Below, in pieces: positions 1 to 64,000 of a stretch of 64,000 bases of DNA (the stretch's first letter is position 1; the number at the start of each line of letters is the position of its first letter). The notes below the pieces were generated by a model. It worked only from the letters and a program-made list of their open reading frames with translations, was not told the DNA's origin and made no database searches. The position numbers and the translations under genes were made by a program. The stretch is from Scleroderma bovista (Eukaryota > Basidiomycota > Agaricomycetes > Boletales > Sclerodermataceae), in contig JAYMGJ010000026.1 in NCBI GenBank assembly GCA_037178675.1, forward strand, positions 19,556 to 83,555, given 5' to 3'.

Positions 1-234
1 GAAAGCTGGGGGTCAAGTATTCGAGAGCAACCCAACTTTTATCGTGGAACGGGCATGCTGTGGTTAGGAAGCTGTATGGCAACGGTCAGTTTCTGAGTCA
101 TAGGCCACATTGCACAACTGTGCGCTGAGCTTGAGATCAGCCATCATGGTGACATGATGTGATGAATTCAGCTAAAAACATGTATACACGATTGCAAGTT
201 TATACAAAGCCCATACCTGCACGACAGCGCCACT

Positions 235-1790
235 TCATTTAGTAGACCTAGGACGCACACTACGACCACCTGGTACGATCCGTTTAGCAGCAGCATGGGC
301 TGGAGGACTGGGGGAATCTTCATCATCAGATGGCACATATTCCTCCATATCGTGTGAGGGCTTGGTGCCCCGGAATGACTTTTGGAACCAGTCTGTATAG
401 CAGGAATAAGCAGTCAACGCAGCTCCTTTCTTCAAGTCGTCACAAAAGGACTCCCAGGATGTCGGGAAGGAGGTGACGTGATTTTTCAGTCGAGTGAGAT
501 CAGCGGGGATGTCCAAAACACGCATTTCTTGCATGCAGAATGTAATAAGTGATGTGTGGACCATGTCCAGGCCCTGAACAATCCTCTCTTTGATGTCATC
601 CATTCCAACATTCTGGGGCATGGACTACAAAAAGACACGATAAGGTAAATAAAAGTTATGGATACGAGGAATTTACCCCATATGCGTTGTATTTCCTGGC
701 CCCAGAGAACTCTATATCGAGCACACCGTTGGAGGGATCCCTAAGCCAAACGTAGTAGTCTACCTTTGTAATCGAGCACCATGTGTGATTGGCAACAATA
801 ATCAGATCATAAAATGTGGTGCTCAACCAGCCTGTTGGAATGGACATGGAGCTGAACTGCTCCAATGACAGCAGAGATGAATGCGTGGAAAGAGAGTTCC
901 ATGCTTTGCTTCCAGGTGATGGACTTGAGAAATCCAGCGATTCCTTGATGTTTATGAGTATTGCCATCAGGATGCTGGCATTGCTTTCAACAACGCCTTT
1001 GATTATGCCCAAGGCATCGTCAAGTGGTTCCGAGAATGCAATCTGGCAGATGACAGGATGGATAACCTTGGAAATAAGACCCTTAGAATACAACTGGATG
1101 CAAAGGTCGGGGATGACTGTGCCCCCAGCTGGGAGCTTCAGCTGCGTGTTGTGACCGAGGGTAACGTTGACAATATTGCTAGGGTAGTCTAACATTTCTA
1201 CCCCCCGAGTAAATATGTGATCGAGAGAACCGATGGGGGCTTTGTGGATGGCACTTGGCCATCGAAAAATTAAGATTTTGTCTTTGGCAAGGTATGAAAA
1301 ACTGCAAGCGTTCAGCAAGGCACCCACAGGGGAAAGTATGCTTACCGCGGCTTTCCCATAACGCTCGCCCAATGGTTAAGGATCCTATTGGTGTTGTGGA
1401 ACGCTTCCAATGTTATACTAGCCAATTTCTGTTAGGGTCGTTAGATGTGCGTGCAACACTTCATCTACAACAACACACCAGCGACCTGGGACCTGCTTGC
1501 AGTTGTGTGGTAGTGAAGTGAGTGTACAATTGTTCAACAATCATCTTCAAAGCTTTAAAGTTTGCAATGATAGTGGGTCAACAGCCAATACACAGACTGG
1601 ACAGACACTTACTGATAGAGCCTGGATTTTCTTTCTCGATTTCACCAAGGATCTTCGCAAGGATGTTGCATTCCATTACAGTAGGAGCTGCCTCTTGGGC
1701 GGTGATAACAGCCGCTGCTGCTTGAATGGCAGGCGAGGGGGATGCAACCTTTGAAGCTGTTGCATCTGAGTTAGCTTTCGATACCCTCAA
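235..1790 (-). CDS. Hypothetical fungal protein, possible PD-(D/E)XK-like core
   Basis: Function not established. Probable exons are 1790-1578 (Ala-rich N-terminal part), about 1372-677 and 624-235. The intron at 676-625 has GT..AG ends and is phase 0, which joins the last two exons cleanly. The central part has a segment VIPDLCIQLY followed about 20 residues later by ICQIAFSE and then a helix. This resembles the PD...ExG/A pattern of fungal restriction-endonuclease-like proteins, although the usual Glu-x-Lys is not evident. The C-terminus is acidic and then basic (DDEDSPSPP, then an Arg/Lys-rich tail), as in many nuclear proteins. A diverged relative with the same order of motifs lies at 41774-42962 inside a transposon. 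The upstream exon structure between 1372 and 1578 is uncertain. The gene may itself be transposon cargo. Confidence 0.5.
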
Positions 1791-2178
1791 ATTGGTGGAG
1801 GAGCCATCTCAAGCTGCCGCACAGGGCTCTTTGATGCTTCAACATGGATAGGTGAGACCCAGGAACAAATAGAGAAAGGTTCGCTCCCGATAACGGCGGT
1901 CAATGGCATGAGTTTGGTGGTAAGTAGCTGCAGTGTACTTGAAGAACAACATGAGGGTGGGGGGACACAAGGTGACCTGCTTCTGGAGTGCGACATCTTC
2001 CAATTGGCCAGCATACATTCCAGCTTCCAAGTGCTTCATTTATGGGCATGGTGGCCACTGATTTCAGTGATTTGGATCCGATGGGAATGCATAGCACTAG
2101 AATTGGTAATGCCATCAATTTGGAAGGCCGACCGCTAAGAATATTATCCTGCCCAACAAGATTGCAGCATGCTCAAAA

Positions 2179-3365
2179 ATGTCCCCCCAGGCCCAACTTA
2201 ACCAGGATTGCAGTGGTGTTCCTCCCCGAGTGGATGGGAGATACAGTTTACAAGAATTCCTTGGATCAGGGTCATATGGTCAGTCAGCACAGCTTCTGTG
2301 TTCAGAACTTGGTGAGGCTGAGCAGAAATTTCAGTGACTGTTTACAGAGCGCTCAACATCATCAACTGCCAGAGTTACGCAGTAAAACTAGAAGCTTGTT
2401 CTGATGTGGACACATCATCGATCAAATGGGAATACAACATCCTAAGACAACTCTCTTCAGGTACATCGAATACTGGCATCCCCAATGTCCATTGGTTCGG
2501 CCGAGAGTCGAATTTCGACGCCATTGTCATCGACCTCCTTGGTCCCTTGCTGTACAACCTCATTTCAACCCAGGGAACTTTCAATCAGCTCACCGTACAT
2601 TATATTGGTGAGCAGATGGTGAGCAGTCTGTAACTATGTAGATCGAGCTCAGTACTACTGATTTTTCTTCAGCTGTCTCGAATTCAATACATTCATTCGT
2701 GTGGTTATGTCCACAGTGATATCCAACCACAAAACATACTCATGGGGCTCGACGATCAGTCGCTCACAGCGTTCATCATCGACTTCGGTGTTTCCAAGCC
2801 GTTTTCCCACACCCTGACTGACTCTCATGGAACCCATCAAGCATCAGGTCTAATCGGCACGCCAGCTTTCGCTTCTATTAACAGTCATCTCGGTTTGGAA
2901 TTAGGTCAGTGGGATGACCTTGAATCCCTCGTTTATGTCTTAATTTATCTCTCTTTTGGCTCTCTTCCATGGCTCCAATCCAACAAACGTAACTCGAGGA
3001 GTTCCAAACAGAAATCATCAACAATACTCGAGCACAAACGAATGATACCTGTCGAGCAGTTGTGCGGTGAACTCCCAGAGTTATCCACTCTACTCCTCTA
3101 CACATGCATGCTGTCCTTTTCAGAGACTCCCAACTACGATACATGTGCTCTTTACTTCATAAGGTCAGTGGTGGTTGGCATCTTTCAATTGATGACGCTC
3201 AGGTCATCAAGCAAGACCTTCACCCAGAGGTTTCCAATGGTCTCAGCACTCCCCATAGACCCCACCCTTCTGCATCTGGGCCTGCAAGTGTACAGTGCCT
3301 GTCTCCAGTCCCTTCCAGGTCTCGTCGAGGATGCACATCCACACGCTGCGGCCTGGACTCTTTAG
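2179..3365 (+). CDS. Casein-kinase-1-like protein kinase
   Basis: Predicted Ser/Thr kinase of the CK1 group. Three exons, 2179-2278, 2335-2618 and 2673-3365, give 358 codons plus stop in one frame; introns are 56 and 54 nt with GT..AG ends. Visible motifs are the glycine loop FLGSGSY in exon 1, the ATP-binding lysine in YAVKLE, the CK1-typical LLGPLLYNL stretch, the catalytic loop YVHSDIQPQNILMG and the DFGVSK metal site. The usual HRD arginine is replaced by Ser, but Asp and Asn are kept, so activity is plausible. The start ATG at 2179 is the first in frame ahead of the glycine loop. The last ~50 codons do not look kinase-like, so another intron near 3165 is possible. CK1 relatives of this kind are often amplified in mushroom genomes. 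The gene faces the minus-strand gene at 235-1790 head to head. Confidence 0.7.
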
Positions 3366-3439
3366 TCGCCAAGACACCCTTGAGAGTGGCACGGGGATCA
3401 CAAGCTATTCAGATGTTGATGAAGCGATAGAGTATCATT

Positions 3440-5260
3440 CTCGTAAGTTTGCATTTGCATTAGATATTTCCACTCCTTCCTGATTTCTTAAGCTGTAGAT
3501 ATGTTTTTGAACATTCGGTTGTGTGCATAGTCCTCATGTTCATTGTGTTCGAGTTCCTATCTACATGCTGTTGTACGGTACAGTTTAAAATATTTTGTAC
3601 TGCTCGAACATGCTTGGAGTCAGCTAAAAGTCAGCTTAAGTCGACACGTGTACCAATTGGCTATGAGCCAGCTAAGCGCTGATGCAGAGCCTGTGCCGAG
3701 GCGACCGCATTGCCTAGACTATGTTGACTAGCCGAGTTCCCACGTCAGCCGTCATTAGCTGAAGTCAGCTCCATATTAGCCAAGTTATGGCAACACTACC
3801 CCCACCATCAACATCATCGATGTGGCCATCAATGCTAACCATGACGACGACGACGACAGCCCCACCACCATCCCCAGCCTCAACGGCAGTGATGCAACCA
3901 CCCACATCACCAGCATCATCAACCTGGCCACCAATGACAATGACAACGACCCCCCGTCACCATCCCCGGCATCAACACAACATATATTATTTAGTTATTC
4001 ATGATGTATTTTGTAGTTTTCAATAGAACTAATATACTTATTTTTTTTACTCTACTGAATACTTGAATGGAGTGACCAGTGGGAACCAGACTGGCACGGA
4101 GTTGGACAGACTTGCACAGAGTTGGACAGGCTGGGTGGTCGGCTAAGTGCTGTCAAGTGCTGTCAGCTCGGCTAATCGGAAGGGCTGGTTTGCTGATGAT
4201 CAAAATCAAGATATCTATTAAGATTTATGGTAGTTCTGTGTATGATGAGCACCTCAAGTGTGGTGGTAGCTCAATTGGAATCAAGCAGGATGCACAGAAT
4301 GAGCAAAGTTGTCATCTTATTTCAAATGTCGGGCCATAGTATTTATGCAATATCTCTACTATGACATCATGCCGGATGACTCAGTTCAGCTTTGGTGGCT
4401 GTCTCTGACTTGCCATCTAGCTATGGTCTTAACAATATCAACAGGAAGGTCTGAAGGCCCACCATGCCTTCTTGAGCAGAAAAGCTTCATCTCGGAAGGA
4501 TGACAATGTACACAATAACACGTCAGCACTGCTGAGTTCAGCATTGGACACAGCAGACAGATATATGCCATGATGTGGTGGAAGGCAATGGTGCTGCAAT
4601 TTGAACTTGAGCACTGTGCACAGGCCTGCAGTAGCACTTTGGTGTGCCAGAAGGAAGGACAATGAATCTACAATCATTGGCACCCTACATCACAATGATT
4701 GATGATGACATCACTCATGCAGACAAAGTGACTGCACTGAAAAGACAACAAAGATGGTCCTGTGCAGAAGGAGGACACCTGCCACCAGCACTATCATGAT
4801 AATAGTAGTAGAAATAAATAGATGAAAATACAAAAACACAACATAGTGGACACAAATTCATGCCAGCACCTCACCTGTGCACTCAGCAATCCAAAATCAA
4901 ACCCTACATTACAGTTACAATTTTCACCTGTTGCCATGTGCATTGTAATACCAAGTAGTATGCTATTGTAATATATTGTAATGATGTTAAAATTGCATGT
5001 CATTTTCTGAAAAATGATTAGATTGAATCTTCCTGCAGTCCTGTATTTAACTCAAGTCTTACTAATGCTGATGCTATCCTAAAGGGTTAATTAGCCCTTG
5101 ACTGCACTACTGCAGAAAGACTACAAGTGTATTTACTGATGCTGGCATGCCATGCTGTGGTAATAATATGTGTTCACTTATCAATACACTGTATGGAGAG
5201 CTACTTGACCCAACACATGATCATACTTTACCAAACAATTGCTTTGTGGGATTGTACCAT
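3440..5260. other. Gene-poor stretch with simple repeats
   Basis: No convincing gene. 3785-3990 is a low-complexity ACC/ATC-rich stretch whose open frames are just Thr/Pro/Ser repeats. 4086-4130 holds imperfect repeats of a GAGTTGGACAG motif. 3620-3775 has several GTCAGCT/AGCTGAC motifs. The remainder is AT-rich and may belong to the Helitron whose helicase end follows at 5268. Confidence 0.4.
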
Positions 5261-5267
5261 TCTCTCT

Positions 5268-5575
5268 GCCAAAAATGTTGTGGTCAATGAAAGTTCTTGC
5301 ATCATTTACTAGCAAAATTGAAGGAGTTGAAGGTGGTGATAACAATATTACTGTGCTCATTCCATGAATGGCCTTGGAGGCCCTGGAGGATGAGTTTCCA
5401 GTCTCACTTTGATGCTTTTGCAATGGCCATCAATAAATCTCAGGGCCAGAGTGTCAAATGTAGGACTACTAGATTTACATACCCCTGTTTTTTTTCATGT
5501 AGTCAACTTTATGTGGCTCTTTCCAGATGTGCCCATCCTCACCATGTTAAGCCCATTTTTCTCAAGGACTGAATA
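5268..5575 (+). pseudogene. Helitron/PIF1-type helicase, C-terminal remnant
   Basis: Only the last ~100 codons are recognisable. The signature is AFAMAINKSQGQSVK followed by QLYVALSR, i.e. helicase motifs V-VI of the Pif1-like helicase in Helitron Rep/Hel proteins. Upstream, in another frame, are KIEGV.GGDNNITVLIP and EDEFPVSL, which match the stretch that normally precedes these motifs. An in-frame TGA (after VLIP) and a frameshift before AFAMAIN show that it is dead. No Rep (HUH nuclease) domain was seen upstream. A Helitron-like 3' terminus follows at 5740-5768. Confidence 0.75.
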
Positions 5576-5739
5576 ATACTAAGACTACAATTGTTGTATT
5601 TACTGAAGTGCTTAGAGATTTCATTTGATTCATTGATTTTTTTTGTGATTGAAATTGAAAATGTTTAAGAATGTCTGAAAGGTATTGTGATTTTATCCTT
5701 ATTATCCCTGGCAAAAATAGGATAAGCATTGCCCAGCAC

Positions 5740-5768
5740 TGCCTGCTGAAGGCAGGCACCAGTGCTAG
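5740..5768 (+). mobile_element. Candidate Helitron 3' terminus (hairpin + CTAG)
   Basis: The arms TGCCTGC and GCAGGCA form a 7-bp perfect stem around loop TGAAG. Six nucleotides later the sequence CTAG occurs, followed by CTGG. Helitrons end with a short hairpin and CTRR, and the decayed helicase frame just upstream has the matching orientation. The outer flanks also pair with a 2-nt bulge, so part of the CTAG could lie in the stem. The 5' end of the element was not found. Confidence 0.45.
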
Positions 5769-5775
5769 CTGGTTT

Positions 5776-5924
5776 ACCATACATGTATACTAAATATGAG
5801 ATTAAATCTGTGTAATTCTCATTTTTGACACCCAATTTTAGCATACATGTATAATAAATATGATGGAGAATTCATGTGATTTCTGACATTAAGGTCAGTC
5901 AATTTAGCATACATGTATACTAAA
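5776..5924. repeat. Three palindrome copies upstream of the 6.5-10.3 kb gene
   Basis: Three imperfect copies of TAGCATAC-AT-GTATGCTA lie at about 5776-5793, 5839-5858 and 5903-5924, spaced 60-65 nt apart. Each has one or two changed bases in the outer arm; the centre CATACATGTATA is kept. They sit between the Helitron terminus and the first candidate exons of the next gene, so they could be promoter elements or target sites. Confidence 0.8.
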
Positions 5925-6250
5925 ATATAACATAAAACTCAAGTGAGTTGCATATTTAACAGGTATATTTTATTACATTAATTATAACTTCTATATAAGG
6001 AAGGTACCAAATATTGACAAATATTTGTCACTCACAAATATATATACCTTTGAAATGACAAATTGCAATTTTCACAACTTGACCATTAACCATCACCTTC
6101 CTCATTTGGACAATATTTGTCTCTATTTGTACTCTTCAAAATGGCTAAACATATCACAAAGGTTACAAACAAGGTCAAACAATCAATATTATATAATTCA
6201 TCCTTTATTTACTAATGTTTATTGTAGGTCACAGCTAATGTAACCAAAAA

Positions 6251-6486
6251 GGTTAGTTTTATTTTGTTTTCAGTCACCAAATAGCATACATGTATGCTAT
6301 TTGGCCTGTTTGTTTTTTGCTTTCCAGTCACCAAATGGCCTGTCTTTTTTCTATTCTCAGTCACTGGCCTGTTCTCTTTTCATGTCCAGTTATCAAATAG
6401 CATACGTGTATGCTATTTGGCCTGTCTTGTTTCCATGTCCAGTCTCCATTCAATAATCATCTGGCTAACCATTTATCATTCATTAG
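6251..6486 (+). repeat. Intronic unit array, two of four units with the palindrome
   Basis: Units begin at 6271, 6325, 6358 and 6387. Most of the pattern is CAGT-CA-CCAAAT ... TGGCCTGT followed by a pyrimidine tract and CAG. Units 1 and 4 carry the palindrome (6277-6304, perfect over 28 nt; 6394-6419, arms of 12 nt around GT). Units 2 and 3 lack it, and unit 2 reads straight from CACCAAA to TGGCCTGT. Each unit ends in a good splice-acceptor-like CAG. The block lies just upstream of the first long exon, in what I read as an intron with donor GTTAGT at 6251 and acceptor ATTAG at 6486. Confidence 0.65.
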
Positions 6487-9400
6487 GAAGCCCTCATGAT
6501 GAGTCAACAGCTTGCCAGTGAAAGGCTTCGTGATGAGCTTCTCACTCATCGCATTGGTTATGGCCTTGTCTGTATTGCCTCACCTGACAACAATGATCTT
6601 GGCAGAGGACCCACCTTTGTTCGCCAGACCATGAATCCCCGTCCCATCGATCAAGCTATTATCAAGAAAATCAAATCTGATCACATTGCTAATGGTCTCA
6701 AAAGTCGAGAGGTCAAATATGCTGTTCAAGTGACTGTAAAACGGTCCTTGATTGCTGGAGGTGTTGTCAATGAGATCAAGGATGGCGACTACACCAATTT
6801 TGTTAAGTGGACTGACAATGCTCCTGGTCAAAAATGTCAGGTTGCCAATGGAAATCATCGTATCACATTTATGGAGGACAAGTATGCTCTCGAGATCTTC
6901 AAGTTAAAGGTGGCACAGGGCCCAGGAACTTCAAAGGACACTCCTCGCATGCTCACTGAGCGTGCTAATGATATTACCAGCCTTAAAGAAATCTTGCAGA
7001 GAGAGGCCATATGGTTGGTTGAATTTTATGATGAAGGTAGGCACCCTCTTATTAGCATACATGTATGCTAAATTGCATTCACAGATTCCATCTCAGCCAG
7101 CCCAACTTCTGGAAGTCTCTTGCATGCTCTCGCCACCAATTATACCAAGCCAAGCAAGGATGACAATGAGACAGATCGTCTCAAACTATTACTCAGGAGT
7201 CTGCGGGCAAAACCTGTTGATCAACGTGATCATGTTCACAACACTATAGCTGCCAGCTGGTCCAGCAAAGAATCTGGCCTCATTCGACCTGCTTTTGTTG
7301 CATCTCACTCCGGAATTCTTGATTTCCTAATGCATGCATTTGCCTTCCCCCATCTCGAATCATCAGCTCGTCTTTCTGTGACATTCTTTTATAGCAATCT
7401 AAACCCATACTTTACTGGGGTAAACTTACTCTTCTTTTTAGCATACACATATGCTAATCAACTCAACAGCTTTTCCTCACCCTTTTTTCTCCCATGGTTG
7501 CCATCCTTGAATACTTGGTTTGCCCCTATATCATGCCTGATGTCTATGATGTCACCATCATGGCCTTGGGCAAGGCCACAGACCTGCGCCCCAATACCTC
7601 TGACTGCACAAAGGCTCTTGAACATCTCTATGATCATCATCTAGACCATGTTCTCAAATCCATGAAAGCACCATTCACACAGCTGTTGGATTCTGGAGAA
7701 GATGGTGAAAGTTTGTTTTTTGCTTGGGATCTTGCCTTTTCCGATCACCTTTCTCCCTACATGCACCTCTTTGGCTCTGTCGATTCTGAGGAAGCCCAAC
7801 AATATTGGGAGGCTTTTGATGCTTATTTCGATCAGGTTCTCAGTGCAACCAGCAAATTTGTCCAGAACCTAATCAGCATTCAAAACTATGCTGTTGATGC
7901 TGATATCACTCAGCCTGTACTCCAGAATATGGAGGCAAAACTTACGTGGTGGCACCTTGGATTTTATCCAGCTCATGATACCATGATAAATCTCGCCACA
8001 CCAATGCCCCTTTTTACAGAGTCAACTGTCACTGCCTTCATGATGAACTGGAACACTAAACACCTCGGTTTGTCTGCTGTAAAAAATTCCAAGTTGGATC
8101 ACTGCATCTATAGTGACACTGTTTGCGAGGTTAGTCCTCATTTTAGCATACGTGTATGCTATATCACTCATTTGTTTCTCAGATTATTGAGTGGTTTGCC
8201 CCACTCATCAAATTTCCTATCACTGGCAGCAACCAGCGGGGCAAGAACAAGGGTTGGTCTTGTGCATGGGAGGGTGTTGAAATGTGGTTGAAGAATCGGA
8301 TGCGTATCACTGATGAGGGTATTCGAAAGTCCTGTCTGCGTCAGGTAAGCCCCTACAATTCTCACACTCTCCCATCCTCAAAACATATTCAGTTCATGAC
8401 ATTTATGTTGGAGAGGCGCCGCACTGTGCTTCCCCAGATCAAACTCGTTTACGAGACCATCTTTTCTGGTACACAATTGACCACCACTGCCGATAAATAC
8501 AAGGCCCTGTTCACCAATGAACAATGGGTGAGCGACCTCAAGGCCTTTATAAACATATGGGGCAATCAGGTCAAGCTGGCAAATTCCGCTGGCACAGATT
8601 CATCCATTCTTCGCCCTGCATGTCCTGATGATCATTTGCAAAACATGCTTACGAGTTCCACGTCAGAAGAGTTGAAGAATGCATTTCGAGGTGCCTATCG
8701 AGTTTTGAGAGCCACAGGCATCCAGTGGCAGCTATTCACTACGGCACAGCTGACACAAACATTTCTTCTTGCCACTGTTCAAGCTGGACACTACAACCGT
8801 CTTCGTCGTACCATGTGGGAGATGCCCACAATGTGGGTCATACGACAGGAGCTTGAATCCATGCTGTCCACATTTGCTAAACAAGGCCAGCTCTCCAGTC
8901 CATCCTTTGAATGGTGGGATGGCATTGTTGAGCCTCCTACTCTGCTTGAAAACAACCCGCTTCTCAATGTCCTACCCATTCATAACAATGCAGAGTCCAT
9001 GGGCACTTATGTCCAGCGTGCTGTCATTGCTCAACAGCTCGAGTCCAATAACAAGGACACTCTTACAACAATTTATAACCTCGCTCTCAAGGAAGGGTTG
9101 GGGACCATTGAAGTCAATGGCAGGCAGTATGTCGATCCGAAACTACATGAAGCCACCATTGATTATGTGAATGTGAGTGCCTGCCCCTTTTCTGACCCTA
9201 CATCATAGCATACACGTATGCTAAATCACTTGCTAATCCAGGCTCTCGCTGCGATCTCCTACAAACAAGTGAAGCGAGTGAAGGAACCTATGTATGATCT
9301 CACAGAGCGTGTCGAGCGTGATGATGTTCGAAACGTCATCCAAAGCTTAGGCTTTGGTGTTGCTCTCGAAAGAAATCCAAGGAGCATCCCTGTTGCTTCT

Positions 9401-10291
9401 GCAGAGCAGGCTGCAGAGTATTGGAGGGCGAGAACTGAAGAAGAGTTGGAGTCTGCTGGCCTTCCCAAAGGCAAGGGAACCACATCACATACACAAAATG
9501 CCCAAAAACAAAAAGTGCGGCAGGCAAATATTGTTGCTGCTCAGATGCAGCATATGTCCAAGGTCTCTACGGCCTCGGTGATCAGAAAACGTGGGGCATG
9601 TCACATGAACTCCAATCTCAACAATCAGGAGATCACAGACACTAGTGCCAGCTCATCCAGAAAGAAAGGTCAGTAATTCAAAGTTAAAGCATAACTTCTT
9701 TCCATTTGACTTCTTTTTTACAGGGCGACATGACACTAGCAACAATCTTAGTTCTTCGGTGTCTCCCATCGGTAAGTAGATTTTAATGGCATGTGCATGT
9801 CCTCAATTTCTTCTCACCATATAGTACAAAACACTCCATGGGCAAAGAAATTTGGGTCTTCTGAGTTTCTCAGAAATGTGACCATTCTCAATCAACTGGA
9901 GTCCACAACGATAAATAGAGACCCCACTGCCTGGAAGACCATTGTCTCTGCCCTACATCATGAAGAGACTTGCCCTCCAAACTCGCCAGATCTCATCCAG
10001 TTATTGTTCGACTTGCACGAAAGTATCATAGATGAAGGCAAGGAGCTACTGGTGGCATGGTGTGATGGCCTCAATGACTATCCTAATGATTTAAGGCTGG
10101 TGCGCTATTTGATCACATGGAAAGACTTTGAGGCAGAAGATAGTAAGACCATGCTGACTGAGGGACTTGACAAGTGGAGGCATAAGGTCAATAGCAAAGG
10201 CAAAGGCAAAGGTCGTCAAGAGAGTTCTGATGATGAGTTTGATGATACTGATGGTGGCACTGGAAATGAGATGGATGTCAGTGATGATTAG
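6487..10291 (+). CDS. Large multi-exon gene with palindrome-bearing introns, possible ParB-like motif
   Basis: Exons 6487-7036, 7085-7419, 7470-8129, 8183-8344, 8393-9172, 9242-9668, 9724-9771 and 9825-10291 join in one frame. From the ATG at 6496 they give 1139 codons plus stop with no internal stop. Introns are 48-69 nt with GT..AG ends; most are phase 0. Short upstream exons at 6141 (an ATG followed by a Lys-rich stretch) and 6227-6250 may add the true N-terminus. The N-terminal third has RPIDQAIIKKI...GL and VANGNHRITF about 75 residues later, which resembles the ParB/sulfiredoxin fold (GNHR corresponds to the ParB GHRR motif). The C-terminal tail is charged (KGKGKGRQ, then an Asp/Glu-rich end). 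Function is unknown. The reading frame is well preserved although the surroundings are decayed repeats. The ParB link is tentative; a role in a mobile element cannot be excluded. Confidence 0.75.
7052..7071. repeat. Palindrome copy in intron 7037-7084
   Basis: TTAGCATACATGTATGCTAA is a perfect 20-nt palindrome. It fills nearly half of a 48-nt intron that begins GTAGGC and ends CACAG. Confidence 0.9.
7438..7457. repeat. Palindrome copy in intron 7420-7469
   Basis: Arms TTAGCATA and TATGCTAA flank the centre CACA. It lies within a 50-nt phase-0 intron with donor GTAAAC and acceptor AACAG. Confidence 0.85.
8144..8161. repeat. Palindrome copy in intron 8130-8182
   Basis: TAGCATAC-GT-GTATGCTA lies in a 53-nt phase-0 intron (donor GTTAGT, acceptor TCTCAG). 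Confidence 0.9.
9206..9223. repeat. Palindrome copy in intron 9173-9241
   Basis: TAGCATAC-AC-GTATGCTA lies in a 69-nt phase-0 intron (donor GTGAGT, acceptor TCCAG). The introns at 8345-8392, 9669-9723 and 9772-9824 of the same gene have no copy. Confidence 0.9.
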
Positions 10292-10434
10292 TGCATAGTA
10301 TTTGTTCATAACTTGTGCTATATTTTTGTGTTGTGTACGATAGCTGACATGAAATCCATGTGTTGATGTTGATGCTTGATATTCATTCCCATGCAGAAGG
10401 CAAATAGTTGTCATCAATGATCATTTTGGTAATT

Positions 10435-10460
10435 GATTTAGTATACATGTATGCTAAATC
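10435..10460. repeat. Palindrome copy downstream of the gene
   Basis: Arms GATTTAGTATAC and GTATGCTAAATC around AT pair with one mismatch. It lies 144 nt after the stop codon of the 6.5-10.3 kb gene. It is the last copy seen in the window. Confidence 0.9.
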
Positions 10461-10587
10461 TAAGAAGAACTGGACAACACCTGAGAATTTTTCTTTACCA
10501 CAACTTCTTTCACTTCAAGCACATGGGGTTCCTTTTTGGGTCATCAAAACCACATGGCATCACACTGCCATGGTCTCCATCTAGTGC

Positions 10588-10696
10588 TACTATAGAAAGG
10601 TGGTGGTTTGCACAGGGCAGGTCTAGCCTAAAGGAAGGGAGAAGGAGGAGATCTGTAGGTAACCTCAGTATGCTGGCAAGCTACTGAGGGAACTAA
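10588..10696. repeat. Dispersed repeat, copy 1 (partner at 56192-56296)
   Basis: Begins TACTATAGAAAGGTGGTGG and ends CTACTGAGGGAACTA. It matches 56192-56296 over almost its whole length with scattered substitutions and small indels. A related motif, CCTCAGTAGATGTTCAAGCT, occurs twice further on (about 11746 and 11842). Probably part of a transposon or solo LTR; the family was not recognised. Confidence 0.65.
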
Positions 10697-10699
10697 GGT

Positions 10700-13220
10700 A
10701 CTAGGACTCTACTGTAGTGCGATGCATGCTTATGTAAGTAGGTAAATATACCACAACAATCTGTTTATACTCCAACAGCTACAGCAAGCAGCAATCTCCA
10801 ACTCCTCCCTTCCTTCCTCCCTCATCCCCCACTGCACCACATCATTTGTAGTCTATATAGTCTATTTGATTGAATTTGATTTGAGTGAACATATCAAGCT
10901 TGATAAGCCTTGAATAACATATCTCTCCCCTATCCTGGCACATTTTTGGCATTTTTTTGCCGTTTCCTGTCACCAACACCCTCAGTCTGTCACCTGAAGG
11001 TCTGTGCCCTATTACCTCATCACATTTCCTTGGATTATGACCATATATATCTTATTTTTCGCATTTTTTGCACTTTTCCACCACATTTGGCCCCAGTCTC
11101 TGTTAGAATCCACAGGCTGGGGTGATCAGGGTGACCACAATGGGTGGATGGGTGTGAACCAGGTCCAAATGCGATGGTTATACACAGTACAACTATGCAC
11201 TATTTATCTCATAGGTAGAATGATCAATATATCAAAACTAATAACTGTAATTAGTCTTGTAAGTTTGCCACATAGTGGCCATATATTCTGACAGTCTCCT
11301 TTGGAACAACTATTATCAGGCTCATTGAGGGTATGTACCATTCATATGAGATGTTTCCTTGCCTTCTGATCATACCAGAAAATATTGCTGTCATGGACAG
11401 CAGGCACCTTGTCCAGGGACATGGCATGTTTGTGTAGATACCAGAAACAATCAATACCAATAGAAAGGGAAGATTCATCTATGAGAAGGGCCATACTGTA
11501 TGTAGCAATGTAGAGTATGGTTGGTAGGTACTATCCCTTACACCATTGTTGGCACCCCCACCCATGATTGAATACTGCATTGTAGACATTGGAATGCCTC
11601 CTACTGGATGACTCACATCCTTCAATGCATACATTGCTCTCTTGCGAAGCCATGGGAAAACTCTTGAAAAAAGTGTGGTGTGGGTTGCTGCAGTGGACCT
11701 AAAGGTCAGAAGAGCTGTAGGAGGAAGTTGGTAACTCTGTGGTGACCTCAGTAGATGTTCAAGCTACTTTATTAAAGTAGTACTTGTAGTGACTACTACA
11801 AGTGAGTAAGTGTAAAAAGGAGTGTGTAAAGGACTACTTACCCTCAGTAGATGTTCAAGCTACTGAGGGACTAACAGGAAATACTACTGTGTATGTATGC
11901 AGCACCTAGTAATGCATGCTGGTTAATTTACAACATGCTCCCTTAAACTGTACGAGCTAATAGGGACAGTAGGAAAATCAAATCAAATCAAATCAAAGGT
12001 GTTAAATATCAAATGAATGAATACTCAATGATTCCAAATAGAATGTGTAGTCTGTTGCTCGAGAGTCCAAGTCTTGTTGATGCAAAGGTTTTGTGACTCC
12101 TGTGTTGTTACCCAATTTGGTAAGTCATGTCGCGCTGATATTGATGTATTTGCACTCAGGTGCATGCTTGATGCGATAGACTTGTCATTGTCACAGCTAA
12201 CATTTTGCAGGTCCTTCTTCAAGCTCTGGGGGCTGTATTGAAGACCTCCAGTGGACATTGATCATGGGGGATCATCCGTATTGAGTGGTAGGGGGTGTAT
12301 GGGCTTGTACAGGCTATAGTGTCATATTGATGCATCAATCAATGACAACTATAGGGCACCTGTGATGCAAGAACACCTAGGACTAGCTTTGGGTTCTCTT
12401 GCATCACTCCAATGTAAAGTAATGCATCACTAGTCCTGATGCAATCCATTCCCCTTTAGGTTCCCTTCCCCACACAATCCTCAATTGTTTTTCCCTTCCC
12501 TTGTCTGCATTTTAGATGATTACATAAACCTTCCAAAAGCGCCACTACTCCCAAAACATGTCCACATTTAGTCAATAGCTGAATTACAATAGGGGACTTC
12601 AAAGCTGGTTTTCACAAGCAGTTTTGGAGTGGTTTTGGAGTTGATTTTGGGCAGTAGTTTTCGTTGTTGTTGTATCGAAAACCAGTGGCTGGTTTTTGCC
12701 TGGTTTTTGCAGCACATAGTCAGACTTTGAATTCACTGTGTCACCATACAGTGTTGCCCAACTTGACCACAATACCATGCCTAAAGTACCTAAAAATTGT
12801 TCTAATACAGTCTCTCCTTCACTCTCTGGTCCATTGGACAAGTCTGGGTGCTCCAAAAAGGTAACCACACAGAAGACAAGTGGACAACCAACTGAAAAGG
12901 GAAAGAAGGATCCATTGCAAGGAAGTGGCAACAAGAAGCCACATGTTTTTATCTCATACAGTTGTGTTTGCTCAAAATAGGCAACTCAACTATAGACAAC
13001 AACAAAATCTTAACTACACCTTCAATATTGCACAATCTGGTATTTTAACTATATGACTGTACTTTAGTAGCTTATAGCTTGAAGATTATCAGGAAAGATA
13101 TTTGAAATTTAAAGATCTCAGTAGTCGACCCCCCAAAAAAGTGAACTTAATGCGGAGTTAGTCGGAGTTACCATATATAGCGATCAGAGTTACCTTTTAT
13201 AGACATAGCGAATTAAGTAA
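10700..13220. other. Repeat debris without a convincing gene
   Basis: Holds a (TCAAA)n microsatellite at about 11974-11998 and an inverted repeat at about 12361-12410 with arms GTGATGCAAGA and CTTGCATCAC. At 12518-12591 there is a short dispersed repeat (CGCCACTACTCCCAAAACA core) that recurs at 56567-56637. Open frames at 12599-12980 are short, overlap on both strands and have no recognisable motif. Both dispersed repeats also occur as a pair near 56.2-56.6 kb, so the two regions may derive from one element family. Confidence 0.45.
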
Positions 13221-13225
13221 TTCTC

Positions 13226-16200
13226 AGTTAATTAATATTCCAACATTCATCATGAGTGTTGGACCACAGCACCTGTGCGACTTGTATTGTTTGACAGCAA
13301 ACTCTGCTTGGTGTGCATTGAGCCCCTTTCTGTGAACAGGTGAGGTTGAGTGAGGTTAAAAAATTTGTATTTTGTACCTGTAAGCATCCATGTAGCGCCA
13401 AGTTTTGCAAAAAAAAGCACAGATTGTCTTCACTGGACAATCATTTAAGATCTCTGAAACAAGATGCTTTGCTGTCTGAAATGTGCTGTCAGCCACCATC
13501 CGGAAGCCTGCGGTGAAGTTGCGGCCCATCAAGATCAGTTCCCACCATCCACACAGTTCAATGCTGAACACTCACGCACTTTCATCCACCCCCAATACAT
13601 TTCAATTGGATTCAACTCGCAGTGAAACTTGGGCAAAAACCAACATTTGTGCCCTGCCGCTTCAATCACCAGCTGTACAAGTGGTTTCTCTTCTTTGAAG
13701 TCTTGCTGATTCATGAGCATTTTCCGCATACAGCAATTGATCCTCAAGGATTCCTGAACAATGTCAAAATTGCTCTCACCCGGCTCATCACCTCCTTCAG
13801 CTGCTGCCTGTGCTTCATGGCGCATCTGATCTTGTGCCTCACGAGACAGTTTACAGGTCTGACACTCCCCAACTGCTTTCCTGCCATTCACTGCCTGCAA
13901 AACTGATATCAGGCCACACTCCTCCAAAACACAGTGCATCCCCTTCGCCTGTCCACGGAATGCGAAGTCGGGATGGTGTGGTGGAAGGTCTGATGGGAAG
14001 ACCATCACCTGCTGCCTTCCACGCAATTCAGGATTTGGGTTGTCCACTGGAATAAAGGTGTCATGCATCAAACACTGTTTTCCGCCCAGTCTAACATTCA
14101 TATCTTTTGCATTCAGGGCATTTTTTGCAAATGTGCCATGTGCTGACAACTGGTCGAAGACAAATTCGGCGACCACATTTGGGTACTTCCGTTCAAAAAT
14201 TGGAATCATTCGTTTTACCTTATGCAACATTCTGTAAGTATCTCTTCACACAGAATAATAAGACATCATGACTCACTTGTTCAACAAGTTTTTCGTTTGT
14301 CCAGAATCCATTGTTATTCTTTCCAGGGTAAATGATCTCACAAGCATCCAAAGAGCCCTTGAGTTGACGCTCTGCCAGTAAGCTTGCATTTTCTTTTATT
14401 TTGCTTTCTGACAATGCCAGTTGCCCAGTTTGTTCAATGATAAAGTCCGAAATATGGACTGCACGGCCCTGGCCCTTTTTCCGTAAAGGCATCTTGCCAT
14501 CATGCACATAAACCTGACGGTGGAGCTCATTTGCATGAACAATGCTCTCATCGTGCATGATCGGTACATGAAGCTGTTCACCAGGTCCAAGCTGTGGCTT
14601 GATTGGCTCAAGACTGTTGTCTCTGTATGTGCATCGTAACCTAGTAATATCTCACTATAAAAATATCCATGTGGTAACAAAGAGCTTAGGCCGTGGGCAT
14701 CAGTGAAAATATACGTGGCTGTGCAGGGGGGAACAACATATAGGTTCCGATGAACTTGTCACTGTAGAATAATACATGGCGCTCAAGGATACGCGGCTTT
14801 GCAGGACGAATCAGGACGTATATCGAAAGTGGGGGAGCATAGTTGTTGGCAGGAATCGGACTGGGCATGTGGACGGTGAACCCCGAGAGTAAGGTGCACA
14901 TTACAACTGGTACATGGTGTGCTGGGATAACCATGGCAGGTGACTGTGTACATAGTAAGTACCCGTCAAGCACGCTGTGGATTTGTCTACACCTAACAGC
15001 GATGAGGCGGGCAAGGGAGGAGAGATTGGCATCAATTGCTGTGCTACTACTAGTAACCACATACTAGTAGGTGTGCCAGTGTGTGTGGGTTTGATCGGAT
15101 CATGCGGCGGTGGTTATGACTGATACATTTGATAGCTGCGCGCGAATGGCACACAGTGGTTTTCCATCCAACGTGTATGTACCCTGCTGTACAGTGTATA
15201 CACCCACTGTGACTTTGGGGCCAGTTTCGAACTCACCCATGTGATACACAGCACCTTACCTTTCATTCTGACCAAACTTATCCAGGAACTCTTTGCGGTA
15301 TGCAACCACATCTTCCTGCTCATGGCCATCAACATAGATTAGTGTTTTAAAGTCCGGTCCAGTCCAGTTTTTTTCCCTTTTTTGGAGGCAACCGGACCAA
15401 AACTGGTTGCAAAGATTTCAAATCTTGCTAGGACCGCAACTGAACTGATGGCAACTGGTTGTGTATGGTTGCTTGGAGCAGTTGCAACTGGTTGCAACTG
15501 GTTTTTCATACATTTTCTTAATGTTTGTACTTATGACTCAAAAATGTGCAAAATGAGCACCTGTCAATTTGCGCATTTTGACAGGGTGCTCATTTTGCGC
15601 ATTTTTGATAGTTTGGATCATGTATTATTATTGATAATATCAATAACTGGGCTTTAAAACTATCACAAACACACAAAATTAGCATAGTGTATTACAGATT
15701 TCCCTGTATTTTATTTAAAGACCGGTTGCTTAAAAGACCGGTTGCAACCAGTTGCAACTGGTCTTTTATTTTTTCCTGAGCAGATGCAACTGCAACCACA
15801 TGGATTGAGGACCCCCCAGGACTGGCAACTGCAGTCCGGTCCAAATCGGTTGTGGTCCAGTTCACAGTTGCCGGTTTTTTCGTTTGGTTGCAACTGGACT
15901 TTGGAACACTAACATAGATACCTTTTTTACATTCCTTTAACTTGTATCCAAGTTTTCTGAGCCATCTGCGAGCTGCACCATCTGATATTTTTTCACCTGC
16001 AGCATCAAGACCCAAGGATGGAAGAATAACGGTATTGACCTGCTTCTGATGAAGCAGTGGAGTGATCTGGTGAAACTGAGGTAAGAGAAATTCCCCAATG
16101 AAATATATATGTATCTCACCTTGCCATCACGAAGTACTGTTAGGTATCGACAGACAGCTTGTGCAACATGCTCATCATTTAGTAGTGATGGATGGGCGTG

Positions 16201-17339
16201 ATGCTTCCCTGTGCTTAGGGGAGGTAGTATTCAAAATTGGGCGACATATTGGTACAACTTGCGGATCTTGCGAGCAAAATAGGGCCCTTTTCTGACTGAG
16301 GTGGAAATGGTATGGCTGGCCTTGACCATTGGTGCTTTAATCCTTGGATTTTGCTTATATTTCTCCCAGAGTTCGATGAATTGCTGGAGTGAATTTAAGT
16401 GGAATAGTGCTGTAAATGACCTGTACTTTTTGGCATCATGCATGAGCCTTTGATGCTTTTGATGACAGAGATTGACTCTGCCACATCATTGTTATCCTCG
16501 GTCACATCCAAAAAATCAGTGGCCAATATTGCCACTTCGCCCGCATCAGGTTCAGGTATAGGTAATGCATTGTCTGACTTATCTGAGCGAGTTGCTGGTT
16601 GGGAATCAGCCAGGGGCCTGGATTGAAGTTGAGAGCTGTGGTGTGGGTGGGACACAGCTGGCTCGGGAGGGCATTCAACAGTAGTGGCTTGTCCCATGCT
16701 AATGTGGGGCTCACCATTTCCTACTGTCTGCTTTCGTGTGGGGACGAAAAATGCGGTGATTTTATGGTTATTTTGGGCAGCCCGTCATAAAGCTCGCTCT
16801 CGCAGGTAGGTTCTGGTCCTCCCAGCTCCAGGATATGTCGGCATGGCAGTCTTTGGGAGTTTTATTGGCCATTTACCCTGAGAGAAGGTATCCTGTCTCA
16901 CATGAATCCTAAGGTCAGGTTCGAGTGTGAACCTTGGACTCACAGAAGTCATGACACTTGCCCAGAATCTCTGTGCATGTGTTGCAGCCTTTCGTGCACA
17001 CATCTCCACATAATCTGGGGTAGCTTCAATTTCAAACTCAGTGAGAATGTCTTCTTGATGTTTTCATTTTTCACCTGTGCAAATATCACTTTCAGACTCA
17101 TCAGAGCTCCAATGATCTGATTCACTTCCATCTGACTCTTGTACATTGCAGTCCAGAAGGCTGAATGACATGGAACAATCAGAATCAGTTGCATTGAAGT
17201 CATCTTCAGAGTCCAGTGGTTGATAGTTGGGGTCCAGAGTGAGGTCCAATAAGTCATCAACTAGACCATTATCAAAGTACTTGGTCCCAGAAGTGTGTTG
17301 GCGCTTGGCTTGCTTCTGCCGCTTTGTTAGAGGGGGCAT
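13226..17339 (-). pseudogene. IS630/Tc1-like DDE transposase gene, split by a MITE
   Basis: Transposase of the fungal IS630/Tc1-mariner-like type. From the N-terminus: MPPLTKRQKQAKR near 17339, an acidic region, FEIEATPDYVEMC (~17010), a stretch KYRSFTALFHLNSLQQF (~16430) and LLNDEHVAQAVCRYL (~16180). Then come the helix-turn-helix-like ARRWLRKLGYKLKE (~15960), HDES with the first catalytic Asp (~14555), FDQLSAH with the second (~14155), and FHCELNPIEMYWG with the Glu (~13600). The end is a RYMDAY segment and a C-terminus at 13226. Small introns occur at about 13573-13511 and 13380-13338. A MITE at 15340-15911 cuts the frame between GIYV and DGHEQEDVVAYR. The interval 14641-15262 is far larger than the other introns. 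The catalytic residues look intact, so only the insertion(s) clearly disable the gene. No terminal inverted repeats were found for the element. Confidence 0.8.
15340..15911. mobile_element. hAT-like MITE (572 bp) inside the transposase gene
   Basis: The ends are inverted: left TAGTGTTTTAAAGTCC, right (complement) TAGTGTTCCAAAGTCC. The flanks ACATAGAT at 15332-15339 and 15912-15919 are an exact 8-bp duplication, typical of hAT elements. Removing the element and one duplication restores the coding frame of the transposase. There is no coding capacity. Inside are subterminal inverted copies of GGTTGCAACTGG and a central hairpin built from AAAATGCGCAAAATGAGCAC-like arms. Confidence 0.9.
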
Positions 17340-17605
17340 TTCACTGCAATATCCCATGTTTCAGTTTTTCCCACCCTTGGCACCACTTTTGAGCGGTTCC
17401 CACGGCCTCTAGGCCCAGTTTCTTTGCACGCATGAATAGGCCTCAGAGGCCCTTCCAGATTTTGAGGGTTCCTGCCAATCCCAAAGATGGATGGCCCTTC
17501 TCCGTGAGCATTTTCACCGATACTCCGCTATCTACTGGGATAATCCTGTGCACCTCGCGTGACCTTTTTATGAGCCTCACGCAGACTTAACCTCCTCGTT
17601 ATGAG

Positions 17606-17890
17606 GGTGTCATTATCCATCGCGTGACGGTTTTCGAACAGTATTCCAACCATTCACGGATGCTTTGACCTTCTGTTTCTTTTGGATTAGCAGTACTTTC
17701 CGTAGTACAAGGTATTTCATATGTTTTCCAGAATGGTTTCAACATCATCTTGAGGGTGTTATTATCCGTCGTGTGATGGTTTCTAAACCATGTCTTGACC
17801 ACGGACAGAGGCTCGGATCTTCTGTTTCTTCTTTAATTTGCTGGACTTTTCGCACTCCTAAGTGATATGTTTTCCGGATTGAATTGAGCG
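17606..17890. repeat. Diverged tandem duplication (~140-bp unit)
   Basis: Two units, about 17606-17745 and 17750-17885. Both begin GAGGGTGT(C/T)ATTATCC, contain CTTCTGTTTCTT in the middle and end ATATGTTTTCC(A/G)GA. Minus-strand frames are open across both, but no protein family was recognised. 17360-17600 between the transposase and this repeat shows nothing recognisable. Confidence 0.6.
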
Positions 17891-18066
17891 CTGCGCTAAA
17901 TATAAGTCCTGGAACCTTTGATTGATCGCACTGCAACCTCTACATAACATACATGGTATAGGATGTAAGACATCAATTCGGGTGCACCGTAGGAGGCGCG
18001 AGAGCGCACATGAAAAGAGAATCGGAAAGTGGCGCGCACGCAAAGTAACTGAAGTAGTCCGTTAGA

Positions 18067-21000
18067 TCAAGCATTCTGTTGGGTATCCTGGTGTTGCACT
18101 TCCTTGTCACCTCCGGTATCGTTTTGAGGGCGTGCACCGAGTAAGGGGGCTGCATGGCCATCTGGATGCGAGACAATACCAGCACGCGGTTGAGGAGGGG
18201 GGGGAGGATAGTATGGATGGTGTGGATGGCCTGGATAGGAAGAGTACGAGTCATTCACACCATTATAATATGTATCGTGATATCGCGATACGTTAGGGTC
18301 GCCAGGTGCTGCATGCTCCGACTGAGGATGGAATGGAGGGCCATGAGGGTTGCCAGGAGGGTATGGATGATGGTAGTGCGCTGGGATGTATGGCATTGGC
18401 GGGTAGGGTCCGTGCCGTGGAGGGTACCAGCCAGTGTTGTACTTTGTGGAGCCGTCCCCTTGGCTTACATCTGGCTGCGGTGGGTAGAATGGATATACAC
18501 CTGGCCCAGTGTGTGGCTCAGGAAGGCGCTCAGGTGGCGGCGGAGGACGTGCAAACGGATTGGCAGCGTCGTACGATGTACTGGGAGGATTGGGGGAGCG
18601 TGTCTCTTGATGACCAGACACCTCCAATGACGGTTGTCGGTCAGAACGAACTCCCGGTATCAAAGCTTGAGCCGGACCAATAAGACCTTCCTCTGCAGCC
18701 ACAAGCCGCGCAGATGTGGTGGATACGGTAGTCATTTCCTCGACAGCGGCGGGGCCAGTCAGATAGATTCTTGAACGCATGTTGAATGCGTTGTCAGTAT
18801 CGGATCGTTGTGCGCCACCTGATGCGTTGTGCACTACTCTGGGCTTCGGACGTTGATTCTGGCCACCCGAGCTGTTAGAATGAGTTTCGGGCGGGCGGGC
18901 AGCTTGGCCTGGCACTGAAATGACTGTCACTGACAGTCCAATGATGAACGAATAATAACTCACACATCTGGACATCCTTTGGATGGTGAGTGGCCGCTTC
19001 GGTTCCTTTCCACTCAACCTCTCCAGGTACTGCTGTCGTTTCATTCTCTAAGGTGGAAGGCTGTCTGGGAGGAGCATCGGAACTAGGTGCTGGTATAGGG
19101 CATGGCTGCGACAGAGCCACCGAATACGATATGGGTTTGATGAGATCCTCCGACGTCGCTGAAATGAGTTCAGTTGCACGAAACGCAATGGTAAGATGGG
19201 GTATACGTACCGCGAGTCTTAGACGATACCTGAGGGCGCGAGACAGCAGTATAAAATGGTAGGTCCTCAGCTGAAGAGGCTTCGAAGGCAGGCACTGGTT
19301 GTGTATGGTGCTCTGAAGTCTGATCATCTGCCTCCGCACCTAACGGCTGAGCGTCCTGCTTAGAAGACAGTTGCTTGGATTGCACTGAAGGCACCTTGCG
19401 TGCAACGTCTTGGTGTAGTGCAGGACCCTCATCCGAGGGTGGCGGGGAGGTTGGGAGACGACGAATGGTTCGCTTCCGGCCAACTGCCAGAGCAGGCTGC
19501 TTGCCTTTCGATGACTTGACCGGTGGTCGCTCTTCATCGAGTTCTTCCGCAGCAACTTTCTTGGCCTTTCGGGCAGGGGGAGTAACCTTTGGCTTGCGTT
19601 TGCGTGATGTCGACGCTTGCTCATATTCCGTCTCTGCAGAACTAGCCTCCGAATCCAGAGTCCCTCCGTCGCTGCCTTTGATTTTGACGTCATCCTTTGG
19701 CTTGTAGCTCGATGTAGGCGAAGACATGGAGCCGCTCGAAAGTGAGATAACCGAAGGTTGTTTCTTCGATGGATCGGATGAAAATATTCGAACATGCTTG
19801 TGAGGGTAGGTAGGACGGTTCTGTATGTGATGCAAATTCGGCTTGGTATCTTCTGGAACATCCACGTCCGAGTCGTCGATTATAAGTGCCTCAGGGCTAT
19901 TTTTGGCCACGGCCTTATTTTTCTTCACCACCCGGGTTGCTGCCTTGTTCTGGAGGTGCCTGGGGCCCTCCCGATCAGTCTTGAGATTGCAGAACATCCG
20001 TTTGCCTCGAGGGTGGTGAGAATCATACGGAGGCGCAGCGCCTATTATCACGGGTTCCTCGGAACTGATTAGCGCTGCTGTGTAACTGTCAGCATAATTG
20101 TGGCATTTGGCACAAAATACATTACACACTTTTATGTGAAACACGTCGGATGCGCAGGCCAGTCTTGCCTGGATCATTCAAGGCTGCTATGAGCTTTGAA
20201 CACTCTGAACGGCTAAGGTCAGAGATGCCTTTGGGCACGCTACGGGAGGCAGGTTCCTCGCCTGGAAACATCACACCCTCTGGCCAGTTAACTAAAACTA
20301 GTCCAGATGATGCCAAACGGGGAAGCATCTGTTTCCAGGGGAAAAGCTTGCCAGATCCCCATGATTGGCCATGGTCCTCTGTTATAATGTTAGTAGGATG
20401 GGTTTAACAGAGTAGTATGACGTACCGAACAAGCCACGCAAGCGGAGTTTGACCTGGTCGTGATCCTCTCTGTCATCGGAGCCAGGCTGGGTAGACCTGT
20501 CCCTCGGATTAGATATTTCCTCCACTTCACTGGCACTGTCGTTCTTTGCCGAGTCCACGCCGTCAAAGGCCTGCTCTATCGCCTGCAATGATTCATGATT
20601 GCTATATTTACCGATTAACAAACAGTAGACTGCTTTATGATGAACTCACTAGATGTGCGCCTTAAAATGAGCAAGGATCTGCTCATCATTTGCTCGACAA
20701 CGTTCAGCAAAAAACTTTGACACACTTTAACATCTTAATGATTCAGTAATTCAGAGGACATACCTTCTCTGCACCAGGTGTTGTAAATACATGTCCAACT
20801 CCACCATCTTGGTTGACAACTCCCCCAGCAAGAAGATAGGCACCTTCAAAGCCATGCGCTTTGCTCACTGCAAAGAACTAAAAAGCATTTTTAAGTAGAA
20901 TCCACAGGGTAAACAAATAGCAACGTACAGTGTGATTGAGGTCCTTTATGGTCTTATCGAAGAGTTGCCGCCGCTGGGCAACTGTGCCCCCCATGTTCTC

Positions 21001-22420
21001 CATTGCATGCGCATCCTTCCATGTTTCTAGAATGATGGGGTACGTGTCTTTATATTCTGCCTTGAAGAGGTCATAGCAACGCTTTCGGACGTCATGCGAG
21101 GGAGACGATACAACTTCTTCATCTTTGGGCAGACGAGCAAGCTCCTGCTCTGTATTCTTGGCGAAATATTTCAAGTATATATTCCAGTTGTTGGGAGCAT
21201 GGGTATGTGTGTGCGAGCGAATGTAGCGGGCAACTACTTGGTGAAAAGGCAATTTCACGTGTGCAGCTAGCTTGCTTAACTTTATATCAATCTCGTCGAA
21301 GCCTTCCGTAAGGATCGCGGAAACTGAATCAGGAATACGACCCATTACCGATGCCTCACCGTCCTTGTTGGAGAGGGTCACACGGTTGGTCTCTGTGGAG
21401 TTGAGAGCAGCCAAATTACAAGAAGGTCCCGGGCTTGCAGCAGGGGAAGGCGAGACAAAGTGAGAGGGTGCAATCGGAGTTGGAGGGATAATTTTCATCG
21501 TCGGAACCTTCTTCGTTGCTTGCAGCTGCTGTAGAACTAGTTAGTCGAAGAGAAAGAAGACACCAGTATCTGTACATACCGTATTCACCATGTGACTTGC
21601 TGGCTCAAAGCCTGATCTGTTAGGACCAGTAGATGGTGCAAGACGAAAGGGTGGAGGCGACGGCAAAGAAGGATAGATACAATTTGCTGGCTCGGTGGCT
21701 AACAGGTCAAGGCTGGTGGATGGCCGAGATGGAACGGTACTCGATGCTCGAGAGTGGGATCCCCGATGCTCTACAGTAGGCTCTTGCGTTGGCGCTCTTG
21801 GTCCATTCCCACTTTGCCGGGGAGTGTTGTCACTGTCTTCGTTGGGTAATGTGCCATCCGCAGGCGTAGCGTCACGAATGGATCCCTCGTGACAGCCCTC
21901 AGAAGGTGTGGGTTGACGACCAATATTTCCCTGGACTTTGCAAGGGGGATCAGACGGACCATCTGTATCCAGGGAAACTATAAATTTGAATCGAGCACAA
22001 GAAATAAGACACACCTTGGTCATGGTCACTTTGGTTTGTGCTCCCAGATGGTGGAAGTAAGGTTGGCGGTTGCTGAGAGCCTCTACTAGGTTGTATAACA
22101 GGTTCTGAGAGAAAGGGATCATCATCTAAACCCATCTGCCCAAGCGGAGGGGCTGGTATGGGCAGCTGACGTCGGCGGACAGGTGCATCTCGAACTTGGC
22201 CAGTGTCCTTTGGGGTAGCTTTGTTTCTTGGCCGTAAAGTTCGTGTGGGTGTAACAACGACATGGGATGATGGCGCCCGACGGCCGCCCCCGACCTGTAC
22301 TACATGAACATAGTCGTCAGTAGTAGACGTGGATATATTGGATATATCATATGCCCCACTCGGCGTGTCTATCTCCATGGATTGGTCGAGGGTGACACTG
22401 CGTCTGTTTTCGGAGGTCAT
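18067..22420 (-). CDS. Large unknown nuclear-type protein, at least nine exons
   Basis: I see a chain of consistent exons on the minus strand. It starts with MTSENRRSVTLDQ at 22420, followed by Pro/Ser/Thr-rich low-complexity segments. Near 21400-20940 is an ordered domain (GFDEIDIKLSKLAAHV, NNWNIYLKYFAKNTEQEL). A short exon near 20870-20765 contains HGFEGAYLLAGGVVNQDGG followed by FTTPGAE. Then come an acidic linker, a region with SGLVLVNWPEGV, and at about 19620-19560 a basic stretch RKRKPK...ARKAKK that could be a nuclear localisation signal. The C-terminal ~200 residues are Pro/Tyr/His-rich. Introns have GT..AG ends of about 50-60 nt. The ordered domain looks like an amplified mushroom-specific family, but I cannot name it or its function. 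Exon limits are approximate; the C-terminal Pro-rich exon (19044-18067) could belong to a separate gene. Confidence 0.55.
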
Positions 22421-22539
22421 CTAAAAATGAAGCAGTAGTATCGACGAAGTATACAAAACAATAACTGGCAAGATGTGGAGGTGAGTAAAATGGGGTGGGA
22501 AGGAAGAAAACCAACCGCGAGTGAAGTTCAGGGTTGATA

Positions 22540-23350
22540 TAGGACCATCGTTTGATGGATAAGATCGACGATCTACATGCTAAAAAAATAAGTGAGAAGC
22601 CCAACATTTTTCAGTAAATAACATCACCTGATGGTTGTTAGCAATATAGCATAAATTCTATGAAATGAAGATGAGGAAGGAAATTATTGAGTAAAGGGAA
22701 ACGCCGAGAAGGCGGGCATGGAGGGTCTAATGAGACTCTGAAGAGCGCCTGCAGAGATTATTAGCTGCATCTAAGGGTAGGGCATAAGTAAGACATACGT
22801 TCGAAGGGAGTCACAGTGGCTTAGATCAATGGTCTGGCCGTGTGCTCACAAAACGAGTGAGAAGTCAAACATTATATTAGCAATGACGTACTGAATATAT
22901 GACAATGCAACGAGCAGCGCCAGCACCGTTTGATGGGAAATCCGGCCGAGATCAACAATCTGGCTGCATGCAGACAAAACAGGTGAGAAGTCGAATGTTT
23001 TATTGGCAATGGCTTACAGAGCGGAGGCGAGCAGCGCTAGAGCACTATGAAATTGCCATTTGATGGGAACTGGACTTAGACCGACGATCCGGTTGCACAC
23101 TAACAAAACGAACGAGAAGTCGACCATTTTGGCAATGACGATAATCTCACAGTTGTTGGTAATATAGCGTTATGAGCAAAGAATCTTGGGAACACGAAAT
23201 GAAATAAAGATAAAGATTGAAGGAAAGGGAAGCGCTGGGAGGGTGTGGACGGAGGGTTAGATGAGGGTCTCTGGAGCGCCTGCTGAGATTTTAGTTGTAT
23301 ATGAAAGTACATACGGTGTGAGTAAGACATACGCCCTAAGCGGATAAAAG
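22540..23350. repeat. Imperfect tandem repeats
   Basis: Units with the core ACAAAACGAGTGAGAAGTC (with variants), preceded by a GATC..C(A/G)A(T/C)C(T/C)GG motif, recur near 22555, 22815, 22940 and 23065. A longer block (GAGCGCCTGC..GAGATT.., then AGTAAGACATACG) occurs at about 22740-22800 and 23270-23335. No gene is visible here or in 23350-24090, where open frames are low-complexity. Confidence 0.5.
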
Positions 23351-24100
23351 GAAGCATTTTGCTTGTCGGTATATTGCGTCAATGTGCTAGGCGGTGGGGC
23401 GGCATACCGGTAGTCGCCAGCTGGCCATCGACAACCACAAATTATAAAACGAAGAAGAAGGAAAAGAAATTTACTTACCGGGCATATTGGCGTTGATACG
23501 CTAGGGACGGCGAGGTCTAGAGTATTGTAGACAACGCACATATGATCTTAGCCAACAGATCCTCGATGCCAATGGGGGTTGAGGGTGATGAAGAGGGTGA
23601 TGATATTGAATACAACGGCGACGGGGTCTGCAGCGAGAAATTGATTCTGCAGGAGGGGTGAAATGGATTGCAGAGGGTGGAAAAGTCGACCTCTTCGTTG
23701 ACGGGAGAATGTAGGTTGGATAAGGACCAACGCTCGCCAGCATGAACGTAGAGACGAAGAGGCTATGGCTGAATGAGCCCCGTGCGGTTGGAGCACGCGC
23801 CTTGGACCGATAGAGGACGAGAGCTACAAAGGCGACGAGGGTGTAACTTGGTGCGGTAAATGGCATAGGCAAAGAAATGCGGAGGTTTGACGGTGGATCC
23901 GGACGACATCGGGAGGGCTCGGAGCAAGCGAAGAGGTCTCAGCAGACTTGGAACACAGGTGGGCGTAGACATCGTCATCGGTAGTAGTGATTGTCGCCAG
24001 TCATTGCTGGTAGCCGTTGTAGTGGATAGTGAGGGCAGAACGAAACTTGAGACAAATAAATTGGAGTTGTGATTTGTAATCACTGCAACATACAGTCTGG

Positions 24101-24900
24101 CCAGCCAATGGGAATGCGAATAAGCGTCATACTGACTTTAAAACATATCCGATGCCTGTTAAGCCCTGTTTTCAAAGGTTCGGATCGTTGTAGGATCGTC
24201 TCATGAGCCCCCCGCATTTCCTGGTAGTGAAACCATTCAGGGTTGAACCTTAGATCTACACAGAACTGGCACCAAAATCTATCTATGGGTCTATTGTAAC
24301 AACTCGTATTGCTCAAGAATTTCACCTAAACGACCGAAGGAAAACCAAGTCCATCTCTCGCCAAAAAAAGGAACAGTTGACAGGCACCAGTATGATTTCA
24401 AGTATCATGGGTTGATGAGCTCGATATTTTAGTCTTGCAGAAAGGTGAGCGGCACAGAAAGCTCGCTATACAGATTCTTGATCAGACGCTGATCTTATGC
24501 CAGTGAAGTCCCCAGCCAATGGGGACGCGAATAATCGTCCTACTGAATTTAAAACATAAATGGCCCTCAACAAGGGCTGTTTTCGGATGATCGGATGATT
24601 GTAGGATGGTTGTATGAGCTCCCCCCACATCAACTAATCGAGAAACGAGCCAATGACAAGCCTCAGACGCTACACGGAACGAGCATCAAGCCTGGTCTAT
24701 TGTAACCAGTTATTTTGCTCGTGTTTCGCACAAACGACCTAAAGAGGATCACCTCAATCAATTCCATCCCTCGTCAAAAAAAACTAGTAGTCAACTGGAC
24801 TGGTATAGCTCCATGGGGCGCCGAGCTCAATATCTTAGCCTTGCGGAAGGGCGGATTGCAGAGCGTGCGCGGAAAGCTCGCTACGCAGATTCTCCTCGGT
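24101..24900. repeat. Direct duplication (~400-bp unit) covering the 5' end of the next gene
   Basis: Unit 1 (about 24101-24490) and unit 2 (about 24512-24900) both start CAGCCAATGGG and share TTTAAAACATA, GTAGGAT, TCTATTGTAAC and AGAAAGCTCGCTA-like blocks in the same order. The end of unit 2 holds the start codon and first exon of the gene at 24813. The matching part of unit 1 has an ATG followed at once by stop codons, so it is a decayed copy of the gene start. Confidence 0.7.
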
Positions 24901-25541
24901 ACTGTACATATTTGTCGTGATACTGGTACACCGTTGCTCATCTGGTTCGTAGGGGTAGATCGAAGCGACAGAGTCAGAATGCTAAGGCATATCAAAAGAA
25001 ACGCGGACGTCATGAAAGCAGGTCGTCGCTACTAGGATCCGACCCACTCAAGCACCTCCCTCCTCTGCCATCGTCTCTATCGTCTTTTGCGACGAAGTCA
25101 TTGCCCACATCCGATCTATTTCGCTCAGCATCGCGCAGTGCAGATGCATTAGATGAATCCGAGCTCTACCTCTGGGAACAAGACCCTCCATACAACTACA
25201 TAGAGCCCGCCATCACGCCATACGAGGAGTGTTTCACTAAGAACATGGTAGATGTTTTACTTGGTCGGCGCTGGAGGATGGCTAAAGCGAAGAAGGATGA
25301 ACGTGCGCTGCGCTTCATAAATGGAGAAGTACTACAGGACATCCTAGATGAGATAACTGTTGATCTTGTTGGTCGTATACACAGGTGGGCGAAGGTAGCT
25401 ACACACGTCGCAGGCATGGAGGACAGCGGCAGAAATACGGCGATGGCAAAATGCTGGCTGCATTGGCAGGCGCGCGACATACTCGCAGACACCGAGGAGG
25501 CGAAAGCACTCAAAGGTGGAGACAATCCTTACTGTATCTAA
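24813..25541 (+). CDS. Unknown protein converging on the KDZ transposase gene
   Basis: Exons 24813-24898 and 24953-25541 (intron 54 nt, GT..AG) give 224 codons plus stop. The first ~60 residues are basic and helical (MGRRAQYLSLAEGRIAERAR, then GRSKRQSQNAKAYQKKRG). The rest is ordered: ELYLWEQDPPYNYIEPA, then ITPYEECFTKNMVDVLLG and a Trp/His-containing helix HRWAKVATHVAG near the end. I do not recognise the family. It lies 3' to 3' with the KDZ gene, so it may be a second gene of that transposon; this is inference from position. The reading frame is intact. Confidence 0.65.
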
Positions 25542-25904
25542 CTAGTGGCCGAGTACTACAGGAATCCTACCTATAAGGACATGTAGATAATACCGAAACA
25601 GAGACATATCATTTTCACCCAAACCAGTAACATGAAACCCTCTTAGAACAGCCGCTATCTGTGCTAGAACCCAGAGACCACAGTCATAGTCATTGCTTTG
25701 GATAGGTTGAGTCTTTGCTTGTCAGCACAAAGACACAAAAGAAATGTGGATGACTTACAACAACCGGCTGCGCAAACCACGCATCAAGGTCTCTGGGAGG
25801 AGCCATAACCCTCTGCGAGGCAATGTGTACCAAGCGACTGATAAGCTGTGCGATATCCTAATGATATTTCAGTATCTTGCTAACAAGATAAATTACAATT
25901 ATAC

Positions 25905-28900
25905 CCTAATGTCTTTCTTCCAGGATGTTCGATCAGCGAGGCTGTCAAAAAGGAATATTTGCTTGAATGAAAAATCGATGGTGCATACGACCCAGTGGCC
26001 AATGCAGGACGGTCTGTGGATCGGGAGGATCCATATGTCCTTCTCCCAGTATCGGGTCCACGAGATATTTCGCCAAAGAACATCATCAGCTGCATTATAG
26101 CGAGCACGTGGTAAGTCGTGAGTTGAGAGGATGGCACATCACTGGGCATCAGGGGAGAGGAAAGCAGAATATAGAAGGCTTCCGCAGCCGTTAATACACG
26201 TATCGTCCAGGCGCGCATTTGCTGTAGAAAGCAGTCTAATATGGTCTGGCTCGAATGTCTGTCGGGGAAACCCGTCGCAAGCAGGTCGAATGTATCGGGT
26301 GATCGTAGCACACGGATAGCAGGTCGTGGTAGTGGAAATGTCGATGTTCAAATCAACCCGGAGCGGCTAGGGAAATATGGTTAGCGACTTCCAGGCAAAT
26401 ATCATGCACTCACCGATGGGATTTGCCAGTCCAGCGATATTGTCATGGGCTCCACCTCCTCCTCATCCTTGTTGACCAGTAAATCGATGTTGTTACCTTC
26501 GTTCTCGAGAAGGTGATCTGTCAGCGCAATCTCGCCTAGGTCTTCAGGTTCAGCATCCAATATTGTGTCTTGGTCACCAGCCTCTGAAACATGGCCGTCA
26601 GACGGTAGCTCACATACGACAGGGCTAAGCCACTGTAATGCATGTGGGATTGGAGTTCCGGAAAGGGAGGCTGCAAGCTCAGATGCGGCACGAGCCTCAC
26701 CAGTATAACGGACGATGGAGGCAAGAGGGTTTGGCCACCGTTCTTGTAAAGTCGATATATATTCATGCCGTTGCTTCAGAATGAGGTAATATATAGAATC
26801 TAAAATGAAGTTCGAAGTTACGAACAGAAATAACGAAGCACTGGAACTTACGTTGTGGTTGTTGCAATGCAAATTCGACCGCACAAAGTTCGCGCCCAAA
26901 CCACCGGCACATATTATCGGCTTCCATCCCAAGCCGACATTGTTCTTCATGGCAACGGTCTAACTTGAGAAGGGCTCGAATCCCTGATCTAACATCACGA
27001 TCCCCAAGCCATAATGGGGTTTCGCCCTCAGGTGACCGTGTGATCCAAACGTCTTCGAGAAGCGTCTGGTCATTACGGAGTTCCGCCAGCTTGGTCGGGA
27101 GGGGTGTCGGTAGCGGTATGGCGTATGTTGGATTGTACAGTTCCTCGAGGCGAGCACAGTAACTATTGAATTTACCTATAGCAGACATCAATGCTGGCTG
27201 TCGTTTGGCGATAGCCTTGCGTGTCTGCTGGTGGAGTTTCGTGCCTGGGATCCACTGTCAAGAAGGCCAACCTAACTTCAAAAGAGCCTACCTAATGCCT
27301 TCTGTTTCCCACCGACGGCGCGATCGAGTTTGTCCCACTCGAAGAAACTTCCTATTGCCCGCTTACGGATGTTGATTTTCAGATCGCGAGCAAGGAGAAG
27401 GGTTTGTACGAACTCAAAGCCGACGCCATCTAAGTCGGGAAACCTCACCGGAATGTCCAGCGAGGAATAAAGAGCGTCGACTTTGCATAACAGTTGCTCA
27501 TGACCGTGTTCGAGGCTCGCCAGAGCATCACGGGCACCTTGGGATGCTGGACCTCTGTCAAGCATGACGCGGATTTTTTGTAACACTTTGTCGGAACTAT
27601 CAAGCTCAGCTTGTAGAACAAGAACGGCATCGAGTTCTTTCTTCAGTCGAATGGGTGCATCTGCAGCAGAGTTTTAGTTCATGAGTCCGCCGCTGTAAAC
27701 TCATAGTGACGTACGCGCTCTGATAGAGAGCTGAGCAGAACGTTGATCCGACCATTGCTTACGAAGTTCCACAGCGCCAAGCTCGCATTGGTCTAGACCC
27801 TCCTGTGCAGCAGAACCTTGCTCCTCAATACCTTTTTTGAGCCGGCGCCTGAGCCAATCTCCAAGGTCAGCAACCATCTCTTTGGCAACAGCGCCAGCAT
27901 GACGATCGATGAGCCAAATGCGGCGTTGGCGCTGGAAATAATAATGTGAGACAATCATAATAGTCTAATTATATTGACCTACTGAAGATGCGCGCTGGAT
28001 ACCGATAAGCTTGATGAAACGCGACCACAACCTCTCCGTGCCTTCACCATCTGACAAGCCCAAACCTTGGATAAGTCGAGGGTTATAGACGAGCTGGCAT
28101 GCCCACTCGTGCCCATAAGCATGCATTGCAGTCGTAGCAAAGCGGATGCGGGAGGTGATAAACGGACTGAGAATACTATACTGGGAATTGTTAATAGAAC
28201 CCAATCAAATGAGGGATGTATATGTACCTTCATCAGTGAGCGTGCCAGCACACACCCAATGTCGTACAGTACGACAACATTGCACCCGAGAGGGATAAGA
28301 GAAAAGAAGTGTTCGATCAGCGCCACACTATATTTTTGTTGCTCACCAGGAGTGTGGATGTTCGCGAAGAACAGAGGGATGTCATGGCGACAGATGAGCG
28401 CCATGATGCCGGTATCATCGAAGCTATCCATAGCCGCCTTCTGCTTCTTGCCGTCTGCTGCTTCGTACGAGGTTTCACATTGGTCGACCGCTTCGTCAGG
28501 TACAGCAACTTTGTATTGTTGTGGAGGATGCTTGCGTGCAGCATTGATTCGTTTGCTGGCTTCATCGACCTGCAATTTAGGAAGGAAGTAGATGGGATCA
28601 TAAAACAGTGGGCAGTCTCCTGCGGAACATCGATGCCAATGGTGAAAGTTCCCATCCATGGCGACATGGACATCCCCACCACTATCCAAGGGCCGCCCAA
28701 AATCTTGACCACCAAAGCACGCAGGGCATCGTTGCACTAGGATCGGTGCACAGAAACCTCGCGTAAGGGCTAGGTTGTTCTTGGTTGGCGAAGATGAAGG
28801 CGATGCGAGAGACGAAGATTCTGGAGGTACCTTGGCAGCGAGGGTAATGTCCCGGCACTCTTGCAGTATCTTGTCTACAGAGTTCTCTATCTCAACTTGT

Positions 28901-29813
28901 AAGATATCGTACCACTGAATGGCATGCCCGAGGCTCCGACGGAACGGTTCAAGAATAGCTCCTCCCTATTCGCTTAGTGTTAGATACGGCTAAAAAAATA
29001 CTTAAGCATGTACCTCTTTGTTCGTGACATGGAATCCCCGTCGTGTGTAATGCGTGTGCAGCGCAGAGGCGAGAGCGTTGACAGCATCACATGAGCGCTC
29101 GAAAAGAGCACGATAAAAGGCTAGAAGTTCAATAGATACCGCGATGCGAGGTTGGAATGGAGCAGTGGGGAATAAACCGTTGCGAACGAGCAGCTGGGGA
29201 AGCGCGACACATTGACAGTGCCAAACTGTGATGGACGAAAATGCTAATCAATGTTCAGTATCGTATCAGCGCTCACAGGGAATAGTGAAAAATACTTACA
29301 ATCGAAATACAAGCAAGTGATGTTGGTTGACCGTTTATCACAATCGCATGAGCAGATGGAAAGCGAGGATGGGTGTGAAGGAAGCGGCTTTCCAAGTGTC
29401 TCACTAAGGTATTCTAAGTGAGGACGAACCAGGGTTGGGATGACCGACTTCCAATGACTGAAAAGGTGGTGAACGCGAGCCCGTTGGATGGGAGGAGGAT
29501 GATCAGTGGGCGCATGGTCGTCGGTGTCTTCCACGTCCATAATCTCTATCGTTTCCGTTTCCGGGGTGGGACTCTCTGGAGCAACATCCAGGCCCATTTC
29601 ACATCCGGGGGGTCCACATGCTGTCCTGTGATTAAGGAGATCATCGAGGCGGTCGAGGAGGCGTTGGCGCTTGATAGCCAGACCTGGAAAAGAAACAAGA
29701 GTTTGAGCCTTCCGCGGGTTTTTCTTTTTTTTCGGAGAAGCGAAATGGTGGCCCAATCCCTTTGTCGTGCTGGGGAGAGCTCCCCGCGTACCAGGGAGGG
29801 GCTTTGGGGTCAT
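25905..29813 (-). CDS. KDZ (Kyakuja-Dileera-Zisupton) transposase with CxC cluster and Ulp1-like tail
   Basis: Cut-and-paste transposase of the KDZ superfamily. The start at 29813 begins MTPKPLPGTRG. A Cys cluster (CSCDCDKR, then FWHCQC across the intron near 29300-29226) leads into GLFPTAPFQP, the CxC-type module that accompanies KDZ domains. The KDZ core follows: CPACFGG, VAMDGNF (first Asp, ~28650), FDDTGIMALICRHDIP (~28410), LYDIGCVL (~28260), GEGTERLW (Glu, ~28040). A long helical region (27950-26800) follows. A C-terminal segment with WTRYWEKDIWILPIHRPSC and IGHWVV (~26000) resembles an Ulp1/C48 peptidase. Introns are ~45-60 nt. A TGA stop at 26139-26141 interrupts the frame before the Ulp1-like His; a CGA>TGA change would explain it. 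The core therefore looks intact but the tail may be lost. The element ends were not found. Confidence 0.85.
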
Positions 29814-30117
29814 GGAGTAGATTGAAGGCGAACGTACCGTAAGTAACCAACGGTTGCCACGGTGGTGGCAAGCGACCAAACAGAAGACACCAACAGCATC
29901 GACAACGCTCTGAAGAGGGGGGGGATGGCGGTCGGAGGGTTCCAAGACGATGAGTACACCATCGACGGATGGATGAGAGGGGCGTGGAGGGTGCGTGGAG
30001 GTAAAGGGCAAGGGTGCGAAAGTTATTACAAAGCATTCGGGGATTGCCGGGGCGGATGGTTGGCCTGTGAGGCCACTTCTTCACGGTAAAGAAACCCTAC
30101 CTACTAGACCACTATTG

Positions 30118-31902
30118 CTACCGAAAACTAGTGCCTGAGGTGGCGATGGCCGACTGACTGTCCGAATGCAAAGGCGTCGGATGCACGAGCGGGTGGAAAA
30201 CTTCTTCGACGAGTCGGCGGAGCCAAATCCCTTCCTTGGCAGCGTGCGTGGCAGCGACATATTCGGCTTCTGTAGTCAAGAGAGTGACTAACTCCTGTTT
30301 CTTCGACGCCCAGCTGACGGCTCCTCCGTCAAGGATGTACGCATACCCTGAGATCGCGTGGCGATGTTCTTGGCTCGCTCCGTCTGCGTCAGTAAAGCCC
30401 TCGAGACCCTGCTTACCCGCTCCGAAAGTAAGTGCCAGTCTCTTCGTACCCAACAGATACCTGTAGATGCGCTTGACAGCTTCCCAGTGCTCGGGTCCAG
30501 GATCCTGAGAGAACTGAGCGACGGTTGAGACAGCGAAGGCGATGTCGGGACGAGTGGCGACGGCCAAGTACATGAGCGAGCCCACAGCTGCCCTGTATGG
30601 AATACTCTTCATGCGAGCGGTATCAGCGATGGACATGGGACGGGTGCGCGATAGTTGGACGTTGGGATCCATAGGAATCGAGATGGGCTTAAGGTCAGAG
30701 AAATTGTACTTAGCGATGATGGCGTCAATATAAGGCTCTTGAGACAGGGAGACGGTCCGGATGACGCGATCTCGGACGACCTTCATGCCTAGTACCCAGC
30801 TGATTGGGCCTAAGTCAGTAATCTTGTACCTAGCCCGGATCTCGTCCTTGAACAGACCCATAAGTTCGCGTGAGCTTCCAGTGAGCGTGCAATCGTCAAC
30901 GTGGCTCGCGAGAATGAGTGTATCGCGTCCGATATGAGCGTAGAACACTCCCCAGTCCGAATGCGCACGCTTAAGTCCGAGTTCTCTAAGTGACCCGCAG
31001 AGCTCTAAGTACCACCTCAAAGCTCCTTGCTTCGAACCGTAGAGGGCGACTCGGAGTTTCGCGACGGCGTTGTAACCAGGTGGGAGCTCCATATACAGAT
31101 CTTTGCCCTTGTCTAATTTCCCATTCAGGAACGCGCTCTGGAAGTCGAACACGTCAACGTCCCAGTCGTTTCGGGCGGCGATAGCGAGGATTGTGCGTAG
31201 GGAAGAGAGTCGAGCCACAGGTGCGTAAGTCTCGTCGTAGTCAACGCCCTGAACCTGTGAGTAACCCTTCGCTACGAGGCGTGCCTTATACTTATCGATC
31301 TCCCCGGCAGCATTCCTCTTTATCTTGAACACCCATTTGCATCCGATAACGTTCACGCCCTTCGGGCACTCGATGACGTCCCATGTGCGTGCAGCCTCGA
31401 GACTGGTGAGTTCTTTTGAGATCGCCTCCTCCCACTTCGCCCAGTCGGGTCTCGCGCGCGCCTCGTCGATCGTCGATGGATCAAGGCCTTCCGCCTCGCT
31501 GACCCTCGCAACCATAGCATAGACAAGGTCATCATCATCTGGTGACTCCCCCTCGCTCCTGCCTCCATGCAGTACCTCTGAGAGCGCTGCTGTAGGAGTT
31601 TCCTTGGATTGCTTGCCGTCAACCGTTCCTTCGCCTTCGCGCAATCACCTGAAGTATTCCGACTCGAAGCGTTGACGTGTGGAGCGACGTGGAAGTGGTT
31701 GAGGATCGGGACTCTCGAAGTTGGGGCCAAGATGGTCTGTGTTGGCATTGGAAAGCGCAGGTGCAGGTGCGTTGTCTGCTGTCTCTGAAGGCAATGCGAG
31801 CTGATTGTCCGTGCGTGGTGGGCTCTCGACACTCTCGATGCGTGAGCTCTCGACGCTGACGGCCTTTTGTTGCTCCCCCTGCACGCTTCTCGGTCTGACC
31901 AC
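30118..31902 (-). pseudogene. Ty1/copia pol fragment: reverse transcriptase + RNase H
   Basis: A single long frame, broken only by a TGA at 31645-31647, with copia-type motifs. These are WVFKIKRNAAGEIDKYKARLV... at the RT start, FQSAFLNG, LYGSKQGALRW, ASHVDDC (RT active site Asp-Asp), GSLMYLAVATRPDIAF and the RNase H TEAEYVA and SDSQSAI. Gag, protease and integrase are absent: the left end of the coding part starts in the variable linker before RT (~31902). The right end stops inside RNase H at ~30118. No LTRs are visible. The 31.9-kb edge abuts the duplicated segment starting at ~31895. Confidence 0.9.
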
Positions 31903-33880
31903 ATTACTTGCATCGCATTATTCTTGCAGGAACCGCCACCGTCGAACAGCCTGCGTACACTAGTCATGCCTATGGGGTGCCACCGCTGGTGCATGAAGTA
32001 CGTCTGCCTCTGCGCCTACTCCGGCCCCCACAGCTGCGACTTGATCTGACCCCAGTATGTTTGGACTCTGCCTCATTTATGCGCACACCGGTTCTGACAC
32101 TTAATATCCGATACCTAATATAGACGGGCAGCCAGCTCTCCCTCCCCGTATCCCCGGTCTGACCATTCACATGTCACTCCTCTTCGGCTTCTTGCCCTGT
32201 TTCCCTCCTGATCTCCTCCTGTCACACGCATCCATGACCGCGCCTACATCCCAGAAACAGCCCATCTCATAGGTACACTCTCCTGCATGCTCCATCTTCG
32301 TTCTGCGTAGCATTAGGACAGCTGGAGTTTATCCTGTAAACTGGCGAGCCGGATGAAATCGTGCACAGCCTTAATCTGCGTGCGAGTGCGGGAACAAGTA
32401 TATATGTGAGTGATTGCAGAGCGGACGAAATGGAAAAATGGATGACGCCATTTGCGGGAGATCAGGATAGTGTTACAAGTTCTAGCTTGTTCACCGCAGC
32501 CGGTGGTCTGGTTGAAGTCTGGTCCGCCCACGGCCCTCATGACCATGACTCGTTACCTGATCCCTACTCGCATCTCCCTCTGCACTTCCTCCGCCATGTT
32601 CCTTACATAGATTCATCATGATAATGTAAGAGGGTCGTGTTGAGATTGGGGCAAAGGATTGATTTTTCTGCTACTCTACTCAGGCTATATATCTATCAAG
32701 TCTTGCGACGTTGGGATGATTTACTTAATTATGAGTGTTCAGCGCGAGCAGAGGGGCAGCAAAAAACCAAATTTAGGCGCTTTGCCTATTACATAAATAC
32801 CTTGATGAATGATACCGACGGCCAGCGATGGCTGAACAAAGCAGCACAAGTTATTAGTCTCCGCATGAGCACAGAAGAGCGACGACGTAACCTGGAACAG
32901 CAGAAATGCCCACCTTGTGAGAAGTGGAAAGCAGGCTGCTCAACTACAGTACGTGCTGCCCCTTCCTGACTCCTGCACCACGGGTATATCATAATCATAC
33001 CGCGAACAGGTCCCAAAGTCGTATTCAGGCTCAACCACCTCCGTCTGCCATGCTGCCCCATCCCACCCTCCAGCATCATCTGTGCCCCGTGCGACCCCAC
33101 CGCTCCGGCGGATTTCATCCCGCAGGTGCAATAGTCCTCTGCCGAGGTCATTTCGGGAGCAAGAAACACATGGAAGATACACTTGCACATGTACGTTCAT
33201 TGTAAGTTTAACGTAGATTGGCAGAATTTGCGGCATCATGCTTGTAGTGAGGTGCGTAGTTCGTGACATGCGCGTGTGCGTGGAGGTATACGTGTATTCG
33301 GTGCTGATGAATACGTGGATAGATCCGCGCGAACGGTCTTATGTAGTGGGGAGTGCAGATACATGCGTGAGCTGGGCCGGGAATACTGTCGTTCTCGAAG
33401 CAGCATCAGGTATAGTGTCCGCGCATCACTCTGATAACGACTAATGTATGCTCTATTCCCTTGCCCACAGGCATGTATTCGCCGCCGTGCGATCCTCTCT
33501 GCCTGTGCAAATTCAGCATGTCCAGATGCTGCATCAGCCAAATGTGCTCTCAACAAAATCTGGGAGAGCTGCTTCAGCGACACAAGGCCGTTTGATGAGG
33601 TGCATGTGTCTCCCTGTCGGACGGTGCGTTTGCTAGATCTATGAGTATTAACCCACTTATTACCTCGGAACTCGGGATCAGTAGCAATTTTGCCATGGAA
33701 AACGTGACAGTTAACATCCTCCCTTATTAGTGTTTTATTTATTGTTGTTCGTACCTCAGTTGACACTCAACAGTAGTACAGTTCATTATCTCATAATGCA
33801 TTGTGTCGTGCTGCATAAATATCATACTGCATGAAATTTTCGTCAGCCTGAGTTGGGGTGGGCTCGGGCGCCAGGGATTT
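31895..33880. repeat. Duplicated segment X, copy 1 (partner 52085-54120)
   Basis: From CGCATTATTCTT(T)GCAGGAACC onward, this ~2-kb segment matches 52085-54120 closely, with small indels (for example, about 36 extra bases, CGTTGCACTCC and neighbours, near 52765). Frames conserved in both copies include one with ERRRNLEQQKC(P/A)PCEKWKAGC (~32880-32950) and two overlapping frames at 33450-33645. I recognise no family and cannot decide which is coding. In both copies it is followed by the 3' flank of an HNH gene. Confidence 0.75.
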
Positions 33881-33887
33881 GGGTAAA

Positions 33888-33934
33888 GTGGTAGAATCAT
33901 TCCTGCGGGGAGCAGGTGAGGATGGCGTTGACAT
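33888..33934 (-). pseudogene. HNH gene remnant, copy A (almost completely deleted)
   Basis: Reading minus from the ATG at 33934, about 12 codons match the start of the intact HNH gene at 55901 (MSTP..P.PRRN). The sequence then jumps directly to the 3' flank that follows the HNH genes at 46930 and 54130. The join lies at TAGAATCA/TTCCTGCGG. The whole nuclease domain is missing, by an internal deletion. Confidence 0.8.
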
Positions 33935-34282
33935 TGTCAGCGATATTGGATGGTGAGGATTGGGGTATCGATTGGGAGATCACTGATCACTGACAATTTA
34001 AACCTCACCTTGGCTCCTCTTCCATCTCCGAGTCGTTTTTCAACTCCGAGTGATAGTCAGCGTCCACTTGAATCATGTCGTCTTGGACAGTGCCAGTTCA
34101 AACAATACGCGCGACGCCATCACATGACTTGTCCACCTACACTTATGTAATCAGCTTCCTTTCCCCGTTTCTTCGTCCCTCTGCGGGCTGACGAGGTATC
34201 TACATTTGTTTCCCATCCTCGTACTCGCAATCACCCAGGATTGATAGCACGGTATTTTGCTAATTCAGTATCACCCTTCCAC

Positions 34283-35545
34283 ATGAATCCACGAGGCATG
34301 GACGAATCAACAACAGACGACGATAATGCATCCCAGACGACTGAAGATGACCCGCAAATACCCGCACCTGCACTTGTTCATTTCACCCAGCAGTTCCGCC
34401 GCCACCTCCCGGTGCACAGATCCAAGCTGCTCCACGCGAAAGACCGAACTACAGACTGCGACATACACTCAGGGGACATACCCAGTCTGTATCTGCAGTC
34501 AAGTTTAGTCCTGACGGGACCCTTCTCGCTTCGTGTGGTACGTTCGAATGCTTGAGCTTCTTGTGTGTGGAGTTGCTCACGTCTTGTGATATGTTTCGCG
34601 ACACATGTAGCTGCGGACAATGTTATCAAAATATGGTCGCCTCTCACAGGAGAACTGATCCGCAACCTCAGTGGGCACACAAAGGGTCTCTCAGACATCT
34701 CATGGTCGAGCGATGGGACATACCTGGCTTCCGCATCGGACGATACAAGTATACGAATATGGAACGTCGAAACTGTACGTTCGTCTCTACTACCCATGTA
34801 TAGCCCATGGAAATGATCGGTGTGGCCCTCAGGGCTTGACAAGAAAACATCTACGGGGACGTACAAGTTTCGTGTTCTGCGTCAACTACAACACTGCGTC
34901 GACCTTATTAGTCTCCAGTGGGCGGGAAGGCGACGTGCGTATATGGAACATCGCCAGAGGCATTTTCATGTGGTCTTCCCTTTGGATCGAGAATGCTCAT
35001 GGTTACAGGAAAATGCATTAAAACACTTAATGCCCATCTCGACTACGTCACTGCCGTGCACTCCAATCGCGACGCATCCCTGATCATGTCGTGCTCTCTT
35101 GATAGGTTAATGTACGTCCCTTTTGGCTTTATCCATCCCCTGTCGTAGAACCTGCGATAACCATGTGCAGACGGATATGGAACACAAACGACAGGGCAAT
35201 GTCTCAAGACCTTTGCAGAGGGACACAACGCTGTATGGTGTGCCCCGTTCTTCCTCCACGTCACGCTGATAGACCCCGCCCAACCACAAATCCTAGCCAA
35301 CATGTCCAATTTTCTCCCAACTTAGAATACATTCTGTCGACTGCCCACGACAGCGCGATCGAGCTGTGGGACTACCACACTTCGCGTTGCCTCAAGACAT
35401 ACATTGGGCCACCGCAACGAGAAATGTTGCATCGCTGCCTGTTTCAGTGTCACAGGAAGAAAATGGATTGTCTGTGGGTAGTGAAGATAATAAGGTGTAC
35501 ATTCGGGATTTGCAGAGTAAAGAAGTTGTGCAAATGAATAAATCC
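34283..35545 (+). pseudogene. WDR5/Swd3-like WD40 gene, copy A, frameshifted and truncated
   Basis: Encodes a beta-propeller like the WDR5/Swd3 subunit of COMPASS histone methyltransferase complexes. Recognisable blades: YRLRHTLRGHTQSVSAVKF with SPDGTLLASC (~34450-34535), VIKIWSPLTGELIRNLSGHT (~34620), [68 protein letters not shown] and VYIRDLQSKEVVQ. Introns interrupt between blades. Frame changes near 34380, 35190 and 35410 break the frame, and the last blade is missing where the sequence meets an NLR fragment at ~35545-35570. The gene starts divergently from the HNH gene remnant, sharing a ~350-bp intergenic region. Confidence 0.8.
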
Positions 35546-35559
35546 CCCGTACATTTTTG

Positions 35560-36226
35560 TACTGCAGCGCGATGGTGCGAGTGATGGCAGATTTCCCCCT
35601 GCCGGCCTGGCCGTAAAGCCAGAAGATCCGCAGCACATGAAACGGTTGGGATCGTTAATCCAATCAATGATTTCTTTCAAAATTTCCACCCTCGTTCCAT
35701 CCATGCATTTCTTTCTTGTATCAACCCCCGCCGCCATCTGCATACACCATACCATCTAGGCTCAGATCCTCGAGGATATCGAGGACACGATGTACGTTGA
35801 CGTGCGTGTCACGTATGGCACGATCGCGGAATTCTTGCATCAAGTCATCCAACGCCTTGTTGCATTCGTCAACGACGGACTGTGATTCGGAAAGAATATT
35901 CTTTGTGGCTCGTTTCCCTGAGATGATACCTAGTTAGAAGAGGGTTATGGAAGTATTCGGCGTGGCGTACAGAAGTTCTTGGTTTCGGCAGTTTTCAATA
36001 AACTGGACATAGCTACTGACCACCTGGGCGATGCGCGCCAGTGTATCTTTCATCGTATCCAGGTTGGCCTTGGTATCCTCGTCAAGTAGGAACTCGTAAA
36101 CACTTTGAATCTTTGAAAGTAGGCTGGAGACCGAGTTGTCTAGGTTTGCTTGCCTGATGTCATCACCTGACAGTGATGTGAGATGCATGAGCCAACCAGA
36201 AGGCGCACCTGGGCGGCACCGGTGAG
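35560..36226 (-). pseudogene. NLR (NACHT) gene fragment, downstream part
   Basis: Minus strand. Helical N-terminal-type segment DNSVSSLLSKIQSVYEFLLD (~36140), then FRDRAIRDTHVNVHRVL, KCMDGTRVEILKEIIDWIND and the NACHT P-loop WLYGQAGRGKSAI (~35600). This is the layout of fungal STAND/NLR immune-type receptors. The sequence stops right after the P-loop, where it abuts the WD40 pseudogene on the other strand. The upstream part of the same gene lies at 45385-46013; a 9158-bp transposon separates them. Confidence 0.85.
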
Positions 36227-36406
36227 TATGACGCTGCAACTGTAACAAAATAAAATGCGGAATTTAAATCGACAGCGCGGAATTTTGGTCTGTCCCAGTG
36301 CGGAATTTCACTCAACAGTGCGTCAGTGCGGAATTTTCAGTCGAGTCAGTGCGGAATTTCCAGTCATTGTCACCGCAGAAATTTATATTCTGCATATATA
36401 ATTGTC
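36227..36406 (+). repeat. Left terminal inverted repeat
   Basis: About 180 bp. Holds five copies of GCGGAATTT spaced 20-35 nt, the last three in the form AGTGCGGAATTT. Ends near ATATAATTGTCA. Confidence 0.9.
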
Positions 36407-36409
36407 ACT

Positions 36410-37900
36410 CGAACTACGTACGGACAACTACACGGGATACACATGTTCTCTGTAGTAAAGCAATGAAATGGCCAGGGATAACTTTAGACATGCTGCTGCC
36501 GTGTGGCAAACACTTGATTATCGAGGATGAGCTACCTAGATCCTGTGTCTGAGCATCTGCTTATCCAGATGAGGCTCAGCAACATTGTTCAGTGATCTGC
36601 AAGTGGTGGCTGGCTGGCCGTCATGTCTTCGTCGTCTTCGTCAGTATGCCCAAGTAAGGTTGGTTGCTGTCATATCCCTCTTTGAGGCCGAGGTCATAGC
36701 TGTTCAGTTGTCCCCCATGTGTTCAAGCAATGTCGTAATCGATCTTGTCATCGTGCCCATCCTTGTTGTCATCGTGCCTATCGTCATCCATTCCCCCTCA
36801 TTGTCGGGTCGTCATTACTGGAAACGTCAGTTCTATTATGTTCGGCAATCGGTATTTTTTTTCTTTCCTGGCAGCCGATACCAGCTGAAGGGGAAGGGAA
36901 GTCAGCGGGTATACAGGAGTGAAGGAGTGAAGGATCGATACATGCGCACTGTTGTGTGTGGCCTTGGGCATGGTAAGTGGAAAGCTTTGAACGAGAGCGC
37001 AGTCAACAGGACCTCATCTACACAAAGAGAGACAACACGGAGGACGACAAAGAAACTACAAATGATGAGACAGATGGTCAGGTAGAAACACTTAGAGTGG
37101 TGGGGTGGTCGTGGTGTTAGCGGATGTCATTGTCGTTGTCGTATGGCGTTGTAGGTCAGTGCGATAGTGGCAGTGGTGGTGTTGGTGACCGTGTCACGTC
37201 CCAAGTCGATGGTGTACGGCTAGTTGAAGAGAGTCAATGCGTCGGTCAAGATTAGCAATTGCGAGACGACAACGTACCTGTGTCCCCTCGTGCACGGGTG
37301 ATCGTGGTGGCACGTTGTCATCGTTTCGCGTAATGTTCCACGTCAACAGTGGCCGTACGTGGGCGTCGTTGTCGTCAGGCGTGCCTCTGCAGGTGGGCGT
37401 CGTCGGGGTCGTCCGGACACTGGACAAAAAATGTGCGGTTGTGTAACAAGAAGCATCACGTGCTGGGTGCGCAATCAGCGCCAGCCAGGCTGACTCGACC
37501 AAAGAACAACTGATCTGCGTGAGAGGCCTCTCAGTGACAGAACCATCTGTGAGATCATTCGAGACAATGTGTATGACACCTCTAAAACAGCTCTAGTCTC
37601 ATGTGCTATCTAAATTAAGATCATGGAAAGTAACATAGCTAAGATTGACTCCACCAACGAAATAATCATCCGACCATGAGTTAATGGATGGGACAGTGGT
37701 ATCTGGATCAATGAGAGAACCAAATGGACTGATTAACTTAATGAATTCATGAGGAAGACCAACGCGTAGAGGGGCAGTGCTGGTGACTACTAAGTAAGAG
37801 GTCCCATTGAATGACTTTTGCTTACCCAGCTATGTTCCTCTCTCTCTTTGCTCGTGGGGAGACAGATAACTCTTTCATGTAGTCAGGAAGCGAAGCATCC
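36410..37900. other. Low-complexity interior of the transposon
   Basis: No convincing gene. 37080-37440 is rich in GTGGT/GTCGT runs, similar in style to 43320-43850 near the other end. The frame 36585-37085 (plus) is open but its composition is simple (Val/Ile runs, then Lys/Arg/Thr) and no motif is seen. Confidence 0.4.
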
Positions 37901-37924
37901 AAGTATTCACTATTCAACCGGAGG

Positions 37925-39230
37925 AAAACTGTAAAGATGTTCTGAGTCAGCATGGCAGAGAATCAAAAGTCTAATAAAACGTACATGGCTGGTTGCTTGA
38001 CCCTTCCACAAATTCAGGCTTCAAGTCCTCAGAGGGACTTGCAACGGGGGTATCGGAATCATCTGAAATGGATATAACTTCACCTTTGAGCCGTTTGGCC
38101 ATTGGTTGATCTGGATGGATGAAGTTAGTTTGCCTAACTAGAATGAACTGATGTACTCTTATATGATTGTTGTGTCCATTTTTGTGGCGTTGTATAGCTT
38201 TCATCATCAGTACTCTCAAGGTCATCCACTGGAGGCTTATAGTTTGGGTCCCAGGACGCAAATACTTCTTCGGGAATGGGGGTTCGAAGGGCTGTGGAAG
38301 AATTCCATAAAGGGAGATAGCATTATATCAATGGACTATACGTACCAATGATCACATTTGTTGTTGCTACTGAAGGCTTTGAACTCCCCCGAAAGAAGTG
38401 TAGTTGTTTCCCGCCGGGATTCTCCGTCGTCACAAGGTGATAATGGTGTTTCTCTTTGCTAATCAACATCCATAGACACTCCGAATCTGCATTTTTCCCC
38501 TTGTTGAGAGAAGTGACATAAGCAAATGGCCGTGGAAAGATGTTTTCGAAGAAAGCATTAGCCTGTAGGTGCGTCCAATCCTTGCGGAGGTCGTACGCTT
38601 CTGCAGCATCGTCAAAGTAGGCACACCCGCGCTTTTCCAGCATCTCTCTCTCGACTCGGTTCAAACATGTTGTATGCGTCAAAGCACTGCCAGTCCTCTA
38701 TATTCATGTTTAGTAGGTATTCCTGTAGTCCCAATCAACTTACATTTAGAAAATTGATGAGAACCATCAACGAGCCAACTCGGAACACGTTGGGATCCGC
38801 CTGCTTCTGCTTGGAGGGTACTCGCTGTGTTGAGCTCCCAGCATGATTCTAATATATTGTCATGTAAGTGGCAACCTACGCATAATGAAGCAACCTAAAT
38901 TACCTTTGTTGGTTTGGAAGGTACACGTTGTGTGCCACGACCAGGGCGATATGCTCCGAGGACTTCATTGCGTACTGCGGATTCGAAGCGACCACCACCC
39001 CATGAGGCCTGAGTTTGTCGCGAGTTGATGAGGTCGAGTATCCTTTGCTCAGAGTCCTGTTCCGCTTTCACCGTAGTACCAGCTCTAATATGTTTGCTGT
39101 ATCCGTGGCCACATTCCCGGCAACAGTATGCTGCGTTGCTCTCGACAGGCGGTGTGAATAATTCACATTTGCACCGGGTCCCATTTTCAAGGAAGTCACG
39201 GCAATATTGCTCTCCTGGCTCTGACATCAA
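37925..39230 (-). CDS. Unknown Cys-rich protein carried by the transposon
   Basis: Starts MMSEPGEQYC at 39230. The first exon has a metal-site-like pattern C-x9-C-x-C then CCREC..GYSKH, suggesting a small zinc-binding module. Later exons give FDDAAEAYDLRKDWTHLQAN and FFENIFPRPFAYVTSLNKGK, then LWMLISKEKHHYHLVTTENP and FFRGSSKP (38682-38345). A Ser/Asp/Glu-rich C-terminal part follows (EVISISDDSD) near 38060. Introns with GT..AG ends occur at about 38745-38700, 38345-38290, 38205-38115 and 37985-37935. I do not recognise the family. Position between the inverted repeats and the intact frame suggest an integral gene of the element. Exon limits in the 3' half are approximate. Confidence 0.55.
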
Positions 39231-39379
39231 AAACGTCTGCTGAATGTCGAGACTGGCATAAGAGTGTCAAGCTGAAGTATTAGGTAGAGCAGAAAGGACG
39301 AGACAGTTCAAATGTCAAGCGAAACATCCACTTTAAATTTATGCTCGGCTAATCACAGTGAATTACATGTTCTACCAAA

Positions 39380-41411
39380 CTATGCAGTGAAATGGTGTCT
39401 AGTCTCAAACGCAGTAAATGTAGCAAGGGCCTGGCACCAGATTTTTGCCCGTGTTGCCCATACTGGCTCTGCTAATGATATAGTGACAAACCGTGTACCA
39501 CGTTGACCAATTGGAATGTATTCTGTCGCTGGCTCTCCGTCTTCTTCAGCAAACTCCTCTGGCAACAACCCATATCCTGTTGGTGCAATGTCTTCAAGTA
39601 TTACACACTCTAGCACGGACCAAAATTCAGCCTCATCTTGGGCACATGCAAAGGGCGATCTATTGTGCGGGACTTCCACTGCTTGGTGATGGACCTGGTT
39701 CTGCAGGTCAGCTTCAAGTCTTTGTAGAATACCATCACGTCGGTCCACAGCGTCGTTGTCATCATCCAACCCTGGGTCCTCGTCAGGAGGATGTCCTGCA
39801 CCAGTCTGGCCATGCCGAGGGATCCGTTCATGTCCATCAACACCATAATATCGTTCAATTGTCAGGGGGTGGATCCTAACACAGTCATCCTGGTACTCCC
39901 CTAGCATAACACAACTGATGAGACGTAAATCCTTGGTATCGCAAAAATCCAGTACGATCCATCACATAAATGATACAACAGCGTACCTGTGGAGATTTAT
40001 TATTTGTCATGGGCCCACTGATGGGATGGATGTTCCACTCTTCTTGAAACTCCTCGCAATCAGTGTTGATGGCGCCGAGAAAAAGTTTTTGAATGAGCCA
40101 CAGGTGGTTCCTATTCTCAACATCAAGCCGGTGACGCCTTTCACACCGAACAAAAAAGCCCCGCCATCGGCGAGCAAATTGAGTTCCAACTTCAATCCAC
40201 AGGCGCTCGATCCTCGAGTTTCGCGTCGACCTGCAGTACAGACATCAAAAAGTAACCACGAACAATAGTAACGATTAACTTACGATCCCCACAAGAATGA
40301 TCCACGGTTGGGACCCCGCCTGGCCACCACATACATAGCTACATTGATGTTTTCGCCCCCTCGATCACCTCTCATGCGCGACGGCATACCATATTTTGCT
40401 TTTGCATCGAGGAATAAGTTGAGGACTGTTGACGCATAGTTGTTCGTACTCGCTCGTAAGCCAGTGATCTTAAGAAAGTTAGCAACACGACCTGCCAGTG
40501 TGCAGATACACACCGTTCGACAGTAGCCGTCAATGATTCCGTGAATCACAAATCCCCATCGGATGAGTTTGTGATGTCCGTCAACATGCCAGAGTGCATT
40601 TGACCTTGCGACGCGATATACCCTGCGTTGAATAGCACGGCGCTCTCGTAAACGCTGACCCAACCTGTCCACTCGACGCAACGACCTCCATATCCGCTTT
40701 TGTTGAACTCGAATCCCGTGACGCCATAAGTGCCCAAGTAAATAACGGAAGCCGGACTCTGGTTTGCGCTTCTTGAATGCCTTCACGAGGACGTCCAGCT
40801 CGTCATCGCTTATCAAAGTGTAGCTCCACTTCAGGTCATGTTTCCGCATGGTTCGCCAAAGCGTCATGCGGCTAACTCCAAGGATACGGGCGAGTTCACT
40901 GAGATTAATGTGATGGCTATTGTTCGTAATAGCCTCAGTGAGGAAGTCAAGGCAAACGGACTTCTGAGGTCGTCCTCGCCAACCATTCTGGAGTTCTATT
41001 ACAAGTTCAGGAATACTAACACCTTGCTGTTCACTACGCAATATATCAGCACCGCTCCTTAACAGATAAATGGGAAAACTGGACGAACAGCATGTTAACG
41101 ACATGCGCCATATCCTGGAGATCTTGCACTGCCTGTCCAAAGAGCCTTGCAGCATCCATTAACCATTCGTGAGGCAGAGACTCATCCTCATGGATGGTGC
41201 CAATGGGGATAAGTGCTTCAAGGATAGGAAGGGCTGTTGAAGTGAGTGCATCAACATGGAATGAGACGCGAATGGGATCGGGAAGCCCATCAGATCGGAG
41301 GACGTCAAGGGCTTGTTCATATGTTCTCTTCATGATTTCATGAGTGGCACAGATATCAGCTGGCCATCCGTTACGGTGCCATGGAAGGGGAGGAAATAGG
41401 GTGGTGGCCAT
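39380..41411 (-). CDS. Integrase-fold (rve) DDE transposase of the 9.2-kb element
   Basis: Probably cuts and joins the element ends. ATG at 41411 (MATTLFPPLPWHRNG). Helical N-terminal part, then a helix-turn-helix-like stretch NLSELARILGVSRMTLWRTM (~40900). The catalytic core has WHVDGHHKLIRWG (first Asp, ~40585), GIIDGYCR (second Asp region), MPSRMRGDRGGENINVA (~40360) and, after an intron near 40280-40230, RIERLW with the likely catalytic Glu (~40185). The C-terminal part includes FQEEWNIHP, an intron near 39995-39930, GYGLLPEEF and RFVTISLAEPVW. The first two coding blocks (to ~41090, and from ~41065) are in different frames, so a short intron or a frameshift lies there. The family resembles rve-type transposases of eukaryotic IS3EU elements rather than retroviral or copia integrases. 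Confidence 0.75.
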
Positions 41412-41773
41412 GTCTAAGTAGTACCAACTTGCTGAAGCTGATATAAGCAAGCCACTCTTAACCAGTATCCAAAAGGTCGCAACGCTGAGGAGTGAACAAG
41501 TGAACAAAGGATGGGGAAAATAACCCGGAGGACTACTTGTTCTCCACTAACTGCGTTGAAACGTTTCCCTACCACACATCTTATGCCTGGTGTTCGGAAG
41601 GGTTTTTCCATTTCACCCCCTGTGAAACCCGACACACATCCTTCACCGGTGCATTCGAACGACTTGCTACATGGTGGTAAGGGTGTGAAGAGTATACCTT
41701 CAAAGTCCTGCGACTGATATTTTGAAGAAAAACACTGGGATATTCTCAAGATCCTTGATGAAGCCCAAGAAGA

Positions 41774-42962
41774 ATGCTTTGTGGTAGGCCAGAACGATTC
41801 CATCGTTTCAAGGAGTTGACGGATAGTCGAGCACAGCTGGAAGGTGTATCCTTCACCGATTACATACATATCTTGACCCAGTTGGAAACTGATGGGTATA
41901 AGAAAGCATGGAAGAGGTGCGCTACTGATCAGTGTTATCACACGCATTCGATGACTAAACGCCCTATCTCAACTTCAGTTTATCCTTTTTCTCAAACCTC
42001 CAATGCCTGATGATCTCATCTCCCACTGCCGCTCACGAATCTATTTTGACTGCTATTATCTGGCAGCTTAGCAGTGTTCTTGCCACTATCCCCCTCCCCA
42101 AAGGCATCCTTACTTACCGAACCCATGGCAACAGGCATATCCAAGGCCAAACAATATGCGGTATCCCAGATCTAACGATAATGATGGTCACCGAGGGCGG
42201 TCTCGAAGATCGACCCATTTGGTTGATGGAGAGCGCTTTTTCTCAAAGTGATGCTGATGTCATGGAGAAACTGCGTGCTTACATCGAAGATCACCCAGAT
42301 TTATTGGTCGTTGGCAAGGTTCTCCTTAAGCAGAATGGGAAGTACTCCAGCCCTGGCGCAAACGGCTCTCTTGCGACAAGCCTTCGCTCTTCAGAGCTAT
42401 TGTCGCGGAGAAAGTGGAGGGGTAGCCTTGGGGTCGATGAATTTGCGCACGTGGACATCGATCATCACATTTGGTTTTCCCTCTCTTCCGTCGAAATCCA
42501 TTTATGGATCCGTCAGGCCAGCGGGTTGGATATAGATCGTAAGGATGGCGATGGGTATGCATTCGGGGTGCGTTGGTTATTTTGTGGAAATATGTGACTG
42601 ACCACAGTGTACTCTAGACACTTTATCCCATTGTCAATATTTCCAGTATTGACGACACTTTTCTGCGGGGCCTTGCGCTTGTTAAGGAGGCCGCTCTCCG
42701 TGAGCTAGAGATCACCCCTGACAGCCAGGATTTTTACAATCATATGAAAACTTGGTCGCCCCCTCCTTCTTTCTTTGATCTAGATGCGTTGAAGACTGCC
42801 CTCGTGAATGGTGCATGGGCGACAGCCTATGGTCGTTATTTCCAATGGTACAAGGATCAAGTGAAAAAGCCCTACAATATAACGCACGATCGCTCTTGCA
42901 GCAAGTCCAGCCATGGGTCTCGTGGTGTAAGTATCCCGATCGAACTTTGTGAATTCGTCTAA
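41774..42962 (+). CDS. PD-(D/E)XK-like hypothetical protein in the transposon
   Basis: Relative of the gene at 235-1790. Proposed first exon 41774-41914 (MLCGRPERFHRF...), then an intron ending CTTCAG at ~41976. The next exon has HESILTAIIWQL, ICGIPDLTIMMV, PIWLMESAFSQSDADV and HPDLLVVGKVLLKQ. Later parts are HIWFSLSSVEIHLWIRQASG and, after an intron near 42567-42645, VKEAALRELEITPDS. The PDL...ESA spacing suggests a PD-(D/E)XK fold with an altered last residue; nuclease activity is unproven. It matches the 235-1790 protein in order: PDL, AFS(E/Q), an I/V-rich strand, then a W.S....(V/I)..W.R segment. The frame seems usable but the N-terminus is uncertain. Confidence 0.55.
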
Positions 42963-42974
42963 CTTGATTGCAGC

Positions 42975-44140
42975 TTCGTGAACACGCATAAAATCTGAAC
43001 TGCACACATTTTTTTGTTCTTTTTCACGTACATACACTGAGTTGCTACTTGTATTTCTGTCGTCCATCATTGATCGGTCATCCATCATGTACAATATATG
43101 TTGTGTTGAAGCTAAAGTCTGTTTGTACACACCAACTCCTACCAACGCTAATGACAGAACCTGTGTTCTCATACATCGCGGCTCAACTCGTCAATGCCCA
43201 TCGGGCCGGGCCCATGATGGACTTGCTGACTGGTTAGCAGTCAAAGGAGAGACCGGCAGCAAAGAAACTACAAACGACGCACATTTGAAATGTCATCCAT
43301 AGTTGCCATCTTCGTGGAGGTATGGTGGTGGTGGTGGTGGTGGTCGCCATGTGTGGTTTGGGTGGCCATCGTCGTCGTGTAGAGGTGCCAGTGGGGGGAA
43401 CATCATCATTGCACCGCTGGCTGGACATTGGTAGTGGAGGGGTCGCTATGGCGCCTGTTGCACGATGTTGGTCATGCTTTGGTGTGTACTGGGGCGTCGT
43501 CAGTTTGGTAATACGATCGAGGTTGGTGGTGGCAGTGAAGTGCTTGTACCGGAGACGGTCATCGTTGTCCCTCTGAAAGCTGGAGTGGACGCTGTGGTTC
43601 TCGTCGTGCAGGTGGTGGAAATAGTAGGGGAAGTCGTGGCCGTGCAGGGAGGGTGGCGTCGTGTTGACGTGCCACGGCAGCCATAGTCGTATAGTGGGCG
43701 TTGGCGTTGTCTGGCCCTGCGAGTTATCATTGTGCTGTGGTGGTAATAGTCGTCAACATTGGGGTGCTGGTCTAATTGTCTTCGTTGAGGCACAGGCACT
43801 GGTGATGGTCACCGTGTCGTCTTCGTCTTGAGCTTGTGGTCGTGTGGGATAGCTGGCCTTGACTAATTGGGGCCATCAAGCAGAGCTGTGCCGTCTCATC
43901 AGTCTCGAGAACTGGTGAGAAAGCTGGTGATGCGTTAGTAATGGTGATAGGTAGTGTAGGGACTTACGAGTGCAGGCGTCGTGGTCATGGCCGTGGGCGG
44001 TGGTAGTGGTCACAGTGATGGCGAACGGTAGAGCGCGGGGTGAGATACAAACGAAGTGACGTCGTCATGTGACACCCCGTGAGCAAAGCCTGCGACAAAT
44101 ATTAACAAATAGTCAGTGTTCCTTTGCAATAGCACCAGCT
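42975..44140. other. GT-rich low-complexity DNA in the transposon
   Basis: 43320-43345 is a (GTG)n run, and up to ~43850 the strand is rich in GTGGTGGT, GTCGTCGT and GTGGCAGTGG. Open frames here are translated simple sequence on both strands. Nothing gene-like is visible before the BTB gene. Confidence 0.5.
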
Positions 44141-44151
44141 CGTTCCAAAAA

Positions 44152-45141
44152 ATGATGCCTGCTCCTCGACACCATCAAATGTTCTATTATTTTGATGGCA
44201 CGCATGTAATCCAGGTTAGTTACCTCTCTTCTTCTATTCATTGCTTTTTCTAATGGCATTCCACAGATTGAAAACATACTTTTCAAAGTCCACAGCAGTG
44301 TCCTTTCAGACAAATCCCTCCTTTTCAAGGACATGTTTGAGGTCAGCCAGGATCACAGGCTCGTCCAGACCGAAGGAAGTAGTGACGAGGACCCAATCCT
44401 CTTCGAGGGCATCATGGTGGAAAGCTTTGAGTTGTTTCTCTCGGTTCTATATGACAAGTAAGTCACTTAACGAACGAACATTTTCATGTCATGAAAACAC
44501 TTGGTATTAGGTGGCGCCCAGATTCTGCGAGAATGTCGGATGAAACGGTGGTCCAGCTCCTTGAGCTGAGTCAGAAGTTTCAGTCAAAGTCCGCTCGAGA
44601 ACACGCCCTGAAACGCTTCCAAAGCCATCTCTGGCATATGTCCCCCCCAAAATTAGTCTCGATCTCGCTCAAGTACCAAGTCAAGGACATCTTCGAATAT
44701 GCATTCAACCGGCTCATTCGATTGCACATGAATGATTTAGACTCCAATGTTCTTACCGTCCCTGTCTGGATGACTCTGGCCATGGTGAAGGAACGGCTTG
44801 ATCTTCATCGCCGCATTGTTGCATGTGAGCCTCCACCGATGGTGCACTCGGAGCGCTGTCGCGACCAGAAGACTTGTAATGATGATTGGAGGCAGGTCTG
44901 GTGGAACGGCATGGGAAGATTTTTGCTTGATGGACGTAATTCTCTTTCATTCGATGACGCGATGCGACTGTTCCAGGAATTTGAGTATGGGTCTGTTTTC
45001 CGGGATTGCTGGAAACAAATGCTTGATTTTTGTAAACAGGGGAAAGTGTTCGCTCATGAACGCAAACTCATTAACAACACCTGCCAGGAGTTGGCGAGTC
45101 ATCTTATCAAGGAGCCTGCATTTGATGGTGTATGTACATAG
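44152..45141 (+). CDS. BTB/POZ-domain protein carried by the transposon
   Basis: Exons 44152-44214, 44267-44457 and 44511-45141 (introns 52 and 53 nt, GT..AG) give an intact frame of ~294 residues. The N-terminal BTB/POZ fold reads FYYFDGTHVIQIEN, ILFKVHSSVLSDKSLLFKDM, then LFEGIMVESFELFLSVLYD. The remainder is helical (VVQLLELSQKFQSKSAREHA, VPVWMTLAMVKERL) with a small Cys/Asp segment CRDQKTCNDDW. Fungal BTB proteins of this shape commonly act as protein-interaction modules, for example as Cul3 adaptors, but the role here is unknown. The stop codon lies 18 nt from the right inverted repeat, so the gene is probably integral to the element. Confidence 0.75.
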
Positions 45142-45158
45142 TTCAAGGACCTGTGGAT

Positions 45159-45384
45159 GACAATTATATACTATGGCAGAATATAAATTTCTGCGGTGAC
45201 AATGACTGGAAATTCCGCACTGACTCGACTGAAAATCCCGCACTGGACTTCAAATTCCGCACTGACTCGACTGAAAATTCCGCACTGACGCACTGTTGAG
45301 TGAAATTCCGCACTGGGACAGACCAAAATTCCGCGCTGTCGATTTAAATTCCGCATTTTATTTTGTTACAGTTGCAGCGTCATA
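45159..45384 (-). repeat. Right terminal inverted repeat
   Basis: About 226 bp, the reverse complement of the left repeat. It has seven copies of the GCGGAATTT motif (one GCGGGATTT). The extra length is one additional ~42-bp tandem block inserted after the fourth motif. Confidence 0.9.
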
Positions 45385-46013
45385 GGTGAGAAGCCCCAGT
45401 GCCATCTGAGCGTAAGGGTGGACCTGTGTATAAATTCAGCCTGCTTATCACTTCAAGGAAAGTACATTTGCAATGGTACTAACTACGGTGTTGAGAGCCT
45501 TGAGTGGTTCGAGGTACGTCGAGCTGATGGCGTCTATTTGAGAGACGGTACTAGTGTTGATCCCACCGACAAGGTCAACAACGTTGCGTCTTGCGCAGCA
45601 CGAGAGGTAGTAGGTACTAGTGCATCGGGCTCTTTTTGGGCAGCATCGATCTTGTCACGCACCGTCATAGGAGCGACTGCCTGGTCCACTGTGCTTGTTG
45701 GCGCGAGCGGCTATTTTGTAGACGAGCGGGTCAGCAACTCCACGGTTTTAGATCCGCTTGAATAAATGCACTCACACTCATAGAGTACTCGCGATCGTTT
45801 GATTGGAACGATTACACGCGGGAATAACTTCTTCAATATCTCCAGTTTCCCCGTGGCGATGTCAAAGTTGTCAGTGGATCTCGCAGATGTGACTTGAGTT
45901 CCTGTCCTCACGTTTCGTCGCCGTGGTCGTGCTCTCGGTTTCCTCTGTACCTTTGTTTTTCCTCGTGTATCCCGTAGCATGGGGGTGTTTGCCGTGGTCG
46001 CGTGCTTGCTCAT
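45385..46013 (-). pseudogene. NLR gene fragment, upstream (N-terminal) part
   Basis: Minus strand from the ATG at 46013 (MSKHATTANTPML), through a basic segment RKPRARPRRRN and a later block VAPMTVRDKIDAAQKE, to AISSTYLEPLKALNTVV. After an intron ending near 45418 comes VHPYAQMALGLL, where the transposon begins. This is the common N-terminal region that precedes NACHT in mushroom NLRs. It continues in frame at 36226. With the P-loop truncation at 35570, the gene is certainly non-functional. Confidence 0.75.
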
Positions 46014-46930
46014 TCAACTCGCTTCACGCTCTAGTCTTCACATTCGTTGCGTCGCCCTGCACAAATCGCTGTCCTTTTGTCTCGCGTCTTCGCGTGTCGT
46101 TCCTCGTCGACAGCGTCAGCTGTCCTCGCGTTCGTCGTGTCTTTTTCTCGCTTTGTGTCGCTCTTGGTTTGCAGCGTTTGCACCTGTAGCGTCGTGGTGG
46201 CATCCTTTGTGGAGTCTCCTCGTTGTAGTTTTCATCCACGGTGTGGATTTTGTCGGGCCATCAGTTGTTTCGCACCGGTCACCCGTCACATGTATGATGT
46301 CGTTCGCAGTGTTCTGGTCGCGTCGTTCTTGGAGTCTTCGCATCGCACACCGTTTAGTGGCCTCACCTTCTGCTCTCCTCGTTTTTCGTGCCTTTTGTTT
46401 GGGGTTCTTCTCATTCTCTCACGTATGTATTCTGTCTCGCATCTCTTGTCTTTCGTCCTGTCTGTCATGCCGCAACGTCCACTCGGGTGAAGGGAGCGAC
46501 TCGAACACACAGTCGGCCGCTGTGCTTCGCGTCCTTTGTCTCTGCGTCTTCCGTCTTACTCTTCTCGTTGTATTGTTGGATGTGTCCCGTTGAGGGGGCG
46601 TGTTGGAAGTCAACGGGCGCGTACATCAGATTCACTGTTTCGTTTATTGTTGTTGACAGCCGTTGAACGTTACTGTAACGTTGATTCTCAACACTGGGTG
46701 CATAGCTCCAAGCTGTCATGCCCACCTGTCTTGATAGTCGTGCAAAGATCAAAAATGATCACAATCATGTCACTCGAGGGGATCTCCCCTGATTGTAATT
46801 TCCATAGGTGCTGAAAGTGTACGTGTACACCCATGGCTGATAGGCGACAAACAACGTAGGTATCCTCAATTGCACCGAGGCACGTAAGCATATGGACGAT
46901 CCTGGGGTGGGTCGTCGCCTCGGAGACAAC
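46014..46930 (+). other. Possible 3' end of a retroelement (PPT and LTR start)
   Basis: 46590-46600 reads TTGAGGGGGCG, a polypurine tract, followed at 46601 by TGTTGGAAGTCAACGGG, which looks like the first bases of an LTR. The LTR is cut off within ~100-300 bp. 46020-46590 is pyrimidine- and CGT-rich; its long plus-strand frame is rich in Ser/Leu/Arg/Val and has no motif. 46690-46920 has weak minus-strand similarity to a kinase N-lobe (HPRIVHMLTCLGAIED), too short to call. Confidence 0.4.
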
Positions 46931-46934
46931 CCTT

Positions 46935-49838
46935 TCACGATGAACGTAGAATCAGAGAACAATTTAGGCGCGACGTGGTGATATTCGCAATTTCTTCTGA
47001 CGAACTATGTGTAAGCACTATGCCACACTTGAATGCTGAACACACCGAGTCGCTCGAGTGAAATTGTCCTCTTATTAATTATGTAGAGACTTATTCCGAA
47101 TCTATAGGCAACGCCGTATGTCGTTCAAAAAGGGCCCAATCATTACTCGAAAACTTTGCTGTATTGTGAGGTGGATACTTCCCGTTGCGTCTGGCACAGC
47201 ATGGTTGCCACTTGTGCCAGCTGTCCGGTGGCGGGGCCGATCGTGGTTTCTCTTTGGCATAGGCGACGAGTACTTGATCGCCCTCATTCAGTATACTTGA
47301 TTCCCACCCACTCTCCGAGGCAGCGGCATTGCAACACTTCATCGTCCAGTCGTTGATCCCTTCTAAGATAGGGCTCAAGCACTTACCACTATATGTGACC
47401 ACTTGTGACGGACTGTGACCTTGTTGTGATTTGACCCCAAATGGCGCTGTGACCCGAAGGTGACCCAATGTGACCTGCTCAGGTCACACCTGATATGGCG
47501 GTGACTCAGTACTAGTGCAGATTGCAACGCGAAATCGACAGGTGAAGTAGCAATTAAAAAGGTATAGAGTATGATGATTTATGTATGGAATAATGATATA
47601 CGGTGAAATTATAAGTGAATTACTACGAGAAAGAAAACTTAGCAGCTTGAAAGAATGAAGAAAATCAAAGACCAGCTTGCTCGAGCTCCTCAAGAATCGT
47701 GTTTGGAAGGACTCGGTGGCCCCGATACTTCTTGCTTGCCCACACTGCTTGCTTTCCAGTCAAACCTCATCGATAAGCATCCATGAATCTTCGAGAGCGT
47801 TGTGCATATCTGGCAGCAGTGGCAGGTAAACAGGTCAAGTGGTAAGCATCCGAGAGTCATTTGACATATGAATCAGGGGCCCACGTACTTCCGCATTTGC
47901 TCAACGCTGACAGATTCCAGGGCATTAACCTCTGCACCCAACCAAAAAGGTGGGTTGTTTTCAGCACTTGGTGTGGGCCTTATTGGATTGGCTGGTGGGT
48001 CGACGAACAGAATTTCCGCAGTAGTATCACAGTTGGGAGGCTGCACGAACAGATTTGCAAGATGAACTTTTGCATAGTAAGCAATGATCTCTCACCAGAG
48101 CATTCTCTTGCTCAGTTTTTGCATTCTTCTGTAGCCGAGGCTTCTTCGTTGCTTTGGGAGCATAAGCTCCGAGGTTTTGCAGATTCCCAAGAGCCCTCTT
48201 GGGCATTCTGTTGGCAGCCTTTGTGCTATGTCACGCCACTTCCTCCGCTCCATTCCGTTTCCGTCACGCATATTTTTGTTCACACCCCTGTTGTGTATGA
48301 TAGCCACCCCCCATATTCACGTAGATTCTTAATAGCACTTTTACATCAAACTTATTCAAAATTCTGGCCGCACAGAGTTGTCAAGAGTTACAGTACACAG
48401 AACTCTGTGGGACTCATTTTCTTGGAAACAGGTTTTCGTGATTGCCATTAAAAAATACATGAAAGTCACGCTCCATCACGTCACATATAGTGGTAAGTGC
48501 TTGAGCCCTATCTTACCCATGCCGTATCCTCGGAAGGGCACCAGCCATCGGCGTCGACGGCAGTGTCAAGAGAGCCTGAGCTGGAAGTGGATGCGATGTT
48601 GTCGTGGAGCTGTCGTCCTACGTTGGACTTCTTTGAAGGGGTGGATTGGGGTTCGTCGGTGTCAGCATTGCCTGCCTCCTCTTCACCCGGATCCTCTTCA
48701 CCTTCCTCCCCCGGCTCCTCTTGTCCATCCTCTGCATGGTCTCGGCCTTGGTCGTCGCTGTCTGTGTCATCGGAGGGACCAAAGCGAGGACGGGAACGAG
48801 AGACGAAGACATCCGGTATCACTAACTTAGTCCAATGGCTGTACAGTGCCATGACTTTGGCAAGCCTGAAATATGCTTCGTCGATACCTGTGTGAGATGC
48901 AATTTGTTGGAGAACCTGTGGAAACTTGTAAAATTCAGGTGATCTGGCAAATAGCTTTCGTCCAGAGTTAAGGACGACGTATTGTGGCTGGACGTGGCTC
49001 TCGAGGGGGCCGAGCGTGGCAAAAGGGTGGTAATGGGTGGAGTGGTCTGCAAGGTTGTTTGAATCCTTGAAGTGACAGATGGGTGCCTTTAACTCGGGCA
49101 TAGGCAGAAGATGGTACTTGAAGATGGTGTCAGGTACGAATAACTATAAGAAATGCATCAATAGGCGAACGTAAACGCCATGTAACCCGATGCAAAAAAA
49201 CATACCTTGTTCACATTAGTTTGAGAACGACCCGCAAGGGCATTCGTTATCGTGGCTTTTTCGAGCGTTTCCAAGTCCAAAAGCTCCGGTATAAGCATGA
49301 ACTTCCCTTTATCGAAAAGGAAGTGCCAATCTGATCTCACTAGTGTTGGATGAGCGTGGGGATAGAACACAAGTCGATTACTTTCTAGTGTTACTCACGA
49401 TGAATCAAGTTGCGGGTCGAATCAAGGTTGAGGTTCCCGGGTAGACCCCATGCGTACTCCAATTTCGTGACCTAAAAACGGATCAGGACAGGACGTGACG
49501 GCGTGAAAGTGGCTCGCCTCGGAAGGCCGCGTCGAACTGGGTATCAAGTGGCATACGTTGACCGCGTCAGCCAAGTTCGTGAGTAAACATCGACCCTTAT
49601 GCGGGTCAGCTTCGTATGCCCTGGCCCTCTGTCTTGTGTCTACTGAAGACCCCCACTTGCGTTTTTCTGGTGTCGCATTGTTCTTGCAAGGGACGCTGCT
49701 CATTGCGCTCCGCGTTCGGATCGTAACTCGGGGACTCGTTGGGAGCGCTGGAATCTTCCTGAATGGATGGAAGAGTCAGCGCCTTGCTTTTTCAGCTTGG
49801 ATTCCTGCGGGAACCAGGTGGGGATGCGTTGACATTGT
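46935..49838 (-). pseudogene. HNH-nuclease gene, copy B, interrupted by a transposon
   Basis: Second copy of the gene at 54298-55901. The N-terminal and central parts lie at 49838-48514 and the C-terminal part at 47365-47091 (EGINDWTMKCCN to PIDSE). Between them is a 1148-bp element inserted at a TA. A one-base deletion near codon 4, relative to copy C, also shifts the first exon. The HNH region is still readable: GRCLLTNLADAVNVCHLIPS, then NLNLDSTRNLIH and SDWHFLFDKGKFML. The 3' flank down to 46935 is shared with copy C. Confidence 0.85.
47366..48513. mobile_element. 1148-bp non-autonomous TIR element with TA target duplication
   Basis: Perfect 34-bp inverted repeats begin AGATAGGGCTCAAGCACTTA at 47366-47399 and, inverted, at 48480-48513. 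TA at 47364-47365 and 48514-48515 is the target duplication; copy C of the HNH gene shows the empty site TTCTACCC. Just inside the left end, GTGACC-type heptamers recur about seven times in 100 bp. No transposase is visible. An open plus-strand frame at 47861-48451 (196 codons) has no recognisable motif; it could be captured host sequence. TA insertion suggests a Tc1/mariner-related element, but the terminal bases are unusual. Confidence 0.9.
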
Positions 49839-50192
49839 CAGCGATAGTATTGGATGGCAGTGAGGATTGTCAGGGTATTGATTGGGAGATCCTGATCACT
49901 GAGAATTTAAACCTCACCTCGGCTCCTCTTCCATCTCTGAGTCGCTTTTCGACTCCGAGTGATTGTCAGCGTCCACCATATCTGCTTGATGTCGACACGT
50001 CTTGGGCCAGTTCGAGCAATATACACGCGACGCCATGACATGACATGACCATCGAAGCTTATGTAATCAGCTTCCTTTCCCCGTTTCTTCGTCTCTCTGC
50101 GGGCTGACGAGGTATCTAGCCTATCTGTTTCCCATCATTTTGGTGTCAGATTGACAGCACGGTATTTTACTAATTCAGTATCACCCTTCCAC

Positions 50193-50990
50193 ATGAATCC
50201 ACGAGGCATGGACGAATCAACAACAGACGACGATAATGCATCTCAGACGACTGAAGATGACCCGCAAATACCCGCACCTGCACTTGTTCACTTTCACCCA
50301 CTGCAGCAGTGCCGCCGCCACCTCCCGGTGCACAGATCCAAGCTGCTCCACGCGAAAGACCGAACTACAGACTGCGACATACACTCAGGTGACATACCCA
50401 ATTCGATGTATCTGCAGTCCTGACGACACACTTCTCGCTTTGTGTGGTACGTACTTCTGCTCTTCGTATGCTGGAGTTTCTTGTATGGGGAGTTGCTCAC
50501 GTCTTGTGATATGTTTCGCGACACATACAGCTGCAAACAATGTCATCAAAATATGATCAGCTTTTACAGGTGAGCTAATCCACAACCTCAGTGGACACTC
50601 CAAGGGTCTCTCAAACATCTCATGGTCGAGCTATGGGACATACCTCGCTTCTGCCTTGGACGATATGAGTATACGAATATGGAACGTTGAAACTGTACGT
50701 TCGTCTCTACTACCCGGGTATAGCTCATGGAAATGATCGGTGGGCCCCTCAGGGCTTGACAACAAAATATCTACGGGGACATACAAGCTTCGTGTTCTGC
50801 GTCAACTACAACACTACGTCGACCCTATTAGTCTCCGGTGGATGCGAAGGTGATGTGCGTATATAGAACATTGCGAAAGTTGCATTGTCACCCTGTCTTT
50901 CCTTTGGATCGAGAATGCTCATGTAGTTACAGGGAAATACATTAAAACACTCGATGCCCATCTCAACTACATATGTCACTGCCGTGCACG
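50193..50990 (+). pseudogene. WDR5-like WD40 gene, copy B, decayed and truncated
   Basis: Same start (MNPRGMDESTTDDDN) and divergent position relative to the HNH gene as copy A. Two Trp codons of the blades are stops: NVIKI-TGA (~50552) and DVRI-TAG (~50864), both G>A changes. Similarity ends near 50990 after DAHLNYICHCRARG-like sequence, i.e. about half the propeller is missing. Confidence 0.8.
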
Positions 50991-50999
50991 TGGACAATG

Positions 51000-52080
51000 T
51001 GCACGCACTCCAAGTGTAGGAGGTACCGTTTTAGTACCTAGCGAATGGTCAGTCACATCACCAACACTATCCTGTACATGATATTCAGCCTAAACTTACT
51101 TGCACTGGAACTTGGGCGGGGCTGAAACCTCTCAGTGGGTTGAGGAGCCATGGCGACCACAGAAAAGTGGCCTATGGAGTAGAGGTGTTAGGGCACAAGG
51201 TTAAGACCTGTCAGCGTTGCACGGATGACACGAGGTTTCAACATCGCCCCACTCAACCGTAAAAAAAAAACATGGGCGTTGGAACCACAATGTTTTATTC
51301 TCGCTGTGCAATTAATTGTGCAAACACTTACCCAATATTTGGTAGCTATACCGAGGACAGAAACACAGCGGCTAGCGTTGGGCGAGGTCTATGGTATGCT
51401 TAAATTCTGTGACTATCTTCTAAGAGGCGGTCCTTAGGAGACTGTGAGTTCCATCGAGTATGGCAATCGAGTTGGAATATACAAACTCACTGACGTTGGC
51501 CAGTCTGTTTACCCTCATCTACTTTGATGTTCTGCTCCTTGGGATCCTGGTATGGCTTGACGTGAATGCCATTGAACTGATCACTAGCATGATCACCCCA
51601 GTTACGCCAGATCATGCTAGTGGTTTGGCAATGGCACAACTCACCCCTGAATGTACCATTACCAGTATCACCTTGAACCCAAACCACGATGTCCTCTCGC
51701 TTTCAAAACAGGTCGATCCTTTCCCCCAGAAAACACACACTTCCTCCACGCTTATCCCACCACAAACACTGGTTCTCAGCGGAGCAGTGACGATGGCCTC
51801 CTGTGTTTTCCGTGGAAAGAACCGGCCTTCGGCAATATCCCCATGGAAGCGAGTTTCGTGAAGGTTCTGCAAGATCGGTTGCGAGACTCTAGGGTTGAGA
51901 CCAAAATATCCCGTGCGTTGATGTTCAGTTCTTTTCTTCGGCAGTTCGTGCACTGAGGTCACCGCTGATTACAATCCTGCATCTATATATTTAGCTTTGG
52001 ATGCACGTAATGCCTACCTGCCGACATGCATAGTATAAGCTTCGAGCATAGCATCACAAGTTGCATCGAATGTGCCACAA
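51000..52080. other. Unassigned interval
   Basis: No recognisable gene. Frames at 51460-51861 (plus, with a hydrophobic segment SLFTLIYFDVLLLGILVWL) and 51612-51962 (minus) overlap in opposite senses; neither shows a family signature. Confidence 0.3.
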
Positions 52081-52084
52081 TCTT

Positions 52085-54120
52085 GGTCTGACCCTACGCA
52101 TCTACAGTACTTGCGTCGCATTATTCTTTGCAGGAACCGCCACCGTCGAACAGCCTGCATACACTAGTCATGCCTATGGGGTGCCAACGCTGGTGCATGA
52201 AGTACGTCTACCTCTGCGCCTCCCCCGGCCCCGACAGCTGCGACTTGATCTGACCCCAGTATGTTTGGACTCCGTCTCATTTATGCGCACATTGGTTCTA
52301 ACACTTGTGTCTGACACTTGATATCCGATACCTAATATAGACAGACAGCCAGCTCTCCCTGCCCGTATCCCCGGTCTGACCATTCACATGTCACTCCTCT
52401 TCGGCTTCTTGCCCTGTTTCCCTCCTGATCTCCTCCCGTCACACGCATCCATGACCGCGCCTACATCCCAGAAATAGCCCATCTCATAGTTACACTCTCC
52501 TGCATGCTCCATCTTCGTTCTGCGTAGCATTAGTACAGCTGGAGTTTATCCTGTAAACTGGCGAGCCGGATGAAATTGTGCACAGCCTTAATCTGCCTGC
52601 GATTGCGGGAACAAGTATATAGGTGAGTGATTGCAGAGCGGACGAGAAGGAAAAATGGATGACGCCATTTGCGGGAGATCAGGATAGTGTTACGAGTTCT
52701 AGCCTCGTTCACTGCAGCCACGGTGGTCTGGTCAAAGTCTGGTCCGCCCACGGCCCGAACACCCAAAGTCGTTGCACTCCTTCGTGGTCCTCATTTCCGT
52801 CATGACCATGACTCGTTACCTGATCCCTACGCGCATCTCCCTCTGCACTTCCTCTGCCACGTTCCTTACATGGATTCATCATGATAATGTAAGAGGGTCA
52901 TGTTGAGATTGGGGCAATGGATTGATTTTTCTGCTACTATACTCGGGCTATATATCTATCAAGTCTTGCGACGTCGGGATGATTTACTTAATTATGAGTG
53001 TTCAGCGCGAGCAGAGGGGAGCAAAAAGCCAAATTTAGGCGCTTTGCCTATTAAATACCTTGATGAATGATACCGACGGCCAGCGACGTTCGTTCCAGCG
53101 ATGGCTGAACAAATCAGCACAAGTTATTAGTCTCCGCATGAGCACAGAAGAGCGACGACGTAACCTGGAACAGCAGAAATGCGCACCTTGTGAGAAGTGG
53201 AAAGCAGGCTGCTCGACTACAGTACGTCCTGTCCCTTCCTGACTCCTGCACCACGGGTATATCATAATCATAATCATACCGCGAGCAGGTCCCAAAGTCG
53301 TATTCATGCTCAACCACCTCCGTCTGCCATGCTGCCCCATCCCACCCTCCAGCATCATCTGTGCCCCGTGCGACCCCACCCGCTCCGGCGGATTTCATCC
53401 AGCAGGTGCAATAGTCCTCTGCCGAGGTCATTTCGGGAGCAAGAAACACATGGAGGATACACTTGCACATGTACGTTCATTGCAAGTTTAACGTAGATTG
53501 GCAGAATTTGCGGCATCATGCTTGTAGTGAGGTGCGTAGTTCGTGACATGCGCGTGTGTGTGGACGTATACGTGTATTCGGTGCTGATGAATACGTGGAT
53601 AGATCCACGCGTGAGCTGGGCCGGGGATACTGTCATTCTCGAAGCAGCATAAGGTATAGTGTCCGCGCATCACTCTGATAGCAACTAATGTATGCTCTGT
53701 TCCCGTGCCCACAGGCATGTATTCGCCGCCGTGCGATCCTCTCTGCCGGTGCAAATTCAGCATGTCCAGATGCCACATCAGCCGAACGCGCCGTCAACGA
53801 AATCTGGGAGAGCTGCTTCAGCGACACAAGGCCGTTTGATGAGGTGTATGTGTCTCCCTGTCGGACGGTGCGTTTGCTAGATCTGAGTATTAACCCACTT
53901 ATTACCTTGGAACTCGGGATCAGTAGCAATTTTGCCATGGGAAACGTGACAGTTAACATCCTCCCTTATTAGTGTTTTATTTATTCGTACCTCAGTTGCC
54001 ACTCCACAGTAGTACAGTTCATTATCTCATAATGCATTGAGTCGCGCTGCATAAATATCATACTGCATGAAATTTTCGTCAGCCCGAGTTGGGGTGGGCT
54101 CGGGCGCCAGGGATTTGGGT
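52085..54120. repeat. Duplicated segment X, copy 2
   Basis: Partner of 31895-33880, in the same orientation and followed by the 3' flank of HNH copy C. Differences from copy 1 are scattered substitutions, ~10-40-bp indels and loss of about 40 bp near 53610. Confidence 0.75.
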
Positions 54121-54297
54121 AAAGTGGTAGAATCAGAGAACAGCTTGGGCACGACGTGGTGATATTACCAAATTCTTCTGACGAACTATGTGTAAGCACT
54201 ATGTCACCTTTGAACGCTGAACAAACCGAGTCGCTCGAGTGAAATTGCCCTCGTATTAATTATTCAGAGCTAACAACAGACAATGAAATGTAGAGAC

Positions 54298-55901
54298 TTA
54301 TTCCGAATCTATAGGCAACGCCGTATCTTCTTCAAAAAGGGCCCAATCATTACTCGAAAACTTTGCTGTATTGTGAGGTGGATACCGCCCGTTGCGTCTG
54401 GTCCAGCAAGGCTGCCACTTGTGCCAGCTGTCCGGTGGCGGGGCCGATCGTGGTTTCTCTTTGGCGTAGGCGACGAGTACTTGATCGCCCTCATTCAGTA
54501 TACTTGATTCCCACCCTCCCTCCGAGGCTGCGGCATCGCAACACTTCATCGTCCAGTCATTGATCCCTTCTACCCATGCTGTATCCTCGGAAGGGCACCA
54601 GCCATCGGCGTCGACGGCAGTGTCGAGAGAGCCTGAGTTAGAAGTGGATGCAACATCGTGAAGCTGTCGTCCTACATTGGACTTCTTTGAAGGGGTGGAT
54701 TGGCGTTCGTCGCTGTCAGCATCGCTCTCCTCCTCTTCACTCTCCTCCTCTTCACTCTTCTCCTCCGGCTCCTCTTGTCCCTCCTCTGCATGGTCTTGGT
54801 CTTGGTCTTGGTCATCGTTGTCTGTGTCATCGGAGGGACCAGAGCGAGGACGGGAGCGAGCGACGAAGTCATCCGGTATCACTAACTCAGTCCAATGGCT
54901 GTACAGTTTCATGACTCTTTCAAGCCTTGAATTCGCTTGTGAGATACGCTTGTGGGATGCAATTTGTTTGAGAAGCCGTGGAAACTTGAAAATTCCATTG
55001 GATGCTCTGGCAAGTAGTTTTGGCCCAGCGTTAAAGACGACAAATTGTGGCTGGACGTGGCTCTCGAGGGGGCCGAACGTGGCAAAAGGGTAGTGATGGG
55101 TGGAGTGCTCCGCAAGGTTGTTTGCATCCTTGAAGTGACAGATGGGTGCCTTTAACTCGGGCATAGGCAGAAGATGATAGTTGTAAATGGTACCACGTTT
55201 GAATAACTATAAAAAAATGCGTCAATAGGCGAACGTAAACGCCATGTGACCCGGTGCAAAGGACACACCTTGTGCACATTAATTTGCGAACGACCCGCAA
55301 GGGCTTTCGTTATCATAGCTTTTTCGAGCTTTTTCAAGTCCGAAAGCTCCGGTATGAGCATGAACATCTTTTGATCGAAAAGAAAGTGCCAATCTGATCT
55401 CACTAGTGTTGGATGAGCGTGGGGATAGAACACAAGTTGGTTACTTTCTAGTGTTACTCACGATGGATCAAGTTGCGGGTCGAATCGAGGTTGAGGTTCC
55501 CAGGTAGACCCCATGCGTACTCCAATTTCGTGACCTAAAAACGGATCAGGACAGGACGTGACAGCATGAAAGTGGCTCACCTCGGAAGGCCGCGTCGAAC
55601 TGGGTATCAAGTGGCATATGTTGACCGCGTCAGCCAAGTTCGTGAGTAAACATCGACCCTTATGCGGGTCAGCTTTGGATGCCCTGGCCCTCTGTTTTGT
55701 GTCTACTGAAGACCCCCACTTCTTGCGTTTTTCTGGTGTCACATTGTTCTTGGAGGGACGCTGCTTATTGCGCTCCGCGTTCGGATCGTAACTTGGGGAC
55801 TCGTCGGAAGGACCGGAGTCTTCCTGAATGGATGAAAGAGTCAGCGTCTTGCTTTTTCGGCTTGGATTCCTGCGGGGACCAGGTGGGGAAGGCGTTGACA
55901 T
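54298..55901 (-). CDS. HNH-nuclease-domain protein, intact copy C
   Basis: Start ATG at 55901 (MSTPSPPGPRRNPS). The HNH-type core (HNH_2-like) spans exons 1-3: KGRCLLTNLADAVNICHLIP, an intron starting GTGAGCC at ~55581, VTKLEYAWGLPGNLNLD then STRNLIH, an intron at ~55461-55403, and LRSDWHFLFDQKMFMLIPE. The candidate catalytic residues are His of CHLIP, Asn of RNLI and His of DWH. Another intron (~55269-55206) precedes a long last exon: a conserved helical block (YHLLPMPELKAPICHFKD), a highly acidic linker of Asp/Glu repeats, and a C-terminus with EGINDWTMKCCD and DSWHKWQPCW. Such fungal HNH proteins form large families of unknown role; some may be defence or mobile-element functions. No disabling change was seen. 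It is the only intact one of three copies here. Confidence 0.8.
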
Positions 55902-56191
55902 TGTCAGCGATATTGGATTGTGAGGATTGGAGTATCGATTGGGAGACCACTAGCACTGATCACTGAGTACTGAAAATTTAGACCTCACCTTGGCTCCTCT
56001 TCCATCTCCGAGTCATTTTTCAACTAGTCAGCGTCCACCATGCCAGTTCGAACAATACACGCGACGCCATCACATGACACGTCCATCGAGGCTTATGTAA
56101 TCAGCTTTCTTTCATATCATATCCCTTTCTTGACTCAAAATGCCGCCTATGTTGGCAGAACCCTTGCTCTCCGCATGTACATTGGATTGCG

Positions 56192-56296
56192 TACTATAGA
56201 AAGGTGGTGGTCTGCACAGGGAAGGTCTAGCCTGAAGGAAGAGGAGAAGGAGAGCTGTAGGTAACCTCAGTATGCTGGCAAGCTACTGAGGGAACT
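56192..56296. repeat. Dispersed repeat, copy 2 (partner at 10588-10696)
   Basis: Same core as 10588-10696 (TACTATAGAAAGGTGGTGG ... CTACTGAGGGAACTA). The HNH/WDR5 intergenic segment of copy C stops at ~56115, just before this repeat, so a transposon end may lie between. Confidence 0.65.
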
Positions 56297-56345
56297 ATAG
56301 TAATAGAAACTACCACCTTAGGCACCAGTTCTCAGTGGCAATAGA

Positions 56346-56394
56346 GGTCTCTCAGACGGGGTTTTTATGTTGTGAGAAACCCATCTGAGAGACC
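56346..56394. repeat. Hairpin-forming inverted repeat
   Basis: Arms GGTCTCTCAGACGGGGTTT-like and AAACCCATCTGAGAGACC pair over about 18 bp with one mismatch and one extra base, around an 11-nt loop. Followed at 56567-56637 by a short repeat also seen at 12518-12591. Confidence 0.7.
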
Positions 56395-56694
56395 AACCAT
56401 CCACACCGGGATTTGCCGCTCCTATTCGGCTAGTCCTGAATAGTGTTCATTTCATTGGCTTCACGCTGGCATAGCCTCTATGACCACTCTAGACCCTCCA
56501 CCGAGGCTCATCTGAGCCTCCTTGGCTTCTTGATTTTTATTAATAGTTGTTCACCGCTCTAGGTAAGATTACATAAGCGTTAAAAGCACTACTACTCCCA
56601 AAACACGGCCGCATTTGGTCAATACCAGAACTGCAATATTCACACCCTCCTTGTGAGTCTCCTCTGCCTTCCTGTGCCCCATCCCTGGTCCCCA

Positions 56695-57241
56695 TGTACT
56701 GTACATAGTATCAGATATGTTATATCAGTATATAGGTCCATAAATGGAGCCTCAAATGAGTGTGCCAGAGGCTCTGGATGGTTGGAGATGTCAAGAAAGT
56801 ATGATTATATCTTATCTTAATCTAATCTTGGAGATTTCCAGAGATCACAGTTACATGTGATTCAGAGTAGTGTCAACCGGATTACCGGTAGATCACATGA
56901 CTGGCTCCACAAGATAGCCAGAACTATCACATGCAAGGCACATGTATAACACATGCTGATGCACATTACAGGCACGTTTCCAGATAACTATGTTTATGGA
57001 AACTGCACCTACTACATATGGGAATATGGTGAAATAGGCTAGAATAATACTTATCTACGCACAGACCATGTACCACAGGTATATATACCCTGTAGGATTC
57101 CCTGTAGTTCCTTAGTTCAATACAGTTAAACTGTTCTCTCATTACTCGCTACTTCAAACAACTCAACTTCAAGAACCAGCTACTAGCTATCAAGGTACGC
57201 TTGCATTACCCCGTTGCTGTTGCCCCAGTTTTGTTGCTACA
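56695..57241 (+). mobile_element. 5' LTR of a Ty1/copia element
   Basis: Begins TGTACTGTACATAG and ends TTTTGTTGCTACA, directly before a primer-binding site. The 547-bp stretch has the AT-rich build of an LTR, including TATATATACC at ~57080 and a pyrimidine-rich 3' part. The 3' LTR lies beyond the window, so the left limit rests on the TG start alone. Confidence 0.6.
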
Positions 57242-57256
57242 GGTTATGAGCCCTGT
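57242..57256 (+). promoter_or_regulatory. Primer-binding site, initiator tRNA-Met anticodon arm
   Basis: GGTTATGAGCCCTG is complementary to the anticodon stem-loop of tRNA-iMet (CAGGGCTCATAACC). Drosophila copia and several relatives prime from such an internally cleaved half-tRNA rather than from the tRNA 3' end. Confidence 0.65.
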
Positions 57257-57311
57257 TTAAGGCAATACCAGGAAGCATACGGCAGTTCTGTCTTTGTCAC
57301 TGCCTCCTGCT

Positions 57312-58523
57312 ATGAACCTTAGACAGCTCGTAGCTGAAGTTCTTCACGAGTTACTGTTTGTATTTGCTGTGATATCTCTTATGATATATTCTTCATTTGT
57401 GTTTTGGTTTGAACGCTGGAGATACAACTACATTGCCGCACTCTTTGTGTGCTATGCAGTTTGTCTCTTGGTTACCTTGCAGCCACATCCTGCTCCTCCT
57501 CCCATTGTTAACAATGTGGGACAACCCCCAAATGTTGACAACCCTCTTGGTGATGACGAAGAACTCGTTGTCATTGATACTACAGCACCTCCTAGTGTTC
57601 ATCAAACGGTGGACTTCTATTGGAGAGAAGCTATGCGAAATTACCGCATGTATCAGCCAAGGGAACACCACAGCAGTGATTCGCTTCGTGGAAATATGGG
57701 ACATATTAGGAGGCCTTTGCCTCTTAGTAGGGAGGAACAGCTTTCTCTCATCAGCCATGACTGTTTTTACGGATTCATTGATAGTCACATTACTGTTCCT
57801 GATCCTCGGTGGGCATTACCCTACCAGTTCCGCGTCTTGTTCAGACATTGGCAATTTGTTATCATCGAGTCTCTTCCGTATGATGAAGAGATATTCATTG
57901 ATAACGTTTCAGATGCCGATTACCTTGAACAGACATCAGACTCCGACTTGAGGAATTTGCAAGGGAGCAGGCCCAGGCTGATCTCCAGGCAGAACTCATC
58001 TCGAGGCAGCTCGCTGATTTACGTTCCCGCACCTCTGGCCAGGAGCGAAAGTGAGCTTCGGATGCAGGAAAGAGGAAGGAGAGAACAGGGAAGAAGGATT
58101 GTCAGGATTGGTAATCGTCGAGTGGTACAACCACGACGAAGTCCCACTCCACCTCCTTCTTATGCCGCTGATCGCCGCAGAGCTCTTCAAGAGCGATGGC
58201 GACGACGTGCAGATGTCATTTCCGAAGGAGAACTCGCCGCTGACATTCAACCTGATCTGGAGGATAATGGTCCACCCTCTACCGGAGGTGTCTGGACTCA
58301 ATATGTGCAGGGAGTATCGGAGGAATTCTATGTTGAGCTTAGGCCCGGTATAGGTCGTGCCGCTCACCTTGAAAGCCACCCTTCCGAGGAATTTGGCAGT
58401 CAGGTGATGCAGGGAGTCATTCCAGCTTACCAGAGACGAATTGACGACACCCCTTTTCCTCTGATCGCTAACCTGCACCCTGAACCAGAACTCAAGTCAG
58501 AGGTATGGTTGGCGAGGAGCTAG
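57312..58523 (+). CDS. Leader ORF 1 of the copia element, membrane-type N-terminus
   Basis: From the first ATG (57312), 403 codons, intact. The N-terminus has two hydrophobic segments (LLFVFAVISLMIYSSFVFW and YIAALFVCYAVCLLVTL), then a Pro-rich and charged region, an Arg-rich stretch (RRSPTPPPSYAADRRRAL) and an acidic C-terminus. No family was recognised. It lies between the primer-binding site and gag, where copia elements usually have only a short leader. It could be an added gene of this element or an unrelated insertion. Confidence 0.5.
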   Translation: MNLRQLVAEVLHELLFVFAVISLMIYSSFVFWFERWRYNYIAALFVCYAVCLLVTLQPHPAPPPIVNNVGQPPNVDNPLGDDEELVVIDTTAPPSVHQTVDFYWREAMRNYRMYQPREHHSSDSLRGNMGHIRRPLPLSREEQLSLISHDCFYGFIDSHITVPDPRWALPYQFRVLFRHWQFVIIESLPYDEEIFIDNVSDADYLEQTSDSDLRNLQGSRPRLISRQNSSRGSSLIYVPAPLARSESELRMQERGRREQGRRIVRIGNRRVVQPRRSPTPPPSYAADRRRALQERWRRRADVISEGELAADIQPDLEDNGPPSTGGVWTQYVQGVSEEFYVELRPGIGRAAHLESHPSEEFGSQVMQGVIPAYQRRIDDTPFPLIANLHPEPELKSEVWLARS

Positions 58524-58897
58524 CCATCGTATACCCAGAGAATCCGCGGGTCCATTGGGCCTTCAACGGATCTTACTATCTCCCCTCTGCTAAGCTTCAC
58601 GCTTATTCGACGCCTCACGCCCGAGCTAACTTCATGGGAGTAGACTATCAGTCGCTCCACTATGAAGATCCTGCTCTCGCGACCGTCCCAGCCTTCTGGA
58701 TCGATCCCTGCCCAGAGATCTACCAGCCAGCCAGTCGTTGGCGGCATCCTCTCTACTCTGAGCAGCGATTTTCTGGAGCTATCCTGTCATATCCATACTT
58801 TTGCCAGTCACAACTCCAGTCTAACCATGGCCTGCCTGACCTCTCCTTAGGCATAGATGCAACTCCGGATCTAGTCTGGCCATCTCCAGCCCTATAG
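58505..58897 (+). CDS. Leader ORF 2, overlaps ORF 1 in the -1 frame
   Basis: 130 codons, beginning MVGEELAIVYPENPRVHWAF; rich in Tyr/Trp/Pro/His. It overlaps the end of leader ORF 1 by 19 nt in the -1 frame, so it could be its continuation by frameshifting or splicing, or the result of a single indel in one long gene. No family recognised. Confidence 0.4.
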   Translation: MVGEELAIVYPENPRVHWAFNGSYYLPSAKLHAYSTPHARANFMGVDYQSLHYEDPALATVPAFWIDPCPEIYQPASRWRHPLYSEQRFSGAILSYPYFCQSQLQSNHGLPDLSLGIDATPDLVWPSPAL

Positions 58898-58899
58898 CT

Positions 58900-60230
58900 G
58901 CACTCCAGCTCAACTCCGGTCACTACGTCCATCTCCGCCTCAGGACTAACCCCTGTCTTCCTACAGACAGATCCGCGGTCTAACTCCTCCGTGTCGGACC
59001 TGTACCTACCACTAGTCGCTACTCCGGTTTCAGTCCGGCCACTCCCTTAGCCTTGTTTGCGATGTAGCCCAACTCCGGCTGGTACATCCAACTCCGGCTC
59101 AGTTCTGCTCCTGCTCCTGCTCCGCTTCCTCTGTCAGGTCCACCAAAGGCTTAGGACATTTCCATGTCCAACTCCGGACCTTCCTCCGGCTACTCTGCCC
59201 TTCCTCCGCTCATACACTCCCTCCGCTCTTGCACTTCCTCCGGTCCTGCACTTCCTCCGGTCCCACTTCCTCCGGTCCTGGACATCGCTCCAGACTTAAC
59301 ATTAGTTAAGTCCACCTCTGACCCTTACCTGTCCTCTTCCGACCTAGTTCCCTTGTCCCTGCTTTCCTCTGTCGTCCCTGCTAACTCTAGTTCCCCGTGT
59401 CTGCTTCCACTCCGGTTTATTTTCTGTCCCTGCTTTATTTTCTTGTACCTGGTTTATATTCCTGTCTGCTTCTGCTCCATCCCTTGTCTCGACATTAGGT
59501 GTTTACTTGTCACCGTATATACTCACCTTAGTTTCATTACTATATAAACTACCATACTCCGGCCTAGTAAGTCCTTAGATCAAATCTCGACTAAGATACT
59601 CCCCACTCTGTACTACCATTATGCTCTCCTAATCCATCTGTTCATCTGAACTCTGAACTCCGGCCAACTCCAGCCTCCGTCCTATCTCGTCCCCTTGGTC
59701 CTATGTCTGATCCTAGCAAGTCTCCTACTTGCACGAGGGCAAAAGCCACCTCTGTCCCCAGACTCGATGCTAGACCTCTCAGGACTTATCCACCTCTGGG
59801 ATGTCCTTCGCTCCGGACAAACTGCGCTCAACTCCGGACCACTTTCCCGCGGTCCGGACTTACTCCGCAAAAACCCGGACCTTACTCCCTGTGCTTCTCT
59901 AGTGCCCGGACTTCGTTCGTTTGACCCAGACTTGACTCTCCACACTAACTAGCACCTACTAGTGTCTGGACTTACCTCCTCATTAGTTCCCTGCACCTCT
60001 GGACCTCCTAGTAAGATCGTTGAGGAGAACCGGTTTTGACATATCCTGTCTCTTCGGGACTGGCACAATTGGCTCAAAGTCAACTTCAGGTACACCTGGA
60101 AGCAGAGACCGCAGCGAGCACAGTTCTTGATACCTGCGTGCATGGAGCGACCCGGTATCCTCTTCGAGGAAAGTCAGGATCTCTGGGTGGTTCACACCAC
60201 TCTCATCCATCTCGATATGGTGGACTATCA
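58900..60230. repeat. CTCCGG-rich low-complexity DNA in the copia leader
   Basis: CTCCGGTC / CTCCGGAC / ACTCCGGC motifs recur dozens of times in both frames, including a local array at 59210-59285 (CACTTCCTCCGGTCC). All open frames here are Ser/Pro/Leu simple sequence. No gene called. Confidence 0.6.
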
Positions 60231-60232
60231 AA

Positions 60233-60847
60233 ATGGAGCATTTTCATTCCATGGACTCCAGCCCCACTGGCCATCTAGCCAGGATTGATGCAACAATATC
60301 ACACTCCTGCTCGAAAGGCATGAGGCTGGACGAGAAGGTGATGATGCTCTCGACGATGATGCGGAACGATCAGATTCCGGGATTCCTGGAGGAGCCCTTG
60401 ATTAGGTGCTTCCCAAGTCCCTATTGGCACCCTATTCCTTATTCAGGGAAGGGAAGACCACTATGGAAATCTGATAAAGGACTTCTTAAGTCCGTCTCCG
60501 CTTACATCTTGTACGATAAGGCTCTGGTTGTTCTTTTTACCCCTTATGAAATTTTTCCATGGTCTATGCTTACCTTCAAATATTGGTCTTTGGACGGCAA
60601 CAAGGTTGTCTCCAATTATCAGTATTGTCCTGATTACGATTTGGATGTTTTCTTTGACATTTTACCTAGGCATTGGTCGTATACGACATTTACGATACCT
60701 ACGGACTCCTTGGATTCCTCATCTTCAACAGAAGAGGATACACAATCTGAATCTTCTTCATCTTCTGAAGAAGATCTTGTCTTTCTTCCACCTGTTTCTG
60801 TTACTGCTGTACCGGAACTGATTTTACTAAATCTTTTTGATTTTTAA
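60233..60847 (+). CDS. Leader ORF 3 upstream of gag
   Basis: 204 codons, ends 17 nt before the gag start codon. The ordered part has PLIRCFPSPYWHPIPYSGKG, AYILYDKALVVLFTPYEIFP and FKYWSLDGNKVVSNYQYCPD; the end is Ser/Glu-rich. No family recognised. The real start could be a later Met. Confidence 0.4.
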   Translation: MEHFHSMDSSPTGHLARIDATISHSCSKGMRLDEKVMMLSTMMRNDQIPGFLEEPLIRCFPSPYWHPIPYSGKGRPLWKSDKGLLKSVSAYILYDKALVVLFTPYEIFPWSMLTFKYWSLDGNKVVSNYQYCPDYDLDVFFDILPRHWSYTTFTIPTDSLDSSSSTEEDTQSESSSSSEEDLVFLPPVSVTAVPELILLNLFDF

Positions 60848-60863
60848 ATATATCAGAATCATT

Positions 60864-61562
60864 ATGTCCGGAAACACTGGTGACATGAAGAAGACCACAC
60901 CCATTCTTACTGGCGCATCCAACTACTTGGAATGGAAGTCCGCCATGAAGTCGCTCTTGCAAGTCATGGGAGTTTGGCGCTATGCGCATCATCAGGTACC
61001 CGCTGTTGTTGCTGGACAGGCTGGTGCAACCGCTGAGCAACAAGCAACTGATGAAGTCAATCGGGATAAAGCCCTCGGTACGATCACGTACTACACATCC
61101 GCACTCATCAGACAGAATCTGATGAACGAGAACCAACCCCATGCTGTTTGGGCTGCGCTCAACACCTCTTATGGGACTCCTAGCACTGCCGGTGTCTTTG
61201 TTGAGTTCAAACGTCTCACGCGGATGATAATTCCAGGGAATCAGGATCCCACTCCGGCTATACATCAAATGCAGTCCATGATTGGCTACTTGGCCTCTAA
61301 CGGCCTAACTCTCCCTGACTCTGCTCAAGCAATGCTTCTTCTTGGTGCCTTACCGAATGAGTGGCAAGGCTTCGCTTCCACACTCCTGGCCACCTTATTG
61401 GTCAACCCGAATGCTGCTCAAATTGCTGCAGGTGTTCAATGCCTCACATTTGATGCAGTTCTTCTGAAAATAATGGAAGAATGGTCCAGGAAATCCGGCA
61501 AGTCAGTAATGTCCGACCGTAAAGAAGGAACAAAATGTGCAGGCAGGACCTTCTTGCCCTAG
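60864..61562 (+). CDS. Ty1/copia gag
   Basis: Capsid protein of a copia-type retroelement. Start MSGNTGDMKKTTP (60864), then the copia gag signature LTGASNYLEWKSAMKSLL, HAVWAALNTSYG and MLLLGALPNEWQGF. The nucleocapsid-type Cys/His knuckle (GPSCPRCKKCSGRHNTTDHH, ~61541-61600) is read in another frame, so a frameshift near 61530 separates it. The 61.6-62.0 kb part is Lys/Gly-rich, then acidic, as in gag-protease linkers. Confidence 0.8.
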   Translation: MSGNTGDMKKTTPILTGASNYLEWKSAMKSLLQVMGVWRYAHHQVPAVVAGQAGATAEQQATDEVNRDKALGTITYYTSALIRQNLMNENQPHAVWAALNTSYGTPSTAGVFVEFKRLTRMIIPGNQDPTPAIHQMQSMIGYLASNGLTLPDSAQAMLLLGALPNEWQGFASTLLATLLVNPNAAQIAAGVQCLTFDAVLLKIMEEWSRKSGKSVMSDRKEGTKCAGRTFLP

Positions 61563-61998
61563 ATGCAAGAAGTGTTCTGGACGCCATAACACCACAGATC
61601 ACCATGATGATTTATAAAAAGACGTTCACTCCTAATGCCACTGCAGGACCTTCTACGTTCCCACCGAAGAATCAGGTGGCTGGAAAAGGGAAAGGAGGAA
61701 GGAAAGAAGGGAAAAGGAAAACAGCCTTACAAGGGTAAAGGCAAGCAGCATCAAAACACTGCAGAACAAACTGCACAGATCATCGAACTTGGTTCTGACG
61801 ATGATTCCGATGCTGGGTCCATCTCTAATATTCCTGAGACAGGCTGGTCCGTGCTTACTCCATCCCAACTTGCTGCAGAGTCAGTATTACGTTCTGTGCG
61901 TAATGACCTGGCAAGAAGGAAAAGGGATGATGAGGAATATGCACGTAGGCTAGCTACGAGACCATGGACTCCCGATGACGGGACCATAAAGTATTGAG

Positions 61999-63600
61999 AT
62001 GACGGTTTTGTTTGTGACCAATATAACAATGAAAGCTTTGACTGCTATACCTTTGTGCACCTCTAAGGAGAGTGACAAAAGGTGTCTTTGCTTAACATCT
62101 CCCCATTCAGCACAAAAAACCAAATCTCACTGCCCCAAGCATAAACATTTAACAGGCCTATGGTTAATGGATTCCGGTGCAAACCGATCATTTCCACTCC
62201 ATATCTTGATGACTTCCTAACATACAAGGAACTTCAAAAGCCTATAAATGTGGGTACTGCTGGTGCTGAAATAATTCAAGTTTTTAGGCATAGGTACAGT
62301 TGCCTTCAAAGCTAAAGTTGGCAATGTACAAAAACAAATCTATCTTCGACATGTCTACTATTCTCCATCTGGAGATAGATGTATTTGTTCACTTCAGTGG
62401 TTAACCACAAAACTCAAATGAAACTATACCGCCGACGCAAAGATAACTCGTGTCTTCGATTCACGAAATGAAGTCTTCTTGGAAGGGACTAGGTTAATTC
62501 CAAGAAACAATCTCCATTGGTTTTATGGGAAACCGATACATCAGACTGGAGCTCTTGGACTTCTCGTGGATTTGGACAATAAAATCCATTTCAACGGTGC
62601 AATGTGCAACCGTTACAATAAAATTCAACAGCTATGATCTATGGCATAGTCATCTAGGTCATCCTAACCCTCAAACTATGCGGCATGCCACTCGCACTAC
62701 CGATGGTATTGAGAAATTGGACATACCAACAACGACACCACTCTGTCCTTGACTGTCAGATTGGCAAGATGCCCTTCAGGTCTTTTCCATCTTCCGATAA
62801 CGAGCCAGACAAAATACTTGAGATGGTGCACTGTGACCTGGTCGAGTTCCCTGTCTTGTTGTATAATCGACACAAGTATTGTCTCACAATCATTGATGAT
62901 TACTCTGGTTATGGCACAGTTTGTCTTCTGTGGTTAAAGTCGGATACCGCCACCGCATTCTCTACCTGGGTAACCCTGGGCTGAAGAAACAAACTGTCAT
63001 TCACTCCTACGAGTACATTCCAATCGAGGAGGAGAATTTATGGCAACCATATTTAAAACCTTCTCACCTCCAAAGGGGTAGAACAACAACTCTCTGTTTC
63101 GGATCATCCACAACAAAATGGTCGCACAGAAAGGTTCAATCAGACCTTACTCGAGAAAGAAGAAACCATGCGTCATGCCAGCATGTCTACCGAAGAATTC
63201 TTTAGAACTTCGCTCTTGACACTGCCGTCCATGTCTATAACAGGACACCAATGCGCCACATAGGCTGGAAGACACCAGCTTGAACTCCTGTTCAACAAGA
63301 AACCTGATATATCCTACCTTCGAGTATTTGGATGTCTTGCTTATGTCCACATTCCAAAGGACTAAGCGAAAAGACAAACTTACTCCGAAAGCCGAAGAAA
63401 TGATATTCCTTGGGTTATGAACGCAGGAACAAAAGGTTACCACTTCTTGCGGAACAACAGATCTATATATGTGGAAACAACATCCACATTCATTGAAAAT
63501 TTATTCCCAAATTGTCCCGAAGAAAAGTTGAAAAGAAAATCGATATACCTGAACCAATTCATCCTTCTGAAGAAGAAGCAACAGGTAATAACAATGAAAA
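61999..63600 (+). pseudogene. Ty1/copia protease and integrase, decayed
   Basis: The aspartic protease site is LWLMDSGANRSF (~62160), followed by INVGTAGAEIIQV and YYSPSGDRCICSLQWL. The integrase has its zinc-binding HSHLGHP...CPDCQIGK (~62645-62770), then VHCDLVEFPV (Asp), IIDDYSGYG (Asp, ~62890) and QQNGRTERFNQTL with the Glu (~63110). After that come copia-typical KKPDISYLRVFGCLAYVHIPK and KGYHFLRNNRSI. The reading frame changes at least six times and stops occur, so it is dead. Reverse transcriptase has not started by 64000; 63600-64000 is a Pro/Ser-type linker. Confidence 0.85.
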
Positions 63601-64000
63601 TAATCACCAACCTCCCACCGACGATCTGAATTTCCACCCATTGACCCATATCAACCAAATGAGAGTCATACAAGAGGTGATGATTCTAAAAGTGACACCA
63701 CAAAGCCACAAAGTCCAACCCAACGCCCCCCTAAATCTACAGTAGAGGAAGTCGCCGACAACGACTCGCAAGTTCCTCAGGGAGGTCAAACTAGTTCTAA
63801 CAATGGACATCCGGAAGAAGAACTTGGTTATGTTTTTAATAGGCGAACTCAGTCATGGAACCTCTCGAGAACAACAATTACCATGATGAGAACATAAAGG
63901 CCGAGACAAACTAATTCCAGAGTTCATAGTTCCTAATGTACCCAATCCAATCCGTCACAATCCCCCTCATGTTCGCAGTCCACCTTTAAGACCAGACAAT

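Follow-up and report, generated by a model that had tools for sequence, protein, structure and literature searches.

An earlier note on this DNA had seen a 9.2-kb element inside an exon of a host gene in the window, by which we mean the whole 64,000-nt stretch analysed here. The element holds genes for a BTB protein, a PD-(D/E)XK-like protein and a Cys-rich protein as well as a transposase. Is it a single transposon, and do the three extra genes belong to it? Its ends are exact, as had been claimed. The termini are TATGAC..GTCATA, and the same 6 bp, GGTGAG, lie directly outside each, at 36221–36226 on the left and 45385–45390 on the right. The left terminal inverted repeat (36227–36393, plus strand) starts with TATGACGCTGCAACTGTAACAAAAT, and the right one (45176–45384, minus strand) has the final letters ...GCGTCATA. 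A repeat search resolved these into an outer pair of arms of 139 nt (36227–36365 and 45246–45384) and a second pair of 70 nt (36324–36393 and 45176–45245), both at 99% identity. The inverted ends thus match, but at lengths of ~167 bp on the left and ~209 bp on the right, where ~180 and ~226 bp had been given. No Rfam match was found at gathering threshold across 36000–45600, and a plasmid near-match search found none.

The interrupted gene runs on the minus strand, with its upstream portion at 45391–45911, where homology to C101 reaches ~520 bp, and its downstream portion at 35322–36226. When the window flanks were joined, 376/376 bases aligned at 99% identity to C101:31841-32216, an empty paralogous site, and of the 32 matches listed for the joined flanks 27 span the junction itself. 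C101 reads ...VHPYAQMALGLLTGAAQ..., identical to the joined flanks; at the filled site the sequence is ...GLLTYDAATVTK-stop. Removal of the element therefore does restore the host frame. Its identification as an NLR is softer. The gene has a large paralogue family, but its P-loop matches were all sub-threshold (AAA_16, E 0.0013; NPHP3_N, E 0.007; NACHT, E 0.07), and on these two grounds we call it NLR-like.

The transposase gene (39395–41411, minus strand) was modelled in five exons (41411–41089, 41033–40514, 40468–40284, 40230–39987 and 39931–39395), encoding an HTH and an integrase core that matches PF24764 at E 9e-34. The DDE core is complete: D259, D316 and E351 are conserved, with a D-to-E spacing of 34 residues, which bears out the proposed integrase-type DDE transposase. 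Together with its TA..TA termini and 6-bp target duplication, this makes the element IS3EU-type, by the definition in the available part of PMC10045372. Compared by description, the IS3EU account there (with GingerRoot) shares all three features, but no BTB, PD-(D/E)XK or Cys-rich gene appears in that part of it.

A second copy of the whole element was found at C309:24108-43537, colinear with that of the window and with all four genes present, so that the same three extra genes do recur. The two copies are 92.2% identical over 8771 alignment columns, falling to 83% in the first 0.4 kb. The C309 transposase is damaged by a 1-bp insertion and stops and its nuclease gene by a 5-bp deletion, so among the copies found only that in the window has open exons throughout its models; the C309 BTB gene has no indel or stop despite the broken transposase. 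Homologues of these genes also cluster near other IS3EU-type transposases, and the gene set is thus integral to the element, as had been proposed. C309 lacks a 6-bp duplication: its flanks read tctatg on the left and tggcaa on the right. Such duplications do flank three of five related non-autonomous elements, two of the three apparently representing one duplicated insertion. These elements, of ~1 kb, have similar ends, and profiles for the transposase, BTB and nuclease found nothing in them. They might be taken for copies that lack the genes, but the sequence in common with the window element is just the 24 terminal bases. For the family of C676 and C237, whose ends begin ACACTGCAAGC..., no 6-bp duplication was found at the boundaries tried by eye, and for the C206/C517/C546/C573 family a second end was searched for and not found.

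How regularly do the extra genes accompany such transposases? We compared 24 IS3EU-type transposase loci, all from one genome. The BTB gene (44155–45141, plus strand; exons 44155–44214, 44267–44457 and 44511–45141, the start set by inspection) has a relative near 20 of the 24, on the strand opposite to the transposase at 19 of these 20. A first-pass count had given 15 such pairings against 0.24 expected. Among the exceptions, C202b has no BTB in ~5 kb upstream and C447 at most a trace of one. Conversely, for four of the stronger BTB matches (C774, C251, C759 and C61) no transposase lies within 6 kb. When viral contigs were scanned once using the BTB alignment, no relative was confirmed. BTB and transposase co-diverge across nine loci (r 0.79), more weakly once near-duplicates are thinned: with a close pair collapsed to one, r was 0.74 (27/5000 permutations). 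Ratios of dN/dS, uncorrected for multiple tests and each a weak signal alone, were 0.30 for BTB and 0.94, with no sign of constraint, for the first Cys-rich exon. BTB is thus a near-constant partner of the transposase in this genome, and the observations suggest that its association with such transposases is an old one, not that of a chance passenger.

The nuclease and Cys-rich genes are an optional part, present at 7/24 and 5/24 transposase loci respectively. The term cargo suits them, but is too loose for BTB. All three extra genes have open exons, as first reported, but for two the models are partial: the PD-(D/E)XK-fold gene (41858–42923, plus strand; exons 41858–41916, 41979–42567 and 42618–42923) has an incomplete 5' end, and in the Cys-rich gene (38030–39230, minus strand; segments near 38898–39230, 38335–38658 and 38030–38255) the splice sites are not fixed. 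Pfam, which identified the transposase and BTB proteins, gave no match for either product. Homologous Cys-rich segments occur in C309, C192, C676 and C237, and all five Cys-rich loci found in the genome adjoin IS3EU-type transposases. By contrast, 43 of 50 nuclease-family loci have no such transposase within 6 kb, so the nuclease gene may be one member of a broader family. Across 48 members of that family an acidic pair and a lysine are conserved (D53 in 44, E73 in 45, K86 in 46), and the window sequence keeps all three. A Pfam scan of the 48 at E 0.1 found matches in 2 only, both chance-level; the family profile matched no PDB sequence, and Foldseek with the nuclease model gave no significant match (best E 0.086). 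A restriction endonuclease-like fold was supported on a homologue, and we predict that the window protein is nuclease-fold. Its closest known fold group would be the DUF820 kind of restriction endonuclease-like protein (3ot2, 1wdj, 6okh, 9y1l), from which it differs in being eukaryotic, intron-bearing and transposase-linked.

The BTB protein matches PF00651 at E 4.2e-9, scoring 37 bits where the cut-off is 20.5. Its predicted structure (P0002, pLDDT 85.8) has the BTB fold plus following helices, as in the BTB-Cul3 substrate adaptors SPOP, KBTBD2 and KBTBD4. The 50 Foldseek matches listed were SPOP- and KBTBD-type Cul3 adaptors, at E 3.4e-5 to 9.3e-4, the best target being 3htm (TM 0.68). Unlike those adaptors it has no MATH or Kelch domain by Pfam, is encoded by a transposon and has its own conserved C-terminal region with C, H and W residues, where most invariant columns fall (E193, H199, C203, D212, W213, W218, N219). 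No fold was assigned to this region, which would be the place to expect a substrate-binding domain. We infer that the protein may act through Cul3.

At a probability of roughly 70%, we read the element as an IS3EU-type DNA transposon with several genes, from a Boletales-like fungus, that inserted within the coding sequence of an NLR-like gene and duplicated 6 bp; its BTB protein would be a transposon-encoded adaptor. Fungal repeats nest, and the C309 copy is itself interrupted by a nested insertion of 10.3 kb. That several small transposons nested by chance to give the window element is nonetheless hardly credible, and we rejected it: the window and C309 copies are colinear end to end, the same types of gene occur in C676 and C237, C676 having long inverted ends of its own, and among the matches listed for 35500–46500 the repeat search gave, besides the ends, only three weak inverted pairs (70–75%) and one overlapping the ends. 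Capture by chance of three unrelated host genes, which would have no role in transposition and would decay, is improbable. The lesions in C309, the unconstrained Cys-rich exon and the many nuclease-family loci elsewhere would fit it, but the placing of every Cys-rich locus and the BTB dN/dS do not, and for BTB this simple reading was rejected on transposase linkage, strand arrangement and co-divergence. Very unlikely, too, is retention of the element for a useful BTB and nuclease module, for example in defence against other mobile DNA. Nuclease-fold and adaptor-fold genes do lie together in one element, and BTB is undamaged in C309; against this, the insertion disrupted the NLR-like gene, and BTB follows the transposase from one locus to the next, as expected of a transposon's own gene.

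Under the preferred reading of a multi-gene transposon, the transposase would act on the terminal repeats. The BTB protein may dock on the host Cul3 ubiquitin ligase and mark some protein of the host, most likely a factor that restrains the transposon through silencing or repair; alternatively it may regulate the transposase. The PD-(D/E)XK and Cys-rich proteins would be optional helpers acting on DNA. We tentatively propose, at somewhat less than even odds, that this fungal IS3EU lineage is in essence a two-gene machine, a DDE transposase and, transcribed divergently from it, a BTB protein that redirects the host Cul3 ligase against a host restraint on transposition, to which larger members add the nuclease and Cys-rich module. 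It is rather doubtful that the BTB protein instead serves transposition directly, as a dimerising scaffold or transposase partner, with Cul3 and host silencing not involved. The C206/C546 type, where transposase and BTB lie head to head and nothing else was detected, shows the pattern expected for partner proteins, and the C-terminal bias of the invariant columns is in keeping with it, but the structural matches of the model point to Cul3 adaptors.

To our knowledge, few transposons bring their own way of dealing with host control, and the known fungal example of this type is a TET/JBP gene. The earlier premise, that there is little in IS3EU elements beyond the transposase, was mistaken: according to the available part of Kojima 2025 (PMC12730594), TET+ IS3EU elements of rust fungi and Tuber indicum carry TET/JBP and alpha-kinase genes. 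Like the window element these have extra genes in fixed order, and their alpha-kinase gene runs opposite to the transposase, just as BTB does in the window; the genes themselves differ, and BTB has 0 occurrences in that text. Helitron-encoded deubiquitinases (VTD), as described in the part available of PMC9741609, are likewise ubiquitin-pathway proteins from a transposon, though a VTD is a protease inside a Helitron ORF and the window protein is BTB adaptor-like. Extra genes in IS3EU are thus known. Among the papers listed in the literature searches, subscription papers and Repbase reports being outside their scope, we found none that connects BTB with IS3EU or with any fungal transposase. In the parts available, BTB is mentioned only as an abundant Pfam category (PMC7550596), as a domain of a Rhizopus gene (PMC3864998) and as an expanded family removed from a transposon library (PMC11075540).

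The BTB gene that co-diverges with IS3EU-type transposases, across some eight distinct lineages in one genome, is a concrete candidate, open to testing, either for ubiquitin-based counter-control or for a cofactor in transposition. If the two-gene proposal is true, a transposon-encoded ubiquitin-ligase adaptor would have been conserved through the diversification of the family. The many BTB genes of mushroom genomes may in part be transposon genes, not host genes.

We searched one genome assembly, G000 (51.8 Mb in 850 contigs, C26 and so on), in which the window is G000:C26:19556-83555. The element (36227-45384) starts with TATGAC and ends with GTCATA, and the GGTGAG duplication reported in the earlier note is present on either flank. 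The inverted repeats that the note described also match, in two blocks 99% alike, but their lengths are 167 bp on the left and 209 bp on the right, not ~180 and 226 bp. When the flanks were joined with a single GGTGAG, all 376 bases aligned to G000:C101:31841-32216, with 99% identity. In the genome search with the joined flanks, 27 of 32 matches spanned the junction; the other five covered one side only, and two of those were the window itself. Removal of the element restores the host frame, as had been claimed: the joined flanks and C101 both read ALGLLTGAAQ, where the filled site reads ALGLLTYDAATVTK followed by a stop. On one side of the insertion, C101 homology to the window (2204 columns, 94.4%) ends after ~520 bp; on the other it runs close to the edge of the fetched DNA, so C101 is probably a paralogue rather than an allele. 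We term the host gene NLR-like based on sub-threshold P-loop matches and its large family. Two minus-strand features lie near it: 27979-28737 holds a KDZ transposase fragment (PF18758, E 6e-27), and 30118-31644 encodes a reverse transcriptase (RVT_2, E 4e-58), presumably of Copia type.

A second copy, at C309:24108-43537, is colinear with the entire element. Window 36661-45384 aligns to it over 8771 columns at 92.2%; the first 0.4 kb of the element matches C309 24107-24542 at 83% and is separated from the remainder by a 10.3-kb nested insertion (C309:24543-34888, ends CATCAGGAATTT..AAATTCCTGATG). A third copy, C623:5735-7785, consists of the left piece alone (90%). C309 and C623 have 174 bp of left flank in common and the C309 copy has no matching target-site duplication, suggesting that one or both have been copied or rearranged since they inserted.

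Linkage of the element's genes was surveyed by merging genome searches with the transposase, BTB, PD-(D/E)XK-like (nuclease) and Cys-rich genes. Because only the best candidates were scored, the counts are lower bounds: at least 24 transposase, 38 BTB, 50 nuclease and 5 Cys-rich loci. Within 6 kb of the transposase, a BTB gene was found at 15 of the 24 loci (0.24 expected were BTB loci spread evenly), a nuclease gene at seven (0.31 expected) and a Cys-rich gene at five (0.03 expected), these being all five Cys-rich loci found. Profile scans of the window and 18 stretches added BTB matches at C192 (a 32-residue fragment at the start of the contig), C267a, C539 and C799, and nine more stretches added C673, for a total of 20 of 24 transposase loci. 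The loci not counted are C447 (a 9.7-bit BTB match), C61 (transposase partial, BTB ~8 kb away), C647 (contig end) and C202b, where no BTB was detected in the stretch scanned beside the transposase. BTB and transposase lie on opposite strands at 19 of the 20 loci, and in 11 of 11 groups when one locus per group is taken. Close copies among the loci are C206/C517/C546/C573, C267a/C799, C676/C237 and C202a/C219 (transposase 93%); C507 and C688 have identical transposase search scores. The nuclease gene lies between BTB and transposase in the window and C309. Elsewhere, 43 of the 50 nuclease-family loci have no IS3EU-type transposase in the 6 kb around them, and a distant family member lies outside the element at window ~677-1375, minus strand (58 bits with the family profile). 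Clustered weak BTB matches at C124:5022-19911, with no transposase within 6 kb, are perhaps host genes. The closest named BTB relatives are in Scleroderma citrinum, followed by Pisolithus and Suillus.

Identities of transposases and of their adjoining BTB proteins were correlated across nine loci (35 pairs, r 0.79), a value that none of 5000 permutations reached; adding the window element gave r 0.77 (1 of 5000). This set included the close relatives C202a and C219. Without C219 the signal persists and is weaker, at r 0.74 (27 pairs; 27 of 5000), or r 0.70 (10 of 5000) with the window element; this slightly lowers our confidence in the main reading, a multi-gene IS3EU-type transposon in an NLR-like gene whose BTB gene accompanies the transposase lineage, to which we assign a probability of about 0.7.

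Differences between the window and C309 copies were fewer in assigned coding segments (215 of 4490 sites) than elsewhere (328 of 4516; P 1e-6). Between these copies dN/dS was 0.30 for BTB, 0.39 for the nuclease (its 5' exons, at 30 codons too few, were outside the test) and 0.46 for the transposase, with 11, 41 and 34 of 1000 neutral simulations as low. Values for the Cys-rich gene were 0.94 in the first exon (704 of 1000) and 0.40 and 0.66 in the others (148 and 362 of 1000). In C309 the transposase is interrupted by a 1-bp insertion and by stops, and 5 bp are deleted from the nuclease gene; BTB is free of indels and stops. Coming from a single pair of copies and uncorrected for multiple testing, these results suggest a modest signal of constraint.

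Three architectures were seen. In type a (C206, C517, C546, C573) transposase and BTB are head to head within common sequence of ~3.35 kb (C206/C546) or 4.3 kb (C517/C546). One end is GCGTCATA in C206, C546 and C573, an octamer identical to that of the window element, and GTGTCATA in C517; the second end was sought in this family and not found. No nuclease match occurred in the 10 kb examined at C206 and C546. In type b (C676, 8892-18742, and C237) the transposase is accompanied by a divergent BTB1, a nuclease gene and a Cys-rich gene, with BTB2 at one end; the inverted ends of the C676 element are long and interrupted. The two BTB genes of type b differ (C676:9523-10406 and 14935-15153, with counterparts in C237), one adjoining the transposase and one terminal. 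Type c (window, C309) has transposase, nuclease, Cys-rich gene and a single BTB near the right end, the only BTB in a profile scan of the window. This BTB is 48% identical to C676 BTB2 versus 27% to BTB1, so we interpret the window element as a type b relative without BTB1 and with BTB2 at the opposite end.

A search of the genome for the 25-base terminus with at most 3 mismatches gave 18 occurrences, and the reversed control gave none. Occurrences include C26, C309 and C623, and others adjoin BTB genes at C507, C688 and C275. The terminus also bounds both ends of four ~1-kb non-autonomous elements (C384:107094-108096, C838:17256-18258, C815:18901-19911, C416:6334-7274) and the 3.1-kb C177. 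Exact 6-bp duplications flank C384 and C838 (both ctgcct, apparently one duplicated insertion) and C815 (ctagcc), and were not present at the ends of C416 and C177. These elements bear out the mobility of such ends and the 6-bp duplications that come with it. The earlier note had proposed that same-ended elements lacking the genes would indicate chance nesting. Such elements do exist, and the transposase, BTB and nuclease profiles gave no match in any of the five; yet only the 24 terminal bases are common to them and the window element, so they look like non-autonomous relatives from a sister family, not emptied copies.

IS3EU elements have TA..TA ends and usually 6-bp duplications (PMC10045372). 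In rust fungi, TET+ IS3EU elements end in TAYGG..CCRTA, and TET+ IS3EU families are described as carrying a TET/JBP gene between the transposase and an opposite-strand alpha-kinase gene (PMC12730594). Extra genes in IS3EU are therefore already known, contrary to the initial premise that these elements carry little besides transposase. That paper makes no mention of BTB, and our literature searches for a BTB-IS3EU link found none. Helitron-encoded deubiquitinases illustrate that ubiquitin-pathway proteins can be transposon-borne (PMC9741609). Our data show that the element is mobile, has a DDE core and is inherited together with a BTB gene. Its BTB protein may redirect Cul3 against a host factor, or else support the transposase, and the nuclease and Cys-rich proteins would act on DNA.
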